From positions 1 through 64,000 of the IMG/VR virus record IMGVR_UViG_3300044972_002460: 64,000 bases of DNA; one strand, 5' to 3'. The notes beneath the pieces were generated by a model, which was given only the letters and a program-made list of their open reading frames with translations, was not told the DNA's origin and did no database searches. Source of the stretch: a virus. A program made the position numbers and the translations under genes. Positions 1 through 64,000 of this stretch are shown piece by piece. Position 1 is the first letter of the stretch, and each line of letters opens with the position of its first letter.

Positions 1-534
1 GCACCCACTTCAGTTGGTGGTAGTTTCTCGTGCAGCGACCAGCAGCTCACCACACTTGAAGGTGCACCCACTTCAGTTGGTGGTGATTTCTTGTGCCACA
101 ACAACCAGCTCACCACACTTGAAGGTGGGCCCATTTCAGTTGGTGGTAGTTTATTGTGCTATAACAACCAGCTCACCACACTTGAAGGTGGGCCCACTTC
201 AGTTGGTCGTCATTACGATTGCTCCAACAACCAGCTCACTACACTTGAAGGTGCGCCCACTTCAATTGGTGGTAGTTTCGACTGCCACAACAACCAGCTC
301 ACCACACTTGAAGGAATGCCAACCATACCTGGAATCTTACATCTCTCCTATAGCTCCACTTTGCCACTGCTTCGTTGTTTGCTCGCAAAAGAGATTCAAC
401 TGTATCCTGAGAATGGGAAGCACAAAACAGCTGAAAAAATTCTCAATCGATACGCAGGAAACGGCATACGATACTTGTTTGAATGCCAAAAAGACTTAGA
501 AGATGCTGGATTTGAAGGAAATGCCAGATGGTAG
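1..534 (+). CDS. LRR-array protein A1, 5' end outside window
   Basis: The frame is open from base 1, so the start lies upstream. At least five 21-residue leucine-rich units (NQLTTLEG-x-PTSVGG type, 63 bases each) are visible, followed by the family's C-terminal block: LPLLRCLLAKEI, then a helical segment ending DLEDAGFEGNARW. Units 3 to 5 are nearly identical to units in A3, including the odd VGRHYDC unit, which points to recent gene conversion or duplication. The last codons contain GAAGGA and ATGG, the ribosome-binding site and start of A2. Function unknown; LRRs usually bind proteins. Confidence 0.9.
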   Translation, partial: APTSVGGSFSCSDQQLTTLEGAPTSVGGDFLCHNNQLTTLEGGPISVGGSLLCYNNQLTTLEGGPTSVGRHYDCSNNQLTTLEGAPTSIGGSFDCHNNQLTTLEGMPTIPGILHLSYSSTLPLLRCLLAKEIQLYPENGKHKTAEKILNRYAGNGIRYLFECQKDLEDAGFEGNARW

Positions 535-1451
535 ACAAAAAAGAAGTAATGGCTTTGTTGAAAGCTAATTTCAAAACAACTGGTTCAATAACCATTGACG
601 ATAAGGGATTGGTTAGTTGTACAGGTATGGTAACTCCTAAAAAGAAGTTGAAGAGATTGCCTGTTGCTTTTGATAAGGTTGGTGGTGATTTCAAGTGCGA
701 CAACAACCAGCTCACCACACTTGAAGGTGCACCCACTTCAGTTGGTGGTAGTTTCTTCTGCCACATCAACCAGCTCACCACACTCCAAGGTGCACCCACT
801 TCAGTTGGTGGTGGTTTCTTATGCAGCCTCAACCAGCTCACCACACTTGAAGGTGGGCCCACTTCAGTTGGTCGTCATTACGATTGCTCCAACAACCAGC
901 TCACCACACTTGAAGGTGGGCCCACTTCAGTTGGTGGTGATTTCTTGTGCAGCCTCAACCAGCTCACTACACTTGAAGGTGGGCCCACTTCAGTTGGTGG
1001 TAGTTTCTGGTGCGACAACAACCAGCTCACCACACTTGAAGGTGCACCCACTTCAGTTGGTGGTGGTTTCTTCTGCCACATCAACCAGCTCACCACACTT
1101 GAAGGTGCACCCACTTCAGTTGGTGGTAGTTTCTGGTGCGACAACAACCAGCTCACCACACTTGAAGGTGCACCCACTTCAGTTGGTGGTAATTTCTCGT
1201 GCAGCAACCAGCAGCTCACCACACTTGAAGGCTTGCCAACTGTACCTGGAACCTTACATCTCTCCTACAGCCCCACCTTGCCACTGCTTCGTTGCTTGTT
1301 GGCAAAAGAGATTCAACTGTATCCTCTGCATGGAAAGCACAAAACAGCTGAAGTAATTCTCAATCGCTACGGAGGGCAAGGCAAACGAGCAATGTTTGAT
1401 TGCCAAAAAGATCTAGAGGACGCTGGCTTTGAGGAGAATGCAAGATGGTAG
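528..1451 (+). CDS. LRR-array protein A2
   Basis: 307 residues, the longest complete member. Family architecture: an N-terminal domain of about 50 residues (starts MVDKKEVMALL and ends at LPVAFDKVGG), then nine 21-residue units NQLTTLEG-[AG]-PTSVGG-x-F-x-C-x-x, then a C-terminal domain of about 65 residues (LPLLRCLLAKEI, GQGKRAMFDCQKDLEDAGF). Units differ from one another at only a few codons after GG and around the Cys. ATG 528 lies inside the last codons of A1 (7-base overlap) with GAAGGA 8 bases upstream. No signal peptide is visible, so it is probably cytoplasmic or virion-borne. Partner unknown. Confidence 0.92.
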   Translation: MVDKKEVMALLKANFKTTGSITIDDKGLVSCTGMVTPKKKLKRLPVAFDKVGGDFKCDNNQLTTLEGAPTSVGGSFFCHINQLTTLQGAPTSVGGGFLCSLNQLTTLEGGPTSVGRHYDCSNNQLTTLEGGPTSVGGDFLCSLNQLTTLEGGPTSVGGSFWCDNNQLTTLEGAPTSVGGGFFCHINQLTTLEGAPTSVGGSFWCDNNQLTTLEGAPTSVGGNFSCSNQQLTTLEGLPTVPGTLHLSYSPTLPLLRCLLAKEIQLYPLHGKHKTAEVILNRYGGQGKRAMFDCQKDLEDAGFEENARW

Positions 1452-2242
1452 ACAAAAAAGAAGTAATGGCTTTGTTGGAAAAATATTTCAAAACAACTGG
1501 TTCAATAACCATTGATGATAAGGGATTGGTTAGTTGTACAGGTATGGTAACTCCTAAAAAGAAGTTGAAGAGATTGCCTGTTGCTTTTGATAAGGTTGGT
1601 GGTAGTTTCAAGTGCGGCAACAACCAGCTCACCACACTTGAAGGTGGGCCCATTTCAGTTGGTGGTGGTTTCTTGTGCTACAACAACCAGCTCACTACAC
1701 TCCAAGGTGCACCCACTTCAGTTGGTGGTGGTTTCTGGTGCCACAACAACCAGCTCACCACACTTGAAGGTGGGCCCACTTCAGTTGGTGGTGATTTCTT
1801 GTGCCACAACAACCAGCTCACCACACTTGAAGGTGGGCCCACTTCAGTTGGTGGTAGTTTATTGTGCTATAACAACCAGCTCACCACACTTGAAGGTGGG
1901 CCCACTTCAGTTGGTCGTCATTACGATTGCTCCAACAACCAGCTCACCACACTTGAAGGTGCGCCCACTTCAATTGGTGGTAGTTTCAACTGCCACAACA
2001 ACCAGCTCACCACACTTGAAGGCTTGCCAACCATACCTGGAATCTTACATCTCTCCTATAGCTCCACTTTGCCACTGCTTCGTTGTTTGCTCGCAAAAGA
2101 GATTCAACTGTATCCCAAAGATGGGAAGCACAAAACAGCTGAAGTAATTCTCAATCGCTACGGAGGGCAAGGCAAACGAGCCCTATTTGACTGCCAAAAG
2201 GACTTGGAAGATGCAGGATTTGCGGAGAATGCAAGATGGTAG
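1445..2242 (+). CDS. LRR-array protein A3
   Basis: 265 residues with seven near-identical 21-residue units. The first 50 residues match A2 almost base for base (VMALLEKYFKTTGSITIDD), and the last units match A1, so the gene looks like a mosaic of its neighbours. ATG 1445 overlaps the A2 stop by 7 bases. The SD is GAGGAG, written by Glu-Glu codons of A2. Confidence 0.92.
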   Translation: MVDKKEVMALLEKYFKTTGSITIDDKGLVSCTGMVTPKKKLKRLPVAFDKVGGSFKCGNNQLTTLEGGPISVGGGFLCYNNQLTTLQGAPTSVGGGFWCHNNQLTTLEGGPTSVGGDFLCHNNQLTTLEGGPTSVGGSLLCYNNQLTTLEGGPTSVGRHYDCSNNQLTTLEGAPTSIGGSFNCHNNQLTTLEGLPTIPGILHLSYSSTLPLLRCLLAKEIQLYPKDGKHKTAEVILNRYGGQGKRALFDCQKDLEDAGFAENARW

Positions 2243-2829
2243 ATAGAGAACAGATTCACAAAATATTCAACAAGTGGTTTTTGGCAAATGACAGTGAAAG
2301 TGTTGAAGTCACTATCAATGGTGTAGTCAACGTCGCCAGCAGTGTCGAAGCACAAATACGAGGAGAGGATTTTCCAAATGGTGAGCTGCCTGTGCAATTT
2401 GGGCGCATTGATGGCGACTTTCGCCTATCCTACTGTGAGTTGACATCTCTTAAGGGAATGCCAACTGAGATTACTGGGTTGTTGAACTTAACTGGTAATA
2501 AGTTAACAAGTCTTGTTGGTTGTACTCAAAAAATTGGGGGTTATTTGCGTCTGCGTAGTAACCCACAGTTGAAAACATTGGATGGATTCCCCACTGAATT
2601 GGGAGAATTTGTAAGCCTCGACTGGACACCCAATCTACCATTGTTGCGCACGCTATTGGCTAAACAAGGCGTAGCATTGTGGGCAAATCAAATGACTACG
2701 GAAGATCAAGACAATGCAGCACAAGTAGAAAAAATTTTAAACAAATACCACGGTCAAGGCAAGCGTGCCTTGTTTGAATGCCAAAAAGAATTGGAAGATG
2801 AGGGATTTGAAGGAAATGCAAGATGGTAA
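2236..2829 (+). CDS. LRR-array protein A4
   Basis: 197 residues. It shares the family start (MVDREQ) and the C-terminal block (LPLLRTLLAKQ, GQGKRALFECQKELEDEGFEGNARW-like end), but only about three diverged units (LTSLKGMPTEITG, LTSLVGCTQKIGG, LKTLDGFPTELG). From here on the repeats are no longer near-identical in DNA, so A1-A3 are the recently expanded part of the array. The upstream SD is GCGGAG, where A3 encodes Ala-Glu instead of Glu-Gly. Confidence 0.9.
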   Translation: MVDREQIHKIFNKWFLANDSESVEVTINGVVNVASSVEAQIRGEDFPNGELPVQFGRIDGDFRLSYCELTSLKGMPTEITGLLNLTGNKLTSLVGCTQKIGGYLRLRSNPQLKTLDGFPTELGEFVSLDWTPNLPLLRTLLAKQGVALWANQMTTEDQDNAAQVEKILNKYHGQGKRALFECQKELEDEGFEGNARW

Positions 2830-3476
2830 CTGACCCAAGAAAAATCCAAGAACTTACTGAAACATTTACAGAAGATTTTTCCTGGAATGGCGAACTGGAA
2901 TTTCATAACGAACACACCGTGAGTGTGAAAGCAAAAGGTGGGATAGCTGGAAGCCTTCACATCAGGCGAGATGTTCTTGAATTTGCGTGGGAGATCAAAT
3001 CTGTAGGTGGTGATGTTCGCTTAGACAGATCACTTGTGAGAACCTTTGAGGGTGCGCCCAGTTATATTGGTAGAGATCTAGAGATCTTTGATTGTCCTAA
3101 TATAAAGGATCTGGGCGGCACATTTGATTATGTGAGTAGAGATTTAGTGATAAAAGGCACCTCCCTCACAAATCTTAAAGGAGGACCAAACACTGTGGAC
3201 CGCGACGTTCAAATATATGACATGCCCTATTTGGAAAGTCTTGAAGGATTTCCCAGCAGTGTGGGAAGAACAGTGAAACTTACTTACATGCCAAATATGG
3301 GACTGCTGAGACTCTTGGTAGCACAAAAAGTATGGTTGTACAGTGACGATTTACCTGATGAATCTCAGGCAGTTGAAAACATCCTGAATAATTATGCTGG
3401 CAAAGGAAAACAAGCCCTGTTTGACTGCCAAAAAGATCTAGAGGATGCGGGTTTTGAAGGAAATGCCCGATGGTAA
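2823..3476 (+). CDS. LRR-array protein A5
   Basis: 217 residues: an N-terminal domain, four diverged units (FEGAPSYIGRDLEI, LGGTFDYVSRDLVI, LKGGPNTVDRDVQI, LEGFPSSVGRTVKL), then the LLRLLVAQKVWLY and GKGKQALFDCQKDLEDAGF C-terminal block. Its repeats favour RD-[LV]-x-I where A1-A3 have GG-x-F-x-C, so each paralogue carries its own strand signature. It starts at ATG inside ...AGATGGTAAC; A4 ends with TAA rather than TAG. Confidence 0.9.
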   Translation: MVTDPRKIQELTETFTEDFSWNGELEFHNEHTVSVKAKGGIAGSLHIRRDVLEFAWEIKSVGGDVRLDRSLVRTFEGAPSYIGRDLEIFDCPNIKDLGGTFDYVSRDLVIKGTSLTNLKGGPNTVDRDVQIYDMPYLESLEGFPSSVGRTVKLTYMPNMGLLRLLVAQKVWLYSDDLPDESQAVENILNNYAGKGKQALFDCQKDLEDAGFEGNARW

Positions 3477-4042
3477 ACAAACGAGAAATAAAAGAAAAGC
3501 TTGAGAGATTCCTATCAATGGATGGCGAATACCGTATTTGCGATGATGGAACAATTGTAGCTTACGGTAATGTAAATGCTGGCCGGGCCATATCTCACTT
3601 GCCTTTCAAATTTAGCTCAATAGCTGGACATTTGTATTTGGCTAACAGCAATCTCAAGAGCTTCCAGAATTCGCCCGCTGAGGTAGGCGGCAATCTTTGG
3701 GCCCACAACAATCAAATCCAAAGCTTGGCGGGCATGCCCAGTAAGGTTGGGGGTAACTTGAGTTTGGAAAGAAATCCATTGAAGAGTCTCGAGGGCTTGA
3801 GCACAGAGATTGGGGGTTGGATAGAACTCACCTATGATCCTAAACTGCCATTACTTAGAACACTGGTGGCCAAATTGGGACTAGTTTTGCGACTGCCAAG
3901 TGAGCCAACTCTTGAGATAGAAGCAGCACGTGATGCGGTGAACAACATAATGTTTCGTTACCAGGGACAGGGAAAACGAGCAATGTTCGATTGCCAAAAA
4001 GAACTGGAAGATGCAGGGTTTGGGGGAAATGCCAGATGGTAG
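3470..4042 (+). CDS. LRR-array protein A6
   Basis: 190 residues with about three diverged units (LKSFQNSPAEVGGNLWA, IQSLAGMPSKVGGNLSL, LKSLEGLSTEIGGWIEL), then LPLLRTLVAKLG and the GQGKRAMFDCQKELEDAGF block. ATG 3470 overlaps the A5 stop by 7 bases, with GAAGGA as SD. Its own final codons read GGGGGA (Gly-Gly), again keeping a purine SD for A7. Confidence 0.9.
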   Translation: MVNKREIKEKLERFLSMDGEYRICDDGTIVAYGNVNAGRAISHLPFKFSSIAGHLYLANSNLKSFQNSPAEVGGNLWAHNNQIQSLAGMPSKVGGNLSLERNPLKSLEGLSTEIGGWIELTYDPKLPLLRTLVAKLGLVLRLPSEPTLEIEAARDAVNNIMFRYQGQGKRAMFDCQKELEDAGFGGNARW

Positions 4043-4731
4043 ACAAATACAACACAGCCAAAATACTCACAAGGCATTTCAAGACCACTTATTCTGAACG
4101 ACCACTTGATAACGACGATTACAATGTTGATGACCATGGTTGGGTGGAATTATATTCCTCTGCTGGGGCTGTTCGGTCATTTGCCACTGGAAAACTACCT
4201 ATCAAATTCAAGATAGCTCATTATGATTTCATTGTTTCGGGAATGGGATTGAAGAGCTTAGAAGGCTGTCCACTTGTTGTCCAAGGAGACTTCCATTGTG
4301 AAGATAATCAGTTAACTTCCCTACAATACGCACCCAAAGAAACTCAAAATTTTGATTGCAGCAACAATCAGTTAGTGAGCTTGAAATATTGTCCACCTGT
4401 CTTATATGAGTTAGTGTGTAATAAAAATCTGTTGACCAGTCTAGAGTCTTGTCCACCCACAAATTATATTTGGGCCACTGAAAACCCTTTTGAACATTTT
4501 CGTAATACTCCTGCACATGTAAACACTGTGGTAATCACTTGGAAACCACATTTACCCTTGTTGGGCCTTTTGACTGTGAACGAAATACAGCTTATCAATC
4601 CCGATAATGGAGAGAAGATGAAGGACGTGGAACTCATACTCAACAAATATACCGGCCAAGGAAAACGAGCCCTGTTTGATTGCCAAAAGGATCTAGAGGA
4701 CGCTGGCTTTGAGGAGAATGCAAGATGGTAG
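4036..4731 (+). CDS. LRR-array protein A7
   Basis: 231 residues. The start is placed at ATG 4036 because it preserves the 7-base overlap and family N-terminus (MVDKYNTAKIL); the frame runs further upstream but only through A6. About five units; several have lost the Val-Gly-Gly turn and carry Cys instead (YCPPVLYELVC, SCPPTNYIWA). The C-terminal block is intact (LPLLGLLTVNEI, GQGKRALFDCQKDLEDAGF). SD for A8 is GAGGAG. Confidence 0.9.
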   Translation: MVDKYNTAKILTRHFKTTYSERPLDNDDYNVDDHGWVELYSSAGAVRSFATGKLPIKFKIAHYDFIVSGMGLKSLEGCPLVVQGDFHCEDNQLTSLQYAPKETQNFDCSNNQLVSLKYCPPVLYELVCNKNLLTSLESCPPTNYIWATENPFEHFRNTPAHVNTVVITWKPHLPLLGLLTVNEIQLINPDNGEKMKDVELILNKYTGQGKRALFDCQKDLEDAGFEENARW

Positions 4732-5300
4732 ATAAAGCAAGCAGTCTGCAAGAAGCTAAACAAATACTCCGTGATTATGCCCCAACACTTGCCCTTAACT
4801 CCATCTCACTAGATAGCGAAAATAGAGTTGACATCTCTGGTGACATTGACTTGCATCGACTGTTTGGGAGGAGAAGCCACAAAACACTTCCTCTGGTGTT
4901 TGGTAAAATCACTGGTAACTTTCAAGCGGTTGATCTTGGACTCACAACGCTCGAAGGTTCCCCATATTGGGTTGGAAAGGCATTCTCTGTCAAAAACAAC
5001 AACTTAACCACCTTAACTGGCGGACCTGACTATGTGGGAACCTATTATCTTGTGACTAAGAATCCATTGGAAAATTTAGATGGGCTAGCATCACATATTG
5101 GGGGGCTCGGTGTAGAGTTTGATTATACACCCACTCTTCCCTTGTTGCGCACACTGGTAGCCCAGAAAATTTGGCCCAATCCAGATCAAGTGGAATTGGA
5201 AAAAATCTTAGTCAAATATGCAGGGCAAGGCAAACGAGCAATGTTTGACTGCCAAAAAGACTTGGAAGATGCTGGATTTGAAGGGAATGCCAGATGGTAG
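4725..5300 (+). CDS. LRR-array protein A8
   Basis: 191 residues with three units. The last unit, NPLENLDGLASHIG, is nearly the same as one in B1 of the second array (NPLENLDGLASEIG) although the DNA has diverged, linking the two arrays. It has the family C-terminal block and the 7-base overlap with A7, and ends in GAAGGG SD plus overlapping ATG for A9. Confidence 0.9.
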   Translation: MVDKASSLQEAKQILRDYAPTLALNSISLDSENRVDISGDIDLHRLFGRRSHKTLPLVFGKITGNFQAVDLGLTTLEGSPYWVGKAFSVKNNNLTTLTGGPDYVGTYYLVTKNPLENLDGLASHIGGLGVEFDYTPTLPLLRTLVAQKIWPNPDQVELEKILVKYAGQGKRAMFDCQKDLEDAGFEGNARW

Positions 5301-5989
5301 ATAAAGATAAGTTACTACTGCGATTTAAGATGTATTTCATAGGTATCAACATCTCAGTTGACAACATTGACAAGGAGGGGTTGTTCAACAGTGCAGATGG
5401 TGTGAAAATGATCAACCCTGCACCAGCCTTTCAAGAACTACCTGTGCGTTTTGGAACAGTCTACAATTTCAAAGCCGTTGACAAAAACCTGTGGAGTTTG
5501 AAGGGCAGCCCACAAATTGTGCATCGTGAATTTGACGTAGACAGCAATCCACTTGGAGAAAAAGGATTGCGTGGTGGACCACAAACAGTAGGCGGCAACT
5601 ATTGGTGTAACCATTGTAATCTCACTAGTCTTGCGGGGGCACCAAACTCTGTGGGCGGGGGATTTTATTGTAGTGACAACGGGTTACACAACCTCATAGG
5701 GGCGCCCGAAACTGTAGGGGATGACTTTTTCTGTGCCGACAACCCATTGAAGAGTTTGGAAGGCTTACCAAAAGTTATACCAGGAGAGTTGAGGCTCTCC
5801 TATGATCCAGAGCTGCCACTGTTGCGAACACTGATTGCAAATATGGTAACGTTTGCCAACTATTACCAAGATCCTGCCTCTACTGTGCAAGACATATTGG
5901 CCAAATATGCCGGCCAAGGCAAAAGTGCTATGTTTGATTGCCAAAAGGATCTAGAGGACGCTGGTTTTGACAAGAACGCCCGTTGGTAA
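5294..5989 (+). CDS. LRR-array protein A9, last member of array A
   Basis: 231 residues with about five units (NLTSLAGAPNSVGGGFYC, LIGAPETVGDDFFC) and the C-terminal block. It ends DKNARW-TAA. The codons that form GAAGGA/GAGGAG in all upstream members are GACAAG here, and the position of the next ATG reads TTG. The coupling signal is therefore gone exactly where no LRR gene follows. Confidence 0.9.
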   Translation: MVDKDKLLLRFKMYFIGINISVDNIDKEGLFNSADGVKMINPAPAFQELPVRFGTVYNFKAVDKNLWSLKGSPQIVHREFDVDSNPLGEKGLRGGPQTVGGNYWCNHCNLTSLAGAPNSVGGGFYCSDNGLHNLIGAPETVGDDFFCADNPLKSLEGLPKVIPGELRLSYDPELPLLRTLIANMVTFANYYQDPASTVQDILAKYAGQGKSAMFDCQKDLEDAGFDKNARW

Positions 5990-5992
5990 ATA
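5986..5992 (+). promoter_or_regulatory. late-type box GTAAATA
   Basis: GTAAATA sits 5 bases before ATG 5998, the same arrangement as at 37325. It resembles the T4 late -10 element and would give a leaderless transcript. Confidence 0.45.
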
Positions 5993-5997
5993 GATAT

Positions 5998-6315
5998 ATG
6001 AAAGAAGATATCCAACTTTGGCGCAAGGTTGTTCTTGAAGCCTATGAAGGCGAGACCCAAGTGGATCGGATGATTCAGCAAGGACAAGTCAACTATGGTA
6101 GAGAGGCAGCTCAGTTCAAACTACCACCAGATTACCCTGCAATCAAAACTGTAGCTGATCTCTTAAACAGCTTGGACGACTACATCAAAGCCAGCTCAGA
6201 CAGTGTGAAAGATCCCATCGCCTTGACCTTGATGAGCCGTTTGAAAAATCTCAACTTGCAGAGAATGGGCAATGATTTAGACCGTGTGGCCCGGTTGCCC
6301 AATCCAGAAAAATAA
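5998..6315 (+). CDS. small hypothetical protein after array A
   Basis: 105 residues, mostly helical and charged (starts MKEDIQLWRKVVLEAYEGE), not an LRR. I chose ATG 5998; a TTG at 5983 lies where array members start but has no SD. It is followed immediately by the convergent ClpP-like gene. Not recognised. Confidence 0.65.
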   Translation: MKEDIQLWRKVVLEAYEGETQVDRMIQQGQVNYGREAAQFKLPPDYPAIKTVADLLNSLDDYIKASSDSVKDPIALTLMSRLKNLNLQRMGNDLDRVARLPNPEK

Positions 6316-6876
6316 TCAAAAAGTCTCTTTGATCTCGTCAGCAATACCGTAATTGACTGCCTCTTCAGGAGTGAGCCAAACGTCGCTGGCCGGCAGCAGT
6401 AATTTGCGAATTGTTTTCTCATCCAGACCAGTACAATGCCGATACAATTCGATCATTCGTTTGCCAGTGAGTTCAAACTCCTTGACTGTTGACAAGAGTT
6501 CGTGATGTTTCCCACCTTGCCCCCAAGAGTATTGATGACTCATGATGCTGGTGCTAGGGGTAATGACTCGATGCCCTTTGGCTCCACTCATAAATAGGAG
6601 AAGGCCGCAACTGGCAATTTGGCCGAGGCCAACAGTGTGAATTGGAATAGTGCTGCCTTTGATTACATCAATCAGTGCAAAGGCAGACGGCATCTCTCCA
6701 CCTGGGCTGCAAATAATGATTGTGAGATGCGGGGGACGCTCTTTGTTGGGCAAGAGATTTTTTCGTAGAATGAACTCAATAACGGGTCGAACAGTTTTGT
6801 CCTCAAATGACTCCATGAAAAGATACACATTGTGATCTTCAAGACTGGGCAACACTTTTCCAGCTAGTGGCGGCAT
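6316..6876 (-). CDS. clpP: ClpP-like serine protease
   Basis: 186 residues, the usual ClpP length. The catalytic triad is visible: Ser89 in GQIASCG, His114 in IMSHQ, Asp165 in SDVWLTPEEAVNYG. The oxyanion loop SPGGEMPSAFALID is typical of the family. ATG 6876 is chosen over an in-frame TTG at 6882 because AAAGGAG is 6 bases upstream. It should form the degradation chamber fed by an AAA+ unfoldase, and a ClpX homologue (51771-53021) lies in the same window. It has its own sigma-70 promoter. Confidence 0.9.
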   Translation of the reverse strand: MPPLAGKVLPSLEDHNVYLFMESFEDKTVRPVIEFILRKNLLPNKERPPHLTIIICSPGGEMPSAFALIDVIKGSTIPIHTVGLGQIASCGLLLFMSGAKGHRVITPSTSIMSHQYSWGQGGKHHELLSTVKEFELTGKRMIELYRHCTGLDEKTIRKLLLPASDVWLTPEEAVNYGIADEIKETF

Positions 6877-6902
6877 AGGCAACTCCTTTGTTTGCTCCCA
6901 AG

Positions 6903-6931
6903 ATTATATGGAGCAAAATTGCCTATGCCAA
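6903..6931 (-). promoter_or_regulatory. sigma-70 promoter for clpP
   Basis: TTGGCA, 17-base spacer, TATAAT. The -10 ends 26 bases upstream of the ATG. Confidence 0.65.
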
Positions 6932-6938
6932 ATCAGAG

Positions 6939-7370
6939 TCAGCTGCCCATGCCCAGCTTGAACTCTCCAGGTGCCACTTCCTGGTAACCTTCAAGGAACA
7001 GATCCTCGATGCCATGCCCCCAAATGCCATGCGGTCCTTCGCTGCGAGCTCGGTTCAGCATGCCTGGGATCAAGCCAGGATCACCAGCAGCACCTTCTTC
7101 CTCCGCATAGATCTTCACATAGCCCTCATATACTGCCCGGTAGAAGTCATAAAGGGTCCAGCCACCATCATTGAAAAACTGGCGTGTGGAGGGCTGGCTC
7201 AAGGGGTAGTCGAAAGTGATCCAGATACGTTCAAGGTTGGTGACCTGTCGATTGCCACCTACAATGCCCTTGGGACGCACATGAGGGAACATTGCCACAC
7301 GTGGGCATCGGCCCTCTCCTTCCTGCTCTTCATCGTTGTAGTGAACATCAAAATCCTGCCACTCACTCAT
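6939..7370 (-). CDS. hypothetical protein, 143 aa
   Basis: ATG with SD AGGAAC. Acidic N-terminus (MSEWQDFDVHYNDEEQEGEG), then a mixed fold rich in aromatic residues (FFNDGGWTLYDFYRAVYEGYVKIY). Co-transcribed with the 50-residue gene upstream. Not recognised. Confidence 0.75.
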   Translation of the reverse strand: MSEWQDFDVHYNDEEQEGEGRCPRVAMFPHVRPKGIVGGNRQVTNLERIWITFDYPLSQPSTRQFFNDGGWTLYDFYRAVYEGYVKIYAEEEGAAGDPGLIPGMLNRARSEGPHGIWGHGIEDLFLEGYQEVAPGEFKLGMGS

Positions 7371-7381
7371 GGTAGTTGTTC

Positions 7382-7534
7382 CTACTGGTCCAGGTTACGG
7401 TTGTTGCGGGGCCGGCGGGTGTAAGCACGCTTGGATTTCACTACACGCGGCTGAAACCTCGCGTCAGAGAACAGCTCCATTGCTCGGCGAGGCTTGCGAG
7501 GGGCTGTAGCCACCAGCTTGTGAGATTTGTTCAC
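7382..7534 (-). CDS. small very basic protein, 50 aa
   Basis: GTG start with SD AGAGGAG, 7-base spacing, directly under a sigma-70 promoter. The product is rich in Arg and Lys (APRKPRR, KSKRAYTRRPRNNR) and likely binds nucleic acid. An in-frame ATG lies 24 bases upstream, but the SD favours the GTG. The next gene begins 12 bases after its stop. Confidence 0.7.
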   Translation of the reverse strand: MNKSHKLVATAPRKPRRAMELFSDARFQPRVVKSKRAYTRRPRNNRNLDQ

Positions 7535-7561
7535 TATTGCTCTCCTCTGCTTCATCGCGTA

Positions 7562-7589
7562 GTTATAGCAGAGTTGAAGAACCAGTCAA
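7562..7589 (-). promoter_or_regulatory. sigma-70 promoter, early type
   Basis: TTGACT, N16, TATAAC with the TGC extension. The TGA stop of the polymerase gene lies inside the -35 hexamer. Confidence 0.75.
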
Positions 7590-9376
7590 CCTAAATTTTT
7601 GGCATGTTCCCAAATGGTATATGTGTTGAATTTTTGTGCAGTTATGCTGGCAACACCATTGATAATGTTCAGCTTTCCCACCAAGTCAACCACAGATTTG
7701 TTTTTCAAACCCACCATACCAGGCAACACAACCTCAGCAAATTGACCAGGCCCCACGCCCAGCGTACAAAATGTCACAAACTCACCACTGCCCTTGTGAT
7801 AGCATCTGTGTGCAGCTACCAGCCCACAAAGTGTAACAGTGTCACCAAACTCTTGGTAATAGCAGCCAGGCATCCAACTGCTGTGTGTCCAAAATCCCAT
7901 TTTGGCCATTTGATCAATGTGGCTTTCAAAAAGTGGCACTGTCCACAGATCATTGTAGAGAGTATCACCATCAACCTTCCAAGGTCGACCCTTGCCTTCA
8001 ATTTTCCAACCAACTTTTTTAGCACCCTCAATGTGCACCCAAGGACGATACATGCTGCAAGCGTTTTGAAGAACAGCTAGCCAAAATCTCTTGGGGTGAT
8101 GCTGTTTCTCATAAGCTTGTGCGTAGATGAGATGAGCTAGGTTGATGCTGTGTGCCTTGCATAAACCAAATCCATCCATGTTTGACAACAGCTTCAAAAT
8201 CTCAGTTTTCTGCGGATTCTCACCAATTTTCCCAATGAAATCAAACATCATTTCTTCGTTTTTCTTCACAAAGCCTCTACGATACATATCAGCTTCAAAA
8301 GGGTTGCATTTCAAAATATCGCAGATGAGTTCAATAGCATCTTCATCAAAGATCAAACCACCTTTGTGTTGCAGTTTTCCGGGCCTCCCGTTGTGTCCAA
8401 TCCACTCTCGAAAAAACACACCTTTTTGACGCCCAGTAAGTGCTGCTGGCCGAATAAGTGCTGTAGCTAGTGTGAGATCGCTCACACAACTGGGCCTCAA
8501 ACCCTTGAGGGTGCGTCGCATAACAGGACTTTCGCCTTGCACAACCCCAATGCTGTCGCCTCCGCTGAGCATGTCAAATGTGAGATCACAATCCAATGGA
8601 TAGTCAAATGCACCCTTTTTGTCACAGTCCCACAGCACACTTAGCCCTCTGTTGCTGAGCACATCCACCTTCAAAAGTGCAAGGTCTTCCACCTCATATT
8701 TGTCAAGTAAGATTTGGTTGTCTTTTTTTAACACCAAACTTGGTGCTGGGGGTTGTTCAAAAACCACTACACCACCAGGGTGTTTTGAAATACTTTTCTT
8801 TTTGCCTATCAGCCTATTGGTGAGTTTTTTCCATTCGGCTTTTTGATGATCAGGAACCAACTCAATGGGCTTGTTGTTTTTAACACGCTTGCCTTTGATA
8901 CCACATACCCTCTTGAGTGCCTCTTTCTCAGCACTCTTTTGTTGGTATTTCACATAGTTGCTGAGGCGAGCAGCACGGCCAGGCCAGTGGGCGTAGATCC
9001 GATTCAATACTTCTTTGTGAAACTTGGCGCTGAAATCTATGTCAACGTCAGGCAAATCATCACGCAAGGGGTTGATAAATCGTGCTAAGGGAATATTGTG
9101 CTCAACAGGATCCACATTAGTAATTCCCAAAAGATAGCATACCAGTGAGCTGCCAGCACTTCCTCGAGTAATGTGTGGCAAATCCTTTGTGAGATTCAAA
9201 ATTTCCAAGACCCGCAAAAAATGCGGCGCAAATCTCTGTTCTGTAATGAGCTCTATTTCTTGCAGAAGTCGTTCAGTGTATCGTGGACAACTGGGAATTG
9301 GTTTTTTGATGTGCGGCACCAACAGTTGCCAAGTTTCAATTTGTGTAGCATCAACTTCAGAGAGGGATTGGGTCAT
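7586..9376 (-). CDS. dnaE: DnaE-like DNA polymerase III alpha, core only
   Basis: 596 residues, about half a bacterial DnaE. It begins near the palm: RGSAGSSLVCYLLG and PDVDIDF carry catalytic Asp112 and Asp114, and LALLKVDVL carries the third, Asp238. Fingers motifs follow (GFGLCKAHSINLAH). A C-terminal segment around residues 500-560 looks like the OB fold (VTLCGLVAAHRCY). The N-terminal PHP domain and the usual C-terminal clamp/tau region are absent. All three metal-binding Asp are kept, so polymerase activity is plausible. Whether it is the replicase or an accessory polymerase cannot be told here. Confidence 0.9.
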   Translation of the reverse strand: MTQSLSEVDATQIETWQLLVPHIKKPIPSCPRYTERLLQEIELITEQRFAPHFLRVLEILNLTKDLPHITRGSAGSSLVCYLLGITNVDPVEHNIPLARFINPLRDDLPDVDIDFSAKFHKEVLNRIYAHWPGRAARLSNYVKYQQKSAEKEALKRVCGIKGKRVKNNKPIELVPDHQKAEWKKLTNRLIGKKKSISKHPGGVVVFEQPPAPSLVLKKDNQILLDKYEVEDLALLKVDVLSNRGLSVLWDCDKKGAFDYPLDCDLTFDMLSGGDSIGVVQGESPVMRRTLKGLRPSCVSDLTLATALIRPAALTGRQKGVFFREWIGHNGRPGKLQHKGGLIFDEDAIELICDILKCNPFEADMYRRGFVKKNEEMMFDFIGKIGENPQKTEILKLLSNMDGFGLCKAHSINLAHLIYAQAYEKQHHPKRFWLAVLQNACSMYRPWVHIEGAKKVGWKIEGKGRPWKVDGDTLYNDLWTVPLFESHIDQMAKMGFWTHSSWMPGCYYQEFGDTVTLCGLVAAHRCYHKGSGEFVTFCTLGVGPGQFAEVVLPGMVGLKNKSVVDLVGKLNIINGVASITAQKFNTYTIWEHAKNLG

Positions 9377-9432
9377 CAGTGCCTATGGAAATTTCAATGT
9401 AATGAGAAGGCTGCACTTGGCAACCTGCAGGA

Positions 9433-9439
9433 TATTTAA
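9433..9439 (-). promoter_or_regulatory. late-type box TTAAATA
   Basis: TTAAATA on the minus strand, 56 bases upstream of the polymerase start. Weak case because of the distance. Confidence 0.3.
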
Positions 9440-9466
9440 ATTGAAATTCCACGGCTTTTGAAAAAT

Positions 9467-9473
9467 TTAAATA
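9467..9473 (+). promoter_or_regulatory. late-type box TTAAATA
   Basis: TTTAAATAG, 34 bases upstream of the TTG of the 63-residue gene at 9508. Confidence 0.4.
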
Positions 9474-9507
9474 GCCAATATGGTTAAATCACCAGGGGAG
9501 ACTGCCC

Positions 9508-9699
9508 TTGTATTATTATATTGTATTAGTTGAACTTGGTGACAAGACACAGAAGTCTTTGGTATTCGCTCTTGATCGAACACATGACCTACACACCCAA
9601 ATTCAAAAACTACTGGGCGTAGCTGTGCGTATCCTTTATGTGAAAATATTAGGAGACTGGTCAAAAAAGGATGGGGATGATTGCTCATCCCCATTTTAA
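9508..9699 (+). CDS. small hypothetical protein, 63 aa
   Basis: TTG start with SD GGGGAG at 7 bases. The sequence looks like a real alpha/beta protein (YYIVLVELGDKTQKS, HTQIQKLLG). It is the only plus-strand gene between the polymerase and the rII block, and its last codons run through the terminator at 9671. Not recognised; could be spurious. Confidence 0.5.
   Translation: MYYYIVLVELGDKTQKSLVFALDRTHDLHTQIQKLLGVAVRILYVKILGDWSKKDGDDCSSPF
9671..9694. terminator. bidirectional rho-independent terminator
   Basis: 10-bp perfect stem (ATGGGGATGA / TCATCCCCAT) with loop TTGC. TTTT follows on the plus strand and TTTTTT after CC on the minus strand. It ends the rII/membrane-protein transcript and the opposing 63-residue gene. 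Confidence 0.8.
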
Positions 9700-9714
9700 C
9701 AATATCCTCTTAGA

Positions 9715-10245
9715 TTAGTCCTTTTTGTTGTAGCCTTGAAACACCCGGTTGCTGATCCTTTGATAAGTGCCACCTAGACGAGCGTAGATCTCTTCCGCAG
9801 CGCGCCGAACCGGATCGTTGATAACGGTCCACAGCATGCTGGCAGGCCAAAGTGCAATCCATCCAATGATCCGACTTTTGTGATCGCCAGGGTTTGGAGG
9901 AAACTGACGCACACCTGCAGTATAGAGCACACGTTCTTGCGTCTCGCCGGCATCAATTCGCCGACGCAGCTTGACCAGCCAAAAATACCATTTGACCAAA
10001 CTCCACACAGCACCAGCAAAGAAGTAAGCTGCAATTCCCAGCACAATCTCACCAGGATGTGCAGTTAGGTATGAGATGGGGTTTAAGCCACCAAACACAA
10101 CCAACACAGCCATAGTCACGATAGCAACAATGGTTGCCCAACCTGGTGCATCGTTGTCCAGCATCTCACTCATGAGAATGGCACTCAGCACCAGCAGCAG
10201 CCAAAAGCCCAGAGCCCCAACTGCTAGAAATTCCCAAACAAACAT
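9715..10245 (-). CDS. integral membrane protein, 176 aa
   Basis: Three or four hydrophobic segments in the first 110 residues (FLAVGALGFWLLLVLSAILM, WATIVAIVTMAVLVVFGG, IVLGIAAYFFAGAVW), then a basic soluble tail. SD AAAGG precedes the ATG. It follows rIIB in the same transcript, so it may act at the membrane with the rII proteins (inference from position only). Confidence 0.8.
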   Translation of the reverse strand: MFVWEFLAVGALGFWLLLVLSAILMSEMLDNDAPGWATIVAIVTMAVLVVFGGLNPISYLTAHPGEIVLGIAAYFFAGAVWSLVKWYFWLVKLRRRIDAGETQERVLYTAGVRQFPPNPGDHKSRIIGWIALWPASMLWTVINDPVRRAAEEIYARLGGTYQRISNRVFQGYNKKD

Positions 10246-10266
10246 AAGGGAGACCTTTCAAAGGTT

Positions 10267-10291
10267 GTGGGGGAAGCTTGGTGCTTCCCCC
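10267..10291. other. intercistronic stem-loop
   Basis: 10-bp perfect stem (TGGGGGAAGC / GCTTCCCCCA) with a 5-base loop, just after the rIIB stop and without a T-run. More likely an mRNA-stability or attenuation hairpin than a terminator. Confidence 0.55.
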
Positions 10292-10302
10292 AGCTTGTGT
10301 TG

Positions 10303-11631
10303 TTAAAAGTTGAAGCCAGTGAGGTAACCGTCAATGTAGCCTCGCCGATACCCTTTTCCGCCCTCTTCTGCACCATAGAGATTGAAGTGCCCAACCTTAC
10401 CATGGTTACATCCAGCAACGTTGCCTTCATCCCACCCATTGTCGTAACCATGCTTGCGGTAACCCACAGGCATGCTCAGCACTCGGATGATCTCTGCCTG
10501 CTGGATCTCGTCTTCATACTCAAAGTCCTCGACAGAAATTCCAGTGTCAGCCACTGTTGCCGTTGGCGCTGGTGTGGTCACAGTGCTGGAGTTTCCACGG
10601 CACTTGTCGTAGCCTTCGAAATAACTCCGAGCGTAGTCCACTGCCTCACGGGTGACATTACCTTGGTATCGTCCAAGGTCAGGTGCACGGTTGTCCCAGG
10701 CATCGTCAAAGCCATCCACACGACCCTGTTCTGGGTTGCGGGTTTGACCTGCGCTGTAGCGTTGAGAAACCTGATCCACCAGCCCTTGTACCAGCTTTGC
10801 ACGAGCAGCGTTCCCAAACTCCACACCCAGCACAGCCGTAGCCTGTGCAGTTGAGGTGTTGGTGCGAGCGTTCTTCACTGGCTCACCCTGGTTGGAAACC
10901 ACCGGAGAAGAGAACGCTTCGCGATCCTCACCAGCAGTGTGCTCACTAATTACCTCATATGTGCAGGCCCGGCCTTTGGCAAAGTCGTAGTCGCTTGGGA
11001 TGCTCACTACATCAGCGGGGTTGATCTTCACGATCATCACACGCCCTTGACCACCGTGATAGCAAGGGAGGTAGCTGAGGCTGCAGAAGTGGAGTCCGTA
11101 GCTGCAAGTGCGGTCCCGAACGTCATCCACCTGATTGCGAGGCATGCTGGGCTTATCGCCCACTCGGTTCATGGTCTTGCCATAGTCATGAAAACTGCCG
11201 TAATCGTCTCGCACCTTCTTGTAGGCCAGGAAGTCACCATCTTCAGTAATGGGCAGGCTGGTGCGCTCCAGCCAATCGTAGAGTTCAGTAACAGCAATTC
11301 GGCTGGGGTTCTGCATCAGCTTCTCCAGGAAGCGGGTCAGCGGCGCAGCATCAAAGCCATCGCTTACCATTTCCAGAATGCGCTGGGTCACAGCATTGTG
11401 CAGCGGCTGACCATTCATCAGCACTTCACCATCCACGACTTTGATGGTGCCAGCACCAAAGGTTTCAACTGCCTTTGCTGGGCTAAGAAGATCAGGAACA
11501 CGGTCCCACTCCTTGGCTCGAACAGCTTCACGTAGGCTGAAGTAGTTGGTCATGCCTTCACGCACAGTATGGGTTACCCCGTTGTGCATGATAGTAAGGA
11601 AGTCACGTCCGGCGATATAAGGAAGGCTCAC
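10303..11631 (-). CDS. rIIB: rIIB-like protein
   Basis: 442 residues, GTG start with AAAGGA 8 bases upstream. The middle carries the recognisable rIIB region (EDGDFLAYKKVRDDYGSFHD, then a Cys/Tyr-rich segment HFCSLSYLPCYHGGQGRVMIVKINPADVVSIP). The last 200 residues are less conserved and contain repeated ARSYFEGYDKCRG-like and GYDNGWDEG motifs. In T4, rIIA/rIIB act at the inner membrane in resistance to RexAB exclusion and in lysis timing. It is adjacent to rIIA, as in T4. Confidence 0.85.
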   Translation of the reverse strand: MSLPYIAGRDFLTIMHNGVTHTVREGMTNYFSLREAVRAKEWDRVPDLLSPAKAVETFGAGTIKVVDGEVLMNGQPLHNAVTQRILEMVSDGFDAAPLTRFLEKLMQNPSRIAVTELYDWLERTSLPITEDGDFLAYKKVRDDYGSFHDYGKTMNRVGDKPSMPRNQVDDVRDRTCSYGLHFCSLSYLPCYHGGQGRVMIVKINPADVVSIPSDYDFAKGRACTYEVISEHTAGEDREAFSSPVVSNQGEPVKNARTNTSTAQATAVLGVEFGNAARAKLVQGLVDQVSQRYSAGQTRNPEQGRVDGFDDAWDNRAPDLGRYQGNVTREAVDYARSYFEGYDKCRGNSSTVTTPAPTATVADTGISVEDFEYEDEIQQAEIIRVLSMPVGYRKHGYDNGWDEGNVAGCNHGKVGHFNLYGAEEGGKGYRRGYIDGYLTGFNF

Positions 11632-11664
11632 TGTAGGTTTCCTTTCGGGTTGTTCACAGTAGTG

Positions 11665-11693
11665 AATGTATTATAAGGTTGGAATAGTGTCAA
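11665..11693 (-). promoter_or_regulatory. sigma-70 promoter for rIIB
   Basis: TTGACA, N17, TACATT (a TATAAT lies 5 bases closer, at 12-base spacing). The rIIA stop TGA is inside the -35. Confidence 0.55.
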
Positions 11694-13777
11694 GTGTTAT
11701 TTTGTGGAGAGTTTTTGTCAATTGACTCCACATACTCCACAAAGGGGGTCAACGGCTCGTTGCGTAGTCCGAACGCAAAGCGCATGAGAGGATACCGGGC
11801 CTTGATCTCGTCAAACAATAGGTCCACATGGGCAGTGTCGGGCCGGATGCCCTTGATGTCCACACCAATTGAACGAGCTGCCAGTGTGAGATCCTGTATA
11901 GTAATATCCATGTTCTTGGATTTGGCCTTGCTCAGCACATCTGTGTGCTGATTCCACTCGCGTACCATACGTCCAATCACGTTCTCATGCTTGGCAAACA
12001 CCTGCCAATTGGATTGGTTGTTGCCAGCTGCCTGAACAAAGCTGTTGATCAACCCAGTGGCAACCACACGGTCCTTCCACTTGCCGTTGTCAATAAACTT
12101 CTGGACCTCTTGGTGAGCCCAGCTGGTAAACTCAATCCACTTGGGCTCACCAACAATCTTCTTGACATTGGTTTTGTTGATGCCCCAGATCTCAGTTGCG
12201 CTCTTGATGATACCAAGCCCAACCATTCCACGCACTAGATCACCCATGGCCACGTCCTGCCCATCTGGGCTTACAGGGTCCAGTACGTCAATCTGCACAT
12301 ATAGCCCCCCCTGCGAAGTAGTAAGCTCCTTCTCATTGCCCCAGTTATCACTCTTGCGCACTCGACCCCAAATGCTTGCGCGGCCAACCCATACTGCACC
12401 CTTGAACTTCATTACCACACGTTCAGCACGTGTCAAGCTCTTGGCGCTTTGAATTGGAGGATTGCCCAGTTGGGCCAGCACTTGGGCAACAACATCATCT
12501 TCGCCGGTGATGATATGGGCTCGCGGGTGTCGACCTGCCTTTTGCTCAGCCTTTAGCCAAAGCCCAACTCGGCTGGTGGTGTCAACGCAGTCTTGCCGAA
12601 AAAACGTCACTTCATTGGAGGTTGTGATGTATCGGGCCTGTTCTCGACGCCCACTGTCTCGAACATGGTGCAACACAACCGCAAGATTTTCAGTAAGGGT
12701 CTTGGCATAAAAATCATTTGCTGAAATATCCTCTCCCTGCCACTTGGGATAGACACCAGCAGAGTTCAAAACTTGGATCAAACCCCGCGTGTGATAGTTT
12801 CGATGCCACAGCTGGTGGTAGAGGCACCGAGCTGCCCAAAGAGTTGGTGCTTCTTCAAACTGCTTGTTGACCACATCACGAATGTTCTGGAGCACTTGGT
12901 CCAGCTTGCTCTCGAGAACAGCAATGGTGGTGGGATCGTAGCTGAGTTCTTCACGGCTAGCAGCCACATCCAGCTCACCAATGTTGAATTCAATCACCAG
13001 TGGTAGATGGATCAGGCTAGTGAAGCGATTGTTGAGCTGGCTGCTTTTGATGGGATAGGCAACACTGCCCATCCGTGCCACAGCACCGCTGCGATAATAG
13101 CGATCTTCGTCTCGAAGATACCAACCATCTCCCTCTTGAGTTCGAGTGATGGATCGCTGCCTGTAGTTGTTGTTACCACACACCACTGGCTGATTGGTAA
13201 ACCACATGAACACTTGCTCTGCCGTCTGGCAAAAGTTGCCCATGTCGTCACGCTTCACAGGCAGCTTCACCATCACACCATTGGGCGCAGTGGTGTTTTG
13301 CACCCCCAGCTTGGCTACACTCGGCTCGCCTGCCTCATTGATGAACATGGCATAGCTGTGCTGCTCACCATTGAAGGTGCTTACAACATCAAAGCCATTT
13401 GTGTAGGCGAAGGGAGATTTGCTGCCCAGGCCCAGCGCACCCACATAGTCGTTGCTTTCGGTCTTACTGGAACTGAAATAGGTTGTGTATAGGTCCATCA
13501 CCTGCTCATGACTGAGACCCAGGCCGTAGTCGGTCACAGAGAACCAAGGCTCCATGCTGTTGGGCAGATGCACATCAAAAGGTGTGTCCTGCTTGCCAGC
13601 AGCCACATGGCTGTCCCAGGCATTGCAAGAGAGCTCGCGGATCACAGCCTTGATCTTGTCAGCATAGAGATTACTCGACAGGATGCTGAATGCACGAGCA
13701 TTGGCCTTGATGCGGAAAGTGGTCTCTTCGCCTACTCCGCCTCGCTCCAGAGTCTGTGTGTTGTTGGTGATACGCAC
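11690..13777 (-). CDS. rIIA: rIIA-like GHKL ATPase
   Basis: 695 residues. The N-terminal GHKL fold is clear: ELSCNAWDSHVAAG (Glu/Asn box), DYGLGLS (G1), ALGLGSKSPFAYTNGF (G2). Start is GTG with SD AAGGA. T4 rIIA is a membrane-associated protein needed for growth in lambda lysogens. The N-box and glycine motifs suggest ATP binding. Transcribed from its own sigma-70 promoter, with rIIB 59 bases downstream. Confidence 0.9.
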   Translation of the reverse strand: MRITNNTQTLERGGVGEETTFRIKANARAFSILSSNLYADKIKAVIRELSCNAWDSHVAAGKQDTPFDVHLPNSMEPWFSVTDYGLGLSHEQVMDLYTTYFSSSKTESNDYVGALGLGSKSPFAYTNGFDVVSTFNGEQHSYAMFINEAGEPSVAKLGVQNTTAPNGVMVKLPVKRDDMGNFCQTAEQVFMWFTNQPVVCGNNNYRQRSITRTQEGDGWYLRDEDRYYRSGAVARMGSVAYPIKSSQLNNRFTSLIHLPLVIEFNIGELDVAASREELSYDPTTIAVLESKLDQVLQNIRDVVNKQFEEAPTLWAARCLYHQLWHRNYHTRGLIQVLNSAGVYPKWQGEDISANDFYAKTLTENLAVVLHHVRDSGRREQARYITTSNEVTFFRQDCVDTTSRVGLWLKAEQKAGRHPRAHIITGEDDVVAQVLAQLGNPPIQSAKSLTRAERVVMKFKGAVWVGRASIWGRVRKSDNWGNEKELTTSQGGLYVQIDVLDPVSPDGQDVAMGDLVRGMVGLGIIKSATEIWGINKTNVKKIVGEPKWIEFTSWAHQEVQKFIDNGKWKDRVVATGLINSFVQAAGNNQSNWQVFAKHENVIGRMVREWNQHTDVLSKAKSKNMDITIQDLTLAARSIGVDIKGIRPDTAHVDLLFDEIKARYPLMRFAFGLRNEPLTPFVEYVESIDKNSPQNNT

Positions 13778-13807
13778 TAGAGTATCCTTGTTCTCTGTTG
13801 TGTGGTG

Positions 13808-13835
13808 ACTATAGCAGACTTGTAGGTTATGTCAA
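13808..13835 (-). promoter_or_regulatory. sigma-70 promoter for rIIA
   Basis: TTGACA, N16, TATAGT with TGC extension. Confidence 0.8.
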
Positions 13836-13851
13836 CCCAAACTAGTGGGAT

Positions 13852-14145
13852 TTAGTCGAGCCGCTCGCGATCCAAGGTCTTCAAGAGCTTGCCCAGGGTG
13901 GAGGACACTTCGCTCATGTTTTTGGCATTGGTAACGCGGCTCAGGAAAATCTCTTCCAGGCGTGCTAGCCTATCAGCTGAATCAGGGTTGCGCTCTCGCA
14001 CCTGGCTCAAACGCTCAAGAGTGCTGGCTACAACCTTCTCTCGATTGGAGAGAAAGAACAGGTGGTTGTCAAGGCTCGTTTGGATGCGCATAAGTTCTGC
14101 GCGAATACCAAACATCTGATTCCACATAGAGGCAAGAGTGTTCAT
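13852..14145 (-). CDS. hypothetical helical protein, 97 aa
   Basis: ATG 14145 chosen because SD AAAGG lies upstream and a promoter sits just beyond; longer in-frame starts would be ahead of the transcript. Charged and predicted all-helical (LARLEEIFLSRVTNAKNMSEVSSTLGKLL). Not recognised. Confidence 0.7.
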   Translation of the reverse strand: MNTLASMWNQMFGIRAELMRIQTSLDNHLFFLSNREKVVASTLERLSQVRERNPDSADRLARLEEIFLSRVTNAKNMSEVSSTLGKLLKTLDRERLD

Positions 14146-14177
14146 CACGCTAGACCTTTCCAAAACAATGTGCCAGC

Positions 14178-14205
14178 AACATAACATATTTTGTGCTGGT
14201 GTCAA
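14178..14205 (-). promoter_or_regulatory. sigma-70 promoter
   Basis: TTGACA, N16, TATGTT. The TGA stop of the Lar-like gene is inside the -35 hexamer. Confidence 0.7.
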
Positions 14206-14561
14206 CCACTATTTTTCAATTTTTGTGCGTGGCTGACTACCGTGTCAATGTCGTTCCATGTGCCAATGGCCACCTTGGTCAGCCAGCTTTCCAACTCCCT
14301 TACACGAGCTTGGGCTAACTCCAGTTGGCGGACCAGCACTGTTTCCTGTTCAGTTGGTGAGCGAGTGTTCCATTCCGCAATTGCATCTTCAGCAGTGTCA
14401 TGAGTGTCAAGACACAATCCGCAGTCCACGCATTCCACACTGTAGCCGTAGGGATCATTGTAGGTGTAGTCAAAATACTCGTTTAGACGAGCCGATTCTC
14501 CACAGAAGGGACAGGGATAGAGACTGTAGACGCTTGGGTCAACTGTGGACCGGGCACACAT
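14202..14561 (-). CDS. Lar-like zinc-ribbon protein
   Basis: 119 residues. The N-terminal half matches the Lar (restriction alleviation) zinc ribbon: YPCPFCGES, then VECVDCGLC, then TAEDAIAEWNTR. The four Cys form two CxxC pairs. A helical C-terminal half (LVRQLELAQARVRELESWL) follows. In lambdoid phages Lar relieves type I restriction; whether that role holds here is inference. ATG overlaps the TAA of the upstream gene (TAATG). Confidence 0.7.
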   Translation of the reverse strand: MCARSTVDPSVYSLYPCPFCGESARLNEYFDYTYNDPYGYSVECVDCGLCLDTHDTAEDAIAEWNTRSPTEQETVLVRQLELAQARVRELESWLTKVAIGTWNDIDTVVSHAQKLKNSG

Positions 14562-14740
14562 TATCCCACAAACAATACAGATACAAATTTGTAGATGTTG
14601 GTGATTACCAGATAGCTCATGTAGCCACTCAAGGCTAGTGCAGCTATGAGAATGAATCTGTCCCACACAGTCATGGGCATTCGAGGTGCTTCGGTATCAA
14701 TTGATTGTGCTAGTTCGCGAGCTCTCTGTTCAGGCGTCAT
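14561..14740 (-). CDS. small membrane protein, 59 aa
   Basis: Starts MTPEQRARELAQSI and has hydrophobic stretches FILIAALALSGYMSYLVI and FVSVLFVG. ATG shares 3 bases with the upstream gene's TGA (ATGA), and its TAA touches the next ATG, so it sits in a fully coupled operon. Function unknown. Confidence 0.75.
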   Translation of the reverse strand: MTPEQRARELAQSIDTEAPRMPMTVWDRFILIAALALSGYMSYLVITNIYKFVSVLFVG

Positions 14741-15126
14741 AGGATTTTGTATTCCTGCAACAATGCCTCAAGCTCTTCAGCTGTGAGCTTGCTGGCAGCT
14801 TGCTCTGCCAACTTTTGACGCTTTGTTGCCTCAGCTTGTTCAGCTGCTATAAAATTGAGTCGGGCTTCCACAGCCGCAACCTCTTCCGGCGTGCTGTTGG
14901 CCAGGGCACTTGTGCTCGCATACAACGCCAGCCAATCACCACCATCATCATCAAAAACAAACACCACACTGATTCCAGTGTGGTTGAACTTGACGCTGAC
15001 ACCTACTTCTATCGCATGCGCTCGAGCCTGCAGATACAGAATCTTGAGTGGCAGCTCAACAATGTGTTCAAGTTTTTCTCGACGTGCCATGTCCTGTTTG
15101 GCGGCAGCCTCAGCTCTCAGCACCAT
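14737..15126 (-). CDS. hypothetical protein, 129 aa
   Basis: Middle beta region (VGVSVKFNHTGISVVFVFDDD) followed by a long charged helix from about residue 80 (PEEVAAVEARLNFIAAEQAEA) that could be a coiled coil. SD GGAA upstream of ATG. Not recognised. Confidence 0.75.
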   Translation of the reverse strand: MVLRAEAAAKQDMARREKLEHIVELPLKILYLQARAHAIEVGVSVKFNHTGISVVFVFDDDGGDWLALYASTSALANSTPEEVAAVEARLNFIAAEQAEATKRQKLAEQAASKLTAEELEALLQEYKIL

Positions 15127-15166
15127 TCTTCCATTCCTTCCAAACTAAGTGTGTTGAGTGCATTTA

Positions 15167-15463
15167 CTAAACAGCTTCAATTTCCCACTCTTCGGGAACA
15201 ACTCGCAGCATTCGGTATTCGCCCATGACGCCGTGGTTGAGATCATCCACATGTGTCACACCCACATGAGTATAGTAATAGCCTCCAATCTGCTTGACGG
15301 TGGGCCGGCGCACATAAGCCTTGCCGTCCTTGCTGAGATTGCTTTTGATGTAGCGACCGTTTGCCCGCCAAATGCTGTCTCCCTCCAGCTTGATCTTGAT
15401 CTCTCGGCTGGGACAGAAATACATGCCCGTGGGCTTGTGGCGAATTCGATACACTGTGGTCAT
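15167..15463 (-). CDS. hypothetical protein, 98 aa
   Basis: Starts MTTVYRIRHKPTGMYFCPSR; basic, with WRANGRYIKSNLSKDGKAYV. Overlaps the upstream stop by 4 bases (ATGA). Probably beta-rich. Not recognised. Confidence 0.75.
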   Translation of the reverse strand: MTTVYRIRHKPTGMYFCPSREIKIKLEGDSIWRANGRYIKSNLSKDGKAYVRRPTVKQIGGYYYTHVGVTHVDDLNHGVMGEYRMLRVVPEEWEIEAV

Positions 15464-15801
15464 GCTGCGTTGTTCCCAAGGTCTTCTCGATAGCGGCCAA
15501 TTTTGAAGTGGCGCATGAGGGCTTCTGAGCCACCATAGTCTTCCACCTGCTCATGCCGCGGGCAGCTATAGTAATCTAGCTCTAGGGCACACTTGTTGCG
15601 CACAATGCCAGCACTGCATTCAGAACACTCAGGCATCTCTGTCAATGACGTGAGTCGATGAGCTCGGATCTTTTTGAGAACAGAATTGAACCGTCCGCGA
15701 GCCTCATCATAGGCCTCTTCCTCACGCTCATACTCTAGCAGGAGTTCAGCCGAGATAGTGGGATCCTTCCTGGGATCATAGTCGTCACTAAACTCGCTCA
15801 C
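15460..15801 (-). CDS. hypothetical protein with Cys cluster, 113 aa
   Basis: GTG 15801 is chosen: it overlaps the upstream TGA (GTGA) and has AGAGGG 7 bases upstream, rather than a longer frame that runs through the neighbour. Acidic helical N-terminus, then PECSECSAGIVRNKCALEL and YYSCPRHEQ, a likely zinc site. Not recognised. Confidence 0.72.
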   Translation of the reverse strand: MSEFSDDYDPRKDPTISAELLLEYEREEEAYDEARGRFNSVLKKIRAHRLTSLTEMPECSECSAGIVRNKCALELDYYSCPRHEQVEDYGGSEALMRHFKIGRYREDLGNNAA

Positions 15802-16142
15802 AGCGTCACCCTCTCCTTTAGCGTAATGCATCGGCAAGCGTAGTATCCCAAAGACCAAGCCAGTCCATCCACCGTCCCCATGCACTTAGGGGCATCACTT
15901 TCAGTCACGTCATCTGGCACTCTCGTCAACACTACCTTATCCCCATCCGCCACAGCGAGGGCATCGGCGAGAGCAGCGCGGGCTTGGGTACGACAACGTT
16001 GAAGCGCCCGATACCCGAGCGTGCCGGGCTTATCACTGTAGCCCGCTACCAAATCATCCCATAGGGTGGCTTCCTCGCGCAGATGGGCGTGATAGATCGC
16101 CCGCGCCGCCGCCTCCACCATGCGTTCACCAAGCGTGCTCAT
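15798..16142 (-). CDS. hypothetical protein, 114 aa
   Basis: ATG 16142 overlaps the upstream stop (ATGA). Contains AAARAIYHAHLREEATLW and YRALQRCRTQARAAL, a helical arrangement seen in many small phage proteins of unknown role. Confidence 0.72.
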   Translation of the reverse strand: MSTLGERMVEAAARAIYHAHLREEATLWDDLVAGYSDKPGTLGYRALQRCRTQARAALADALAVADGDKVVLTRVPDDVTESDAPKCMGTVDGLAWSLGYYACRCITLKERVTL

Positions 16143-16366
16143 GGTTCCATTCCCATAGCCAACAGTTCTCTCAGCCATTGTTGAGCCTCGAGTTTGGCAA
16201 AGTCAAGAGTGGCAGTGCGAGAGATTTCTCGATGGTTCCACATCACTTGATAGCGATGACCTGTGCTCCAGTTGGGCATGAGTTGGATTGTGATGCCGGT
16301 GGTAGGTAGCTCAATCACACCTGGTGAGACCACTGTCCATTCAGTGGACGGATCAAACGGAGTCAT
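16139..16366 (-). CDS. hypothetical protein, 75 aa
   Basis: ATG 16366 in TGATG with GAGG 7 bases upstream. Beta-rich first half (WTVVSPGVIELPTTGITIQL), helical end (LDFAKLEAQQWLRELLA). Not recognised. Confidence 0.72.
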   Translation of the reverse strand: MTPFDPSTEWTVVSPGVIELPTTGITIQLMPNWSTGHRYQVMWNHREISRTATLDFAKLEAQQWLRELLAMGMEP

Positions 16367-16578
16367 CACTTAGCCTCATTGCACACATTGCAGATGCGCA
16401 CCGCGGCTTCAGAAGCCCCAGAGACAGAGTCAAACCGCTCACTCACCATTGTGCCAAGGGTGAGAGAAATTTGTGGCTCTGCATGTGAGCCATAGTCCAC
16501 AATCTCCATACTCACCACCAGATCACTCCGCACAAACACAGTGGGCGTGTGCCGGGCAACGGGAACCAGCTTGCTCAT
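16366..16578 (-). CDS. hypothetical protein, 70 aa
   Basis: SD GGAGAG before ATG. Beta-rich (FVRSDLVVSMEIVDYG), ends with CNVCNEAK, a single CxxC. Its stop overlaps the next start by one base. Confidence 0.72.
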   Translation of the reverse strand: MSKLVPVARHTPTVFVRSDLVVSMEIVDYGSHAEPQISLTLGTMVSERFDSVSGASEAAVRICNVCNEAK

Positions 16579-16579
16579 G

Positions 16580-16963
16580 TTACTCTCCTATCTCGTTCTT
16601 GATTGATGCGATTTCGCGTTCGATCCGACTCTTCTCTTCCTCTAGAGCTCGAATACGCTCACGCTTTTCATTCAGTTCTCGCACACTGAGGGCCGTGATC
16701 TTCATCACCCGCTTGGGCACATGGCGTTCGATTGATCCACCGGCTCCCCAAGTGTAGAAATCTGGCAGGTGTACCGCATACCCAATGATATCACGCAAGC
16801 GACCTTCAAACACACCCAGCTCAGGTTCATGATGATGCCCGCCCATGTCAGGGTTGGGATCTTCACCACGCACTCGCCATGTGCCTTCATCATCCAGGCT
16901 GTGCTTTTCCAGCAGCCGGTTGCCCTGCCAGGTGCTGAGATACCGAGATACAGAGTCAGTCAT
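16580..16963 (-). CDS. hypothetical protein with C-terminal coiled coil
   Basis: 127 residues. A His-rich stretch MGGHHHEPELGVFEG near residue 40, then a strong coiled coil (NEKRERIRALEEEKSRIERE). Start within 8 bases of the upstream stop, SD AAGGA. Not recognised. Confidence 0.72.
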   Translation of the reverse strand: MTDSVSRYLSTWQGNRLLEKHSLDDEGTWRVRGEDPNPDMGGHHHEPELGVFEGRLRDIIGYAVHLPDFYTWGAGGSIERHVPKRVMKITALSVRELNEKRERIRALEEEKSRIEREIASIKNEIGE

Positions 16964-17681
16964 CACACAGTTTCCTTGCTTCCGGACTCAGTATAGCAGG
17001 GATAGCTCGGCTGTCAATGAGTTTTGTCAGCGCATGGTATTTTTCCACAAAGCTTTGTGTCATAGGATGTGGTCCCATGTTCATGCGTTTCATGCAGTTC
17101 AGCGCCTGCCCTGCAATGTAGCGAGCCATGACACGTGGATTTTCAAACTGACATTTGTCCCAGCCCACACAGTCATTTTCCACATACCCGTGCAGCTCGA
17201 GCACACTGCTGACTCGCTGAAAGTCTTTGCCCTCTACTCCCACATGGTCAGCGGCGTCGCTGAAATCGTAGAGCCAATCCATCAGCTTGCTCTCGTCGCT
17301 TGCCACGTCCCACAGCACAGCCATGAGCTTGTCATGCCGGCTTTGATGACTTGCTCTGATATCTTCCAGTTCCTGCATCACTTGCCGCCCAGCATCACTA
17401 TCTCGCCAACGTTGGGCAGCCAACACACGCTCCTGATCATACCGTTCGGCAATCTCATCCACAGTCATGGTGTGGTCGATGACCAGCTCAACGTCGTTGA
17501 AATGCAGTCGCACCGCACAGGCTTGTGTCTTGCTCATGTCAATGCAGCGAGCAGCACTCTTGAGAATGTGCTCACCAGGACTGCCATGATAATCAAGGGC
17601 CTTGCTCATGTCAATGCAGCGAGTAGCACTCTTGAGTGAGTGCTCACTGGGGCTGCCCTGATAATCTTGAACGGTGTTCAC
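16956..17681 (-). CDS. hypothetical protein with N-terminal tandem duplication
   Basis: 241 residues, GTG start with SD AAGGAG. The first 50 residues are two copies of a 24-residue unit (DYQGSPSEHSLKSATRCIDM and DYHGSPGEHILKSAARCIDM), that is, a 72-bp tandem duplication. The remainder is helical (AERYDQERVLAAQRWRDSDA). Not recognised. Confidence 0.78.
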   Translation of the reverse strand: MNTVQDYQGSPSEHSLKSATRCIDMSKALDYHGSPGEHILKSAARCIDMSKTQACAVRLHFNDVELVIDHTMTVDEIAERYDQERVLAAQRWRDSDAGRQVMQELEDIRASHQSRHDKLMAVLWDVASDESKLMDWLYDFSDAADHVGVEGKDFQRVSSVLELHGYVENDCVGWDKCQFENPRVMARYIAGQALNCMKRMNMGPHPMTQSFVEKYHALTKLIDSRAIPAILSPEARKLCDD

Positions 17682-17692
17682 TGTGTGACTCC

Positions 17693-17848
17693 TTATCGCT
17701 GCTGAATGCCAACTTCCACACGATCACTGATGAGCCAACAGGCCATGCTGTTTTTATCGCCGCTCATGATACATGCGCCAAACAGGGCAAAGTTGCCCAC
17801 AAAAATAATGGCAAACAGCACCAGGAGAAAGTTTCTCATTGCACGCAT
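17693..17848 (-). CDS. small membrane or secreted protein, 51 aa
   Basis: MRAMRNFLLVLFAIIFVGNF then ALFGACIMSG: a basic start plus one hydrophobic helix, resembling a signal anchor. Upstream AAAGGGCAGG. Its TAA is followed by the AAGGAG of the next gene. Confidence 0.7.
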   Translation of the reverse strand: MRAMRNFLLVLFAIIFVGNFALFGACIMSGDKNSMACWLISDRVEVGIQQR

Positions 17849-17881
17849 GGCCTGCCCTTTGATCTAGGAAGCTATTTGCTG

Positions 17882-18079
17882 TCAGTTCTTGCGCAGATAC
17901 ACGTAGGCGGTGTAGCTGCCCATCTTGTTGGGCTTGAGGTCCATGCGCAGGCGAACACCTTCGGCATCAGCTTCCATCTGAAGCTGCTCACGAAGCTCAT
18001 TGCCAGTGGGCGACAGCACCTCAACATTGGTGCGACCGTTTTGGGCCAGTTCAGTCCACATGTGATCGGTATTGAACAT
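17882..18079 (-). CDS. hypothetical protein, 65 aa
   Basis: First gene after a sigma-70 promoter and likely head of the operon running down to 14202. SD AAAGGA. C-terminus beta (VRLRMDLKPNKMGSYTAYVY). Not recognised. Confidence 0.75.
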   Translation of the reverse strand: MFNTDHMWTELAQNGRTNVEVLSPTGNELREQLQMEADAEGVRLRMDLKPNKMGSYTAYVYLRKN

Positions 18080-18106
18080 CTTGATATTCCTTTGTGTTAT
18101 GTGCCT

Positions 18107-18135
18107 ACACTAGCACTGTTTAAGTATGTTGTCAA
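18107..18135 (-). promoter_or_regulatory. sigma-70 promoter, operon 18079-14202
   Basis: TTGACA, N17, TAGTGT with TGC extension. Confidence 0.65.
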
Positions 18136-18185
18136 GAGATTTACGCAGTCTGGACGGCAGGTTTTGAACACCCGTCAACAGGCAA

Positions 18186-18587
18186 TCAAACACCCAGCGC
18201 CTCACGTTCCTCATCAGTGAGGCGAGCCAGCACTTCTTTCTTAAGATTTGCCAACCGCTTGCCACGGTCACGAGCTTCTTCAACCAGCTTGAGCTGGTTC
18301 TCGATGCTGTCCATCATCCACTCGCTGAGTTCAGCCACTGTGTCGCAAAACGTGTCCAAGCTGTTGGGCAGGTTGACTTGGCTGAAGTCGAACTGGTAGA
18401 TGAGCACATCTTCGTAGCGGTAAAACACCTGCGCCTCAACTCCTAGCCCTTGGGCACGAGCCATGGCATGCAGGAGACGAGTTGATTTCTCCGCCTCAAA
18501 CTTCTGCTCACTCTCACGCTGGGCAATCTCCAGTTCTTCCTTTTCCCGACGACGCTTCTGGGCAGGAGTCTCTTTGGCAATGCTCAT
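18186..18587 (-). CDS. hypothetical helical protein, 133 aa
   Basis: Start at ATG 18587 (SD CGGAG). The longer frame to 18614 would begin at the transcription start of the promoter just upstream. Highly charged helix at the N-terminus (KRRREKEELEIAQRESEQKF) and a helical C-terminus. Not recognised. Confidence 0.72.
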   Translation of the reverse strand: MSIAKETPAQKRRREKEELEIAQRESEQKFEAEKSTRLLHAMARAQGLGVEAQVFYRYEDVLIYQFDFSQVNLPNSLDTFCDTVAELSEWMMDSIENQLKLVEEARDRGKRLANLKKEVLARLTDEEREALGV

Positions 18588-18620
18588 CTCAGTGCTCCGA
18601 ACTTCTCTGTTCATATGGGC

Positions 18621-18648
18621 ATTATAGCAGGGTGGCAGTGCCTGTCAA
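18621..18648 (-). promoter_or_regulatory. sigma-70 promoter
   Basis: Perfect TTGACA, N16, TATAAT with TGC extension. The upstream gene's TGA stop is inside the -35. Confidence 0.85.
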
Positions 18649-19043
18649 CCGATTTGGGAATCCAAAAATACCATTAGGTGAGCCTTGGCTTCTTCCACCG
18701 CCTGGGCCATCTCAGCCATCTCCTGAAAGGACATCTGCGCCGCCCCGTTCAGGCTGAGGTGGACGTTGATGCCCTTGGTGCCCTCAGGAGTGTAATACTT
18801 GTATTTGTAACCATCGCCTAGGCTTACGATGAGGAGGATCTGAGCTTCTCCGGCAGTTTTGCGGATCTCCACCTGCGGGTGCCCTGACTTGTGGCCAACC
18901 AGCTTGGCACGCCACTGGGCAGCATCATCTTCGCTCATGTTGGGCACGTAACCGCCTGGCGGGCCGCCATCGAACCCGTAATTGCGAGCTCGCTCTCCTG
19001 TGGTCATCACCTTCTTGGGACTGGTCCAATCCAGGATTGTCAT
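18645..19043 (-). CDS. hypothetical protein, 132 aa
   Basis: ATG 19043 preceded by GGAG at 6 bases; the frame extends to a TTG at 19115 with no SD. Contains NYGFDGGPPGGYVPNMSEDDA and a helical C-terminus (MSFQEMAEMAQAVEEAKAHL). Ends in Gly because GGT-TGA is part of the next promoter. Confidence 0.68.
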   Translation of the reverse strand: MTILDWTSPKKVMTTGERARNYGFDGGPPGGYVPNMSEDDAAQWRAKLVGHKSGHPQVEIRKTAGEAQILLIVSLGDGYKYKYYTPEGTKGINVHLSLNGAAQMSFQEMAEMAQAVEEAKAHLMVFLDSQIG

Positions 19044-19095
19044 CTTATTCTCCGTAACATGTTTAAGATAGCCAGGTTGCAGTGCCGCAGACCAA

Positions 19096-19383
19096 TCACC
19101 AACCTTGAAAGCCAACTTCGTGCTCGTCGACCTCTTGGTCCCACTCCAGCATTTCCTGGATGGCCTCTTCTTCCGTTACCTCCCAAGGGTCCCACCTCAT
19201 AGTGTTGTCCTCAGCCATCACACTGTAGTTCCAACGGTGAATGTAAAGCTGATTGGTACCAGTGTGCTGCACAATCGCCATGTGCCCATATTCTTCGTAG
19301 CCGTTCCAGCTTCGAAAATAAAGCTCGAGAAAGTGGTCCGGCACGTTCTCATACAGAGTATCAAGCTCTCGGGGAGAGTGCAT
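19096..19383 (-). CDS. hypothetical protein, paralogue of 26012-26305
   Basis: 95 residues. SPRELDTLYENVPDHFLELYF and WNYSVM...WDPWEVTEEEAIQEMLEW align with the copy at 26 kb along the full length, and both end VGFQGW/VAFQGW. Acidic, aromatic-rich. Start ATG with GGAGGGG upstream. Function unknown. Confidence 0.75.
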   Translation of the reverse strand: MHSPRELDTLYENVPDHFLELYFRSWNGYEEYGHMAIVQHTGTNQLYIHRWNYSVMAEDNTMRWDPWEVTEEEAIQEMLEWDQEVDEHEVGFQGW

Positions 19384-19754
19384 CACACCCCCTCCAACAG
19401 CTCTGATATCTCACTCTCTGCACTTGAGCTCAGTCCCAAAAGATAGCAATAGTAACCAATGTCTGAGTCAGCGCCGCGTGCACGCATGTCAAGCTTGACT
19501 GCTTGAGCATGACTCACACCGTGTTCAAGTGTGAGCTGGAGAATGTGCGTGCACCAATGATCGTAAGCTTCGCCCTCGGCAAGCTTCCGGGCCTGTTCAC
19601 CATCCCCCACAAGCTGGCTGAGATGATCCCATTCGGCTTGCTTCTCGCCAGGAGTCATGTCCTTCCAGTCCTGCAGATACACGCCGCGAGGACGATATCC
19701 ATAAGCATCTTTGTGGAGATCACTTATCAGCTCGTCCGCATAAGAGTAGCTCAT
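19383..19754 (-). CDS. hypothetical protein, 123 aa
   Basis: Starts MSYSYADELISDLHKDAYGY with RPR next, a motif I recall from small phage proteins in several proteobacterial phages. Helical. Under its own promoter, SD AAGG. Its stop overlaps the next start. Confidence 0.75.
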   Translation of the reverse strand: MSYSYADELISDLHKDAYGYRPRGVYLQDWKDMTPGEKQAEWDHLSQLVGDGEQARKLAEGEAYDHWCTHILQLTLEHGVSHAQAVKLDMRARGADSDIGYYCYLLGLSSSAESEISELLEGV

Positions 19755-19784
19755 ATCATCAGCCTTATTGCTGTCTACCCCTGC

Positions 19785-19812
19785 ACTATAGCACTTTTGC
19801 AGAAGGTGTCAA
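19785..19812 (-). promoter_or_regulatory. sigma-70 promoter
   Basis: TTGACA, N16, TATAGT with TGC extension. The stop of the 39-residue gene upstream is inside the -10. Confidence 0.8.
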
Positions 19813-19905
19813 CCACTTTTGGTTGGCTTGAATGCAATACTCTTGCCGGCCGCCAGCTGCCTGGTTCTTGTAGCCCTGTGCCGCCAATTTTGGGCCCTTC
19901 CCCAT
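19786..19905 (-). CDS. possible 39-aa protein
   Basis: ATG with GGAG 7 bases upstream; basic (MGKGPKLAAQGYKNQAAGG). Ends within the next promoter's -10. Short, so only moderately supported. Confidence 0.45.
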   Translation of the reverse strand: MGKGPKLAAQGYKNQAAGGRQEYCIQANQKWLTPSAKVL

Positions 19906-19949
19906 CAAAATTCTCCAGGGTGGCATGGTGATCATCCCCAACGCTGTTT

Positions 19950-20033
19950 TTACATACTAAGGCCAATGGCAATGCCGATGAAAACGCCACCGAGCCAAAG
20001 GCCAAAGCATCCGAGCCAAAGGTAGAAGTACAT
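19950..20033 (-). CDS. possible 27-aa membrane peptide
   Basis: SD AGGAG before ATG, own promoter upstream. Almost entirely hydrophobic (LWLGCFGLWLGGVFIGIAIG), one transmembrane helix. Could be a toxic or regulatory membrane peptide. Confidence 0.5.
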   Translation of the reverse strand: MYFYLWLGCFGLWLGGVFIGIAIGLSM

Positions 20034-20057
20034 ATCTTGCTCCTGTCTTGCACAGGC

Positions 20058-20086
20058 ACAATAGCATGCTGTCTGTGCATCGTCAA
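20058..20086 (-). promoter_or_regulatory. sigma-70 promoter
   Basis: TTGACG, N17, TATTGT with TGC extension, 24 bases before the 27-residue gene. Confidence 0.65.
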
Positions 20087-20108
20087 CCAAAGCCGCCCCG
20101 GGGACCGA

Positions 20109-20180
20109 TTAGCTTCCGTAGGGCGCGATCTGGTCCAGATGGGTGGAAGACACTTGCTTGGTGGACTTGGGATTAGCCAT
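20109..20180 (-). CDS. possible 23-aa peptide
   Basis: MANPKSTKQVSSTHLDQIAP then YGS. First ATG after a clear promoter but without a good SD; may be a leader peptide or chance. Confidence 0.3.
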   Translation of the reverse strand: MANPKSTKQVSSTHLDQIAPYGS

Positions 20181-20209
20181 TTCAAGTTTAACTTGCTGTC
20201 TCTGTGGGC

Positions 20210-20237
20210 ACTATAGCAGGGATGGGCAGTGTGTTAA
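20210..20237 (-). promoter_or_regulatory. sigma-70 promoter
   Basis: TTAACA, N16, TATAGT with TGC extension. The TAA of the upstream gene (20234) forms part of the -35, replacing TGA and G by TAA and A. Confidence 0.65.
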
Positions 20238-20449
20238 CAAGTGTTAGCTGGCTTGAAAGGAATATCCTCGCCTGTATGAGTGTCACGGATGCCCCAGCCT
20301 ACCCCAGGATTTCTCTCCAGAAGCTGCCCGCGCCAAGCCTCTGCCTCCTCCAGTGTGGAGGCTTCTGCCACCTCGCCGCCACTGCTGGGCCCTCTATAGG
20401 CATGCCCGTTATACCCTCGAGTGCCCTTGAACAGGTGATAGCGTGCCAC
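20234..20449 (-). CDS. hypothetical protein, paralogue of 26374-26577
   Basis: 71 residues, GTG start, SD GGGAG. [MT]-RYHLFKGTRGY and NPGVGWGI are shared almost exactly with the copy at 26 kb, with a GHAYRGPS/GHAYCGPS segment between. Function unknown. Confidence 0.78.
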   Translation of the reverse strand: MARYHLFKGTRGYNGHAYRGPSSGGEVAEASTLEEAEAWRGQLLERNPGVGWGIRDTHTGEDIPFKPANTC

Positions 20450-20452
20450 GGC

Positions 20453-20593
20453 CTACTCCCTGCCGCAGGTGATCAGCCAACGCCTATTGTTCAAAAGGCT
20501 CACACTGTAGTTGCTGGTGAGCGGTCCATGCAGCGCCGCAGCCTTGCACAAGGCGTCTGCAAGAGTCACAGCCGGGATGCAAAAAACTCGCAT
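20453..20593 (-). CDS. small hypothetical protein, 46 aa
   Basis: ATG with AAGGAAG 7 bases upstream, first gene under its promoter. MRVFCIPAVTLADALCKAAA start; ends NNRRWLITCGRE. It is followed 4 bases later by the next GTG. Confidence 0.65.
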   Translation of the reverse strand: MRVFCIPAVTLADALCKAAALHGPLTSNYSVSLLNNRRWLITCGRE

Positions 20594-20622
20594 GATTGGT
20601 CTTCCTTGCTGTCTATGTGCGC

Positions 20623-20650
20623 ATTATAGCATGGTTGTAGGGGATGTCAA
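20623..20650 (-). promoter_or_regulatory. sigma-70 promoter
   Basis: Perfect TTGACA, N16, TATAAT with TGC extension. Confidence 0.88.
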
Positions 20651-20657
20651 CCAAAAA

Positions 20658-21257
20658 TCACACCGGGCAGGTGTTGGTCAGCACCTTCTCAGCCCAGTCC
20701 GTCAGCCCCGGCGCATCCTCGCTGTCAAAGCGAGCCAAGCGGTTGCCCTCCTGGTCCTTGATCACAATCTTGTAGTCCTCGCGGCGCCACGTGCCCTGCG
20801 CAATGCAACGCTCACCGTCCCGGGCCTGCCACTTGCCCTCGTTGTGGAGTTCCACACCCACCAGTTCCATCACACGCCCGCTCACATGCACAATGCGAGT
20901 GTCGCCCCTGTCCATCGCATCCATGTCCCAACGCATGTTCATGGTCTCAGTTTCGGGCTCAGCGTCGCCCTTGCCAGCAAGCTGGTCCACCACCCAATGC
21001 CAGCACTCGTCGCTTGTGCCAGCCTTGAGAATGCCTCCGTCCTCGTCCTGCCACACCTCGCACGTATCGTCGCCCTGCCCGCCCAGCGTGTAGCCGCCCA
21101 CTTCAGCGTCGAAGCCGCCGCCGTAGCCGTCGTTGCTGTAGGTCATGTCGTAGGCCTGATCCTCAACAATGAGGCCCGTGGTGCCCTCGTCAGTGTCCAG
21201 GAACGCAAACCGCGTGCCACGAGCAGTCATTTCCCAGTTTATCTCAAACTTGACCAT
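20658..21257 (-). CDS. hypothetical acidic protein, 199 aa
   Basis: Glycine- and Asp-rich middle (NDGYGGGFDAEVGGYTLGGQ) and a second beta-rich half. Noticeably GC-rich compared with the LRR arrays. SD AGAGGA. Single gene under its own promoter. Not recognised. Confidence 0.75.
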   Translation of the reverse strand: MVKFEINWEMTARGTRFAFLDTDEGTTGLIVEDQAYDMTYSNDGYGGGFDAEVGGYTLGGQGDDTCEVWQDEDGGILKAGTSDECWHWVVDQLAGKGDAEPETETMNMRWDMDAMDRGDTRIVHVSGRVMELVGVELHNEGKWQARDGERCIAQGTWRREDYKIVIKDQEGNRLARFDSEDAPGLTDWAEKVLTNTCPV

Positions 21258-21296
21258 GTTGCAGTGTCCTCTTGCTGTGTCGCTGTCTATGTGGGC

Positions 21297-21324
21297 ATTA
21301 TAGCACGTTTGCAGGCGCTGTCAA
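21297..21324 (-). promoter_or_regulatory. sigma-70 promoter
   Basis: Perfect TTGACA, N16, TATAAT with TGC extension. The upstream gene's Gly-TGA end supplies GGTTGA. Confidence 0.88.
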
Positions 21325-21653
21325 CCACTATTTTTGGCTGAAATTTGATAATAATTCTTGATGTTCTTGCCCCAAATAGCTTGGTTGATCTTAAGAGCAA
21401 CATATGCACACATGTCAACTTGCTCCTTGGGCAAGCGAATGCGCAGAGAGAGGTCACCAATACGGTTTACAGCATAGCCCCACCGGATTTTTGTAGTGCC
21501 CTCATCTACACGCTGTCCATGCACAATTACCTGCACACTTCGGCCGCTGGTGCTGGGCCAAAGAGCTACTGGAATGTGACTACCAGCAGGGTAAGCCTTC
21601 TGGACAACTGCACGTTCCTTGCGAGTCCATACCATATCAATCTTGCCGCACAT
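21321..21653 (-). CDS. hypothetical protein, 110 aa
   Basis: ATG 21653 has GGAG 8 bases upstream; the longer frame to 21695 starts too close to the promoter. MCGKIDMVWTRKERAVVQKA, then beta-rich (SVQVIVHGQRVDEGTTKIRW). Not recognised. Confidence 0.7.
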   Translation of the reverse strand: MCGKIDMVWTRKERAVVQKAYPAGSHIPVALWPSTSGRSVQVIVHGQRVDEGTTKIRWGYAVNRIGDLSLRIRLPKEQVDMCAYVALKINQAIWGKNIKNYYQISAKNSG

Positions 21654-21683
21654 TTTGTATGCTCCGTTTTTGCTTATGCGCGC

Positions 21684-21711
21684 ATTATAGCACAACGCGG
21701 GACACTGTCAA
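21684..21711 (-). promoter_or_regulatory. sigma-70 promoter
   Basis: Perfect TTGACA, N16, TATAAT with TGC extension. Confidence 0.88.
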
Positions 21712-21720
21712 CCAGTTTTT

Positions 21721-21927
21721 TTAGGCTGCTCGCAGCGCAGTTTCCATGGTGTCAACGTAAGGGCTGGCAAACGTTACCAGCCTATCTCCCTTGTCATCGG
21801 ATTTGATCACAAGGATGTTGCTGAGCCTCTTGCCCAGCATATGATCTGCCAGTTCAGCAGGATGGCCAAAGTAGTCTACACGGTTGTTGCTTTTGTTGAT
21901 GAATCGATACACAGCGGAATTGCTCAT
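21721..21927 (-). CDS. hypothetical protein, 68 aa
   Basis: SD AGGAAAG before ATG. MSNSAVYRFINKSNNRVDYF then a small alpha/beta sequence with ILVIKSDDKGDRLVTF. Single gene under its own promoter. Not recognised. Confidence 0.75.
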   Translation of the reverse strand: MSNSAVYRFINKSNNRVDYFGHPAELADHMLGKRLSNILVIKSDDKGDRLVTFASPYVDTMETALRAA

Positions 21928-21954
21928 GTTTGGCTTTCCTACGTTGCTGAGCGG

Positions 21955-21982
21955 ATTATAGCAGGCATTGGTAACTTGTCAA
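21955..21982 (-). promoter_or_regulatory. sigma-70 promoter
   Basis: Perfect TTGACA, N16, TATAAT with TGC extension. The TGA of the 49-residue gene is inside the -35. Confidence 0.88.
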
Positions 21983-22128
21983 CCCACAATCTTCTCAAAA
22001 AACACCACAATGTTGCTGGGAGTCACAGGGTCTCGTTCCACACGCTGCATTACCAAGTTGGCATTGCGCAACCACTGAACATGGGCATGATAGTTCCAGT
22101 TGTGGATGCCATCTTTGGAGATGCTCAT
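21979..22128 (-). CDS. small hypothetical protein, 49 aa
   Basis: MSISKDGIHNWNYHAHVQWL then SNIVVFFEKIVG-stop. Second gene after the 22608 promoter, 25 bases behind the previous stop. Too short to classify. Confidence 0.6.
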   Translation of the reverse strand: MSISKDGIHNWNYHAHVQWLRNANLVMQRVERDPVTPSNIVVFFEKIVG

Positions 22129-22153
22129 TGTGTTGATCCATACAGTCTTGTGG

Positions 22154-22573
22154 TCAAACCAAAGTCTTCAGTTGATTTTCCAGCTCACGTTGTAGCTTGT
22201 TCCAGTGCGCCACCTTGCCGTTGCTGTAGGCGTAGTCGTCCGACATCTCATCCTGGTAGCGGCTGTCCTTCACACGCTGGATAGCAGCATCAATGAGCTC
22301 ACAAGTGACACTAGGCAAGCCTTCGATCTGTTCCCGTGCCCACTTCAGCGCCACTGTCCTGTCCTCAAACAAGGTATAGCTGTGCAACCCCAGCTCGGGA
22401 TGAACTGGGTTAAGGATGCTGACACAGAACTTTTGGGTGCCCCACAGGCTGTTCCACATCAGTTCTCCATAGGTCTTGTTGCTATCAAGATCAGTCAGCT
22501 GCCACTTTTTGCCCCAGGCAACACCAGTGCGTTGATTGGCATATTCACAAACAGTCTTGGCAACCAAGTTCAT
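22154..22573 (-). CDS. hypothetical protein, 139 aa
   Basis: ATG 22573 (GAGGG upstream) is the first usable start after the promoter; the frame continues further but would lie ahead of the transcript. Contains GELMWNSLWGTQKFCVSIL and helical ends. Not recognised. Confidence 0.72.
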   Translation of the reverse strand: MNLVAKTVCEYANQRTGVAWGKKWQLTDLDSNKTYGELMWNSLWGTQKFCVSILNPVHPELGLHSYTLFEDRTVALKWAREQIEGLPSVTCELIDAAIQRVKDSRYQDEMSDDYAYSNGKVAHWNKLQRELENQLKTLV

Positions 22574-22607
22574 CTTGCCCTCATGTGCATCGTGTTCTGT
22601 TGCCGGC

Positions 22608-22635
22608 AGCATAGCAAGGTTGCCTTGGATGTCAA
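22608..22635 (-). promoter_or_regulatory. sigma-70 promoter
   Basis: TTGACA, N16, TATGCT with TGC extension. Confidence 0.75.
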
Positions 22636-22663
22636 GAGCAAGACAACCCTGCATCAACTGTTT

Positions 22664-22909
22664 TTAAGCTGCCTGCTTTGCCTCATCCACAAGGTATCCA
22701 TACTCGGACACAATGTCGTCATACATGTGGTTTTCAATCTCGCAACTGTCATCATCCGCATGCATAAAGCGGTCCTGGCACATGTTTTCAAACATGCGGC
22801 TGAGGCACTCGTAGTCATTGTCGGGCACGCTCACATCATAACCCAGGATATCGGAGATTTCCAGGTCATTGTTGATGATAGCAATAGCAGTAGCGTCGGT
22901 GAGGATCAT
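22664..22909 (-). CDS. hypothetical acidic protein, 81 aa
   Basis: ATG 22909 has GGAG 6 bases upstream and lies just after a promoter, so the much longer upstream reading frame is rejected. Very acidic (FMHADDDSCEIENHMYDDI). Not recognised. Confidence 0.72.
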   Translation of the reverse strand: MILTDATAIAIINNDLEISDILGYDVSVPDNDYECLSRMFENMCQDRFMHADDDSCEIENHMYDDIVSEYGYLVDEAKQAA

Positions 22910-22942
22910 TGTCCGCTCCATGTGTTTGTTGTTCACATCCGC

Positions 22943-22971
22943 AACATACACATTGGCATCTACCCTGTCAA
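22943..22971 (-). promoter_or_regulatory. sigma-70 promoter, divergent pair
   Basis: TTGACA, N17, TATGTT, back-to-back with the plus-strand promoter at 22995. Confidence 0.7.
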
Positions 22972-22994
22972 CAGGAAAATCTAAAAATTTTTGG

Positions 22995-23023
22995 TTGACG
23001 CCTATTTTGGTTTTCACTATATT
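22995..23023 (+). promoter_or_regulatory. sigma-70 promoter, divergent pair
   Basis: TTGACG, N17, TATATT; drives the 53-residue gene at 23060. Confidence 0.65.
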
Positions 23024-23030
23024 GGGCTCA

Positions 23031-23037
23031 CTAAATA
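23031..23037 (+). promoter_or_regulatory. late-type box CTAAATA
   Basis: CTAAATA, 22 bases before ATG 23060 and just downstream of a sigma-70 promoter, so the gene may be expressed both early and late. Confidence 0.4.
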
Positions 23038-23059
23038 TGTGATAAACAGGAGATGGCAA

Positions 23060-23221
23060 ATGGACCGCAGCAAGTTTGAACAAATCAAGGCGCGTGTGAA
23101 GCAGGCTCAGCTGCGGGAAAGTTTTGAGCGTGCAGGTGCATTTCCGGCGATTTTGGCTGAGAAGGATGCAGAGCTTGAGGCAGTTCAAAAGGTAATTGCA
23201 GAGAGTGACAAGAGTGCATAA
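23060..23221 (+). CDS. small helical protein, 53 aa
   Basis: SD GGAG, 7-base spacing. MDRSKFEQIKARVKQAQLRE then AEKDAELEAVQKVIAE: a charged amphipathic helix. Precedes the 237-residue gene by 15 bases. Confidence 0.72.
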   Translation: MDRSKFEQIKARVKQAQLRESFERAGAFPAILAEKDAELEAVQKVIAESDKSA

Positions 23222-23236
23222 GGCGTTCACACAGGC

Positions 23237-23950
23237 ATGAGAATAAGCGACCTACTGGAACAAGAAGGCCAACCTAGAGAAGTTTACGCCAGCAGTCGTT
23301 GGAACAAAGATTGGCAAACTGCTATTCAAACTCCTGATTTTGAAAAAAACTTTGACGAGTGGCTAGCTCACTGGCAAAAGGGCGGCTTGAGCCACGTGCC
23401 TTATGATGCCAAAGACACGCCTCTCACAGGCCCAGGCGATATACAGCGGCTCAAAATCCCCAATTCACAACAATCGCAGCCTCGAGTGAGACGTTGGCAT
23501 GCTATCCGAGGCAAGGTGATTGTGCTCTATCAACTATACTCTGATGCAGTGTTTCTTATTGCTGTGGGACCCCATGACATTGAAGAGAAGAACAACCTTG
23601 ATATCATCGCCGTTTGGTTAAAAAAGTTAACTAGGAATGAGTGGAAGCTGTGGGAAAAACCCCATCAAGAGCCAAAACCTGAAGTTGTTAAGAAGCCAAA
23701 ACCCTTACCGCTAAGTCAAGAAGAAAAAGAAGCCATTGGTGAATTGTTTCCACTGTTGGCTGAGGACCGCGAAGGGCAAATAGTGCTACTCCAACTAAGC
23801 AGGCTTGACGTGTTGCCTTGGCTCATGTGGGCTAGAGCAGCACTTGGCGCAGACCCTCTTGATACAAGCAGAGACGGATTCATACTCACTGCTTTTGATG
23901 GCAAAAAAGCTCTAGCTAAGCTGGCCAGCAGTTATATGCCAACTGCCTAA
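23237..23950 (+). CDS. hypothetical protein with MRISDLL N-terminus
   Basis: 237 residues. The first residues (MRISDLLEQEG) match an N-terminal pattern shared with five other proteins in the window and contain L-x-E, the cleavage pattern of T4 prohead protease. The body has a beta region (KVIVLYQLYSDAVFLIAVGP), a Pro/Lys linker near residue 150, and a helical C-terminus. Possibly packaged in the head (inference). Confidence 0.75.
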   Translation: MRISDLLEQEGQPREVYASSRWNKDWQTAIQTPDFEKNFDEWLAHWQKGGLSHVPYDAKDTPLTGPGDIQRLKIPNSQQSQPRVRRWHAIRGKVIVLYQLYSDAVFLIAVGPHDIEEKNNLDIIAVWLKKLTRNEWKLWEKPHQEPKPEVVKKPKPLPLSQEEKEAIGELFPLLAEDREGQIVLLQLSRLDVLPWLMWARAALGADPLDTSRDGFILTAFDGKKALAKLASSYMPTA

Positions 23951-24744
23951 TCTGGCAGTGTTTTTTGAAAATCTTTTGCCGCTTGGATATCTTTTTGTGT
24001 AAGCGTGTAGATGCCCATATGTTGCACGCTCCGGCTGGCTAGATACACTGCTGTATGGATACTCCTGGGCAAGTCAGTTGTTTCCATATAAAACCAAACC
24101 AAGCTGGCTAGGAACACATCGCCAGCCCCTGTAACATCAAACACATCAACCCTTGGCGCAGTGAACAACTGATTGTTCCATTTGGCACCACGTTTTCCCA
24201 GTGTTGTAATCAATTGGTGATTTTTTGGCAACTGATGCAACGCCTTTTCTTCAAACTCATTGACTTTGATGAAGCTTTTCTCAAATGCACTGAGATCAGT
24301 TCGCTTGCTGTCAACAAAAATGGGTCCTTCAAAGGTTTCACAAACTCCTTTGATATAGGTTGAGTCAATCAAGCCCTTGTTGTAGTCAGAGATTACCAAG
24401 GCATCATATCCTGGACTGATGTCCACTGTGGCAGGACTGATGTGCGACTCAATGTCTTGACGCATGAGCATTTGGTTACTCCGCGTGTCCACAAACCGCC
24501 GTTTGATAAGTTGGCTGGGATGATTGGTTACGAAATCAACACTGGCACCCAGAGCAATTAGATTGCTACGCACATTGGATGCCATACCTGAACGTTTTTC
24601 AACATCCTGATAGTCTAGGATGGGAACAGGAGCTTCAGCTGCAATTCGATTTACAACGCCATAGTGATATTCGTCACAACAGCTTTCTCCCAAGAGGAGA
24701 ACCTTCAAGGATTTGCGTTGTACTGTAGTGGGGGATTCGGTCAA
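23947..24744 (-). CDS. hldA: heptose-7-phosphate kinase-like (HldE/RfaE domain I)
   Basis: 265 residues from TTG 24744, chosen because AAGGAG precedes it; in-frame starts at 24777 and 24765 are possible. PfkB/ribokinase fold: VLLLGESCCDEYHYG, RIAAEAPVPIL, SGMASNV near the N-terminus and DVTGAGDVFLASL near the end (catalytic Asp in the GAGD motif). In bacteria this domain phosphorylates D-glycero-manno-heptose 7-phosphate for LPS core synthesis and is usually fused to the nucleotidyltransferase; here the two are separate overlapping genes. Confidence 0.8.
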   Translation of the reverse strand: MTESPTTVQRKSLKVLLLGESCCDEYHYGVVNRIAAEAPVPILDYQDVEKRSGMASNVRSNLIALGASVDFVTNHPSQLIKRRFVDTRSNQMLMRQDIESHISPATVDISPGYDALVISDYNKGLIDSTYIKGVCETFEGPIFVDSKRTDLSAFEKSFIKVNEFEEKALHQLPKNHQLITTLGKRGAKWNNQLFTAPRVDVFDVTGAGDVFLASLVWFYMETTDLPRSIHTAVYLASRSVQHMGIYTLTQKDIQAAKDFQKTLPD

Positions 24745-25084
24745 AGAATAATGTCTCCTTGGCATGTTCTGCGCCAATTACTTTTCTGTTTTGGTAATCG
24801 CTGCCTACTACCATTATGTCAGGCTGTAACAGTGCCGTCAACTCAACAAGCTCTTGCTCTGTGTTGAACACACGGGTTTCATCAACATAGCGAATGCTTT
24901 CCAGCAGGAGACAACGATCTTCTGCCCTGTTGATGGGCCTACAAGCTCCTTTTAAAAACTGGACTCTAGCATCGCTGTCGATAGCAACTACCAAGCGATC
25001 TCCCAGTGAGCGAGCATATTTTAACAACAGAATGTGTCCGCAATGCAACACATCAAAACAGCCGTTAACAAACACCAATTTCAT
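24674..25084 (-). CDS. hldC: heptose-1-phosphate adenylyltransferase-like (HldE domain II)
   Basis: 136 residues. NGCFDVLHCGHILLL contains the HxGH nucleotidyltransferase motif, and the end carries STTQILEG (the STS/T-type loop). It makes ADP-heptose from heptose 1-phosphate. Overlaps the kinase gene, consistent with a fission or separate evolution of the two HldE domains. ADP-heptose is an LPS inner-core precursor in Gram-negative cells. Confidence 0.85.
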   Translation of the reverse strand: MKLVFVNGCFDVLHCGHILLLKYARSLGDRLVVAIDSDARVQFLKGACRPINRAEDRCLLLESIRYVDETRVFNTEQELVELTALLQPDIMVVGSDYQNRKVIGAEHAKETLFFDRIPHYSTTQILEGSPLGRKLL

Positions 25085-25515
25085 ACGGTGGTAATAGACC
25101 CATTTATTGCAGTGGAAATACCACTACTGCTTATGGTTGATGTGCCAAGGTAAGGTGTAATACTGATGCTGTTGCTGGATAGACTGCCTGACAACATTGT
25201 TGGTGATGTGATATTGTAAGTTGACCCACTGCTGGAAAACATGTCATGCCCGTAAGTGAGGTCAAGATGCAGTTTGCCAACATACTCAACTATTTCAGCA
25301 GGCGTGTTTTTCAATTGTGCCTCCACAGGACTTTCACCAGTTTCAACGCAATAGTCAATGAGACTTTTGGTTAGTCTAAGATCTCGTTTGATATCGTTTT
25401 CCTGACCACGCAACTTCTGAACTTTTTCTTGCAAGAGTTGTATTTGCCTTTGGATTTTAGTCGCAGTTTTTTTGTGTTGTCGATAGCTCCGCGTGAGTTG
25501 ATTAAATGTGCTCAT
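25081..25515 (-). CDS. coiled-coil protein with Ser/Thr-rich tail
   Basis: 144 residues. Residues 1-50 form a coiled coil (KIQRQIQLLQEKVQKLRGQE), followed by LIDYCVETGESPVEAQL and a Ser/Gly/Thr-rich tail. The helical half is homologous to the neighbouring 25519-25884 product. A small structural or accessory virion protein is possible. Stop overlaps the next start by 4 bases. Confidence 0.72.
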   Translation of the reverse strand: MSTFNQLTRSYRQHKKTATKIQRQIQLLQEKVQKLRGQENDIKRDLRLTKSLIDYCVETGESPVEAQLKNTPAEIVEYVGKLHLDLTYGHDMFSSSGSTYNITSPTMLSGSLSSNSISITPYLGTSTISSSGISTAINGSITTV

Positions 25516-25518
25516 GAC

Positions 25519-25884
25519 TTATCCTGTGAAATTTTTTGTGTTGATTCCTATTTGTGTTAGGACATCAATATAATTTTTAGTTTGCTCAGTGAGAAATTGC
25601 CGTGACCCACTGGGTTGCATTTTGTTTTTGAGCTCTTCATCACTGTTGCTCAAGCGAGCTTGTGTGGGATCACTTCTGGTTTCAATACACCAATCCAAGA
25701 GCTTTTTCGCTTCTTTGATCTCTTTTTGTAATTGCGATTTCAGTCTACCAATCCTAGTGAGCTCACTATGCAGTTGATTTTCTTGTTCAATTGTGTCATT
25801 CAACTGTGAGGTAAGATCCAACATATTTTGAATATGTGCGGTAAGACTTTCTGCTAGTTCACTATTGTTCATGGTCTGATTCAT
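25519..25884 (-). CDS. coiled-coil protein, paralogue of neighbour
   Basis: 121 residues. LLDWCIETRSDPTQARL aligns with LIDYCVETGESPVEAQL in the adjacent gene, and both have an N-terminal coiled coil. The Ser-rich tail is missing here. Tandem duplicates. Confidence 0.72.
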   Translation of the reverse strand: MNQTMNNSELAESLTAHIQNMLDLTSQLNDTIEQENQLHSELTRIGRLKSQLQKEIKEAKKLLDWCIETRSDPTQARLSNSDEELKNKMQPSGSRQFLTEQTKNYIDVLTQIGINTKNFTG

Positions 25885-25892
25885 TTATTTTT

Positions 25893-25922
25893 ATTATGCT
25901 GGTTGACAGTCAAATGTGTCAA
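25893..25922 (-). promoter_or_regulatory. possible sigma-70 promoter
   Basis: TTGACA, N18, CATAAT upstream of the coiled-coil/heptose gene group. The -10 ends only 8 bases before the ATG, so support is weak. Confidence 0.35.
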
Positions 25923-25952
25923 TAAGCTCTGATTTTGATCAAAAGAATTCAC

Positions 25953-25976
25953 CTTCTGATAACAAAATATCAGAAG
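25953..25976. other. inverted repeat / hairpin
   Basis: 9-bp perfect stem CTTCTGATA / TATCAGAAG, loop ACAAAA, between convergently transcribed units without a T-run. Nothing else is seen in 25923-26011 except a palindrome TTTTGATCAAAA at 25933-25944. Confidence 0.5.
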
Positions 25977-26011
25977 CTTACTTCTCTCACCAACTCAAGA
26001 CTTTTTCTTGA

Positions 26012-26305
26012 TCACCAACCTTGAAAGGCAACTTTCTGAGGCACACCAATTGCATTCCAATCCAATAGATCGTGGATTGCCTCTCTTTCACTTATTGCAG
26101 CTGGATTCCATGTCATGGGATTGAGATTGGATTCCACCATATCATTGTAATTCCACGTTTGTCGGTAGTACTGCTTGGTTTTAAGGTCTCGCACAATAAT
26201 GAGATGACTGTATTCGTCATAGTCAGACCAATCACCAAACCAAACGTCTTCAAAGTGATCAGGCACATCAGGATACAAATTATCCAGCTCACGAGGCATA
26301 CGCAT
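26012..26305 (-). CDS. hypothetical protein, paralogue of 19096-19383
   Basis: 97 residues. PRELDNLYPDVPDHFEDVWF and the VAFQGW end align with the copy at 19 kb; even the bases around the stop (CAAGGTTGGTGAT) are conserved. The two copies plus the pair 20234/26374 indicate a duplicated block. Confidence 0.75.
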   Translation of the reverse strand: MRMPRELDNLYPDVPDHFEDVWFGDWSDYDEYSHLIIVRDLKTKQYYRQTWNYNDMVESNLNPMTWNPAAISEREAIHDLLDWNAIGVPQKVAFQGW

Positions 26306-26373
26306 GATTTCAGAGACCTTGTCCTAGGTATAGATAACTTACAGCAACTTTGTGAACTACATCAACTGATCTT

Positions 26374-26577
26374 TCAGCGTGATAGCGGAACGTCACTGCC
26401 TACCTCTAGGTCATGAATCCCCCAGCCCACTCCAGGATTACGAACCATCAAGCGAGCACGAATATCTAGTGCCTCTTCCAGTGTGTCAGCCTGGGCTGGT
26501 TGACCATCATTGCTGGGGCCACAATAGGCATGCCCTGCATAACCTCGAGTGCCTTTGAAAAGATGATAGCGTGTCAT
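26374..26577 (-). CDS. hypothetical protein, paralogue of 20234-20449
   Basis: 67 residues, MTRYHLFKGTRGYAGHAYCG then RNPGVGWGIHDLEVG. ATG with AAGGAG upstream. AT-richer than its paralogue. Function unknown. Confidence 0.75.
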   Translation of the reverse strand: MTRYHLFKGTRGYAGHAYCGPSNDGQPAQADTLEEALDIRARLMVRNPGVGWGIHDLEVGSDVPLSR

Positions 26578-26598
26578 TGTGTGAGCTCCTTCAAAATC

Positions 26599-26862
26599 TT
26601 ATAGTGTGCCGTAGAAATTGATGTCACCAATGGGTGTATGAGGTGTACCAACACCTCCCCACATAAGTGAAAACTCTGCAAAGTCACTTCGTGTGTAGAG
26701 TTGCCACTCGCCCAACTGGTCCCAGGTGTGATAGCGACACGCATACTTGTCACCAAATCGATCATTACACCACACGCAAATGCGGTCATAGTAGCTATCA
26801 CTTACACGCAGTTGAGTACAGTAGCCATTTCGCCTAAACTCTTTGTGATAATACAAAATCAT
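26599..26862 (-). CDS. hypothetical protein, 87 aa
   Basis: ATG 26862 overlaps the upstream TGA (TGATG), with TGGAG as SD. Aromatic and Cys-containing (YYDRICVWCNDRFGDKYACR). Not recognised. Confidence 0.72.
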   Translation of the reverse strand: MILYYHKEFRRNGYCTQLRVSDSYYDRICVWCNDRFGDKYACRYHTWDQLGEWQLYTRSDFAEFSLMWGGVGTPHTPIGDINFYGTL

Positions 26863-27200
26863 CAACTCCAGTGCAAAAACACATGCAGCTCAAACGGCTG
26901 GTTGAGTAGGTGCATGAACTGAGGAAACTTGCGAGAGAATTCTTCTCGATAGTTTCGTTCAATTTCTGCAAACCTGCTGTTGTCAACGGTTTTCCAAATG
27001 TCCCCCTTTTCGAAGCCCCAGCGAAAATCTCCACTGTCGAACAAGATTTTTCCCAGCACAATATACTCGCCACTCATGCCATCAAAAATCAAATCAGGAA
27101 CATCGTCATCATCATACACTAGCTCATGTGCATCACAGAACTCCTCGTCCCAGGGAATTTTCACACCCAAGATGGCGTAAACATGTGTTGAAATGCCCAT
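26862..27200 (-). CDS. hypothetical protein, 112 aa
   Basis: ATG 27200 with AAGGAG upstream and a promoter just beyond; the longer frame would start inside the promoter. MGISTHVYAILGVKIPWDEE, acidic (YDDDDVPDLIFDG). Not recognised. Confidence 0.73.
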   Translation of the reverse strand: MGISTHVYAILGVKIPWDEEFCDAHELVYDDDDVPDLIFDGMSGEYIVLGKILFDSGDFRWGFEKGDIWKTVDNSRFAEIERNYREEFSRKFPQFMHLLNQPFELHVFLHWS

Positions 27201-27219
27201 AGTGATCTCCTTCACACCA

Positions 27220-27247
27220 AAGATATACGCATTAGCCCCTGTGTCAA
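27220..27247 (-). promoter_or_regulatory. sigma-70 promoter, divergent pair
   Basis: TTGACA, N16, TATCTT. Confidence 0.6.
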
Positions 27248-27256
27248 GTGCAAGGT

Positions 27257-27285
27257 TTGACTTTTGCTGCAATGCTCAGTAACAT
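27257..27285 (+). promoter_or_regulatory. sigma-70 promoter, divergent pair
   Basis: TTGACT, N17, TAACAT; best candidate for the outer-membrane protein gene, leaving a leader of about 105 bases in which I see nothing else. Confidence 0.45.
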
Positions 27286-27398
27286 ATGTTTATCAGCAAA
27301 TTCCGCAAGTTGGTAGACACACAAAACAGCAGCCCGTAAGCTGATAGGGCAAAGAGCAGTGATGTCACTGACTTGCTTGAAAATGAAGGAATATTCAT

Positions 27399-27890
27399 AT
27401 GAAAAAGCTAATTCTCGCCGCTGTAATGGCACTGGGTCTTGTTGGTGTTGCAGAAGCACAAACCAATGATCGCGGTATGTATGTGGGTGCCAACGTTGGC
27501 ACTGTGCTACAAGACTCCAGCAAGGTCTCTGCTGGTGCTGTTGTTGGTTACCAATACAATCGCTTTGTGCGGACTGAAGGCACTTTTGACCAGATCTGGT
27601 ACAAGAACGGTAACGGCCAAGCCCTGATGGCTAATGCTGTTCTCAGCATTCCAACTGGCACGATTGTGACCCCATATGCACTGCTTGGTGCAGGTGTGGG
27701 CATGAACCGACTGAATACCACCAATGGTAACACCAGTGTTGCGCTCTACAATGTGGGTGCTGGCGCTCGTGTTGCTGTTTCCCAGAACATTGATCTTGAC
27801 CTGCGTTATCGTCACTTCGCTGCTTTTGAAAGCGTGAATGGACGCAAGGGTGCAAACATGGTCACTGTTGGTGCAGCCTACAAGTTCTGA
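27399..27890 (+). CDS. outer-membrane beta-barrel protein
   Basis: 163 residues. Signal peptide residues 1-20 with AxA cleavage (VGVAEA before QTND), then alternating beta strands with Gly/Tyr and a terminal Phe (VGAAYKF), the classic C-terminal signal for BAM insertion. About eight strands fit a small OmpA/OmpX-type barrel. Good SD (AAGGA), terminator directly after. Comparable phage proteins (for example lambda Lom) alter the host surface; superinfection exclusion or receptor masking is a plausible role here (inference). Confidence 0.85.
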   Translation: MKKLILAAVMALGLVGVAEAQTNDRGMYVGANVGTVLQDSSKVSAGAVVGYQYNRFVRTEGTFDQIWYKNGNGQALMANAVLSIPTGTIVTPYALLGAGVGMNRLNTTNGNTSVALYNVGAGARVAVSQNIDLDLRYRHFAAFESVNGRKGANMVTVGAAYKF

Positions 27891-27911
27891 TACAACAGAA
27901 CTTCGTAAATG

Positions 27912-27940
27912 AAAAAGCCCCGGAATTTCCGGGGCTTTTT
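27912..27940. terminator. bidirectional rho-independent terminator
   Basis: 13-bp stem around GCCCCGGA / TCCGGGGC flanked by A and T runs, ending the outer-membrane protein gene and the opposing 62-residue gene. Confidence 0.9.
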
Positions 27941-27946
27941 TTGTGG

Positions 27947-28135
27947 CTATTTGCAAGTTTCAGTTACAAACAAGTTGTACCAACAGATGTCGATGTTCTT
28001 GCGTACTTTTTCTGCTGCAATCCTTTCTGCCTCTTCACGTGTTGAGAATGGCCCATAGCACTCTCCGGTATTGGGTTCCAACTCTGTGAATTTGTGATCA
28101 GTGAATACCCCACCAACAGCCCAAAATTGTTTCAT
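27947..28135 (-). CDS. small protein, DUF4170-like
   Basis: 62 residues: MKQFWAVGGVFTDHKF, GECYGPFSTREEAERIA, resembling the short DUF4170 fold (aromatic strand, GPF turn, helix). ATG with AAAGGA. A perfect -10 (TATAAT, 28164-28169) lies upstream with no good -35. Confidence 0.65.
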   Translation of the reverse strand: MKQFWAVGGVFTDHKFTELEPNTGECYGPFSTREEAERIAAEKVRKNIDICWYNLFVTETCK

Positions 28136-28185
28136 AGACAGTTCCTTTCATGGTCTGTAGAGCATTATATGCCCAAACAAATGTT

Positions 28186-29481
28186 TTAACTACTGGAAAC
28201 TTTCCTGGCAATGTCAGTAAGATTGATTTTCCTACCGGCGTCCAGCCAGTCCAACATAAGTTCACCTTCTGAGGTCAGCCGTAGATGATATGTTGTGGGT
28301 TTATCGCCTGGGTCTTTCAAGGTCAAAAGCTCCAAACGTGCTGCCAATCCATCAAGGCTTTGTGGGCTGTTGGCTGCTGGGAGGCCTTGTGCAGACCGGC
28401 CCAAACCTTTTACAAAATATCCTGTGCGGGGACTTCCTGGGTTGGCGTCAACATATTTCAACATGTTGTGAAAATTGCTATTGGGCTTGACAAATTTATC
28501 CTTGCTAGCACCAACGCCTTTTTCATTAGCTAATAACGAGGCCAGATGAGCCAATTCTGGTTCAGTGGCTTGTGCATAGTGCCCTCTAGCCATCCCCAAA
28601 ATATTTCCCTTGCGGATTGCCACCAGTATAGTGTTGTTGAGTTCTGTACCTGTGCTTTTGGGCAAAAGCGCCAAAAAGGCACTGTCTGCTGTTTTCCAAG
28701 TTTTTTCAAATTGGATTGTGCTCAATGCTGGTATTACATAGCTGGGTAATTTCCAGAGTTTGGTTCCATCACTCAATGTGCCATCAGGATCTGTGAAGGC
28801 AACTTGGTATAAGTCTTCAACCTTACCGTTACGCACTATCCAAGTGCTGCCATGCGCTCCACTGCTGTCAGTGAGGCCCACTGCGTCTACCAGGTTCTGC
28901 AATGAAGATCTTCCCACATTACCTGAGATGCTAATAACTTTTGTGCCTTTTGTGAACACCCGGTAGGTGTTGAAAAATTGGGTGTGCAAATCATCTGCTG
29001 AGTTGAACGCCTTGTTTGGTAAAATTGCGTAACACTTGTCTGCAACAGAGCGTTGATTTTGATACTCGTAGCCAAATATTTCTTGAGCCAACGGCACCTC
29101 ATACCAAAAATTGGCGCCATCAGCGGGTGCGATTTTTGGAAATGAAAATGCATCGAAAAATGGCAGAACTTCTGGATTCCTCCAAACATATCCACTTCGT
29201 GTAGAGAATTGTTGCTTACCAGTAAAATTCACTAAGTTGGTCAGCATTGCTGCAACAAACTCTTTGCTGAAATACTTGTCATTTATGATGGGTTCCCAAA
29301 TACCAAAATCACCAATTGCCATCAAAGGAGTTTCGAACTTAGTTGGATTTAATGCCCAAATATTGTGACTGCCTCTATAATATTGAGGTATTTGAGCCAA
29401 AAGAATACTAGGTAAACGGTATGGGTCCAATTTTTCCCAACCACCAGATGCGCTTTGGCTTGCTATTTCTGTGATTCGCAT
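28186..29481 (-). CDS. large unknown protein with MRITEI N-terminus
   Basis: 431 residues. N-terminus MRITEIASQSASGG resembles those of other proteins in the window. The middle has mixed alpha/beta sequence (IFGYEYQNQRSVADKCYAIL, VISISGNVGRSSLQNLVDAV), the end YHLRLTSEGELMLDWLDAG. Transcribed from a late-type box. Candidate virion or head-packaged protein; no known domain recognised. Confidence 0.75.
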   Translation of the reverse strand: MRITEIASQSASGGWEKLDPYRLPSILLAQIPQYYRGSHNIWALNPTKFETPLMAIGDFGIWEPIINDKYFSKEFVAAMLTNLVNFTGKQQFSTRSGYVWRNPEVLPFFDAFSFPKIAPADGANFWYEVPLAQEIFGYEYQNQRSVADKCYAILPNKAFNSADDLHTQFFNTYRVFTKGTKVISISGNVGRSSLQNLVDAVGLTDSSGAHGSTWIVRNGKVEDLYQVAFTDPDGTLSDGTKLWKLPSYVIPALSTIQFEKTWKTADSAFLALLPKSTGTELNNTILVAIRKGNILGMARGHYAQATEPELAHLASLLANEKGVGASKDKFVKPNSNFHNMLKYVDANPGSPRTGYFVKGLGRSAQGLPAANSPQSLDGLAARLELLTLKDPGDKPTTYHLRLTSEGELMLDWLDAGRKINLTDIARKVSSS

Positions 29482-29504
29482 AGTGTCATATCCTTGCTAT
29501 GCGG

Positions 29505-29511
29505 TATTTAA
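29505..29511 (-). promoter_or_regulatory. late-type box TTAAATA
   Basis: TTAAATA, 23 bases upstream of the 431-residue gene. A TTGACA / TATAAT pair with 20-base spacing (29529-29560) also lies upstream. Confidence 0.5.
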
Positions 29512-29587
29512 CAGGTTATGTATAAGATATTATATCTCCAGCAAAACTGAGAAATGTCAACTGGAAATTTCTCATGCACTCCATTGG

Positions 29588-29707
29588 TTACATCACGCTG
29601 GCATCTCTAATACTGCTGGGACCAAATCGGGTGCCGCTACGATATGTGACAGCTGATGCAGTAGGAGCACCCACTATGGTGATGGACTGCTGATGTTGAC
29701 GTGGCAC
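29588..29707 (-). CDS. possible 39-aa ORF or gene remnant
   Basis: GTG with no SD. The peptide reads like the end of a virion protein (SITIVGAPTASAVTYRSGTR, then DASVM-stop). It is the only coding-like sequence in the 300-base gap 29482-29778 and may be the tail of a deleted structural gene. Confidence 0.3.
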   Translation of the reverse strand: MPRQHQQSITIVGAPTASAVTYRSGTRFGPSSIRDASVM

Positions 29708-29778
29708 TCACATGAGTGTGCGGGAGTTTTGAACAAGCATTCTCAGGATAGGATAGTCCTTGTTATCCAGAAAGACAT

Positions 29779-30561
29779 TTATGCAAATATTTTTTCAAAC
29801 ACTGGAACTAGTGCTTGAGTTCGATCCCACTGATGAATAATAGGCACAGGTTGATTGTTTTTGTTCAAGAGAACACCAGAGGGGGAAAATTTTAACTCTT
29901 TGGCAAAATGCAATGTGTCTACAGCCCCCTCTCCGTTATCAAAAACTCTGTAATTGAAAAAAGCCCCGCTGTAGACCAAATAATTTAGCATGGGCTGATC
30001 CAAAGGACTGCGTCCAGTAGCTTGCAGCTTTTCACTTTCCATAATCATGTTTCGCACCACCACTTGTGCACCAGCCATAGTGGTTCGGATGGTTCCAGAA
30101 CAAATGATGTTTTTGTTCTCCCAAGCATAGGTCTCAGCTACGCCATAACGTTCCTGCAACCACCCTCTGTTGACAAAGCTATTTTTGATTGTTTCTGGTT
30201 CAGTAAAGAATTCAAAATCAGTAGTCATAGGCAGGCTAAAAGGATGGGCTTGAAAGATAACGTCGCGTATGTCTGTTAGTAACACTCTAGTAGTATTGGT
30301 GAAAAACGGATGGCTCAAAATATTTTCATAATGAAAAAACCTAGCCCACTGCATGTGAATAGGATTGCTTTGATCTCCGTCAACAATAAAAAAATCAATA
30401 CCAGATTCTTGACAAAGCTCTACAAGAGTGGGATCCAGATCCACAGATACTAAAAAAGCTATTTTGCCGGTGTAATAGCGGCGCAATGTTGTTACAAAGG
30501 GCTTGACTTGTTCTGCTGAATATCCATAGGCTGCGCCTAAAACTAATTCTGTCATTATCAC
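29779..30561 (-). CDS. putative glycosyltransferase
   Basis: 260 residues. N-terminal alpha/beta start (ELVLGAAYGYSAEQVKPFV, ALVSVDLDPT-like strand order) and an acidic DxxD motif in VLLTDIRDVIFQ typical of nucleotide-sugar glycosyltransferases. CSGTIRTTMAGAQVVVRNMI and PMLNYLVYSGAFFN fit acceptor-side helices. Possibly modifies host LPS or phage DNA/protein; substrate unknown. Confidence 0.65.
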   Translation of the reverse strand: MIMTELVLGAAYGYSAEQVKPFVTTLRRYYTGKIAFLVSVDLDPTLVELCQESGIDFFIVDGDQSNPIHMQWARFFHYENILSHPFFTNTTRVLLTDIRDVIFQAHPFSLPMTTDFEFFTEPETIKNSFVNRGWLQERYGVAETYAWENKNIICSGTIRTTMAGAQVVVRNMIMESEKLQATGRSPLDQPMLNYLVYSGAFFNYRVFDNGEGAVDTLHFAKELKFSPSGVLLNKNNQPVPIIHQWDRTQALVPVFEKIFA

Positions 30562-30618
30562 TAGATCCTAATCTTTTGAAGATATTTTTACGCATAACTT
30601 CAAAATACAATACAAATG

Positions 30619-30647
30619 ATAATAATTGTTTAGGTTTGATGCGTCAA
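30619..30647 (-). promoter_or_regulatory. sigma-70 promoter
   Basis: TTGACG, N17, TATTAT upstream of the glycosyltransferase-like gene. Confidence 0.55.
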
Positions 30648-30652
30648 CTTCT

Positions 30653-31243
30653 TTAAAGGTTTGCGCACAAAAACAACAGCACGCCTGTCCAAAATCCGGC
30701 ACACAATTCACCAAAAACTTCATGCTCTGGGGCGGTGAATCCTGGAATGATAGGAAACTCACTGTCCGGTATGTGGCTCATTAAGTAATAACTGCCGGCA
30801 AAAACTAATCCTGAGATGGGAATCAGAGCTAGTAACAAGAGTGTTCCACTTGAGGCAACTGCTATCAAAACGACCCAACTGTAGATGAGAACTCCTGAAA
30901 ACCACATGCCTGCAAAGTCCCAAGCCACACTGTAGGGCTGTAACCCCAACAGTTTTGGAAAAAAGTTGATCCAAGTTTTGGCAGGGATAACGGCATGATC
31001 TCCCATGCCCATGAATGGCCCATATCCACCTAGCACCAAGCCAAACCAAAGTCCAAATGTAACTCCAGGGACTATGTACCAATTTGCAAACCACCAAGCC
31101 AAAGGCAAGCTGATCAAAAATGCACTTACAAAACGAGTAACGGTTGTGCCCATGTGAATGTGTAATAGAGTAGACCATGCACCTCCTCTAAGCCGCCACA
31201 TGACGCTGCAAAACAACACATAGGGGATACCAAAAGAAAGCAT
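30653..31243 (-). CDS. integral membrane protein, 196 aa
   Basis: Five or so hydrophobic helices (FLISLPLAWWFANWYIVPGV, FGLWFGLVLGGYGPF, WVVLIAVASSGTLLLLALI). ATG 31243 overlaps the stop of the structural gene upstream (TGATG), with GGAG 8 bases before it. Not recognised. Confidence 0.75.
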   Translation of the reverse strand: MLSFGIPYVLFCSVMWRLRGGAWSTLLHIHMGTTVTRFVSAFLISLPLAWWFANWYIVPGVTFGLWFGLVLGGYGPFMGMGDHAVIPAKTWINFFPKLLGLQPYSVAWDFAGMWFSGVLIYSWVVLIAVASSGTLLLLALIPISGLVFAGSYYLMSHIPDSEFPIIPGFTAPEHEVFGELCAGFWTGVLLFLCANL

Positions 31244-32790
31244 CAGCCGAACTCCTGCCAAACAAGGCTGCAAACAGCCGTGTCATTGTTGTTGGTGGCA
31301 ATAGCAGCTACTGTGAGTGTTTCAGCAGTTCCGTTCAACAAGCGTCCCAACTGAACATCTTGGCTTTGGCCTACCGGAGTGGCAGACACAGGACCACCAA
31401 TGGCGTTGCCAACAAAGATACCTTGATCAATAAGTGTTCCTCCTGTTATGGCAGTTGCATTGAGATTGTATTCAACTGAACTGTCTGATCCTGCATCAAC
31501 CCAAGTTAAGGTGCTGTTGTTGGACAAAGTGCCGCCCACAAACACGCCCCATTTGTAGGGATTGCTTTGGCGTCCAAACACGTCCAATCTAGCCGGGAAA
31601 ACAATGCCATCCAATCGAGCTGACTTCAATCTAATGCTCACCAATGGTGTCCAATTGGTTTGACTCACTTGTGGACCTTCCAGCGTCGTGCTTGCACTCC
31701 TGCTTCTGCTGGTGGCTGCATAACCACCTTCAGAGATTACTGTGGAACATATCTGTTTCATAGAGCTGGCACCGCCTGTAATGCCAGTGTTGGTAATCTC
31801 ATAGCGCAAAGGCAAGCTGGCTGTGGTCATATAAACAGAGGTAAAGCTGTTGGCATGATCAAAAGTGTGACATACAATGAATTTGCCATTTATCACAAAG
31901 CCACATCTCACTGATCCAACACCCAGCCATTCGACATCCATCCAGAAAATTTGTGATGTGCTGGGATCCAAATCAAATCCACTTGGATTGTGTAATCCAC
32001 TAAGTCCATTGAGACGGTCTCCGTTCCAGTTTCCTTGTGGTACTTTTTCTGTAGTATCATCCACTACGCCAGAGATGTACTTTCTGATCACAAGGTTTTT
32101 TGTTGTTCCTTCAAGTTCAAAGTAGATGCCATTTTGTGCACCAAAATATCCCACCCGTTGACGCAAATTGGGCTTACCAGCGTTCATCACAAAAGTGCTC
32201 ATAATCAAGAGACTCTTGCCTGGCTGATAATTGAACACTCGCTTTGTTTCTCGAATAATGCTGTCTCCGTTCGCGCCACCAACAGCCAATCCAATACTTG
32301 ACTCATTTGGTAAAAATGTTTCGCTTGTGGTGCCTGATGTGCTGCTATTCCATTTGGTGGGATTGTCACTATAGCGAAAACTGCTGTCAAACAATGTGAA
32401 AGGGTTACTGACTCGTTTGCGGCCAAAGGCGTCTGTTGCTGTGGGATCGTCCAAAGCTGTAACTGAGCCACTCACTATCCATGGATTTGTGCCTTGTGTT
32501 GCCTCTACTGTTCCACCAACTGGCAAATAATCAGTAGTGAGTACCCCGCTGGTACCAACTGATGCAATGTGCATGTTAGCAGCATCTTCCTCAGTGTTGT
32601 TGATGCCCACACTTGAGCTTACATTCACATCTCCTGTTATGGTAATGGATTCACTACCCAACGTTACTGGTAGGGGATCAGGGCTTACAATTCTTGCCCC
32701 AACACGCAGTTCTGGATAACCCTCATCGTCGTATTGCATAGCCAAATGCAAGTTGCGTAATTTTGAATCAATTGGCTTACTTTCAGACAT
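31243..32790 (-). CDS. virion structural protein (tail/fibre type)
   Basis: 515 residues. Low-complexity beta-rich N-terminus (VTLGSESITITGDVNVSSS) and a region typical of tail/baseplate proteins with FGRKRVSNPFTLFDSSFRY, RQRVGYFGAQNGIYFELEG and RKYISG. Such proteins occur widely in T4-like and related phages. Transcribed from a late-type box. Confidence 0.75.
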   Translation of the reverse strand: MSESKPIDSKLRNLHLAMQYDDEGYPELRVGARIVSPDPLPVTLGSESITITGDVNVSSSVGINNTEEDAANMHIASVGTSGVLTTDYLPVGGTVEATQGTNPWIVSGSVTALDDPTATDAFGRKRVSNPFTLFDSSFRYSDNPTKWNSSTSGTTSETFLPNESSIGLAVGGANGDSIIRETKRVFNYQPGKSLLIMSTFVMNAGKPNLRQRVGYFGAQNGIYFELEGTTKNLVIRKYISGVVDDTTEKVPQGNWNGDRLNGLSGLHNPSGFDLDPSTSQIFWMDVEWLGVGSVRCGFVINGKFIVCHTFDHANSFTSVYMTTASLPLRYEITNTGITGGASSMKQICSTVISEGGYAATSRSRSASTTLEGPQVSQTNWTPLVSIRLKSARLDGIVFPARLDVFGRQSNPYKWGVFVGGTLSNNSTLTWVDAGSDSSVEYNLNATAITGGTLIDQGIFVGNAIGGPVSATPVGQSQDVQLGRLLNGTAETLTVAAIATNNNDTAVCSLVWQEFG

Positions 32791-32815
32791 GATGTAGTTC
32801 CTTATTTTGCTTGTG

Positions 32816-32822
32816 TATTTAT
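32816..32822 (-). promoter_or_regulatory. late-type box ATAAATA
   Basis: ATAAATA, 25 bases before the structural gene start; divergent from the box at 32828. Confidence 0.55.
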
Positions 32823-32827
32823 TACCC

Positions 32828-32834
32828 TTAAATA
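32828..32834 (+). promoter_or_regulatory. late-type box TTAAATA
   Basis: TTAAATA ends 4 bases before ATG 32839, so a transcript from it would be leaderless. Confidence 0.5.
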
Positions 32835-32838
32835 GTTG

Positions 32839-33258
32839 ATGAAAAATTGGCGCAAAACACTTTGGTTTATGTTGGGATTGCTGTTACTAGGAGTGGCCTA
32901 TTTGGGCATCATTCTCCCAGGCATTCCTTGGAGCACACCGTCAGTTGGCGCTGCCTATTGTTTCGCCAAATCAAATGATCGCTGGCACAACTGGCTCATG
33001 AACCACAAGTTTTTTGGCCCATTCCTGCAAAATTGGACCAATAAGCGAGTTTTTCCAACAAAAGGCAAATGGGCAATGGTTATCACCATGGACATTAGCC
33101 TTATCACTCTTTGGTTTACAACTGGTAACTTTTGGATATGTGGTGGAGTTGCACTGCTGATGGCAGCAGGTGCGGTTTGGGCATGGCGCTATCCTGGTAG
33201 TGTTCAAGAGTATGAGTCTAGAGTCAGCAGTGGCGCCAAAATAGGCTGGTTACGCTAG
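32839..33258 (+). CDS. YbaN/DUF454-like inner-membrane protein
   Basis: 139 residues. LLLGVAYLGIILPGIPWSTP and SVGAAYCFAKSNDRWHNWLM match the DUF454 pattern (LG-x-LP-x-P, then CFA+S-x-R-x-x-WL), followed by two membrane helices. Cellular role of YbaN is unknown. No SD; starts directly behind a late-type box. Confidence 0.75.
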   Translation: MKNWRKTLWFMLGLLLLGVAYLGIILPGIPWSTPSVGAAYCFAKSNDRWHNWLMNHKFFGPFLQNWTNKRVFPTKGKWAMVITMDISLITLWFTTGNFWICGGVALLMAAGAVWAWRYPGSVQEYESRVSSGAKIGWLR

Positions 33259-34206
33259 ATTTTGTTCAAGCCATTCAACGTATTGCGCCACACCCTGGCT
33301 CACTGAGCACATGCTGCTTGTATAACCAATTGAGCGCAGTTTTGACATTTTGGCTTGCGTGAAGTTTTGGTATTTGTCCCGCAAAGACAGTGGCATATCC
33401 ACATACTGAATTTCATCTGGTAAATTCAAATTATTCAATAGAGCATGTGCCACAATGTTGAAACTTTCGGCTCTTCCAGTACCCACATTGAAAATACCGC
33501 TCTTGTCAGGATTGTCTAAAAACCAACGGATGACATCAACCACATCGCCTACCCACACAAAGTCTCGACTCTGTTCACCGTGGGGCAAATTTGCCACTGT
33601 GCTCTTGAACAATCGCAAGGGATTACCTTGTTTCAATTGTTTGTATTGACTATAGCATACACTGGCCATGGCATTTTTGTGAGATTCGTGTGGACCATAG
33701 ACATTGAAAAACTTCAGTCCCACCCATTGGGGTGGTGTGAGCTTTTGATTTTCAACACATTTCAAGACTTTTTGGTCAAAAACATGCTTGCTCCACCCAT
33801 AAAGATTCAAAGGGCGCAAGGAGCTTAGATTAGATTCGTCATCAAAGCCAGCACTGCCATCACCATAGGTTGCTGCTGAACTGGCATAGATGAACGGCAC
33901 ATTATGTTGAGAACACCATTCCCAAATGTTGGAGCTCAAGGTAAAATTATTTTTCATCACCTCATCGCCGTTGGTGGCTGTGGTATCACTGATGGCGCCC
34001 AAATGGATCACCGCTTTGGGCCCACCAGCTAACGCCCGAGTGATCTCATCTGGCTGCCAAAACTTCCACAGATCACAGTCTCGCAGGTTTGTCCATTTGC
34101 CGTCTGAACCCAAATGATCAACCACAGCCACATCATAACCACTGTTGCACAGGGATTTAACAACGTTGGAGCCAATAAATCCAGCACCGCCAGTAACCAA
34201 TATCAT
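33250..34206 (-). CDS. hldD: ADP-heptose 6-epimerase (HldD)
   Basis: 318 residues, usual length. Rossmann GGAGFIGSN at the N-terminus, SSAATYG and YGWSK (catalytic Tyr-x3-Lys), FFNVYGPHE and GRAESFN, all typical of HldD/RfaD. Converts ADP-D-glycero- to ADP-L-glycero-manno-heptose. With the kinase and adenylyltransferase at 24-25 kb it gives three steps of the pathway. SD GGAG. Confidence 0.9.
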   Translation of the reverse strand: MILVTGGAGFIGSNVVKSLCNSGYDVAVVDHLGSDGKWTNLRDCDLWKFWQPDEITRALAGGPKAVIHLGAISDTTATNGDEVMKNNFTLSSNIWEWCSQHNVPFIYASSAATYGDGSAGFDDESNLSSLRPLNLYGWSKHVFDQKVLKCVENQKLTPPQWVGLKFFNVYGPHESHKNAMASVCYSQYKQLKQGNPLRLFKSTVANLPHGEQSRDFVWVGDVVDVIRWFLDNPDKSGIFNVGTGRAESFNIVAHALLNNLNLPDEIQYVDMPLSLRDKYQNFTQAKMSKLRSIGYTSSMCSVSQGVAQYVEWLEQNLA

Positions 34207-34227
34207 ATTATGAGCTCCTATTTGGGC

Positions 34228-34710
34228 TCAGATATTTAAACCATCCTGGAGATCTAGCTTGTCAATTCGCCCTTGATGCCGCCCGCCGTCAAAAGGAGTT
34301 TGTAGCCAGGTCTGCACACATGCTGAAGCTTGGTCAGGGCCTAGTAACCGTGCACCCAACGCAATGACATTGCTGTTATTGTGACGTCGACTGAGCTCTG
34401 CGCCCACTGGATCATGCACTAGTGCACAGCGAATTCCCTGATGGCGATTGGCTGCTATGCTCATGCCAATGCCACTGCCACAAATCAAAATGCCTCTGTC
34501 AACTCGGCCGCCCAAAACACCAGCACACACTTTGGTGGCATAGTCTGGATAGTCCACTCGATCCTCCGTTTCTGGACCAAAATCAACCACCTCATGTCCA
34601 CGATTTCTCAACAGATTGACCAAGTGTGTTTTAAGTTCCACACCAGCATGATCTGATGCAATTCCAAATGTGTAGCCCTTATTCAAGGCTGCTTTGTCAA
34701 CAAAGTCCAT
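34228..34710 (-). CDS. rpiB: ribose-5-phosphate isomerase B-like
   Basis: 160 residues. GIASDHAGVELK, ICGSGIGMSIAAN (active-site Cys) and SRRHNNSNVIALGARL are RpiB signatures. RpiB interconverts ribose and ribulose 5-phosphate; through transketolase these feed sed-7-P, the heptose precursor, which would fit its place next to hldD. Family members also isomerise other sugar phosphates, so the true substrate is open. Confidence 0.88.
   Translation of the reverse strand: MDFVDKAALNKGYTFGIASDHAGVELKTHLVNLLRNRGHEVVDFGPETEDRVDYPDYATKVCAGVLGGRVDRGILICGSGIGMSIAANRHQGIRCALVHDPVGAELSRRHNNSNVIALGARLLGPDQASACVQTWLQTPFDGGRHQGRIDKLDLQDGLNI
34233..34239 (-). promoter_or_regulatory. late-type box TTAAATA
   Basis: TTAAATA, 26 bases before the hldD ATG and inside the end of the rpiB gene. 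Confidence 0.45.
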
Positions 34711-34713
34711 ACG

Positions 34714-34899
34714 TTAAATCTCTTCCCATTTCAAATCTTTTACCGTCCCATTATACTCAGCATCTAGCTGATCCATCAATTTGAGTTTCAAACGATTTGA
34801 ATCGTTGTCCCGCAGCGCATCTACAATGGTTTCACAAGGAAGATCTTTGTCTTGAAGGAACCCATGATCCCAAGTGATTTCAAACAATCTAAACAACAT
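34714..34899 (-). CDS. hypothetical protein, 61 aa
   Basis: SD GAGG before ATG; overlaps the upstream stop by 11 bases. Acidic, helical (LFEITWDHGFLQDKDL). Not recognised. Confidence 0.7.
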   Translation of the reverse strand: MLFRLFEITWDHGFLQDKDLPCETIVDALRDNDSNRLKLKLMDQLDAEYNGTVKDLKWEEI

Positions 34900-35479
34900 T
34901 TTGTGCCTCTTTTCTCATTTTGCTAACTAGCTTGCTAATGTCCTGACGATCCATGCCAGCCAAATCATCAAAATACACCACATCCTCATTGTGGAGGAAG
35001 AATTGCATTCTGTCACTGTCTCGTAAAGGTTGCCAAAAATAGATGTAGCTTTCGTTACCACAAGAGCCATTGGGGTTAAGTTTCACATCGCCTACACCTG
35101 TGCCGTAGTAGATTGGGCAGCGCCAAACGCCAGCATCATCCGGCCATGCAAGGCTATAGTAAGTGTCTCGCTGATAATCTTTCAACACAACTGGCATAGA
35201 CTTGGGCACTAGATAACCTATAATCACAACCATCCATCGTGGATCTTTGTTTGTTAAAAAGACATTTACCCCGATGAATACCAGCATTCCCAATAGGAAC
35301 ATCACAAAACAACTGAATACTGCCTCAGCCAAGCCCAGTCCAGAGAGCAGTATGCCAACAAAGCCCAGCAGTACTAAACCTCCAAAAATCATAAGTCCAA
35401 TTGTGATACCGGCAGTGAATCCTGTGCCAAACCACTTTCGTAGACGCGTGACTGTGAAAAAGCGGTCAACTAAACTCAC
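34889..35479 (-). CDS. membrane-anchored protein, 196 aa
   Basis: GTG start overlapping the upstream TGA (GTGA), SD AAAGGAG. Two membrane helices (AGITIGLMIFGGLVLLGFVG, AVFSCFVMFLLGMLVFIGVN) then a soluble domain of about 110 residues with YYGTGVGDVKLNPNGSCG. Not recognised. Confidence 0.75.
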   Translation of the reverse strand: MSLVDRFFTVTRLRKWFGTGFTAGITIGLMIFGGLVLLGFVGILLSGLGLAEAVFSCFVMFLLGMLVFIGVNVFLTNKDPRWMVVIIGYLVPKSMPVVLKDYQRDTYYSLAWPDDAGVWRCPIYYGTGVGDVKLNPNGSCGNESYIYFWQPLRDSDRMQFFLHNEDVVYFDDLAGMDRQDISKLVSKMRKEAQNVV

Positions 35480-35811
35480 TTGGAAACTCCTTTGTGTTGA
35501 AAATAACCTTTCAAAAGCTGGCGAATGTTTTCAGCGCCTACGGGATTGGCACTGTGAGTTTGATATCGAAAACCATCAGGGAAAAAAGGTGCATCCATGT
35601 CCTTGGAGATGAGCCAATGTGCAAAGTCATAGCCAGTGGGCGTGCCATCGCCGAGATCGTGATCCAAGCTTACCTCACTTGGACAGCCTAGATCCTCACA
35701 CACAGCCACAGCCTCATCAAAGCTCCGGCATACAATCCACTCGCCAGTGTCCTCATGGGGATAAGCCCAGCTGGGATCGCGAACATCATCAAGGAACAGA
35801 GTGTAAGTCAT
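35476..35811 (-). CDS. cyclic-phosphate processing receiver domain (cREC-like)
   Basis: 111 residues. LFLDDVRDP at the N-terminus, VSLDHDLGDGTPTGYDFAHWL in the middle and HSANPVGAENIRQLL at the end match the cREC family, a receiver-like domain proposed to act on 2',3'-cyclic phosphate RNA ends. Acidic pocket residues (DD, DHD) and HSxNP are present. Lies near other RNA-end enzymes. Confidence 0.8.
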   Translation of the reverse strand: MTYTLFLDDVRDPSWAYPHEDTGEWIVCRSFDEAVAVCEDLGCPSEVSLDHDLGDGTPTGYDFAHWLISKDMDAPFFPDGFRYQTHSANPVGAENIRQLLKGYFQHKGVSK

Positions 35812-35835
35812 CCAATAGGCTCCTTTTCATCCACC

Positions 35836-35863
35836 ATACTAGCACAATCTGCGCCAGTGTCAA
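35836..35863 (-). promoter_or_regulatory. sigma-70 promoter
   Basis: TTGACA, N16, TAGTAT with TGC extension; drives the cREC gene and those behind it. Confidence 0.75.
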
Positions 35864-35873
35864 TCTCTTATAG

Positions 35874-36305
35874 TCAGATGATGCTGCGGCTCTTGTATTC
35901 CCAAACCCGCTCCACACCGCTGAAGGTGGGAGTGGGGAGACTGTCGCCCAGTGTGACCATCTTGAGTTGACTGCACTTTTCCGGTTCAAGAATGCGCGGA
36001 GTTTCCTCACACCAGCCTGTGACGTAGACTGTGATATAGTGGCGCTGATGCTCTGGGAAAAAATCCTCTGTGAACAGTGGCACAGTGCAAGGATCTTTCA
36101 GCATGACACCCAGCTCTTCGGCGACCTCTCGCCGGGCACAGTCCAGCACAGTCTCTGAAAACTCGAGATGCCCTCCGGGAAAACTCCACTCACCCTCGCC
36201 GTGACTACCCTGCCGGCGCATGAGCACATAACCATTTGGCGCAAGGAGCATTACTCCAACACCCACTCGCACTTGGGCCTCAGCCGTATCCTGAGAATCA
36301 ACCAT
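35874..36305 (-). CDS. Nudix hydrolase
   Basis: 143 residues. Complete Nudix box GGHLEFSE-x7-REVAEELG, with GEGEWSFPGGHLEF resembling NUDT/MutT-type nucleotide hydrolases. SD AAAGGA. Upstream is TGCTAATAT, an extended -10 without a clear -35. Substrate unknown. Confidence 0.9.
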   Translation of the reverse strand: MVDSQDTAEAQVRVGVGVMLLAPNGYVLMRRQGSHGEGEWSFPGGHLEFSETVLDCARREVAEELGVMLKDPCTVPLFTEDFFPEHQRHYITVYVTGWCEETPRILEPEKCSQLKMVTLGDSLPTPTFSGVERVWEYKSRSII

Positions 36306-36401
36306 AATTGAATCCTTTCTTATGTTGTCATATTAGCAGGAAAGTGTGCTGTGCCTAGAACAAAAATCAGGAGCCAGACCTGCTCGGATTGCCTTAACTT
36401 G

Positions 36402-36408
36402 TTAAATA
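36402..36408 (+). promoter_or_regulatory. late-type box TTAAATA
   Basis: TTAAATA, 34 bases before ATG 36443. Confidence 0.5.
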
Positions 36409-36442
36409 ACGCAAATGCCTTTTGAACGGAAACAGAATTTAG

Positions 36443-37312
36443 ATGAGAATTCGTGAAATAATTGCCATGCGGCGTCATTCAAAAATCTTCGAACAATCTG
36501 AAGGAGAATGGCTTGATGCTATTGAGAGAGACTGCAAACAATATCTTGCAGCGGTAAAAATAGCCGGTAAATGGCTGTTGAGAGGTCAAAATCCTGGCAA
36601 AATCGCCTACATGGCAACCACCAGCTACAGAAATCCCAAAACCAGCAAAAAAGAATTTTCAGATTTGTTTGACCAAGCTTTGACGCGCCTGGGATTCTCT
36701 GCACTGCGCAGCAGTAGCATCTTTGCCACAAGCGATCCTATTCGAGCAAAAAATTATGGAACAGTCTATATAATATTTCCAATAGACGGCAAACACCAGT
36801 TTACTTACACCAATCAGCATGATCTTGACCTATATCACATTCAGCAGATTCCTCTCAAAAATGAATCTAACACTCAACAGATAGCCGCTGAGCTCATAGC
36901 CTGGATACGTCAATGGGTCAAGAAATATCCTGATGCGCAAAAGCAATTGGACCTCATGTATCCGCCTTTTGCAGGTCTACAGCCCACCGATACTCTAGAG
37001 GAGATAATGGAAAAAGTAGAGGAATTTTGTGATGAAATGGAGATACCCATGCCGCGCATCCCCAGCCATCTCACCAACTGGAATGTTGGCGATGATGAAG
37101 ACGAGGATGATCTTGAAGATGAAGATCTTGAAATAGGAGATGTTGATATGGACGCTTTTGTTGACATGTATCAACCAAGAAAAGACCATCTCGAACAAGC
37201 TCTGGAATCAGAAGTTGAAGTCTACATCTCAGGCGAATATTATGCACTCAAACTAGATGTGTGGGGTGATGCTGTTGCGCAGAGGTTTGGTGTGCCGCCC
37301 AAAGGCACATAG
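36443..37312 (+). CDS. ADP-ribosyltransferase-like phage protein with MRIREI N-terminus
   Basis: 289 residues. After a short N-terminal peptide (MRIREIIAMRRHSKIFEQS), residues 40-130 carry WLLRGQ, SSSIFATSDP and YGTVYIIFP; a conserved Arg, a Ser/Thr-Ser strand and a late Glu (SGEYYAL) fit the R-S-E layout of ADP-ribosyltransferases such as T4 Alt. A highly acidic stretch lies near residue 220. The fold assignment is tentative. Confidence 0.6.
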   Translation: MRIREIIAMRRHSKIFEQSEGEWLDAIERDCKQYLAAVKIAGKWLLRGQNPGKIAYMATTSYRNPKTSKKEFSDLFDQALTRLGFSALRSSSIFATSDPIRAKNYGTVYIIFPIDGKHQFTYTNQHDLDLYHIQQIPLKNESNTQQIAAELIAWIRQWVKKYPDAQKQLDLMYPPFAGLQPTDTLEEIMEKVEEFCDEMEIPMPRIPSHLTNWNVGDDEDEDDLEDEDLEIGDVDMDAFVDMYQPRKDHLEQALESEVEVYISGEYYALKLDVWGDAVAQRFGVPPKGT

Positions 37313-37324
37313 CTACCAAACCGT

Positions 37325-37331
37325 GTAAATA
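37325..37331 (+). promoter_or_regulatory. late-type box GTAAATA
   Basis: GTAAATA ends 5 bases before ATG 37337. Confidence 0.5.
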
Positions 37332-37336
37332 AGACA

Positions 37337-37942
37337 ATGAGAATTTACGATTTAATCCTGCATGACGGCCTGCATGACCAGTTCAACCGCAAAGTGGTGT
37401 TCATGGCAGGAAGCCCAGGATCAGGCAAAACCACAGTTAGAACTCGTATTTTTGGCAGATCTTTGAAAGTTGTTGATCCTGATAGTCTTGCGCAACTTAT
37501 GCAACGATCGCAAACTAATCTAGAAAATATTGATTTTTCACCGCACCCCCTGTCTGCCCAAGCTGAAAAATTCCGTCTCAGTTGGCTTCGCCAGGGATTG
37601 GGCATGATTATAGATGGCACAGGACGAAACTTTCAAGATTATCAACAAAAACGTCAACAATTTTTGTCTTACAACTATTCCGCTGCTATGATATTGGTTA
37701 GAACACCATTTGAAGTTGCACAATCCAATGCAGAACAAAGATTCAAGCACACTGGACGCAAAGTTGATTTTGACTACCTTAAGGATACTTGGCAAAAAAT
37801 TGAAAATAACCGCGCCAACTACAAAAATCTATTCCAGGACGCATACTGGGAAGTGGAGAATTGGGGCACACAAGCTGAGATCCAAATCAGTACGGTGGGA
37901 AGACAGGTCCGTAATTGGCTATCGCAAACACTACACACCTAG
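37337..37942 (+). CDS. P-loop kinase (zeta/PNK-like) with MRIYDLI N-terminus
   Basis: 201 residues. Walker A GSPGSGKTT at about residue 26, DPDS after the first strand (zeta-toxin style), IIDGTGRNF (Walker-B-like) and a helical lid (RFKHTGRKVDFDYL). Could phosphorylate a polynucleotide end, a nucleotide sugar or a small molecule. N-terminus matches the head-targeting-like pattern. Confidence 0.75.
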   Translation: MRIYDLILHDGLHDQFNRKVVFMAGSPGSGKTTVRTRIFGRSLKVVDPDSLAQLMQRSQTNLENIDFSPHPLSAQAEKFRLSWLRQGLGMIIDGTGRNFQDYQQKRQQFLSYNYSAAMILVRTPFEVAQSNAEQRFKHTGRKVDFDYLKDTWQKIENNRANYKNLFQDAYWEVENWGTQAEIQISTVGRQVRNWLSQTLHT

Positions 37943-37950
37943 GTGTGTAG
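37931..37950. repeat. perfect 20-bp palindrome
   Basis: CTACACACCT and its complement AGGTGTGTAG abut exactly at the stop codon of the kinase gene. No T-run follows, so it is more likely a protein-binding site or mRNA 3'-end element than a terminator. Confidence 0.7.
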
Positions 37951-37978
37951 TCGAGCGTGTATCAAATGTCTATACCTG

Positions 37979-37985
37979 ATAAATA
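37979..37985 (+). promoter_or_regulatory. late-type box ATAAATA
   Basis: ATAAATA ends 7 bases before ATG 37993. Confidence 0.5.
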
Positions 37986-37992
37986 AGTGACT

Positions 37993-38548
37993 ATGCTGAT
38001 AACTGAACTTCTCAATGAGAGCACTCCCCGCACTCTTTATCACGGCACTCTCAAAGAGTTTGTGCCAGATATAATGGACTTTGGACTCTTGCCTCAAGTG
38101 GGAAAGTTTACTGCCCATGCCTACCAAGAGTATAGAGAAGCTGGCATACCACTGGAGAATGTGGTGTTTGCTGCTGATCGAGCAGAGTTATACAAGTGCA
38201 TCTCAGCCATCATAGGCCAAATGCGCCATCAGTATCCACAATGGGATCAACACACAGGCACTGATGACATAACAGCAGATGACTTTTTACCGTCATGCTG
38301 CACTGTTGGTGTTGAAGCGTGCGGAAAAGAGATGGCAGCGTAGACCCGAAGATGATTTGGCAGGCTATCATCCACAACAGGTTGAGCCTGGCGACTACTA
38401 CATTCGTGGGGCTGACTTGCCCAATTTTGTGCTCACAGACTTCCTCCGTCGCAACAATGTGCGGCTAGAGACTTTTGGTATTCAAGATGCTGCCACCAGC
38501 CGGGCTGAGCTGGTGAGACAGGGCATTGCGCCCCGTCCCACTCGCTAG
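37993..38548 (+). pseudogene. ADP-ribosyltransferase/Tpt1-like protein, frameshifted
   Basis: Two frames together make one 184-residue protein: the first ends in frame at 38343, but homologous-looking sequence continues in the +1 frame from about 38288 to 38548. The switch lies at the T5 run in GACTTTTTAC. Part one has MLITELLNEST, then TLYHGTLKEFVPDIMDFGLL and VVFAADRAEL; part two has QQVEPGDYYIRGADL. YHGT plus a late VEPGDYY fits PARP/Tpt1-type folds. Sequencing error, true frameshift mutation or programmed +1 shift are all possible. Confidence 0.6.
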
Positions 38549-39699
38549 ACCTGAATGTGGGCCAGCAGTTGCTCTTTGGTAAAGGTGTAGCCACTGTCAG
38601 CCCACAGATTCCTCAGCCGGTCCAGAGTCACGCCATAATCAGGGCCTGGCCGCATGCCCATCTGGATGAGATCGTAACCAGTGACTGGAAACTCAGGCAC
38701 CTCCCAAGTGTCCAGCACAGCCCTCTCAAACACATCCATGTTCTGGAGAGCAGCCAGCTCTCGTGCCCACTCCCGGGAGACGCCATGCACGGCCATCTCA
38801 CGGAAGGGATTTTTCCCCTTCCAGTCCCGATCGGGGTGGGCGAGATACTGGGCCAGATCAATCTCCTCCCTGCTGGCCTTCCAGTGTTTCAGCACACCTG
38901 GTACCTCTCCACGCCACATGTACACCATCAGTGTGACTGGGTTGGTGGTATCGGGCACAGGAGGGACCTGGGGGTGCCCATACCACGGTGCACCACGAGG
39001 AAAGCCAGCAAAGCCAGCCATAAGCTGCGCACGCCACATGTCATCAACCGTGCTTACCCCCTTGGGGCCCGTGATGATCTGTTTGATCTCGCTCCAGATC
39101 CTCTCTACACTGATTGTGCTCAGACCCGCGCGATGCCGTCTCACAGCAGCCAGCGCATCAGCGTCATACTCCTTGCCAAAGCGTGCAGTGAACCTATACC
39201 AACGCAGGATGCGCAGATAGTCCTCCTGGATGCGAGTGTCTGGGTAGCCCACAAACCGCACCCTGCCCTCACGCAGGTCCCGGGCACCGCCGAAGATGTC
39301 AAACAGCTCGCCATCCAGCGTCATGCTCATACTGTTGATGGTGAAGTCCCGCCTGGCAGCGTCCACCGCCCAATCTCGGGTGTAGCGCACCACAGCACGT
39401 CGACCGTCTGTGCTGACATCCTCCCTCAGGCTGGTGATCTCATACGTGACATCGTTCAGCACCACGGTTACTGTGCCATGATCCATGCCAGTGGGGATCC
39501 AGCGTAGTTTCAGCCTCTCGTAGATGGCAGTGGCCTCTTCCGGAGTAGCATCAGTGTGCAGGTCAATGTCGTTTGGAACGTAGCCCAGCAGTGCGTCTCT
39601 TACGCAACCACCAACCAGCCTGAGGCCAAACCCCGCCAGCTGGAACGCATCACGCAGTTCCAGCAGTGCAGGAGTTGTTAGGGGTGCAGCTGGATTCAC
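38545..39699 (-). CDS. cca: CCA-adding enzyme / tRNA nucleotidyltransferase
   Basis: 384 residues from GTG 39699, which overlaps the upstream TGA (GTGA) and has AAGGAA as SD. Class II signatures: GGCVRD (30-35), NDIDLHTDA with catalytic Asp44/Asp46, RRDFTINSM, and EDYLRILRWYRFTARF. Repairs or adds CCA at tRNA 3' ends; phage copies probably sustain host or phage tRNAs. The region is visibly GC-rich. Confidence 0.92.
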   Translation of the reverse strand: MNPAAPLTTPALLELRDAFQLAGFGLRLVGGCVRDALLGYVPNDIDLHTDATPEEATAIYERLKLRWIPTGMDHGTVTVVLNDVTYEITSLREDVSTDGRRAVVRYTRDWAVDAARRDFTINSMSMTLDGELFDIFGGARDLREGRVRFVGYPDTRIQEDYLRILRWYRFTARFGKEYDADALAAVRRHRAGLSTISVERIWSEIKQIITGPKGVSTVDDMWRAQLMAGFAGFPRGAPWYGHPQVPPVPDTTNPVTLMVYMWRGEVPGVLKHWKASREEIDLAQYLAHPDRDWKGKNPFREMAVHGVSREWARELAALQNMDVFERAVLDTWEVPEFPVTGYDLIQMGMRPGPDYGVTLDRLRNLWADSGYTFTKEQLLAHIQV

Positions 39700-39842
39700 T
39701 TCCAGATTTCCTTGAGCTTGCGGGTGTTGAGACGAGGCAGGGTTTGATTGCTGCTCCACAGAGCCATCATCACCAGTGGGAAGTCCAAACGGAACATCCA
39801 ACAAAACAAGTACACCAAAAACAGGCCCCAAACCAAGCTCAT
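39696..39842 (-). CDS. small membrane protein, 48 aa
   Basis: MSLVWGLFLVYLFCWMF then LDFPLVMMALWSS: one or two membrane helices, basic tail (RLNTRKLKEIWK). GGAG 9 bases upstream of ATG; first gene after the promoter, coupled to cca. Confidence 0.7.
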   Translation of the reverse strand: MSLVWGLFLVYLFCWMFRLDFPLVMMALWSSNQTLPRLNTRKLKEIWK

Positions 39843-39866
39843 TGCCGTGTACTCCGTTACCCCCGC

Positions 39867-39894
39867 ACTATAGCACAAGGTCAAGCGTTGTCAA
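39867..39894 (-). promoter_or_regulatory. sigma-70 promoter
   Basis: TTGACA, N16, TATAGT with TGC extension; the -35 lies in the last codons of the 2H gene. Confidence 0.8.
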
Positions 39895-40294
39895 CAGCTT
39901 TCTTTTGTGCATGTGGGAAAAATTTTGGCACAAGGGGGATTCGGGTGAAGGGACTAGCTGGCGTCCAACCAAACCGTTTGATAACCTCGTTGCTCTCCAC
40001 TGGTTTGCGACCTGGGTTAAGGCTCCACGTGATGTGGTAGGTGCTGCCATCAGGCCGAGTGGTGCTACCCCCAATGGATAGCACAAGAGCTTGCACACCG
40101 TTATTGTCATCAGCAACCCCCACTACTGTGGCAGTTGTTTCTGTAGGCATAGGCGTATCTGCATCAACCCCAAACTTCAAAGTACAGTGATGTGCCACAA
40201 CTTGGGAATACTCTGCAGGAAACTTCTCCAGCAGTGCATCTTTTGTCTCCAAAGGCAATGCCCAACCCAGGTAACCTTTCTTAACGTCAGTCAT
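39881..40294 (-). CDS. 2H phosphoesterase-like protein
   Basis: 137 residues. Two H-x-T-x motifs, HCTL (36-39) and HITW (87-90), are spaced as in the 2H superfamily, whose members open 2',3'-cyclic phosphates or cleave 2'-5'/cyclic oligonucleotides. GYLGWALP and RPDGSTYHITWSL are strongly patterned. Candidate roles: RNA-end repair, or cleavage of immune signalling nucleotides as by phage Acb1, which is also a 2H enzyme. Which one is not decided by sequence alone. Confidence 0.65.
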   Translation of the reverse strand: MTDVKKGYLGWALPLETKDALLEKFPAEYSQVVAHHCTLKFGVDADTPMPTETTATVVGVADDNNGVQALVLSIGGSTTRPDGSTYHITWSLNPGRKPVESNEVIKRFGWTPASPFTRIPLVPKFFPHAQKKAVDNA

Positions 40295-41042
40295 TTGTTA
40301 CTCCATAAGTTTTCAGTTCCTGGTGGCTGAGTTGCCGCTTGTTGCACACATAGGTGCCGTGGGTTTCGCTAATGAACTTCTTCAGCAGCACATCATACAC
40401 ACTCACTGCTCGACGCACCTTGTGAGCGTTGCCTCGGCGGTCCACCCAACCTGTTCCCAGTTCTGGCGTGGGCACAGGAGCCAACTCAACCGCATACCAA
40501 ATGCCCTCATGCTTGCGAATTTCCACTCCATTGGGCAATGTGCGGGCAGTTTCCAGTCGCTTGCTCTCCTGTTGGGCTCGATATTCCTTTTGCCAAGCAG
40601 TCCAACTCACATGATTGGGATTGCGGCACAGCAGGCCGTCTCGAGGATCAACGTAAAACCGCGTAAACCCGTCCTCTGCCAGAGGATAGGGCCTATACCC
40701 GTTGATCCAGATCACGCCCTCCTTGTCAACACTGGTTGCTGTCTCCACAAACTGTTTCACATGAACACGAATGTGGTCCTGCACTGCATTGGTAACGCGG
40801 ATGTTTTCACAAATTTCGCTGTAGACATTGTCCCACAGCTGGCCCACTCGACTGTTGAGAAAGCGCAGCAGCGGTGCAAGATTTTCGTTGAGCTCTTTGG
40901 CGTTGTAGTGGCGAACATAGGGCGCACGCATGCCTTCGTGAAGGGCATTTTCATCCAGCTCACGAGCAGGCCGGCCTTTTTTGTGCCACTTGCCGCCCAC
41001 CCGGGGACGCTCCACAATAACCTTAGCCATATCAGATCGCAT
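40287..41042 (-). CDS. hypothetical protein, 251 aa
   Basis: AKVIVERPRVGGKWHKKGRP near the start, then LNENLAPLLRFLNSRVGQLW and a C-terminal region YVCNKRQLSHQELKTYGV. I recall related proteins from environmental bacteria and phages, always without assigned function. Stop overlaps the start of the 2H gene by 8 bases; SD AGG upstream. Confidence 0.72.
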   Translation of the reverse strand: MRSDMAKVIVERPRVGGKWHKKGRPARELDENALHEGMRAPYVRHYNAKELNENLAPLLRFLNSRVGQLWDNVYSEICENIRVTNAVQDHIRVHVKQFVETATSVDKEGVIWINGYRPYPLAEDGFTRFYVDPRDGLLCRNPNHVSWTAWQKEYRAQQESKRLETARTLPNGVEIRKHEGIWYAVELAPVPTPELGTGWVDRRGNAHKVRRAVSVYDVLLKKFISETHGTYVCNKRQLSHQELKTYGVTND

Positions 41043-41068
41043 CACATACCTCGCTTTTCTGTACCAAT

Positions 41069-41075
41069 TATTTAA
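41069..41075 (-). promoter_or_regulatory. late-type box TTAAATA
   Basis: TTAAATA, 26 bases before the 251-residue gene. Confidence 0.5.
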
Positions 41076-41112
41076 AGCGTGGACCCAAATCTAGCAGTTT
41101 TGGCCCAAATGT

Positions 41113-41832
41113 CTAGAGATAAATTGTGTCCAACACATCCATCCGCACACTTACATTATACCTGGCCAGCGTGAGAAACATTTCTTTGTAAGCGTGTTGA
41201 ATATCATAGCTGCTGCCCACAGGTGTTCCATGTCTAACACAAATTTGGTCGATAATTGCAATCTTTTTGTCAGGATAACCCAGCAGTTTGCTCCACACAT
41301 GATCAATACCCCACATGAATGTGTTGCTATCAAATGATGGTGCACAAATGTCCAATGCATTTTTAGAGAAACAAGGTAGCATCATTTCAACAAATGTAGT
41401 GTAACGCAAGACAGAACCCAAGACTTGTTTGGTAATGCTGTGACTGGTGTAGCTGTCTAAGGTGAGACTGGGCTGTGCAAGACTTAAATCAAATAATTTC
41501 ATTGCTGCAAACAACAAATCAATATCCTTGCCCTTGATCTCTAGATCAGGATCAGGAAACCAAATGTAATTATAGTCTTGAAACCAACCCTGTTCCCAGT
41601 AGACTTTTAAGGCTGACAGCTTGTTTGCCTGATGCAACACACATCCTTCACCAATGGTTTCTTGCCAATTTGGCGCTGGTTCGTAATAGCTAACCAACAA
41701 GTCCCAATTCCTTGTTTCTTCGCATCCAGATGTCCATAAGGAGTGATTGCTATTGCTCCCTGCCCGCACAACAACTAGATTTTCTCGGCTTGGAGTCTTG
41801 CGCAAGAGTTTTTGGATCAAAATTTCAGACAA
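41113..41832 (-). CDS. DUF707-like putative glycosyltransferase
   Basis: 239 residues, TTG start with AGGAG at 8 bases. ENLVVVRAGSNSNHSLW, GCVLHQANKLSALKVYWEQG-type region and IWFPDPDLEI (Asp-x-Asp) follow the DUF707 pattern, a family thought to contain glycosyltransferases. Lies next to the tail spike. Substrate unknown. Confidence 0.65.
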   Translation of the reverse strand: MSEILIQKLLRKTPSRENLVVVRAGSNSNHSLWTSGCEETRNWDLLVSYYEPAPNWQETIGEGCVLHQANKLSALKVYWEQGWFQDYNYIWFPDPDLEIKGKDIDLLFAAMKLFDLSLAQPSLTLDSYTSHSITKQVLGSVLRYTTFVEMMLPCFSKNALDICAPSFDSNTFMWGIDHVWSKLLGYPDKKIAIIDQICVRHGTPVGSSYDIQHAYKEMFLTLARYNVSVRMDVLDTIYL

Positions 41833-41934
41833 ACTTATGGCTCCTGGATTTGAGGTGATGACAAAGATAGTCGCTTGTTAAATTGAATCTATGTGCTCAA
41901 CAACGACATGCCAAATTATATAACGGTGCTACTC

Positions 41935-41941
41935 ATAAATA
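41935..41941 (+). promoter_or_regulatory. late-type box ATAAATA
   Basis: ATAAATA, 28 bases before the tail-spike ATG, the closest match to T4 TATAAATA spacing with a normal leader. Confidence 0.6.
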
Positions 41942-41969
41942 AGAGTTGAGCAAGATAGAGAGTTAAAAA

Positions 41970-43505
41970 ATGGCCATAACCACATTTGCACGCATTCAAC
42001 ATCGCAGAGGGATCAAAACTGATCTGCCACAAGAACTTTATGAGGGTGAATTGGGGTGGTGTATTGATACTCGGGAGTTGTTTATTGGTAATGGCCAGCC
42101 CTTTGGTGGCAACACACAAATCCTTACTTCTTATAGCCCAAATAATGATTTGATCACAAACTTTTGGCGCACAAAAGATTTGGCAATTGTGGCGTCAGTT
42201 GCCCGCCCGTTAGGGGCCAAACTCAATGATTTTGCCTCTGTAAAAGATTTTGGTGCAACTGGCAATGGATCAACCAACGACGCACCAGCCATCAATGCTG
42301 CCATTCAAGAGTTGTTTACCTCTCTAGGCAATCTAGCCGTTATTGACCAAGCCCGACAAATAACCTTGTATCTCCCTGCTGGCACATACGCGATTGAAGC
42401 CTCTATTTTGTTGTATCCCTACTTAAATTTAGTGGGTGATGGGGTAGACAACACTGTTGTTTTAGTAAATGATGCGTCCCTGCTTTGCGCTATGGAAACA
42501 GCTGACAGCCAAGGCAATACTGGTGGAAATATTGGCACAAGCGGTGCTACACTGCCCAAAAACATTTCAGTGCGCAACTTAACTGTCAGCACCAACGGCA
42601 ACAAAATTGACTGTGTGTTGCTAAATCGCTATCAAAAAATTACATTTGACAATGTTCGTTTTGTAGGCCCTTATGTGCCTGCTGACAGTGGGTTATTTCC
42701 TTACTCTTCTGTAAGGCTTCAAAATCTAAGTCCAGTTGCCATTGAAGTTGAGCGTGCCAGCTTCTTGCATTGTGAATTCAGCTATTGCACATATGGAATT
42801 TATGCTGATGAAGACGTGAGATTTACAACTGTTGTGGATTGCAGTTTCAATAATCTTTGGCGCGGTGTATGCATGGGTAGCCTAGCTGTAAATGGTGGTC
42901 CCGCTCATACTACTGTCACTGCCAGTAGTTTTTCAGACATAGACAACATTGCTGTGTTTTACAATGGTACAAATTTTGGCCTAGCTAGCACTGGCAATAG
43001 ATTTTCCAATTGCGGTATCTCTGAAGGAACCAGAGCTGTGGTATTTGGAAATCCCAGCGTCAATTGTGCAAGCATAGGTGACAACTTTGATGTTGCGCAA
43101 GGTGTAGCAGACTACGGTGTAGGTAATATACTACACAATGGCAGCCAAACAAATGTGGGAACAGCAGCTAGCCGCAACATCAGTTTCACAAAGATTTTTG
43201 CCCCTGGAGTTTCTGAAATCCTATTTTATGATGTGATGAGTGTATCAGTTGAGTTTCAAATTTCCTTGGCAGGCAGTAGCGTAAGGTCTTTGACTGGGCC
43301 AGCAGCCCCTTACACCTTGACATTCCGCAGAAATGGCACTCCCTTTGCAACTGCAGACTTTGCGGCTGCTGGGACTGTTGCCACGCTAACGTGTGCTGCG
43401 GCAGAGACTTTCCTTCCGGGAGATGTGTTTGACGTTATTGCACCAAATCCAGATGACCCCAATATCACTGGGATAACAGTAGATTTGACAGCTTCGACTT
43501 TTTAG
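41970..43505 (+). CDS. tail spike / tail fibre with beta-helix
   Basis: 511 residues. N-terminus RIQHRRGIKTDLPQELYEGE and LGWCIDTRELFIGNG is the common phage tail-fibre head domain. Residues 85-115 (SVKDFGATGNGSTNDAPAIN) begin a pectate-lyase-type right-handed beta-helix that runs to about residue 400; the rest is a beta-rich cap. Likely receptor-binding or polysaccharide-degrading adhesin at the tail tip. Confidence 0.88.
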   Translation: MAITTFARIQHRRGIKTDLPQELYEGELGWCIDTRELFIGNGQPFGGNTQILTSYSPNNDLITNFWRTKDLAIVASVARPLGAKLNDFASVKDFGATGNGSTNDAPAINAAIQELFTSLGNLAVIDQARQITLYLPAGTYAIEASILLYPYLNLVGDGVDNTVVLVNDASLLCAMETADSQGNTGGNIGTSGATLPKNISVRNLTVSTNGNKIDCVLLNRYQKITFDNVRFVGPYVPADSGLFPYSSVRLQNLSPVAIEVERASFLHCEFSYCTYGIYADEDVRFTTVVDCSFNNLWRGVCMGSLAVNGGPAHTTVTASSFSDIDNIAVFYNGTNFGLASTGNRFSNCGISEGTRAVVFGNPSVNCASIGDNFDVAQGVADYGVGNILHNGSQTNVGTAASRNISFTKIFAPGVSEILFYDVMSVSVEFQISLAGSSVRSLTGPAAPYTLTFRRNGTPFATADFAAAGTVATLTCAAAETFLPGDVFDVIAPNPDDPNITGITVDLTASTF

Positions 43506-43539
43506 TGTTTCACGAGCCTGTTTAGGCTACACATACAAA

Positions 43540-44121
43540 TTAGTGTGTGTCAAATGTCCAAAAATCGCGGAGAGTTTGTGCTGTCGTGGGATGCAACATT
43601 ACCTCTGAATGGCTGGCTGGAACTTCAATTCTGGAGCCAGCACCCCAACTTCTTTGGCTGCGAAGGGTTACTACACCATCATTGTCTTCCCATAACCAAG
43701 GATTGAATCCTTTTGTGCTAATGATGTGTTGAATGGGTTGAGAATAGCTGTTTGTTCGCAGTGTTTTAACTAGCTTGCTGTTGGGTGTGATTTCATTCAA
43801 AAAATGGCTTCGATTGACCCACCTTTGGAAGGGGGTGAGATCAATACCGCCCAACGGCGTTGCTATTGTAGTGACACTTTTAACCCAAGGCAATGAGCTC
43901 AAGCTTAAGGCAACCAATCCTCCCATGCTGTGACCAACAACATGGTAGTGGCTTGATCCTGCCTCAAATTCTTGAGCCCTAGTGAGCACAGACTGAATAT
44001 TGTCTGGTTGTAAGGGATAGTCCACAAACCTCCAGTTGAACTGGGATAGCTCGTGTTTCAAAAAACCAAAAATAAGGGGCGTGCTGAACGCCCCATGAAT
44101 AGCCAATATGTTATATGTCAT
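43540..44121 (-). CDS. alpha/beta hydrolase
   Basis: 193 residues. Nucleophile elbow GHSMGG (Ser65), an acid in EDNDGVV and His in ASHSEV complete a triad. Short lipase/esterase type without a large lid. ILAIHGAFSTPLIFG is the oxyanion strand. Could cleave a host lipid, surface ester or small molecule. Starts 6 bases behind a late-type box. Confidence 0.85.
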   Translation of the reverse strand: MTYNILAIHGAFSTPLIFGFLKHELSQFNWRFVDYPLQPDNIQSVLTRAQEFEAGSSHYHVVGHSMGGLVALSLSSLPWVKSVTTIATPLGGIDLTPFQRWVNRSHFLNEITPNSKLVKTLRTNSYSQPIQHIISTKGFNPWLWEDNDGVVTLRSQRSWGAGSRIEVPASHSEVMLHPTTAQTLRDFWTFDTH

Positions 44122-44127
44122 CGAGAG

Positions 44128-44134
44128 TATTTAA
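44128..44134 (-). promoter_or_regulatory. late-type box TTAAATA
   Basis: TTAAATA immediately follows the terminator stem of the AAA+ operon and lies 6 bases from the hydrolase ATG. Confidence 0.5.
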
Positions 44135-44164
44135 AGTGTGGATGCCTTACAGCATCCACACTTT
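44133..44164 (-). terminator. rho-independent terminator
   Basis: 13-bp perfect stem (AAAGTGTGGATGC / GCATCCACACTTT), 6-base loop, directly after the AAA+ gene. Its A/T-rich foot merges with the next promoter box. Confidence 0.7.
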
Positions 44165-44167
44165 TGT

Positions 44168-45835
44168 TTAGGCTTTGATGTCTTCGAAAAATTGACGCCC
44201 AATGTCCAGTGTTTGGTTCACATGTTGAATCCCCACAGGCACACCTTGTTGACGCGCAAGGCCTTGTGCTAGGCGAATGATCGTTTTGATCTGTCGCCCG
44301 TTGATCTCAACCTCAGCCAGTTCTGCAGGATCCAAGCCATCAATACCAGCAGCAGCCAGTAGGTTGGTCCAAACCTGTTCTCGCGCCTCAGCTTGCAGAT
44401 TGCCATAACGAAGTGCAATTGAGATTCGGCTATAAAAAGCTGGATCAAATTCCTTCACACGGTTGGTGGTGAGGAACATTACGCCCTGATGATATTCCAA
44501 AAGACGCAAGAAAACCGCACAGAGGGAATTTCGAACAATGTCATTTCCTCGCTTTTCAAGGAAAATGTCTGCCTCGTCGATGAGAATAACTGCATCCCAA
44601 ATCTGTGCCACATCAAGGATGCGACGCAAGTTCTTTTCAAGGCTTTCGATGTCAACTCCCAGCTCGCCAACACTTACAGAGTAGAGTGGACGGTGCAGCA
44701 GTTCGCTAACAGCTTCAGCAGTAAGGGTCTTGCCCACACCTGGTTCGCCATGCAGCAGAAAGATGCAGCCACCACCTTTGCCGCTGATAATGTCTTGGAA
44801 CCCACTGCTGCTGTCAACCACAAGGCTCCGAATCAGCTCCTTCTTTTCTGGAGCCAGCACAAGCTGATCAAATGCTGCATCTCGGAACTGAATGTCTTGA
44901 ATGCGGCTGACAGAAAAACGACCCCATTGCTTGGTGGCAAAACTGAAGCCGAGGATATAAGGGCTGCAACGCCACAGCTGATCTTCAGACACTGTGTTGT
45001 CATGAGAGTCGTCACCGTCATAATCGCTGTCATCATCGCTATCGCGACTGCAAAACTGGTTATAGGTCTTGATGTCAACCATGATGCGCCCATCTGCACG
45101 CAGAGGACTCCAACTCCACCAACCCTTGATCTGCATTTGGCCAGTGTAGTTTTGGTAGTGAGCACCTTGGGCCACTTGCACATACTTGCGCCCACGAGCA
45201 GTGAGCACTTCTCGCCAGTGTGCGTCCAGAATGCGAACTGAAAGCCGATTTACCTCACGAAGTCCGGAGAATCGTTGCACTCGCACGCTGTCGCGAACAG
45301 TGCTGATTTCCTTGCCGTCACTTTCCAGGCGTTCAAAAAAGATTTCCAGATAATCGCCAAAAAGGCTTTGTCGATATCGTGTATCTGTAACCACACCAGC
45401 AAGCGGCTCGTCATTCATGACAACAATTTCGGTCCCGCTGTTGAACAAATGGCTCAGCAGCCCAAAGCTAATGACCCCCTTGTCCAGTTGATTCTGGAGG
45501 CGACCCAGTGCCTGTTTGTTTTCCAGTTCGAGGAGCTTTAGCAGCTCTTCAACGGCTGCACTTTTTTCTCGCCGGGCAGCTTGCCGCAGTCGATCAATGC
45601 AATCAAACAGCATAGTGGCATGGATCTTTGGCACATCGTCATAGAGCCCTTCAAGGTTCAGATACTGCCGGCAAATGTCGCGCAACGGTGCACGGTTCAT
45701 TTCCACCACAAGCTCTTCCACACCAGTGTGCGTGTCTTTCACAAGTTGTGTGCGAAAATGCTTGAACAATAGGGAAGTGCCAGGTGACGACTTGGTGATT
45801 TTTTTCTTGGGCTCAGCCAACTTGGTAATACTCAT
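44168..45835 (-). CDS. AAA+ ATPase with novel N-terminal region
   Basis: 555 residues. C-terminal AAA+ core from about residue 350: Walker A GEPGVGKT, Walker B VILIDEADIF, sensor-1 MFLTTNR, arginine finger region SRISIALRY, then a helical lid. The 340-residue N-terminal part is helical, then beta, with an acidic insert (DSDDDSDYDGDDSHD). Resembles BCS1/proteasomal-type classic AAA proteins. Probably remodels a protein target; which one is unknown. Confidence 0.85.
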   Translation of the reverse strand: MSITKLAEPKKKITKSSPGTSLLFKHFRTQLVKDTHTGVEELVVEMNRAPLRDICRQYLNLEGLYDDVPKIHATMLFDCIDRLRQAARREKSAAVEELLKLLELENKQALGRLQNQLDKGVISFGLLSHLFNSGTEIVVMNDEPLAGVVTDTRYRQSLFGDYLEIFFERLESDGKEISTVRDSVRVQRFSGLREVNRLSVRILDAHWREVLTARGRKYVQVAQGAHYQNYTGQMQIKGWWSWSPLRADGRIMVDIKTYNQFCSRDSDDDSDYDGDDSHDNTVSEDQLWRCSPYILGFSFATKQWGRFSVSRIQDIQFRDAAFDQLVLAPEKKELIRSLVVDSSSGFQDIISGKGGGCIFLLHGEPGVGKTLTAEAVSELLHRPLYSVSVGELGVDIESLEKNLRRILDVAQIWDAVILIDEADIFLEKRGNDIVRNSLCAVFLRLLEYHQGVMFLTTNRVKEFDPAFYSRISIALRYGNLQAEAREQVWTNLLAAAGIDGLDPAELAEVEINGRQIKTIIRLAQGLARQQGVPVGIQHVNQTLDIGRQFFEDIKA

Positions 45836-45866
45836 AAACGTGTCCTTGCTTTGTTGCGCTCACTAG

Positions 45867-45895
45867 GTTGTAAGCGCCAACAAACCTTACGTCAA
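45867..45895 (-). promoter_or_regulatory. sigma-70 promoter
   Basis: TTGACG, N17, TACAAC upstream of the AAA+ gene; -10 is poor. Confidence 0.45.
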
Positions 45896-46272
45896 CGAGT
45901 TTTGTTTTTTTCAAACTCAGCGAATTCAAGGGGACCACCCCGCTCAACCCAATTGTTGTAATCCCACTCATACAGTTGATATGATTCAGGATGCTTGCTG
46001 CTGCCATCGTCGTTTTCAAATGCCTGCTGATAGAGTGCTAATCTGGGATCATCTTGATTTACAAAATTCACATGATAAAATCCTGTGTTTTCAGTAGGGG
46101 CTCCAACACTTGTGACCATACGGCAACTCAGTAAGTTGGCATTGAACCAATCTGTGTGAGCATCAAACACTGCTTGATTTCGTAAGCCATCTTGATCTTT
46201 GAAAAACTGAACAAACCATTGATTGGTTTTACGATTGTTTAAGATGCTTTCAGCATAGGGGATTTCAGTCAT
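45892..46272 (-). CDS. hypothetical protein, 126 aa
   Basis: Start overlaps the dUTPase stop (ATGA). QWFVQFFKDQDGLRNQAVFD and YEWDYNNWVERGGPLEF; aromatic-rich, acidic. Not recognised. Confidence 0.75.
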   Translation of the reverse strand: MTEIPYAESILNNRKTNQWFVQFFKDQDGLRNQAVFDAHTDWFNANLLSCRMVTSVGAPTENTGFYHVNFVNQDDPRLALYQQAFENDDGSSKHPESYQLYEWDYNNWVERGGPLEFAEFEKNKTR

Positions 46273-46802
46273 TGCTTTTTCTCCACTGTTTCAATTCCAG
46301 TGCTACCAAATCCACCCTGTCTATTGGTTCGCATTTCTGGACGTTCTGTTGTTTCTGAAAACTTGGCTCCAAGATCCTGCACTAGTTCAGCTTGTGCAAT
46401 TCTATCACCGTGTTTGATAGTAAAAGGCACGTCACTTATGTTAACAAGTGCAACAAACGTCTCGTGATAGTAGTCGCTGTCAATTACACCTTCACAGTTG
46501 GCCAATTGTATGCCATTTTTGAAGCTAATGCCGCTGCGTGGATGAATGCGGATGCTGTAACCATCTGGAATATTGAACACTAATCCAGTTGGGATCAACA
46601 TCCGGTCTTGCGGATACAAGGTGATTGACCCACTACTGCTGACAACGCTTTCGCTCCAAATTTTCTCATTGAACCTATTGAAACCAGTTATGCTGGATTC
46701 AGGAACGAGACAAGCACATAGATCAAAACAACTGGCTTGTTCGGTGCTGTATTGAGGAGCCAAAGCCATATCTTGTGTTTTGAAATAGTTAAAGTTGGTC
46801 AA
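46269..46802 (-). CDS. dut: dUTPase
   Basis: 177 residues with all five motifs: ASCFDLCA (1), PRSGIS (2), GVIDSDYYHE (3), GDRIAQAEL (4) and GGFGSTG (5). TTG start overlaps the ClpS stop (TTGA) with GGAG 7 bases upstream. Hydrolyses dUTP to keep uracil out of phage DNA. Slightly longer than usual owing to an insert near residue 40. Confidence 0.93.
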   Translation of the reverse strand: MTNFNYFKTQDMALAPQYSTEQASCFDLCACLVPESSITGFNRFNEKIWSESVVSSSGSITLYPQDRMLIPTGLVFNIPDGYSIRIHPRSGISFKNGIQLANCEGVIDSDYYHETFVALVNISDVPFTIKHGDRIAQAELVQDLGAKFSETTERPEMRTNRQGGFGSTGIETVEKKQ

Positions 46803-47125
46803 ATGTCGTCTCCATTGCTGTTGGGTTCAATTTCCACACGCAATGGATGGCCATTTGTTCGTGCAGTAGATATGGTTTCGTCTCTTTTGGTGGAGGCAAT
46901 TTCGTATGAATATGTGGCTACTACTTCTCTGCCCTTATCATGGATTTGGTTGGTTAGCTCCATAGCAGTTTCATAACTCTTGCCAAAGATATGCATCAAA
47001 ATCAAAACAACAAACTCATAATGAGTTTTGCTGTCATTGAAAAAAATAACATCATAGAGACTGGGAGGCTTTAGTTCGGTTTTGGTTGTTGTTTTGGTAT
47101 CAATTTCAGTTTGAGTTGCACTCAT
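46799..47125 (-). CDS. clpS: ClpS-like adaptor
   Basis: 108 residues. PPSLYDVIFFNDSKTHYEFV, then a helical core and IHDKGREVVATYSYEIA, the usual ClpS order; the N-terminal tail (residues 1-20) is Thr/Lys-rich. ClpS delivers N-degron substrates, normally to ClpA; this window has ClpX and ClpP but no ClpA was found. It may redirect the host ClpAP or work with the phage machine. Confidence 0.82.
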   Translation of the reverse strand: MSATQTEIDTKTTTKTELKPPSLYDVIFFNDSKTHYEFVVLILMHIFGKSYETAMELTNQIHDKGREVVATYSYEIASTKRDETISTARTNGHPLRVEIEPNSNGDDI

Positions 47126-47146
47126 AAAAATATTCCTTGGATAAGA

Positions 47147-47734
47147 CTATTTTTGTGTGCCAAATCCCAGTTTGTCAAGAACAAACTGGCTTCTCTCTTC
47201 AAGAGGCACATCTACAGTGTAGACTGAATCATTTTTGATCATCTCACAAAAAGTGCTTCGCATGTTTTGATCCAGTTTGTTAGCTTGTTCCAGAGTTTGG
47301 AACCTAGTGCCGTCACTTAAGATATTGCTGTTGCGTTTGTATGTTTCTGTTGTGGGCAAGTAAAAAATATGAGTGTATCGGTTGGTAAAAATGTCAGTAA
47401 CCAATCGATTGTACATCTCATGCAGCACCAACCTTTGTCTGGGATCCTTTTGATCGCAGTATTCAATAGCGTAAAAGTAGGGAGTCAGTGTTCCGCTGTC
47501 TGTAACAACCCAATCTACAGTTGTGGGAACACTGTCTTCAATTTCTCGCTGCTTGGCGTAGGTGCGAAACTGTTCCCAAATTGTAGTCATTGGTCCGTTG
47601 ATCCAAAGATCTTGCCGAATCCACTCTGTAACAAGTTCAACATTGGCCCCACGCTTTTTCAGCTCTACAAAAACTTCTGCTGAAATAGTGCTTTTTCCAC
47701 TCCCGGGCCCGCCCACAAATACTATTTTTTTCAT
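47147..47734 (-). CDS. NadR-like P-loop kinase (AAA_28 type)
   Basis: 195 residues. Walker A GGPGSGKST at residue 8; VTEWIRQDLW, VVTDSGTLTPYFYA and IFYLPTT match the nicotinamide-riboside-kinase-like P-loop family common in phages. Possibly phosphorylates a nucleoside or NAD precursor. Same strand and operon as ClpS and dUTPase. Confidence 0.75.
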   Translation of the reverse strand: MKKIVFVGGPGSGKSTISAEVFVELKKRGANVELVTEWIRQDLWINGPMTTIWEQFRTYAKQREIEDSVPTTVDWVVTDSGTLTPYFYAIEYCDQKDPRQRLVLHEMYNRLVTDIFTNRYTHIFYLPTTETYKRNSNILSDGTRFQTLEQANKLDQNMRSTFCEMIKNDSVYTVDVPLEERSQFVLDKLGFGTQK

Positions 47735-47743
47735 TACCCTACC

Positions 47744-47763
47744 CTTGTATATCCTTATACAAG
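47744..47763. repeat. inverted repeat between divergent genes
   Basis: CTTGTATA / TATACAAG, 4-base centre, lies between the minus-strand kinase and the plus-strand membrane module. Its position suggests an operator. Confidence 0.5.
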
Positions 47764-47785
47764 CTTATTATGAGATTTTGGTATG

Positions 47786-47792
47786 TTAAATA
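47786..47792 (+). promoter_or_regulatory. late-type box TTAAATA
   Basis: TTAAATA ends 7 bases before ATG 47800. Confidence 0.5.
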
Positions 47793-47799
47793 AGCTATT

Positions 47800-48339
47800 A
47801 TGATAGAGGCACACAAACACGCATTATTTTGGTTAGCCTACCTTGTGGTATTGGCTGGAACAGTGTTGACAGCAGCCAGCACTGGATTATTTGGCTTGAT
47901 TTGGAATTATGATCTCACATTTTTGAGCACAGCTATTTTTGGTATTTGGCTGTTCACAGAAATTGCTGGTGGAATTCAACTTATTGGGTTGAGTCGAAAG
48001 ATTACTGAACTCAAAAATGGTGGGCTTATATCACAAATTGATCCTGACACCCTCTGGAACAAGCACAGCTTTGTAAGTTTCATGAGCGAAATAGTTGTGG
48101 CAGCTGGTATTTTTGGTACCGTGATTGGAGTTATCTTGGCGCTGATGCCATTTTTTGGCTTGACAAGTTTTGATATCAACACCATCCAACCACACTTGTT
48201 GAAAATGTTTTCTGGTATCGCCATTGCATTTTTCCCCACAGCCATCAGTATCTTAGTGAAAATTTTCCTAGACTTTCACAGCCGCTTGCATCAAAACGCT
48301 GTGATTGACTTCTTGAAAAATCAAGGCCAAGTGAGGTGA
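47800..48339 (+). CDS. MotA/TolQ/ExbB-like membrane protein
   Basis: 179 residues. Helices at about 10-30, 45-65, 100-125 and 140-165. The pair GIFGTVIGVILALMPFFGL and GIAIAFFPTAISILVKIF resembles the two pore helices of the MotA/TolQ/ExbB family (GLLGTVxG and a small-residue helix). First gene of a three-gene module with 4-base overlap to the next. Candidate proton-channel part; role in the phage unknown. Confidence 0.6.
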   Translation: MIEAHKHALFWLAYLVVLAGTVLTAASTGLFGLIWNYDLTFLSTAIFGIWLFTEIAGGIQLIGLSRKITELKNGGLISQIDPDTLWNKHSFVSFMSEIVVAAGIFGTVIGVILALMPFFGLTSFDINTIQPHLLKMFSGIAIAFFPTAISILVKIFLDFHSRLHQNAVIDFLKNQGQVR

Positions 48340-48989
48340 AATTTCCCACACAAAGCAACAGTGGGGCCACTATCCTGGCAAACTTTGCTTTGACTATGTT
48401 GAAAGCTTTGTTAGTGCTGGCCTTCTTGGGACTCATGCTAATGAGTGTTGATTCAAACAAAAAGTATGAAACAGAAGGATACACCCCTCCTGTTTTTGCC
48501 ATGTTGGTGGTTACTTGGTCAAATAGCACAGACGCTGATATAGACGTGCATGTTCGCTGCCCCAACGGTGACCAGTTAAATTACGTGCGTAAAGAAGCGT
48601 GTTTTGCCAATCTAGAGCGTGATGCACGAGGCGTAGCAAGTGATTGGAGCATGATCAACAATGAACGTGTGGTTGTAGTCAACAACAGAGAAGTTGTGGC
48701 CTTTCGCACACCAGTGCCGGGAGAGTGGATAGTAAATGTGCATTATTATAATGCTCGCACACCCACACCTGTTGAAGTCAAGCTGGAAGTTATTTTATTG
48801 AACCCCAAAGTCCACACAGCGTTTGAACGAGTTGTTACCTTACATCGCATAGCGCAAGAGGCTCATGTGGTGCGTTTTGATATCTCATCTGCCAAGTGGC
48901 TGTCAGGTTTTGACACAACAAGAGACGTCAAGCTTGTGACACCCAGCTTGAACACGCCTCCAGGCATTCCACCAGCACCACCAAGGTAA
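48336..48989 (+). CDS. single-pass membrane protein with periplasmic DUF2135-like domain
   Basis: 217 residues, GTG start overlapping the previous stop (GTGA). One helix at 20-40 (TMLKALLVLAFLGLMLMSV), then TWSNSTDADIDVHVRCPNGD, a D-x-D-x-H strand like the YfaP/DUF2135 type, and a beta domain ending in a Pro-rich tail. The topology parallels ExbD/MotB next to a MotA/ExbB homologue. Confidence 0.65.
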   Translation: MKFPTQSNSGATILANFALTMLKALLVLAFLGLMLMSVDSNKKYETEGYTPPVFAMLVVTWSNSTDADIDVHVRCPNGDQLNYVRKEACFANLERDARGVASDWSMINNERVVVVNNREVVAFRTPVPGEWIVNVHYYNARTPTPVEVKLEVILLNPKVHTAFERVVTLHRIAQEAHVVRFDISSAKWLSGFDTTRDVKLVTPSLNTPPGIPPAPPR

Positions 48990-48994
48990 GAACT

Positions 48995-49534
48995 ATGGGC
49001 ACACTGTTTTTGATTCTCTTGACCAGTATTTTCCTCTTGTTAGCTGTGAGTTTGATCTGGAGCCACTGGCATTGGAGTGTGAAAGCTCTCTTGATTGTAA
49101 GTTCACTAGCTGTGGGTATCAGTGCAAATGTAATTTGGTTTATTACGCAAGGTTATGCCCACACGGCACCGTTACCAAACAAATTTCTTTTGGCTCACAC
49201 AATGTCTCGTGAACCCAATCCCAGCAAACAAGACCTTGGTGCAATATATTATGTTATAATAGAGCAATCTGGGAACCTGTTGGTGCCTCGGCTGTATTCC
49301 AAAGCCTATTCTGAAAGCGGCCAGAGAGATGCTACTGAACTTCAAAAGCGCATCAAAGATCAAAATAGTCCCATTTGGGTAGAGAAGTCATTTGAATCAG
49401 ATAGTGAAGACTCAAGTGGACAAGATTCTTTGCTTAAAAGGCAGTTGAAAGGCGTTGCAGCTGGCTTTGGTTATTATGAAGATGATGCTAGACATGGGTT
49501 GGTTCCCATGTCTAGCGCACTGCCACCAAAATAA
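48995..49534 (+). CDS. third membrane protein of the module, 179 aa
   Basis: Two N-terminal helices (FLILLTSIFLLLAVSLIW, ALLIVSSLAVGISANVIWFI) then a polar domain of about 120 residues. Five bases after the previous gene, likely one transcript. Converges on the Hsp20 gene with no gap. Not recognised. Confidence 0.72.
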   Translation: MGTLFLILLTSIFLLLAVSLIWSHWHWSVKALLIVSSLAVGISANVIWFITQGYAHTAPLPNKFLLAHTMSREPNPSKQDLGAIYYVIIEQSGNLLVPRLYSKAYSESGQRDATELQKRIKDQNSPIWVEKSFESDSEDSSGQDSLLKRQLKGVAAGFGYYEDDARHGLVPMSSALPPK

Positions 49535-50005
49535 TTATTCTGATTCAATAGCCTTGGGCTGTGTTGAATTGATTGTAATCTTTTTGGGCTTGAGTGCCTC
49601 TGGCACATCTTGAACAAAGTCAATCACAAGGATTCCATTCTCAAGTGTAGAATGTTGCACACGAACATACTGGTCCATGTAAAACACACGCTTGAAGCTG
49701 CGTCCTGCAATCCCCTTGTGTAGATACACCCGGTTGGCGTCATTTGACACTTTGCCTTCAACTGTCAGCACACCGTCGTGCTCAACAATGTCAATGTCGG
49801 CGGCACTGTAACCAGCAACAGCCATGCTGAGTCGATATTCATGCTCACCAATCTTTTCCAAGTCATACGGAGGAAAAGTAGTTGCACTGTTTTGGCGTAG
49901 TGAATTGAGATTGCGCAGTGTGGGCTCAAACCCCACTGCAATGCGATTGAAATCGCGAATCATGTCTTCAAAACTTGTTGATTGAAGAGAAAGAGTATTA
50001 CGCAT
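49535..50005 (-). CDS. small heat-shock protein (Hsp20/IbpA-like)
   Basis: 156 residues. FPPYDLEKIGEHEYRLSMAV, then the alpha-crystallin core ending VDFVQ-like IDFVQDVPEALKPKKI (I-x-I type tail). Very close to the IbpA layout (PPYN at the core start, EALKPR-type end). Strong SD AGGAGG. Holdase chaperone for unfolded protein. Confidence 0.92.
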   Translation of the reverse strand: MRNTLSLQSTSFEDMIRDFNRIAVGFEPTLRNLNSLRQNSATTFPPYDLEKIGEHEYRLSMAVAGYSAADIDIVEHDGVLTVEGKVSNDANRVYLHKGIAGRSFKRVFYMDQYVRVQHSTLENGILVIDFVQDVPEALKPKKITINSTQPKAIESE

Positions 50006-50079
50006 ATTTGACCTCCTATAAAAGCGAAGTTTATGTTGAAGCCCTAATCAGGCACTTCTGCTGAACTATCTCAGCACAT

Positions 50080-50086
50080 TATTTAT
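50080..50086 (-). promoter_or_regulatory. late-type box ATAAATA
   Basis: TATAAATA, an exact T4 late consensus, 74 bases upstream of the Hsp20 ATG. Confidence 0.55.
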
Positions 50087-50120
50087 AGTCAACAGTTGAA
50101 TTTTTGTCAACCAAAGAAAA

Positions 50121-50148
50121 AAATAGGGCTCAAAAAGAGCCCTATTTT
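50121..50148 (-). terminator. rho-independent terminator
   Basis: Stem AAATAGGGCTC / GAGCCCTATTT, loop AAAAA, followed on the minus strand by a T-run. Ends the IF-3/bS21 operon. Between it and the bS21 stop I see nothing more. Confidence 0.85.
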
Positions 50149-50231
50149 GCCTTAAGCTTTCTCTTGTGTTCTCCGCAATTGAGATTATCGCCTCCTTTTT
50201 GAGATTATCCGGCAGAGAACAAACAGGTCCG

Positions 50232-50456
50232 TCACCAAGGGTCAAGAGTTGCTTTCTTACGTAGCCACCGAATTTTTGCTTCGGCTTTCTCACGACGACG
50301 ACGAGTAGTTGGCTTCTCATAGTATCTGCGCCTGCGCAGCTCCTTTGTTACGCCTTCTTGATTCATCCGTCGCTTGAGTTGGCTGATGGCACTTTCAATG
50401 TGGTTATTGTTAACCCGCACTGTCATGCCTTTTTTATTCAGATGGAAATCGTCCAT
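50232..50456 (-). CDS. rpsU: ribosomal protein bS21-like
   Basis: 74 residues, or 64 from the internal ATG (MTVRVNNNHIE). The internal ATG fits the family N-terminus, while the first ATG has the better SD (GAGG). The body is classic bS21: LKRRMNQEGVTKELRRRRYY, EKPTTRRRREKAEAK. bS21 base-pairs mRNA leaders to the 30S; phage copies may bias host ribosomes to phage mRNAs. Confidence 0.9.
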   Translation of the reverse strand: MDDFHLNKKGMTVRVNNNHIESAISQLKRRMNQEGVTKELRRRRYYEKPTTRRRREKAEAKIRWLRKKATLDPW

Positions 50457-50472
50457 ACTTCCTCACAGTGTA

Positions 50473-51168
50473 TTATGTGTAGACAGCGTAATTGTGTGAC
50501 TGCAACACCCATTTATTATGTGGCACATGTTTTAGCATGTCAAAAAATTCCGTGGAAACAAAATGCTGATTGAACATTTCCATTACAGGAGTTTCCAATG
50601 TGTCGTTCCAGTGGTTAACGAGACGATTCTTAGCTACGCTTTCGTAATAACCTTCATGACCACCATATATAGCATCAGGAGGGAGGCGTTCTCTGCGTGG
50701 GCGGCGGCCTTTGTACAAACTCTCCAGCGCACCACCTTTGAATATGTCAGTGTGGTACCAATTGGGCTTGCCGTTCACTTCTCTCACATACTCAATTACC
50801 ACTGTGTCTATATGACCTTGCCAGCAGGGTTCATTCATTATCTTTTGAATATTTTTCCACACATCACGATCAAAGCCATTGACATACAGCACATTGCCTT
50901 GTTTGTGACCTTGGCCAGTTTTCCATTTGCCACCTTTGTCCCAAACCAAACGTATAATGCCCGTGCGATATCCTTCCCAAAGGGCTTTGGAAGGTTTTTC
51001 TTTTACGTAATCAGGTAAGCGCAGTTGGCCGCTGTGCGCAACAAGCCAATCTCGATGATTGCGAAAGCTGCCCACATCAACAAGCTGACTGTCAATGTAA
51101 AAATATGCCTCGCCCAATTCATCTGGGCGAGGCAGTAACTTTGTATTGGTTAAATCTTGGATACGCAT
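50473..51168 (-). CDS. hypothetical protein with MRIQDL N-terminus
   Basis: 231 residues. MRIQDLTNTKLLPRPDELGE fits the shared N-terminal pattern and has L-G-E. Body with FRNHRDWLVAHSGQLRLPDY and a central GHKQGNVLYVNGFDRDVWKN. Late-type box directly upstream, within the IF-3 operon. Not recognised. Confidence 0.75.
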   Translation of the reverse strand: MRIQDLTNTKLLPRPDELGEAYFYIDSQLVDVGSFRNHRDWLVAHSGQLRLPDYVKEKPSKALWEGYRTGIIRLVWDKGGKWKTGQGHKQGNVLYVNGFDRDVWKNIQKIMNEPCWQGHIDTVVIEYVREVNGKPNWYHTDIFKGGALESLYKGRRPRRERLPPDAIYGGHEGYYESVAKNRLVNHWNDTLETPVMEMFNQHFVSTEFFDMLKHVPHNKWVLQSHNYAVYT

Positions 51169-51172
51169 GCCC

Positions 51173-51179
51173 TATTTAA
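51173..51179 (-). promoter_or_regulatory. late-type box TTAAATA
   Basis: TTAAATA ends 4 bases before ATG 51168 and overlaps the IF-3 stop. Confidence 0.5.
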
Positions 51180-51736
51180 GGGGTTGTTGCGTCTTTTGGT
51201 GCTGGTGTTGATGCTGGTATCTGTTTGTTGGCAACCAAGATAGCAGTAATGCTATTACCTTGCATGCTGGGTTCTTTTTCATATTTGAAATTGCCCACAA
51301 GGCTTACAAACTGATCAATTACCCCAAACCCCAGTTTTGTGAAACTCATTTCTCTGCCACGGAACTTGATAACAACTTTGACTCGGCAATTGTCTGCTAG
51401 AAAATCACGTGCCTTAGTGGCTTTGACATTGATATCGTGACTATCAGTCACAGGGCGAAGTTGAATTTCTTTCATTTGAACCTCGCTTTCGCGACTCTTT
51501 TTAGCACGCTCTTTGGCAGCAAGTTTCAGTGCATAGAGATGCTTGTTTAGGTCCAAAATCTTCACCACCATTGGTGTAGATTGTTGATTGATTACCACCA
51601 GATCAAGTCCAGCTCGCTGTGCTTGAAACAACGCATCTTTGGTTTTCACAACACCAACATTTGTTCCTTCAGCGTCGATCAGCCTTACCTCAGGCGCACG
51701 GATGCGGTCGTTGGCCAGCATGGCAGGTTCTTTCAT
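51176..51736 (-). CDS. infC: translation initiation factor IF-3
   Basis: 186 residues. NDRIRAPEVRLIDAEGTNVG opens the N-domain, AGLDLVVINQQSTPMVVKIL follows, and VVIKFRGREMSF lies in the C-domain. ATG 51736 is chosen since longer starts fall upstream of the promoter's -10. IF-3 checks start codons and splits ribosomes; a phage copy could favour unusual (leaderless or GTG/TTG) starts. The C-terminal tail is Pro/Ala-rich. Confidence 0.93.
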   Translation of the reverse strand: MKEPAMLANDRIRAPEVRLIDAEGTNVGVVKTKDALFQAQRAGLDLVVINQQSTPMVVKILDLNKHLYALKLAAKERAKKSRESEVQMKEIQLRPVTDSHDINVKATKARDFLADNCRVKVVIKFRGREMSFTKLGFGVIDQFVSLVGNFKYEKEPSMQGNSITAILVANKQIPASTPAPKDATTP

Positions 51737-51769
51737 AGAGTTGTCTCGGTCCTTTCTGTTTACTCGCTG

Positions 51770-51797
51770 ATTATAGCTGGGAGTGTTCATCAGTCAA
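51770..51797 (-). promoter_or_regulatory. sigma-70 promoter for infC
   Basis: TTGACT, N16, TATAAT. The ClpX stop TAA is part of the -10. Confidence 0.78.
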
Positions 51798-53021
51798 CAC
51801 TTGTTTCAAGGGAGTGAGGTTTTGAACATTATCCAGCGTGACTGTTAAGTCAGTGACTCCTTGATCGCGCAAGGAGGTGATTTGAAATTGGCTTTCCATC
51901 AACACCCGTTCAATTACAGCACGCAACCCTCGGGCGCCAGTTTTTTTGGTCAGCACCTGCTTGGCAACTTCATCCACTGCATCATCTTCAAATTCCAAAC
52001 TGATGCCATCTAGTTGGAACAGTTTTTGAAATTGTTTAACAATGCTGTTTTTTGGTTCCACTAAAATCTTTTTCAATGTATCATGATCAAGATCGTCAAA
52101 ACTCAAGATAACAGGTATGCGCCCACAAAGTTCAGGAATCATACCAAATGATATGAGATCTTCCGTTGTTACTTGACTCATCAAACGCTGGGTCTTATCT
52201 GGGCTGTGCTGTTCTTTAGTAGCACTTAAAAATCCAATACCACTGGTTTTTTCATCCAAACGTGCCTCAATGATTTTGTCAAGTCCTTCAAATGCACCAC
52301 CAACGATAAACAACACATTCTGTGTGTTCATAGTAACAAACTCACCGTTGGGGTTCTTGCGGCCGCCCATGGGACTGAATTTCACATCGCTGCCTTCAAT
52401 AATTTTCAAAAGAGCTTGTTGGACACCTTCGCCACTGACATCTCTAGTAGTGCTTACGTTCTCTCCTTTGCGCCCTATCTTGTCAATTTCATCAATGAAA
52501 ACAATGCCTTTTTCTGCCAATTCCATATTGTTCTCAGCAGCCTGGTATAGACGTGCAAGGCACTCCTCTGGGTCTAATCCCACATATCCTGTTTGGCTTA
52601 GGCTGGTGGCATCAACCACAGCAAATGGCACTTCCAGGATTTTGGCTAGGGTTTTGACCATATGAGTTTTGCCAACACCACTGTTGCCAATCATCATAAT
52701 GTTGCTTTTGTCAATACTGACACCATCCACAACTGGATTGTTGACACGCTTCAAGTGGTTGTAAATTGCCACAGCCAATGACTTTTTGGCATTTTTTTGC
52801 CCAATCACATGTTGATCCAAATACTCAACAATTTTGGGAGGCGTTAATTCTTTGGGAATGATGTGTACATTTTGTTCGTCTTGTGGTTTGATAATTTCCA
52901 TACACAAGGTAATACATTCACTGCAAATAAATGTATTACTACCTGCAATGAGTGTTTTTACTTGAGTTTGGTTTTTTCCACAAAAACTACAATAATGTAG
53001 AGCTTTGATGTTTGTGGTCAT
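51771..53021 (-). CDS. clpX: ClpX unfoldase
   Basis: 416 residues, full length. Zinc domain Cys11/14/33/36; Walker A GNSGVGKT (112-119); pore loop GYVG (145-148); Walker B IVFIDEID; IGF at 262-264, the tripeptide that docks on ClpP; sensor 2 ARGLR. All functional elements are kept, so it should drive ClpP proteolysis, with phage ClpP at 6316 or the host's. Start overlaps the upstream stop (ATGA). Confidence 0.95.
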   Translation of the reverse strand: MTTNIKALHYCSFCGKNQTQVKTLIAGSNTFICSECITLCMEIIKPQDEQNVHIIPKELTPPKIVEYLDQHVIGQKNAKKSLAVAIYNHLKRVNNPVVDGVSIDKSNIMMIGNSGVGKTHMVKTLAKILEVPFAVVDATSLSQTGYVGLDPEECLARLYQAAENNMELAEKGIVFIDEIDKIGRKGENVSTTRDVSGEGVQQALLKIIEGSDVKFSPMGGRKNPNGEFVTMNTQNVLFIVGGAFEGLDKIIEARLDEKTSGIGFLSATKEQHSPDKTQRLMSQVTTEDLISFGMIPELCGRIPVILSFDDLDHDTLKKILVEPKNSIVKQFQKLFQLDGISLEFEDDAVDEVAKQVLTKKTGARGLRAVIERVLMESQFQITSLRDQGVTDLTVTLDNVQNLTPLKQVLTDEHSQL

Positions 53022-53449
53022 ACCTTCCTACTATATGTTGTTAATTCAAGGATAAATGTGTTTAAGGATGCACATTTTTGGCCTGCATATTCTGCCAATT
53101 TTTGTATTTCTGCACTTGCTTGTTCTTGGCCAATTCTGACCAAACCTTTGCCTGATAACGCCAAGGACAGTGTTGACCAGTCGCTTACTTGTATGAAGGA
53201 ACCATCCATATGGTTTTGATTGATAATAAGCCAGTCAATCATATCTGTTTGACTTAAGTCCATGCTGGACAAATAGTAAAAGGCAAAACTGTAATCAGCA
53301 AAATCATTTTGGCAATGAGCAACAAGCTCTTCCATAGCTTGTTGCTCGAGGCCAACTATCAATGCTTTTATAGTCTTGGGAGGTGGTAACCACAAGGACG
53401 GAAAGCTTACAAGATGTATCAAAGTCATTTGACCGTTGTCAAAAGTCAT
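53018..53449 (-). CDS. hypothetical protein, 143 aa
   Basis: MTLIHLVSFPSLWLPPPKTI near the start (an internal ATG at residue 8 is possible), helical middle and acidic patches. First gene of the clpX transcript, coupled by a 4-base overlap. Not recognised. Confidence 0.72.
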   Translation of the reverse strand: MTFDNGQMTLIHLVSFPSLWLPPPKTIKALIVGLEQQAMEELVAHCQNDFADYSFAFYYLSSMDLSQTDMIDWLIINQNHMDGSFIQVSDWSTLSLALSGKGLVRIGQEQASAEIQKLAEYAGQKCASLNTFILELTTYSRKV

Positions 53450-53489
53450 CTGTCAATCCAGCCCTTGTTTTTACTCAATAACATTCCAA

Positions 53490-53517
53490 ACTATAATCAA
53501 TCTCCGCTGTAAGTCAA
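53490..53517 (-). promoter_or_regulatory. sigma-70 promoter for the clpX operon
   Basis: TTGACT, N16, TATAGT. Confidence 0.7.
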
Positions 53518-53519
53518 CA

Positions 53520-54662
53520 TCAAACGTTGTTGATAATTGAAACAGTGATGTTGTCTTCAACATCAGTAACCACAGTGTCAAGAGCCGCTGCTGTTACACG
53601 CAAGATTTCCAAAGGATTGGGTCTTGCACAGGAATTGCCATAGCCTTGGATTGTGGGATCAAACACCTCTTGGTTGCCCTGCAAGTCCACAATCAATGCC
53701 TCTGCTACTAATCTCTTTAAGGCATTGACGCCAGTGAGATAGCTGCCAAGGCTAGTGCTGTCTTCGTAGTACAAGTGGCTGGGACGATCATAACCCACAG
53801 TCCACGCCATAGTTGTTACAGGTGCTTCGCCTGTGAAATTGCCGGTTTTGATCACATCATCCAAAAATATAGGGCTGATCAGCAAGCCTAGGTTGTTTAC
53901 GATCTGTTCCCAGCGCATGTTGGCACGCTCTTTAGCCAAGCTCAAGGCATAAGTGGTGGGATAGCCGCCATAGTTGCCTGCAACGTAGCCCAACTTGGCA
54001 AGGCTGCCAGCAACTGAACCATCCAATAATGCAAATGGTTGACCATTTACTGAGGCTAACTGAATCTTATCACCACAAGCCAAAGCGCTCACGTTAGTGG
54101 CATAGCTCAAGCTGTTGATGGTGTTGATAACACCAGCTTGATTTAAGGCACCAGTAGCAAAGGTTACTGTGACACCGTTTATTTTGATGTTGTCGCCATT
54201 CAACACAGGAAAAGCTGTTGCAGTGCTTACTTGAATCTCATAACCTTGATAGGTTATGGCAGGTAATCCCAAATCAGTCCGTGCTGTTCCAGTGCCACTG
54301 GCAATAGTAATGCTCGACCCCTCATACCCTGGAGAGTTAGTGACTGTGAGGTAATTTGTTACTGTGCCTGAATGAGCACAAACGCCTGTGAGGCGTTGGC
54401 TACTATTGATGTCACTGATTACAGCGGCAAGGTCACCGGCGCCGGTGAACACAATTTCGATGCCATTTAAGAAAATGCTATGGCCAGGTGTCACAGTTGG
54501 AGTCGATATAGTACCAGTAACACTCACTCTGCGATTGTAGGCCTCAGGTTTGGTGTTGTCAACACCACCAGCTTGCGTTCCTGTAAGGGCATTGTAGTCT
54601 GTGGGTGCATTACCAGTCCATGTAATTCTGTAATAGGTGGGCTGAAATGAAGGTGTTGGCAT
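53520..54662 (-). CDS. virion structural protein with internal repeat
   Basis: 380 residues from ATG 54662 (SD GAGGA). Two copies of a beta-alpha unit: IFLNGIEIVFTGAGDLAAVI and IKINGVTVTFATGALNQAGV, each followed by N-x-INS. Ends with a helical domain (LGSYLTGVNALKRLVAEALI). Typical of phage tail or head-decoration proteins; late-type box upstream. Confidence 0.72.
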   Translation of the reverse strand: MPTPSFQPTYYRITWTGNAPTDYNALTGTQAGGVDNTKPEAYNRRVSVTGTISTPTVTPGHSIFLNGIEIVFTGAGDLAAVISDINSSQRLTGVCAHSGTVTNYLTVTNSPGYEGSSITIASGTGTARTDLGLPAITYQGYEIQVSTATAFPVLNGDNIKINGVTVTFATGALNQAGVINTINSLSYATNVSALACGDKIQLASVNGQPFALLDGSVAGSLAKLGYVAGNYGGYPTTYALSLAKERANMRWEQIVNNLGLLISPIFLDDVIKTGNFTGEAPVTTMAWTVGYDRPSHLYYEDSTSLGSYLTGVNALKRLVAEALIVDLQGNQEVFDPTIQGYGNSCARPNPLEILRVTAAALDTVVTDVEDNITVSIINNV

Positions 54663-54696
54663 ACTCAATCCTCAAAAATCTCTTGCTTTGTAGGAT

Positions 54697-54703
54697 TATT
54701 TAT
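54697..54703 (-). promoter_or_regulatory. late-type box ATAAATA
   Basis: ATAAATA, 34 bases before the structural gene. Confidence 0.55.
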
Positions 54704-54711
54704 GCAGTGGC

Positions 54712-55158
54712 TTAGAGATCAACCCCTTCACAAACAAACTCACTTTCTGTCCCATAGACTACCCGCGGAATACCAAACTCCATAATGCAACGGCGGCAGC
54801 CTTTGCAAGGCTTGCTTGTGCCCACAATCCACTCCTTGCTGGTTTCGTGGGGCCGCTTAACACGCACCACATACAATGTGGCACGCTCTAGGATATCTAC
54901 ATTGTGACGCTTCAAGGCGTTGAAGATGGCATGAGTTTCCGCATGCCAGAATTGGCTGTGCTCGTTCTTGCCAAATTTATTAGCAAAAGGATGCGAACGA
55001 AGGCTGTTGTTACCAAAACTGACAATGTCTCCCCGAACTGCAATAGCAGCAGCCAGCCTAGCGTTGGCTACAGGCGCTACATCCTGTGCCATGTGCAGCA
55101 GAGTCTTGAGAATCTTATGATCACGCGGCAAAAGCGTTTGCGTCGTGTGAGGTTCCAT
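54712..55158 (-). CDS. cytidine/dCMP deaminase-like
   Basis: 148 residues. Zinc site HAETHAI (His72, Glu74 as proton shuttle) and PCKGC (Cys118, Cys121). SHPFANKFGKNEHSQF preceding the HAE motif is shared with deaminases of T4-like phages. Probably supplies dUMP for dTMP synthesis. Confidence 0.85.
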   Translation of the reverse strand: MEPHTTQTLLPRDHKILKTLLHMAQDVAPVANARLAAAIAVRGDIVSFGNNSLRSHPFANKFGKNEHSQFWHAETHAIFNALKRHNVDILERATLYVVRVKRPHETSKEWIVGTSKPCKGCRRCIMEFGIPRVVYGTESEFVCEGVDL

Positions 55159-55169
55159 GGGAGTGAGCC

Positions 55170-55649
55170 CTAACGGTTGGGAATTTCACGAATGCGATAT
55201 GCGATGAACATTTTCCAACGTTGTTTAAGCTCAAATTTCATAACCAGCCAAATCAGTGTCAAAGCACTTGCCCAAATGCTGCCCATGATGTAAAATCCAA
55301 TTGCTACACCCAAGATAATAGCATAGCGTAGTGTGTCGCGCCAAGAGCTTTCCAAGGCCATTTCTACCATAGTTTTGTCAAATACTTGTTCCAGCTTCCA
55401 GTTTTGTACTCGGGAGGGGCTGGCCATAATCCACAAAATGCTGGTTGAAATGGTAGTGAGCAGCACATATACGATACTAATGAGCTTGCTCATCTCTCCC
55501 AGCTTCCAGTCAGGAAAGGGATTGAAAACCATAAAGACTGCACAAAGTCCAAGAACAAGATAGAACCAAGGCTCTTGTTTTTTACCTACTTCATTATCTT
55601 GAGTTTTCCAAAGCCGCTCAAGATAACGCAGTTGATGTTGCTCAAGCAT
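55170..55649 (-). CDS. integral membrane protein, 159 aa
   Basis: Four helices: FYLVLGLCAVFMVF, ISIVYVLLTTISTSILWIMA, AIILGVAIGFYIMG and ALTLIWLVMKF. Basic C-terminus. Under its own sigma-70 promoter. Not recognised. Confidence 0.75.
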   Translation of the reverse strand: MLEQHQLRYLERLWKTQDNEVGKKQEPWFYLVLGLCAVFMVFNPFPDWKLGEMSKLISIVYVLLTTISTSILWIMASPSRVQNWKLEQVFDKTMVEMALESSWRDTLRYAIILGVAIGFYIMGSIWASALTLIWLVMKFELKQRWKMFIAYRIREIPNR

Positions 55650-55675
55650 TTGAAAAGTCCTCTGTATGTGTGCCT

Positions 55676-55703
55676 ACTATAGCACAGCACACAGAGGTGT
55701 CAA
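55676..55703 (-). promoter_or_regulatory. sigma-70 promoter
   Basis: TTGACA, N16, TATAGT with TGC extension. Confidence 0.82.
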
Positions 55704-55709
55704 GTGCTA

Positions 55710-56246
55710 TCAGTCAAAAAGATCGCTCAAATCTGGCTTATGCCAGCTGCGATGTCCTTCTCGATATGCCATGTTAGCTTGGGTTTCACGGACTTCGCAT
55801 CTAAAACACCAAACTCGGGCTGCTTCGCCACTTCCCCATTGCTCGGGAATGAAAACCCCATTTACGTAGCGATATAGCATATCTGCCAAGCCTTCACACC
55901 CCAACTTGGGCAGAACTGTAACCTTGGCAATTCCACGAGCTTGAGCTTCTCGGTACCACTCGATCTCAGGATCATCTTCTGACACTAAGAGGCAGTGATC
56001 CAGTTGATCTTCAAGGAAACTTTTCAAGGGTCGGAGTGCGCCGTAATCTGCAACCCAGCGACGTGCATCTAGTGTGTTTGCACCAAAATAAAACTTCACA
56101 CTGAAGCTGTAGCCGTGAATCTTGTTGCACCCTGGCATCCCATTGGGCTTGTCATCAGCCCGCCATTGACGATAGGCGCAAGGAAATGCATCGACATATT
56201 CCTTAGTTGAAACGTATTGATATGTGTCTGCTGGTAAATATGTCAT
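55710..56246 (-). CDS. QueD/6-pyruvoyltetrahydropterin synthase-like
   Basis: 178 residues. CNKIHGYSFSVKFYFGA (Cys and zinc His), WVADYGALRPLKSFLEDQLD with LDHCLL, and CEGLADMLYRYV at the end follow the QueD family. QueD makes carboxytetrahydropterin, the first committed precursor of 7-deazaguanines, used for tRNA queuosine or, in some phages, DNA modification. Partner genes are not in this window. Confidence 0.78.
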   Translation of the reverse strand: MTYLPADTYQYVSTKEYVDAFPCAYRQWRADDKPNGMPGCNKIHGYSFSVKFYFGANTLDARRWVADYGALRPLKSFLEDQLDHCLLVSEDDPEIEWYREAQARGIAKVTVLPKLGCEGLADMLYRYVNGVFIPEQWGSGEAARVWCFRCEVRETQANMAYREGHRSWHKPDLSDLFD

Positions 56247-56327
56247 CTATTCTCTCCAAATCTGAGTGTTTGATGACTGTACAGAGTGTTTAGAGTGGGA
56301 TGAACAGTCCAAGTCCACTTTCAACAC

Positions 56328-56334
56328 TATTTAA
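56328..56334 (-). promoter_or_regulatory. late-type box TTAAATA
   Basis: TTAAATA, 81 bases before the QueD-like gene. Distance makes it uncertain. Confidence 0.35.
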
Positions 56335-56349
56335 ATATATGAGTCTGAA

Positions 56350-56745
56350 TTAGTCAACTGGCCAGCTGAGTTTCAACCAAGTGGAGACGTCACTCAAAGA
56401 ACTGAGGTCACCAACAATCTCCACATTCCATTTGGCATTCAACTTAGTTGACAGGTCTTCCCACATGGTATAAAAGCTAACAGGGGTTGAGACTCTGGCT
56501 GATACCAAAACATCAGGAGTCACTATTTCCATCTCCCAGGTATCAGGGAAGCTCTTGGCTGCGTCTGCCCATCCACGTGAGAGACCTCTGTCAAACGTGA
56601 AGTCAAACTCAGGAATACTCATCCTACTGACACCCCAGCTGGGGCTGCCCGAGAAAAGGCTATAATTGGTTGCCCGTTGAAATTTGTGAATCAAATCCAC
56701 AAATTCCTTGACAACAGTCACTTGGTGCATTTTTTCGCGTGTCAT
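56350..56745 (-). CDS. hypothetical protein, 131 aa
   Basis: Begins MTREKMHQVTVVKEFVDLIH; an in-frame ATG at residue 6 is possible. PEFDFTFDRGLSRGWADAAK, then beta strands. No close family recognised. Confidence 0.7.
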   Translation of the reverse strand: MTREKMHQVTVVKEFVDLIHKFQRATNYSLFSGSPSWGVSRMSIPEFDFTFDRGLSRGWADAAKSFPDTWEMEIVTPDVLVSARVSTPVSFYTMWEDLSTKLNAKWNVEIVGDLSSLSDVSTWLKLSWPVD

Positions 56746-56752
56746 ACTGCGC

Positions 56753-56780
56753 AGCTTACAAGGTTCTTGAAATGTGTCAA
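56753..56780 (-). promoter_or_regulatory. sigma-70 promoter
   Basis: TTGACA, N16, TAAGCT; -35 perfect, -10 weak. Confidence 0.5.
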
Positions 56781-56787
56781 CCCAAAC

Positions 56788-56794
56788 CTAAATA
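56788..56794 (+). promoter_or_regulatory. late-type box CTAAATA
   Basis: CTAAATA, the only promoter-like element seen upstream of LRR array B, about 100 bases before its first ATG. Confidence 0.4.
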
Positions 56795-56830
56795 TTGCAC
56801 CTCATTGGAAGATCTGTATGACGCAAGCCT

Positions 56831-56897
56831 ATGAAAACGTGTCTTATTTGATGGTCAAAAAACTGGAACTTGATAAGTTTGAAGGAATGCAAGATGG
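56831..56897 (+). pseudogene. decayed 3' end of a lost LRR-array gene
   Basis: Read against the 3' end of any array member, the bases match with a few indels: AAACGTG...TTTGAT-G-TCAAAAA...CTGGAA...TTTGAAGGAA-TGCAAGATGG. Frame and most codons are broken, yet the GAAGGA and ATG used by B1 are intact. Confidence 0.75.
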
Positions 56898-57469
56898 TAA
56901 ATGTGAAAGAAATTGAGAAAAGTTACAGAACGTATTTTGATGGTCCAGGCTTTGTAACCTCAAAAGGCAGTCTCAATATCAATCCCACCACTGGCAAAAT
57001 CACTGTTTTGAACAATGTTTTCTTGTGGCGTAGTCCGCCTGATGGAAAATTGCCGGTGGAATTTGAAGCAGCGAATTTCAGTATGCAAATACAAAACCGC
57101 AATTTAACCTCTCTAGAAGGTTGCCCACTGACGGTTAGACAAAATTTCTATTGCAGCGGCAACAAATTGACCACCTTGCTTGGTGGGCCAAAAAAAGTAG
57201 GAGGGACCTACGAGGCTAGCAATAATCCGTTGGAGAACCTTGACGGCCTTGCCTCTGAAATTGGAAACACCTTATACCTTCCCTACCATCCCCAGTTGCC
57301 TTTGTTGAGGGCCTTGGTGGCACCACAAATTGTGTTTGCCAATTTGAGCTTAGACCATAAACCCCCTGTTGCTATTATGAAAAAATACGAAGGGCAAGGC
57401 AAAAGGGCTTTGTTTGATTGCCAAAAAGAACTGGAAGATGCAGGGTATGAAGGCAATGCCAGATGGTAA
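56894..57469 (+). CDS. LRR-array protein B1
   Basis: 191 residues from ATG 56894, in the same TTTGAAGGAA...AGATGGTAA context as array junctions. Three units (LTSLEGCPLTVRQNFYC, LTTLLGGPKKVGGTYEA, NLDGLASEIG), then LPLLRALVAPQI and the GQGKRALFDCQKELEDAGY block. Confidence 0.9.
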   Translation: MVNVKEIEKSYRTYFDGPGFVTSKGSLNINPTTGKITVLNNVFLWRSPPDGKLPVEFEAANFSMQIQNRNLTSLEGCPLTVRQNFYCSGNKLTTLLGGPKKVGGTYEASNNPLENLDGLASEIGNTLYLPYHPQLPLLRALVAPQIVFANLSLDHKPPVAIMKKYEGQGKRALFDCQKELEDAGYEGNARW

Positions 57470-58221
57470 GTCTACGGGAAAGTGTCCTGAAAATATTTCA
57501 CTATAACTTTGATTTTCATGCCGGGACAAGTCATTCAGGAAAAATAGAGGTGGATGATGCAGGCCTAGTATCAGCATATGGCAACGTGAGTCTCCGGCTC
57601 TCTGCAACAATTTTGCCTTGCCGTTTCAAATTGGTTACAGGAGATTTCCTCTGCTCAAAAAACAACTTAACTAGTCTGTTGGGCAGTCCTTTCGAAGTTA
57701 TGGGTGATTTTGATGCTCGTGAGAATGAACTTGAGACACTTGAAGGTTTTCCAAAAACAGTGGGCGGGGTAACTTCGGTCAATCATAACAAGCTGAATAG
57801 CTTGAAGGGGGTACCAAACATCTCTCCCGGCAGTTTTTTTTGCTATAAGAATCAACTGTCTTCTCTTGAAGGTGGGCCTGATAGTGTCAATGGTGATTTT
57901 CGCTGTGACATCAATAATCTCACCAATCTCAAAGGTGCTCCCACCAAAGTCTCAGGCTATTTCACTTGCATAGATACCCCATTAACAAGCCTTGATGGTG
58001 CGCCACGAGAAATGGCGGGTTTTTGGGGCCCGTATCACAAAAATCTCCCGTTATTACGAACATTGGTTGCAGATGACATAGGATTGTATCCTACTTTGAA
58101 TCAAGATGCTAGAGCTGTGAAAAACATCCTTATGAAATACGCAGGGCAAGGCAAACGGGCTTTGTTTGATTGCCAAAAAGAACTGGAAGACTCTGGCTAT
58201 GAAGGAAACGCAAAATGGTAG
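57463..58221 (+). CDS. LRR-array protein B2
   Basis: 252 residues, the longest of array B, with six or seven units (LTSLLGSPFEVMGDFDA, LETLEGFPKTVGGV, LSSLEGGPDSVNGDFRC). Start ATG in 7-base overlap with B1, SD GAAGGC. N-terminal domain FHYNFDFHAGTSHSGKIEV. Confidence 0.9.
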   Translation: MVSLRESVLKIFHYNFDFHAGTSHSGKIEVDDAGLVSAYGNVSLRLSATILPCRFKLVTGDFLCSKNNLTSLLGSPFEVMGDFDARENELETLEGFPKTVGGVTSVNHNKLNSLKGVPNISPGSFFCYKNQLSSLEGGPDSVNGDFRCDINNLTNLKGAPTKVSGYFTCIDTPLTSLDGAPREMAGFWGPYHKNLPLLRTLVADDIGLYPTLNQDARAVKNILMKYAGQGKRALFDCQKELEDSGYEGNAKW

Positions 58222-58808
58222 ATGAAGAATCTATATTACGTATTTTTGAACACTATTTTGAAAATTCTGAAGACATCATCCAGAGAGGCAGATACAGATT
58301 TCTGAAAGAAAACGGTTCTCTTAACATCCTTGGCAATGTTATAAGAAGAAATGGCCTGCACATGCCTGACGGCATGTGGCCAGTGAATTTTGGGACTATC
58401 CATGGTAATGTGGGTATGAACAACTGTGGATTGACAAGCCTAGAAGGCAGCCCAGAAGTTGTGCACGGTAGCATGAGCATTGATGACAATCCACTGACCA
58501 ATCTTGTGGGATTGACCCAACAAATCTCTGGCCAACTCAATATTTCTGGAATTAACTTCAAGAGTCTTGAAGGTTTACCTCCAGACCAAAGTGTAGTTGT
58601 ATCTTGGTATCCAAATATGCCTATGTTGCGACTCCTAACATGCAAATGGATCGAGCTGGAATGGTTTCAAATGCGCGATCCAGCTGACTCCCACCCCAAA
58701 CAAGTGTTGAGTATTTTGAGAAAATATCGCAGATTTGGCAAAAAGGGCATGTTTGATTGTCAAAAAGAATTGGAAGATGCTGGATTTGAAGGGAATGCTC
58801 GATGGTAG
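58215..58808 (+). CDS. LRR-array protein B3
   Basis: 197 residues with three units (LTSLEGSPEVVHGSM, LTNLVGLTQQISGQL, FKSLEGLPPDQSVV). The C-terminal block is altered (RRFGKKGMFDCQKELEDAGF). The upstream junction reads AAAATGG, where B2 ends in Lys-Trp instead of Arg-Trp, keeping the ATG. Confidence 0.9.
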   Translation: MVDEESILRIFEHYFENSEDIIQRGRYRFLKENGSLNILGNVIRRNGLHMPDGMWPVNFGTIHGNVGMNNCGLTSLEGSPEVVHGSMSIDDNPLTNLVGLTQQISGQLNISGINFKSLEGLPPDQSVVVSWYPNMPMLRLLTCKWIELEWFQMRDPADSHPKQVLSILRKYRRFGKKGMFDCQKELEDAGFEGNARW

Positions 58809-59356
58809 ACAAAGAAGAGATCTTGAGAGTGTGGTGCAAATACTTTGACCCTGGTGATCAATATCGCCTATCCAAACAAATGCAAATACGTGATGATGGC
58901 ACAGTAGATGTGCAGTGGAATGTTTACATGCTTGATGAACTGGCTGAGATACCAGTCAAGTTCGGCACAGTGACGGGGGATTTTGTTGCTGAAGAAAAAG
59001 GCCTTAAAACCTTACACAACATGCCCCAACTTGTAACTGGCGACTGTGAGTTGGCTGGTAACAAGCTCACCACACTGATTGGTGCTCCCTTAGAGGTGGG
59101 TGGCAATTTTTTTGTAAACCGCAACCCGCTTGTTTCTCTTGACGGCTTTCCACAAAAGGTAGGCAAAAGGGTCAGTTTGAAATGGGGGCCATCCCTGCCA
59201 TTGCTGAGAACTCTAAACGCCCGTGAGGTAGTGCTGTATGGCCAACCTAGGGTCATGGCAATAATGAACAAATATGCAGGTCAAGGCAAACGAGCAATGT
59301 TTGATTGTCAAAAAGACTTGGAAGATGCAGGATTTGAAGGCAACGCAAAATGGTAG
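58802..59356 (+). CDS. LRR-array protein B4
   Basis: 184 residues with three units (LKTLHNMPQLVTGDCEL, LTTLIGAPLEVGGNFFV, LVSLDGFPQKVGKRVSL), then LPLLRTLNAREVVLY and GQGKRAMFDCQKDLEDAGF. SD GAAGGG in B3. Confidence 0.9.
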   Translation: MVDKEEILRVWCKYFDPGDQYRLSKQMQIRDDGTVDVQWNVYMLDELAEIPVKFGTVTGDFVAEEKGLKTLHNMPQLVTGDCELAGNKLTTLIGAPLEVGGNFFVNRNPLVSLDGFPQKVGKRVSLKWGPSLPLLRTLNAREVVLYGQPRVMAIMNKYAGQGKRAMFDCQKDLEDAGFEGNAKW

Positions 59357-59940
59357 ACAAAGAGAAGATTTTACAGGAGTTGAATTCCTATTTTGTTGCC
59401 TATTCAATAATTGAAGACAAAAAATATGATTTTGATAGTCAAGGCAGACTGAATGTGTATTCTGATATAAGGCCAAGCCAATATAGATTTCCCAATGGCA
59501 GCTTGCCATTTGCCTTTGGTAAGGTTGTGGGTACATTCAATGTTCGAGACAGCAACTTGAGTTCGTTATATGGCTGTCCTGGTGAAGTCACAGGAGACTG
59601 TTTGGTAGACCGAAACAAGCTATCTGATTTGAGGGGTGCGCCAGACACTGTTGGTGGAGTGTTCAACATAAGCTTAATGCCTAGACTACAAAGTCTAGAG
59701 GGGTTTCCTGCTAGTGTAGAAGCTGTAATTTTCACCTGGAGCTCTACTCTTCCGGTTCTTCGGTTGTTGAATGCCTGCCGAATAGGCATTGCATATGGTA
59801 ACACCAATGCAATTGAAAATCGAGCAGCTGAGAAGGTCAAAGACATCTTAAGAAGATATGCAGGACAAGGAAAACGTGCAATGTTTGATGCCCAAAAAGA
59901 ATTGGAAGATGCTGGATTTGAAAAAAATGCTCGCTGGTGA
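59350..59940 (+). CDS. LRR-array protein B5, last member of array B
   Basis: 196 residues with three units (LSSLYGCPGEVTGDCLV, LSDLRGAPDTVGGVFNI, LQSLEGFPASVEAVIF). It ends FEKNARW-TGA: the SD codons are GAAAAA and the ATG position reads CTG, so coupling is lost at the end of the array, as in A9. FDAQ replaces the family FDCQ. Confidence 0.9.
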   Translation: MVDKEKILQELNSYFVAYSIIEDKKYDFDSQGRLNVYSDIRPSQYRFPNGSLPFAFGKVVGTFNVRDSNLSSLYGCPGEVTGDCLVDRNKLSDLRGAPDTVGGVFNISLMPRLQSLEGFPASVEAVIFTWSSTLPVLRLLNACRIGIAYGNTNAIENRAAEKVKDILRRYAGQGKRAMFDAQKELEDAGFEKNARW

Positions 59941-59970
59941 AGGTTGACATCTATGATGTTGCACCGCAAC

Positions 59971-59977
59971 ATAAATA
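59971..59977 (+). promoter_or_regulatory. late-type box ATAAATA
   Basis: ATAAATA, 26 bases before ATG 60004; a TTGACA at 59944-59949 lies upstream without a good -10. Confidence 0.5.
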
Positions 59978-60003
59978 GACTAGACACAAAGGGGAGAATA
60001 ACA

Positions 60004-60159
60004 ATGAACAACGATATCGCACGAAGCGTTACCAATTGGTATGCTGCTGTAGCCGCAACTTATATGGACACAGCAGCAAAAATGTATGAGGCTCATATGA
60101 ATTTGGTAACAGAAATGAGCAAGGTCAATATCAAAGATATTTGGCCTCAAAAGAAATAA
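60004..60159 (+). CDS. small helical protein, 51 aa
   Basis: SD GGGGAG. MNNDIARSVTNWYAAVAATY and MYEAHMNLVTEM form one or two amphipathic helices, loosely phasin-like. Promoter box in front, terminator behind: a one-gene unit. Confidence 0.75.
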   Translation: MNNDIARSVTNWYAAVAATYMDTAAKMYEAHMNLVTEMSKVNIKDIWPQKK

Positions 60160-60161
60160 GC

Positions 60162-60189
60162 AAAAAGCCCGCGTTAAGCGGGCTTTTTT
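60162..60189. terminator. bidirectional rho-independent terminator
   Basis: Stem AAAAAGCCCGC / GCGGGCTTTTT, loop GTTAA, shared by the 51-residue gene and the opposing 60198 gene. Confidence 0.9.
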
Positions 60190-60197
60190 GTCTATGA

Positions 60198-60389
60198 TTA
60201 GCGATCAATTTCAATTGTGTTGTATTGGGTGAACAAAGCTACTACTTCTTGTTCGCTGTTGCAGACAATCTTCGATGTAATCCAATCACTTTCCTTGTCG
60301 CGTCCGGTGATTTCAACCATCCATCCGTTGTCATACCGATAGATGTTGAAGGATTCACCAACCTTCTTCATTGTTCCTAGTTTTGACAT
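60198..60389 (-). CDS. hypothetical protein, 63 aa
   Basis: ATG 60389 with AAAGGA; the longer frame runs through the neighbour. MSKLGTMKKVGESFNIYRYD then alpha/beta. Second gene of the SWIM-gene transcript. Not recognised. Confidence 0.72.
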   Translation of the reverse strand: MSKLGTMKKVGESFNIYRYDNGWMVEITGRDKESDWITSKIVCNSEQEVVALFTQYNTIEIDR

Positions 60390-60399
60390 GTTTTTCCTT

Positions 60400-60819
60400 T
60401 CATGAATTGGCCATTTTGGCTTGAATTTCCTTAACATGTTTGCAGGCTCGGCCAAAACCGCCCGCCACACACGAGCAGTGCCAACGGCTGCCGCTCCTAG
60501 ACACCACATACGATGCGCCTTTGCTGCCTGTTACCATCCAGCTGGTGTCTTTTTCCTTTTTCACAGGAGCTACAGAAGGCGGCAAGGTTTCACTGCCATC
60601 AGCTCGAACAATCTTGACTACGTGTTCCATTTTGAAACTGCGCACAGGGATTTTTATATCATTACTTGTGATACAAATATGTGGCCCCTCTAGCCAAGAA
60701 AAAGTTGGAACTACAATGCCCTCAAAAATTGAGGTTCGATTAGCAGGCCAACCCTGAACTTTGGTAAGGTCCCGACTTTCAATCCTTACCCGTTCACCAT
60801 CAGCCGGCAATCCTGACAT
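60400..60819 (-). CDS. SWIM zinc-finger protein
   Basis: 139 residues from ATG 60819 (SD GAAGG). The C-terminal third has the SWIM pattern C-x-C-x(n)-C-x-H in WHCSCVAGGFGRACKHVKEI. The first half is beta-rich (an OB- or SH3-like VRIESRDLTKVQGWPANR). SWIM domains bind DNA or proteins; target unknown. Confidence 0.78.
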   Translation of the reverse strand: MSGLPADGERVRIESRDLTKVQGWPANRTSIFEGIVVPTFSWLEGPHICITSNDIKIPVRSFKMEHVVKIVRADGSETLPPSVAPVKKEKDTSWMVTGSKGASYVVSRSGSRWHCSCVAGGFGRACKHVKEIQAKMANS

Positions 60820-60845
60820 GCTGTTAACCTTCTCTCTATGTGGAG

Positions 60846-60874
60846 AACGTAGCATTCCTTCCCCAAAGTGTCAA
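60846..60874 (-). promoter_or_regulatory. sigma-70 promoter
   Basis: TTGACA, N17, TACGTT with TGC extension; drives the SWIM gene. Confidence 0.6.
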
Positions 60875-60875
60875 C

Positions 60876-60882
60876 CTAAATA
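60876..60882 (+). promoter_or_regulatory. late-type box CTAAATA
   Basis: CTAAATA ends 5 bases before ATG 60888. Confidence 0.45.
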
Positions 60883-60887
60883 TGTGT

Positions 60888-61235
60888 ATGAAAAGCCATC
60901 CCCTAGTTCCTGAAATCACAAATTTTGTCAAATGGGCCAAAAAAGAATTAGATATCCAAACTCCAGTGGTAGTAAGATTACGATCCAGTCGTATGAAACA
61001 TGGCATACAAAGCACTTTTGGTGGTTATGATCCCATCAACAGGAAGATTACAGTGTCTGTTGACGGTCGCCACCTATTGGATATTTGTCGGACTATCGCA
61101 CATGAACTGGTTCACCAGAAGCAAAGTGAGCTACAAGAGTTAACCAATCAGGATGGTGAAACAGGAAGTGCTATTGAGAACGAAGCCAATTCTGTTGCTG
61201 GAATATTGATGCGCAATTGGGGAAAGAGTTTTTAA
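60888..61235 (+). CDS. zinc metallopeptidase-like protein
   Basis: 115 residues from ATG 60888 (60882 also possible). HELVH (72-76) is an HExxH zinc site, followed by GSAIENEANSVAGILMR supplying a third ligand. RLRSSRMKHGIQSTFGGYDP precedes it. This short family is frequent in T4-like phages; its substrate is unknown. Confidence 0.82.
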   Translation: MKSHPLVPEITNFVKWAKKELDIQTPVVVRLRSSRMKHGIQSTFGGYDPINRKITVSVDGRHLLDICRTIAHELVHQKQSELQELTNQDGETGSAIENEANSVAGILMRNWGKSF

Positions 61236-61473
61236 AAACTAACTCATATCTACGCAGGTATTGGGACTCAGAACATGCTCTCCCAACAAATATGTGGGAA
61301 AACAAAAACAAGACTACTACTATAGGCACCAGTCTCAGATGGTTTTGTTGTGAGTGTGTTAGCACTTGGGGCGGTTGCACGGTACCCTCAGACATTCCTG
61401 TCCACAACCTGTCTCTCTACTAAGTAGATGCAGCGGAAAAAATTGGTTTGAAAACCATAAACAAACCAATTCC
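61236..61473. other. sparse region without a convincing gene
   Basis: No supported gene. A 68-residue frame (61217-61423, TTG, no SD) overlaps the metallopeptidase end and is doubtful. It contains the hairpin AATTGGTTTG / CAAACCAATT (61441-61471, 11-base loop). Confidence 0.5.
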
Positions 61474-61719
61474 GTGATCGATGTTCATGCACAAAACAGA
61501 GCGATCCTTTGGCAACATGCCTCACATGTTGAAGATAATTTTGGGTCTATGTTCCACTTGACCGTGTATTCCGAGTTCGAACTGGAGAGCTTCTTTGTGA
61601 GGGAACCAGCTGTGCTTCTCGGTCCGGCAGGCAGAGTCTACCGATTTGTTTGCGTTCCTGATGGAGTACCATCCCTTCCGCCAGCGGAGCCAATTACCGC
61701 CATATCGTGTCTGCTGTAG
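61474..61719 (+). CDS. possible 81-aa protein
   Basis: GTG start without SD. MFHLTVYSEFELESFFVREP and VYRFVCVPDGVPSLPPAEPI look protein-like. The stop lies in the left arm of the 61707 hairpin. Weak; the region may instead be non-coding. Confidence 0.35.
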   Translation: MIDVHAQNRAILWQHASHVEDNFGSMFHLTVYSEFELESFFVREPAVLLGPAGRVYRFVCVPDGVPSLPPAEPITAISCLL

Positions 61720-61743
61720 ACATTAGTTTGCTACAGCAGACAC
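61707..61743. repeat. 13-bp inverted repeat
   Basis: GTGTCTGCTGTAG / CTACAGCAGACAC with an 11-base centre, no T-run after it. Together with the stem-loops at 61441 and 61514 it makes this a hairpin-rich stretch. Nothing further is seen in 61744-61839. Confidence 0.7.
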
Positions 61744-61839
61744 AAGTGCGTCAACACCAAGTGTCCAAAAACTCTACAATTTTTTGTTATAGACAGTTAG
61801 CCTTTGGGATTTTCATTATAAGGACTAGTGTGACAAAAT

Positions 61840-62109
61840 TCAGCTGATGGGCAAAGTTTTCTCAACTGGAGGAGCGGGTATTGACTCAGATTCCTTGCTG
61901 CCCTTCTGACCAGCTAGCCAACCAAGTGCAGTGCTGGCCAAACTCAGCATAGCAGCCATCCAATCACCCGGAGGGCTCATGTCTACACCAGCTGTTTTGG
62001 CTGCCATGATGATGAAGCCAATGGCAATGAATGCCAAGACTGTGACACTGCATACTGCTATGCCTGCATAGTCTTTCCAGTTGTTTGGACTTTTCTTATT
62101 TTGATCCAC
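61840..62109 (-). CDS. small membrane protein, holin-like
   Basis: 89 residues, GTG start, SD GGAG. Two helices (YAGIAVCSVTVLAFIAIGFI, MAAMLSLASTALGWLAG) and a polar C-terminus, the layout of class II holins, though many phage membrane proteins look alike. Overlaps the upstream gene by 14 bases. Confidence 0.68.
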   Translation of the reverse strand: MDQNKKSPNNWKDYAGIAVCSVTVLAFIAIGFIIMAAKTAGVDMSPPGDWMAAMLSLASTALGWLAGQKGSKESESIPAPPVEKTLPIS

Positions 62110-62581
62110 TTACAATCTCCAAAGTTAATCGGTCTGTTTCAGGATATTCAATTACTTGTTGCCCTTCCTTGCATTCATATACCAAAATTCCACGCAATCG
62201 AGCCTTGCCTCCTGGCACAGACTCAAGATCATTTATTTTGATGAGAAACTGGAAATTTTCAAAACCTGTTGAAGTCTTACCAACACTTCGATTGGCGCTG
62301 GTGGTGATTTGATGAATAAAACCATCTCGGTCTATTATGTGTGCATCAAAGCTGCGCAACGGACAATCATCGCGGAATTTTTTCCGGCTGGCTGCCACTT
62401 GAAAACTGCTGTAGCTGTTTGTGGGCGTGATGCCGAAACCTTCTGGATCCCAAATCAACACCGGTTCAGCAGTTTTGAAAAATCTGTCGTAAATTGTGTG
62501 TGCACCCAGCAATATTGTAATTGCCACTGCCGCAAATTGAAATTTAGACAAATGTTGTTTAATAAAATCGCCTGTCGCCAA
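62096..62581 (-). CDS. membrane-anchored protein, 161 aa
   Basis: TTG start with AGGA 5 bases upstream, in frame with an implausible longer ORF. One N-terminal helix (QFAAVAITILLGAHTIYDRF), then a beta-rich ectodomain. Second gene of a three-gene membrane cluster. Not recognised. Confidence 0.68.
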   Translation of the reverse strand: MATGDFIKQHLSKFQFAAVAITILLGAHTIYDRFFKTAEPVLIWDPEGFGITPTNSYSSFQVAASRKKFRDDCPLRSFDAHIIDRDGFIHQITTSANRSVGKTSTGFENFQFLIKINDLESVPGGKARLRGILVYECKEGQQVIEYPETDRLTLEIVSGSK

Positions 62582-62588
62582 ATTGTTC

Positions 62589-62705
62589 CTACCACCAAAA
62601 AGTTGCCCAGCCCAATGCTGCTGCCAAATAAAAGGCTGTGGCACTTGACAGTGCCACAAATGTCATGACCCAAATTTTTCTGAAGGCTCTAATGGTTGCA
62701 GCCAT
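62589..62705 (-). CDS. small membrane protein, 38 aa
   Basis: MAATIRAFRKIWVMTFVALS then SATAFYLAAALGWATFWW: one membrane helix. GAGG upstream, late-type box further up. First gene of the cluster. Confidence 0.65.
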   Translation of the reverse strand: MAATIRAFRKIWVMTFVALSSATAFYLAAALGWATFWW

Positions 62706-62731
62706 TTGGCAAATACCTCAAAAACATAAGG

Positions 62732-62738
62732 TATTTAA
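62732..62738 (-). promoter_or_regulatory. late-type box TTAAATA
   Basis: TTAAATA, 26 bases before the 38-residue gene. Confidence 0.5.
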
Positions 62739-62768
62739 AATATTGTGGGCTTACCAAAACCCGTTAGT

Positions 62769-63269
62769 TTATAGCTCTTGAGTTTTCCACCAACGAGCCA
62801 TACTGCCTTCACCAATCTGATCGCACAGCCGCACAAACTCCCCATTCATCCCCAACAGATGGTCAAAATGTTCAGCCAACAGCATATTTGGGCAAGGCCT
62901 TTCACGATGAGCCAACAGCCAAGCTTCAGCCTCCTCAAGACGGTGTGTGCCGTTGCTTTGGAGCCAGAGTGCCAATCCAGTGGCTGTACTTCTGCTTACT
63001 CCGGCGTAGCAGTGTACTACGACACGAGCATCAAAAGGTAGTGATGCACCGAAATCAATGACTCTCTGGGCATGAGCAAGAGTAGGTGCGTTGGCACAAG
63101 TGGAATTTTCCTCATCTTCCACACGAAGCCAAATCCAATTTTCAGGACTGATCCTGTTGGGCTTGTGGACATCATCACCAGGATCCAAAAGAGTCACTAG
63201 GTGTGTTGCATCCATGCTTCTCACACGAGCACGCACTTGACTCTTTGCGCAAACCAAAAATTCAGGCAC
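62769..63269 (-). CDS. Cys-phosphatase (PTP/DSP-like)
   Basis: 166 residues, GTG start with AAGGAG. Active-site loop VVHCYAGVSRST (Cys87, Arg93) with LPFDARVVV strand before it. Dual-specificity or RNA/phosphoinositide-type phosphatase fold; the general acid Asp is not obvious, perhaps in VEDEENS. Own sigma-70 promoter. Confidence 0.82.
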   Translation of the reverse strand: MPEFLVCAKSQVRARVRSMDATHLVTLLDPGDDVHKPNRISPENWIWLRVEDEENSTCANAPTLAHAQRVIDFGASLPFDARVVVHCYAGVSRSTATGLALWLQSNGTHRLEEAEAWLLAHRERPCPNMLLAEHFDHLLGMNGEFVRLCDQIGEGSMARWWKTQEL

Positions 63270-63294
63270 TAGGATACTCCTTATTCAGTGTGCC

Positions 63295-63323
63295 TCTATA
63301 GCACACATGCGCGTGCATGTCAA
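63295..63323 (-). promoter_or_regulatory. sigma-70 promoter
   Basis: TTGACA, N17, TATAGA with TGC extension. The TGA of the upstream 72-residue gene is inside the -35. Confidence 0.75.
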
Positions 63324-63538
63324 GCTGGATTACACACAAGCTTGCGTGAGGTTTTGAATTTGCTGCAACTGCAATATTTGCAGCCCGCAGCAGCCCAATC
63401 CTCGTAGGGGTCAAAATGTCTTGCATAGGTGTGCTGGCATTCTGGGTCAGCACACACTCGACTGTCGCCAAAATTTGGGTTGTAGTAGTATTTTGTGCGG
63501 CTCACACGCCGTTTGAAGTATGCTGGTTCATCGCTCAT
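63320..63538 (-). CDS. small zinc-binding-like protein, 72 aa
   Basis: MSDEPAYFKRRVSRTKYYYN then CADPECQH and CKYCSCSKF: Cys and His spaced for one zinc site. Basic ends. Not recognised. Confidence 0.72.
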   Translation of the reverse strand: MSDEPAYFKRRVSRTKYYYNPNFGDSRVCADPECQHTYARHFDPYEDWAAAGCKYCSCSKFKTSRKLVCNPA

Positions 63539-63577
63539 GTGCGCAGCATATGCGGAAACAATTGTTCAGTCAAGAAG

Positions 63578-63605
63578 GAAGGCAGCAGTCTTCAATGCTG
63601 CCTTC
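63578..63605 (-). terminator. terminator after dnaK
   Basis: 10-bp stem GAAGGCAGCA / TGCTGCCTTC, 8-base loop, then CTTCTT on the minus strand. It follows the dnaK stop by 8 bases. Confidence 0.7.
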
Positions 63606-63613
63606 TTTGGAGC

Positions 63614-64000
63614 TCAAGAGTTTTGGGTGGGTTCAGCTGAGGTTTCAGCCTGTGTATTTTTGTAGATTTCCTCACCCAGCTTCATGGAGATTTCACTAAG
63701 TTTTGTAGTTTCTTTCTCAATGATTTCAACATCCTCTCCGTCTAATACATGACGCAACGTAGCTAACTGGGGTTCAGCTTCTGCACGAAGTCTTTCAGAG
63801 ATTTTGTCGACATTTTCCTTAAGCACCCGCTCTACTGAAGCGATAACGCCATCAGCATTGTTGCGTGCGTCTGCAACGCGCCGACGCTCCTGGTCTGCTG
63901 CTTCGTTTTCTTCAGCTTGACGGATCATTTCTAAAATCTCAGCCTCTGACAGTCCACCATTGGCTTGGATTGAGATTTGTTGAGTTTTGCCAGTGCCCTT
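63614..64000 (-). CDS. dnaK: DnaK (Hsp70) C-terminal part, cut by window edge
   Basis: Frame open to base 64000. Visible from GTGKTQQISIQANGGLSEAE (end of the substrate-binding beta domain), then the helical lid (MIRQAEENEAADQERRRVAD) and a short tail ETSAEPTQNS. The tail lacks the EEVD of eukaryotic Hsp70s, as in bacteria. Would work with the other chaperones found here. Confidence 0.9.
   Translation of the reverse strand, partial: KGTGKTQQISIQANGGLSEAEILEMIRQAEENEAADQERRRVADARNNADGVIASVERVLKENVDKISERLRAEAEPQLATLRHVLDGEDVEIIEKETTKLSEISMKLGEEIYKNTQAETSAEPTQNS

Follow-up and report, generated by a model that had tools for sequence, protein, structure and literature searches.

Arrays of overlapping LRR genes in a probable giant phage share a 3' module that ends the protein, carries the next gene's start signal and probably bounds body exchange

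What keeps one C-terminus and one 7-nt overlap constant through a whole array of LRR genes? The question is raised by the first lines of the window, a stretch of 64,000 nucleotides (positions 1 to 64,000) of the 71,398-base virus record IMGVR_UViG_3300044972_002460, which carries nine LRR genes at 1-5989 (array A), the first of them open at the window's 5' end, where 662 bases are common to the window start and L068. The source of these arrays is probably a giant phage. An original prediction had proposed nine LRR genes joined by overlaps of exactly 7 nt, and it has been partly supported by the present analysis, the overlap itself being confirmed. The gene count stands, and the junctions number eight rather than nine. 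The overlap is ATGGTAG at six of them and ATGGTAA at two, coding for Trp-stop at the end of one gene and for Met-Val at the beginning of the next, and the residue pairs EG, EE, AE and GG listed just before it were likewise found, each with GGA, GGAG or GGGA; these SD purine runs end 7-8 nt 5' of the start codon. The explanation that we consider likely is that each array forms an operon encoding paralogous LRR proteins, whose bodies can be exchanged while a 3' module of ~84 nt stays fixed and has three jobs. The module would encode the helices that close the LRR protein at its C-terminus, supply the SD and the next start codon in the 7-nt overlap, and provide shared DNA where homologous recombination could exchange, delete or add bodies. 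The features are collected in Table 1.

Table 1. Array members, tails and neighbouring ORFs in the window (window coordinates)
Feature	Coordinates	Strand	Remarks
Array A member 0, 3' part	1..534	+	gene extends upstream on contig G003
Example tail 3' end, 24 nt, TTTGAAGGAAATGCCAGATGGTAG	511..534	+	C-terminus FEGNARW-stop, SD (GGA), next start ATG at 528
Array A member 1, LRR protein, 307 aa	528..1451	+	
Array A member 2, LRR protein, 265 aa	1445..2242	+	Pfam LRR_4 above cut-off
Array A member 3, 197 aa	2236..2829	+	
Array A member 4, 217 aa	2823..3476	+	
Array A member 5, 190 aa	3470..4042	+	
Array A member 6, 231 aa	4036..4731	+	
Array A member 7, 191 aa	4725..5300	+	predicted structure, mean pLDDT 95.5
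Array A last (ninth) member, 231 aa	5294..5989	+	tail GACAAGAACGCCCGTTGGTAA
Non-LRR ORF 3' of array A	5983..6315	+	start TTG at overlap (5983) or ATG at 5998
32-aa ORF across frameshifted LRR gene-end remnant	56818..56916	+	
Frameshifted tail remnant 5' of array B	56835..56903	+	SD (AAGGA) and ATG retained; TTTGAAGGAATGCAAGATGGTAA at 56878
Array B member 0, 191 aa	56894..57469	+	
Array B member 1, 252 aa	57463..58221	+	
Array B member 2, 197 aa	58215..58808	+	
Array B member 3, 184 aa	58802..59356	+	DNA ~98% identical in contig G005
Array B last member, 196 aa	59350..59940	+	tail GAAAAAAATGCTCGCTGGTGA without SD and ATG

The record holds two further arrays, array B (window 56894-59940) and array C (far end). 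When overlaps of -3 to 12 nt were scanned across the record (ORFs of at least 80 aa, ATG or GTG start), the ATGGTAR 7-nt overlap was found at 13/13 array junctions (8 + 4 + 1), which exceeds what chance would give. The 26 rows outside the arrays, which come from a mechanical ORF scan and are perhaps in many cases not real genes, comprise nine overlaps of 4 nt, six of 1 nt, three of 8 nt and eight others, the single 7-nt case being GTGTGCTGA near 11949, opposite an rIIA-like gene. Peptide and DNA-pattern scans of viral contigs located the module in contigs G000-G008 and in two more copies of the G000 contig, whose 5.3-kb 3' stretch is identical across all three copies; distant arrays can be missed because the scans depend on near-exact peptide or DNA stretches. 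Pattern matches at L115 and L116 were rejected as array members, being out of frame and inside other sequence, and related-locus searches of genome contigs with A1 and with A3 returned no relative. With the related contigs, one distant phage (G008) included, the internal junctions total 39, drawn from G000, G001, G003 and G005-G008. Array D shows no difference among G001-G004 over 7200 bases and the G001 copy alone was counted; the junction at the L073 end was left out. At all 39 the genes are co-directional with stop and start overlapping (the follower at L072 is known from 42 nt only), and the distant phage has the same overlap at 8/8 internal junctions. Four genes in this sample lie outside the 43-member tree: the array D mini-gene, two genes cut by record ends and one cut by the G005 end.

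The start signal itself is conserved. The 39 junctions have 37 ATG, one GTG and one TTG start codon, and the SD lies inside the upstream gene at a usable distance, with pairing energies of -3.4 to -9.3 kcal/mol, the weakest being GAAGGC forms. The original prediction that the DNA signal rather than the peptide is selected was supported for the DNA, but the peptide is conserved too. A rival proposal is that the C-terminus is kept solely as a protein part, a cap or docking tail, and that the codons for E-G-N-A-R-W happen to produce SD and ATG. Consistent with this proposal, Trp and the Ala at -3 are invariant in 43/43 members, last genes included, and the tail falls within a helical C-terminal region that is predicted with high confidence and typically closes in GFEGNARW. 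DNA-level selection is best shown at the codon before the final Trp (codon -2), where the residue varies among R, K, E, Q and H and the third base rarely changes: it is A at 37/39 internal junctions, across R, K, E and Q, and Arg codons here are NNA in 23/24 cases vs 43% in gene bodies. Fitch changes on the body tree, counts that serve only to compare positions because tails, which move between bodies, need not follow the body tree, are 7, 7 and 2 at codon positions 1, 2 and 3 in the 35 internal members and 8, 8 and 4 in all 43, a constraint on a single nucleotide. Codon -2 is alone among the 28 codons in having more changes at position 1 and at position 2 than at position 3 (43 members).

Randomised codons also argue against a purely protein-based origin of the signal. 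Over 1000 rounds on the 39 junctions, codon-randomised tails gave a mean of 19.0 ATG (maximum 28) and SD pairing of -4.9 kcal/mol vs -6.0 for the real tails, a value reached in 0/1000 rounds. Some start codon (ATG, GTG or TTG) often survives, at a mean of 35.1/39 junctions (maximum 39), a point in favour of the protein-only proposal, and because of this only the ATG excess counts. Glu codons in the SD stretch switch with the next codon, GAG being used 6/6 times before an E, D or A codon and GAA 26/29 times before Gly (Fisher 5e-5; the AE, GG, GL and ER junctions, 4/39, omitted), whereas in gene bodies GAG precedes E, D or A in 6/34 cases. Gly in the SD stretch could not serve as a clean selection test, since control Gly outside the signal is biased as well. 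In the remnant tail before array B the reading frame is lost, yet SD and ATG are still there. The protein-only proposal is improbable.

Shared ancestry offers another account, in which tails are alike through recent copying or gene conversion alone and the start signal is unselected. The 39 junctions are not independent cases because paralogues share ancestry; they contain 34 distinct 33-nt tails, and two of the junctions are orthologous to those in array B. Neighbouring codons are biased by shared ancestry, and outside the signal GGA is the Gly codon at -8 in 26/39 and TTT the Phe codon at -7 in 34/34, biases that fit this account, as do near-identical tails on unlike bodies. However, other third positions in the tails undergo up to 19 changes (43-member table), whereas the third base of codon -2 changes only four times among the 43 members and twice among the internal ones. 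Tails of G008 diverge over most of the stretch 5' of GFEGNA, yet the signal is retained. Recent ancestry alone is an improbable explanation.

Genes at array ends bear on both the peptide and the signal. The original prediction had named the same C-terminus in genes with no paralogue following as a case against it, and such genes do occur: SD and ATG are retained in 4/7 last genes, one of which opens a 91-aa ORF and three of which precede only a 12- or 23-codon ORF. SD and ATG are lost in the other three, with one TTG and two CTG, the CTG pair being orthologues. The TTG belongs to the ninth gene of array A, where GACAAGAACGCCCGTTGGTAA has a weak SD (-2.7 kcal/mol). The peptide end is conserved even without a following paralogue.

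The layout of the junctions suggests translational coupling, in which a ribosome finishing one array gene would be placed to start the next by termination-reinitiation. For two gene pairs tested in E. coli, termination-reinitiation is reported to need no more of the upstream gene than its last 15 nt (PMC10666635). Coupling is described elsewhere as most efficient at -4 to +3 and as declining with longer overlap (PMC12548453), and the -7 overlap may therefore couple less well. Alternatively, free ribosomes could start each gene at its own SD, with the overlap merely saving space. Junction SDs at usable spacing, free of occluding RNA structure, would suit such independent starts, as would the weaker coupling reported for overlaps above 4 nt (PMC12548453). 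Yet all internal junctions examined overlap by 7 nt, against lengths of 4, 1 or 8 nt in 18/26 rows elsewhere in the record, and the tested overlapping pairs of E. coli are reported to have been mostly coupled (PMC6728339). Independent initiation is unlikely, although it carries some weight. Folding of 37/39 junctions gave no hint of an occluded SD (mean unpaired probability 0.52 vs 0.51 for flank-shuffled sequence, p 0.34), leaving a hidden SD unsupported as a coupling device. Matches to sigma-70-like promoters in 1-6400 showed no excess (6 vs a shuffle mean of 7.4).

Near-identical phages provide a natural view of body exchange. Contig G005 and the record are 99.3% identical over 4.2 kb and, in the 7.3 kb that separate arrays B and C, 98.7% identical. 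Despite this, array B ends in G005 with a gene whose body is different (41% aa identity). Its DNA agrees fully with the record up to nucleotide 12 of the gene, upstream tail and junction included, and agrees fully once more over the final 84 nt. The body of the last array C gene differs as well (38% aa), and its last 78 nt match with one mismatch. One swapped body thus has both breakpoints at module or junction, and the second has the right-hand one there. Since near-identical phages carry a different body between identical ends in one slot, one tail is protein end, start signal and exchange boundary at once. Bodies were presumably exchanged by homologous recombination, and a crossover within the module would leave the protein correctly terminated and the following gene with a functional start. 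A RecA-family match, the only family searched for in this respect, was present in 1/5 records (G006) and absent from G000 and G001.

In comparisons of unlike members (553 pairs), DNA identity is ~0.27 upstream, then 0.31-0.63 from -120 to -85, and reaches 0.70-0.85 over the final 84 nt. Unlike bodies can have tails with few or no differences, and tail DNA identity correlates only weakly with body identity (rho 0.16; 34 members, 561 pairs). Array D is headed by a 47-aa mini-gene consisting of N- and C-terminus, its junction intact; in G007 the corresponding place, preceded by an upstream gene similar by eye, is taken by a gene of 189 aa. The earlier idea that a duplicated copy arrives with its start gains from the replaced body in one slot, with tail and junction identical, and exchanged copies carrying the tail may arrive ready for translation. 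The term "self-propagating" was too strong, nothing having been found that drives the unit's own copying. Reverse-transcriptase-driven variation, with the genes as targets of a diversity-generating retroelement, was also considered and rejected; PF00078 occurred in 0/5 records, all fragments.

Lamprey variable lymphocyte receptors are LRR proteins with cassette diversity, and phage adhesins undergo domain swapping at conserved motifs. The proteins described here resemble the former in their LRR units, with a constant frame and variable residues, but show no evidence of programmed assembly and are phage genes varying between and within genomes. They resemble the latter in that variable parts are swapped between conserved stretches, whereas the conserved stretch here also carries the next gene's start, in an array of complete genes. 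Adjacent phage LRR ORFs with short overlaps are also found in the 735-kb uncultured phage LR756501 (L061); however, those overlaps are 8, 13, 17 and 4 nt (mechanical starts; four LRR ORFs and one other), and the ORFs have by eye no common tail. Termination-reinitiation pairs are likewise co-directional, with stop and start overlapping and an SD in the upstream 3' end. The enriched spacings named for them are -4, -1 and -8, whereas the arrays use -7 with a Trp-stop (PMC6728339; PMC10666635; PMC12548453). Unlike such pairs, the arrays repeat one 3' module through paralogous genes, where it is also an exchange boundary. A literature search found no such array among the matches listed (titles and abstracts, most subscription journals lying outside).

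With an expression signal inside the exchange sequence, the arrangement suggests that expression of a gene family may survive the exchange or loss of individual members, and the ~84-nt module is a possible way of adding genes to an operon. The natural swap between near-identical phages makes the exchange-boundary idea testable. More tentatively, and with somewhat less than an even chance, the arrays could be a cassette system by which giant phages rapidly replace variable binding proteins. LRR bodies would be exchanged, added and removed between copies of the dual-coded 3' module, and an operon of recognition proteins would be reshuffled without loss of translation. The phage group may in this way vary its recognition proteins quickly.

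The LRR proteins may bind variable partners. Repeat units of 21 aa, with a constant frame and variable residues, are seen in the repeat-rich members. The Pfam LRR_4 profile matched one of six members above its cut-off (30.1 vs 27 bits) and one below, the others giving no match. Array A member 7 is predicted to have an N-terminal helix, strand repeats and C-terminal helices. In Pfam and PHROGs no family convincingly covered the tail, touched only by a weak match to phrog_11758 (E 0.014), and tblastn of the last 71 aa against a phage collection gave a best E of 2. Among PDB sequences A1 had six weak hits, headed by hemolysin E (E 0.04), which were attributed to chance. A structure search against the PDB returned nothing at E <=0.001 and weak matches, some of them to LRR proteins. 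Whole-protein queries against the phage collection matched LRR parts of 5 and 6 records, and Foldseek against BFVD gave three unnamed matches below 0.001 (A0A8D4GLZ7, A0A8D4GM51 and A0A8D4GM21).

The 7-nt overlaps predicted for the LRR genes at the start of the window (array A) were borne out. Each junction has the form A-TGG-TAR: TGG for Trp, together with the third base of the preceding codon, supplies the ATG of the next gene. With two further arrays (see table), 13 of 13 array junctions of the record show this overlap; outside the arrays, the same mechanical scan of the record found 4, 1 or 8 nt in 18 of 26 other rows. Upstream genes also lie close to several array heads (array D, on related contigs, and contig G007 have TAATG, G005 has TGATG, and the gap is 2 nt in G006). 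As the stop codon ends 4 nt past the next start codon and the Shine-Dalgarno sequence (SD) is just behind, a terminating ribosome would be placed to reinitiate on the next gene, and translational coupling of the array genes is proposed from this arrangement. RNA folding, run on 37 of the 39 junctions, revealed no structure hiding the SD. Short overlaps that contain an SD occur widely, and many of them are coupled (PMC6728339, PMC10666635, PMC12548453); overlaps longer than 4 nt are reported to couple less well (PMC12548453), and the enriched spacings named in PMC12548453 do not include the -7 found here.

Features of the record and its relatives
Feature	Position	Strand	Junctions	Behind last gene
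Array A (nine LRR genes)	window 1-5989		8
Array B	window 56894-59940		4 more
Array C	beyond window	minus	1 more	SD and ATG kept, 12-codon ORF (also G005 counterpart)
Array D	contigs G001-G004			SD and ATG kept, 23-codon ORF
G008 array	contig G008			SD and ATG kept, 91-aa ORF
Five repeat-rich members (arrays A and C)	window 1-2242, record 70263-71398
Presumed ClpX-like gene	window 51771-53021	minus
Presumed DnaK-like gene (from translation)	record 63614-65464	minus
LRR ORFs of LR756501	locus L061 2824-6450

According to the original prediction, the DNA signal rather than the peptide seems to be selected, and this stands in part. At the 39 internal junctions Trp is preceded by AGA (18), AAA (6), GAA (6), CGA (5), CAA (2), AGG (1) or CAT (1), the last two giving GTG and TTG starts; Arg codons here are NNA in 23 of 24 cases, against 43% in the gene bodies. 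On a body tree, which is good only for comparing positions because tails move between bodies, this codon changed 7, 7 and 2 times at positions 1, 2 and 3 among 35 internal members (8, 8 and 4 among all 43), and it alone of 28 codons has positions 1 and 2 both ahead of position 3. When codons were randomised under the same peptides (1000 rounds), ATG stood at a mean of 19 and a maximum of 28 of the 39 junctions, some start (ATG, GTG or TTG) was left in 35.1 of 39 on average, and mean SD pairing was weaker in 1000 of 1000 rounds. Where Glu falls within the SD stretch, its codon is GAA ahead of Gly (26/29) and GAG ahead of E, D or A (6/6, two of which repeat one codon pair in array A), so that a GG-containing purine run is retained. 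The peptide end, however, is conserved in last genes as well. Codons outside the signal also show bias, with GGA for Gly at -8 in 26 of 39 cases and TTT for Phe at -7 in 34 of 34, so that part of the likeness of the tails is due to common descent.

Seven arrays end inside the available sequence. Three of their last genes, those of arrays A and B and of the array B counterpart in G005, lack SD and ATG because Lys replaces Gly and CGT or CGC precedes Trp; the array A gene still yields a TTG, which shares the frame of the ORF behind it. Four of seven retain SD and ATG with no paralogue behind, a situation that the original prediction named as refuting it. Loss was observed at such ends alone but is not the rule there.

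The module, a 3' end of about 84 nt, also coincides with exchange boundaries. The last slot of array B carries another body in G005 (41% amino acid identity): the DNA match covers the upstream tail, the junction and the first 12 nt of the gene, breaks, and returns for the last 84 nt, with flanks 98-99% identical. The last slot of array C repeats this pattern on its right side, where the final 78 nt agree at all positions but one; the comparison covers that side, as the two arrays have unequal gene numbers. When unlike members are compared, their DNA upstream is no more alike than by chance; identity rises from -120 and reaches 0.70-0.85 over the terminal 84 nt. Gene starts show high identity in the first six bases, as the overlap requires, and 0.59 or lower thereafter. 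The head of array D is a 47-aa mini-gene that consists of N- and C-terminus, its G007 counterpart having 189 aa behind an upstream gene that resembles array D's by eye. The mini-gene's joint falls at GGCAAA, also present in most phage-1 tails, with the junction intact, and deletion at this short homology is likely. Ahead of array B, a tail with frame-breaking gaps still has SD and ATG. The most likely mechanism is crossover between modules, which would swap bodies without a shift of register and restore both the tail and the start. Among the matches listed in our literature searches, we did not find a 3' module repeated along an array as protein end, start signal and exchange boundary at once; this combination, with the -7 overlap, appears to be new.

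In the predicted structure a helix at the N-terminus is followed by strand repeats, and the C-terminal end is helical. The repeat-rich members hold 27 LRR units (24 distinct) of 63 nt, with 14 shared, nearly constant frame codons and seven codons, presumably those of the strand, that vary almost only non-synonymously. Pairwise codon differences were 934 non-synonymous and 21 synonymous of 1932 in the variable codons, and 321 and 209 of 3864 in the frame, a pattern that fits putative variable binding surfaces. Structural matches in BFVD, three of them significant and several weak, are to viral proteins without names whose accessions lie close together (A0A8D4G, A0A8D4K); these may be paralogues from a single virus.

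The module was detected in G000-G008 when viral contigs were scanned by profile and by pattern. Array D is one array on its four contigs, with zero differences across 7200 bases; the stretch between arrays B and C is ~99% identical in G005 and the record, G006 matches G005 at 83-84% over parts of 4 kb, and G007 has two members. The distant phage G008 has nine, with tails such as ILRCASELNEAGFEGNA[EQ]W and ATGGTAG at 8 of 8 internal junctions; the signal of its last gene starts an ORF that we presume to be a cupin. An unrelated-looking upstream gene ending GGGKWW* (Trp-Trp-stop) overlaps its first LRR gene in like manner, Trp-stop against Met-Val or Val-Val (locus L111, minus strand). Overlapping LRR ORFs also stand in a row in the 735-kb phage LR756501, but the overlaps vary and by eye there is no common tail.

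The record, from a phage, is 71,398 bases long, and the window covers its bases 1-64000. The same LRR repeat stands at both ends of the record (window 1 and record end 71398), inverted at one relative to the other, so the assembly probably broke within repeats; the final 662 bases of G003 match the window start, so array A extends onto G003. Adding G001, a contig of 309,756 bases that the same sample yielded, gives a probable genome size of about 380 kb. PHROG matches (10 ORFs tested) include rIIA-like, rIIB-like, DNA polymerase and virion structural proteins, and those of the presumed ClpX-like gene include ATP-dependent protease families.
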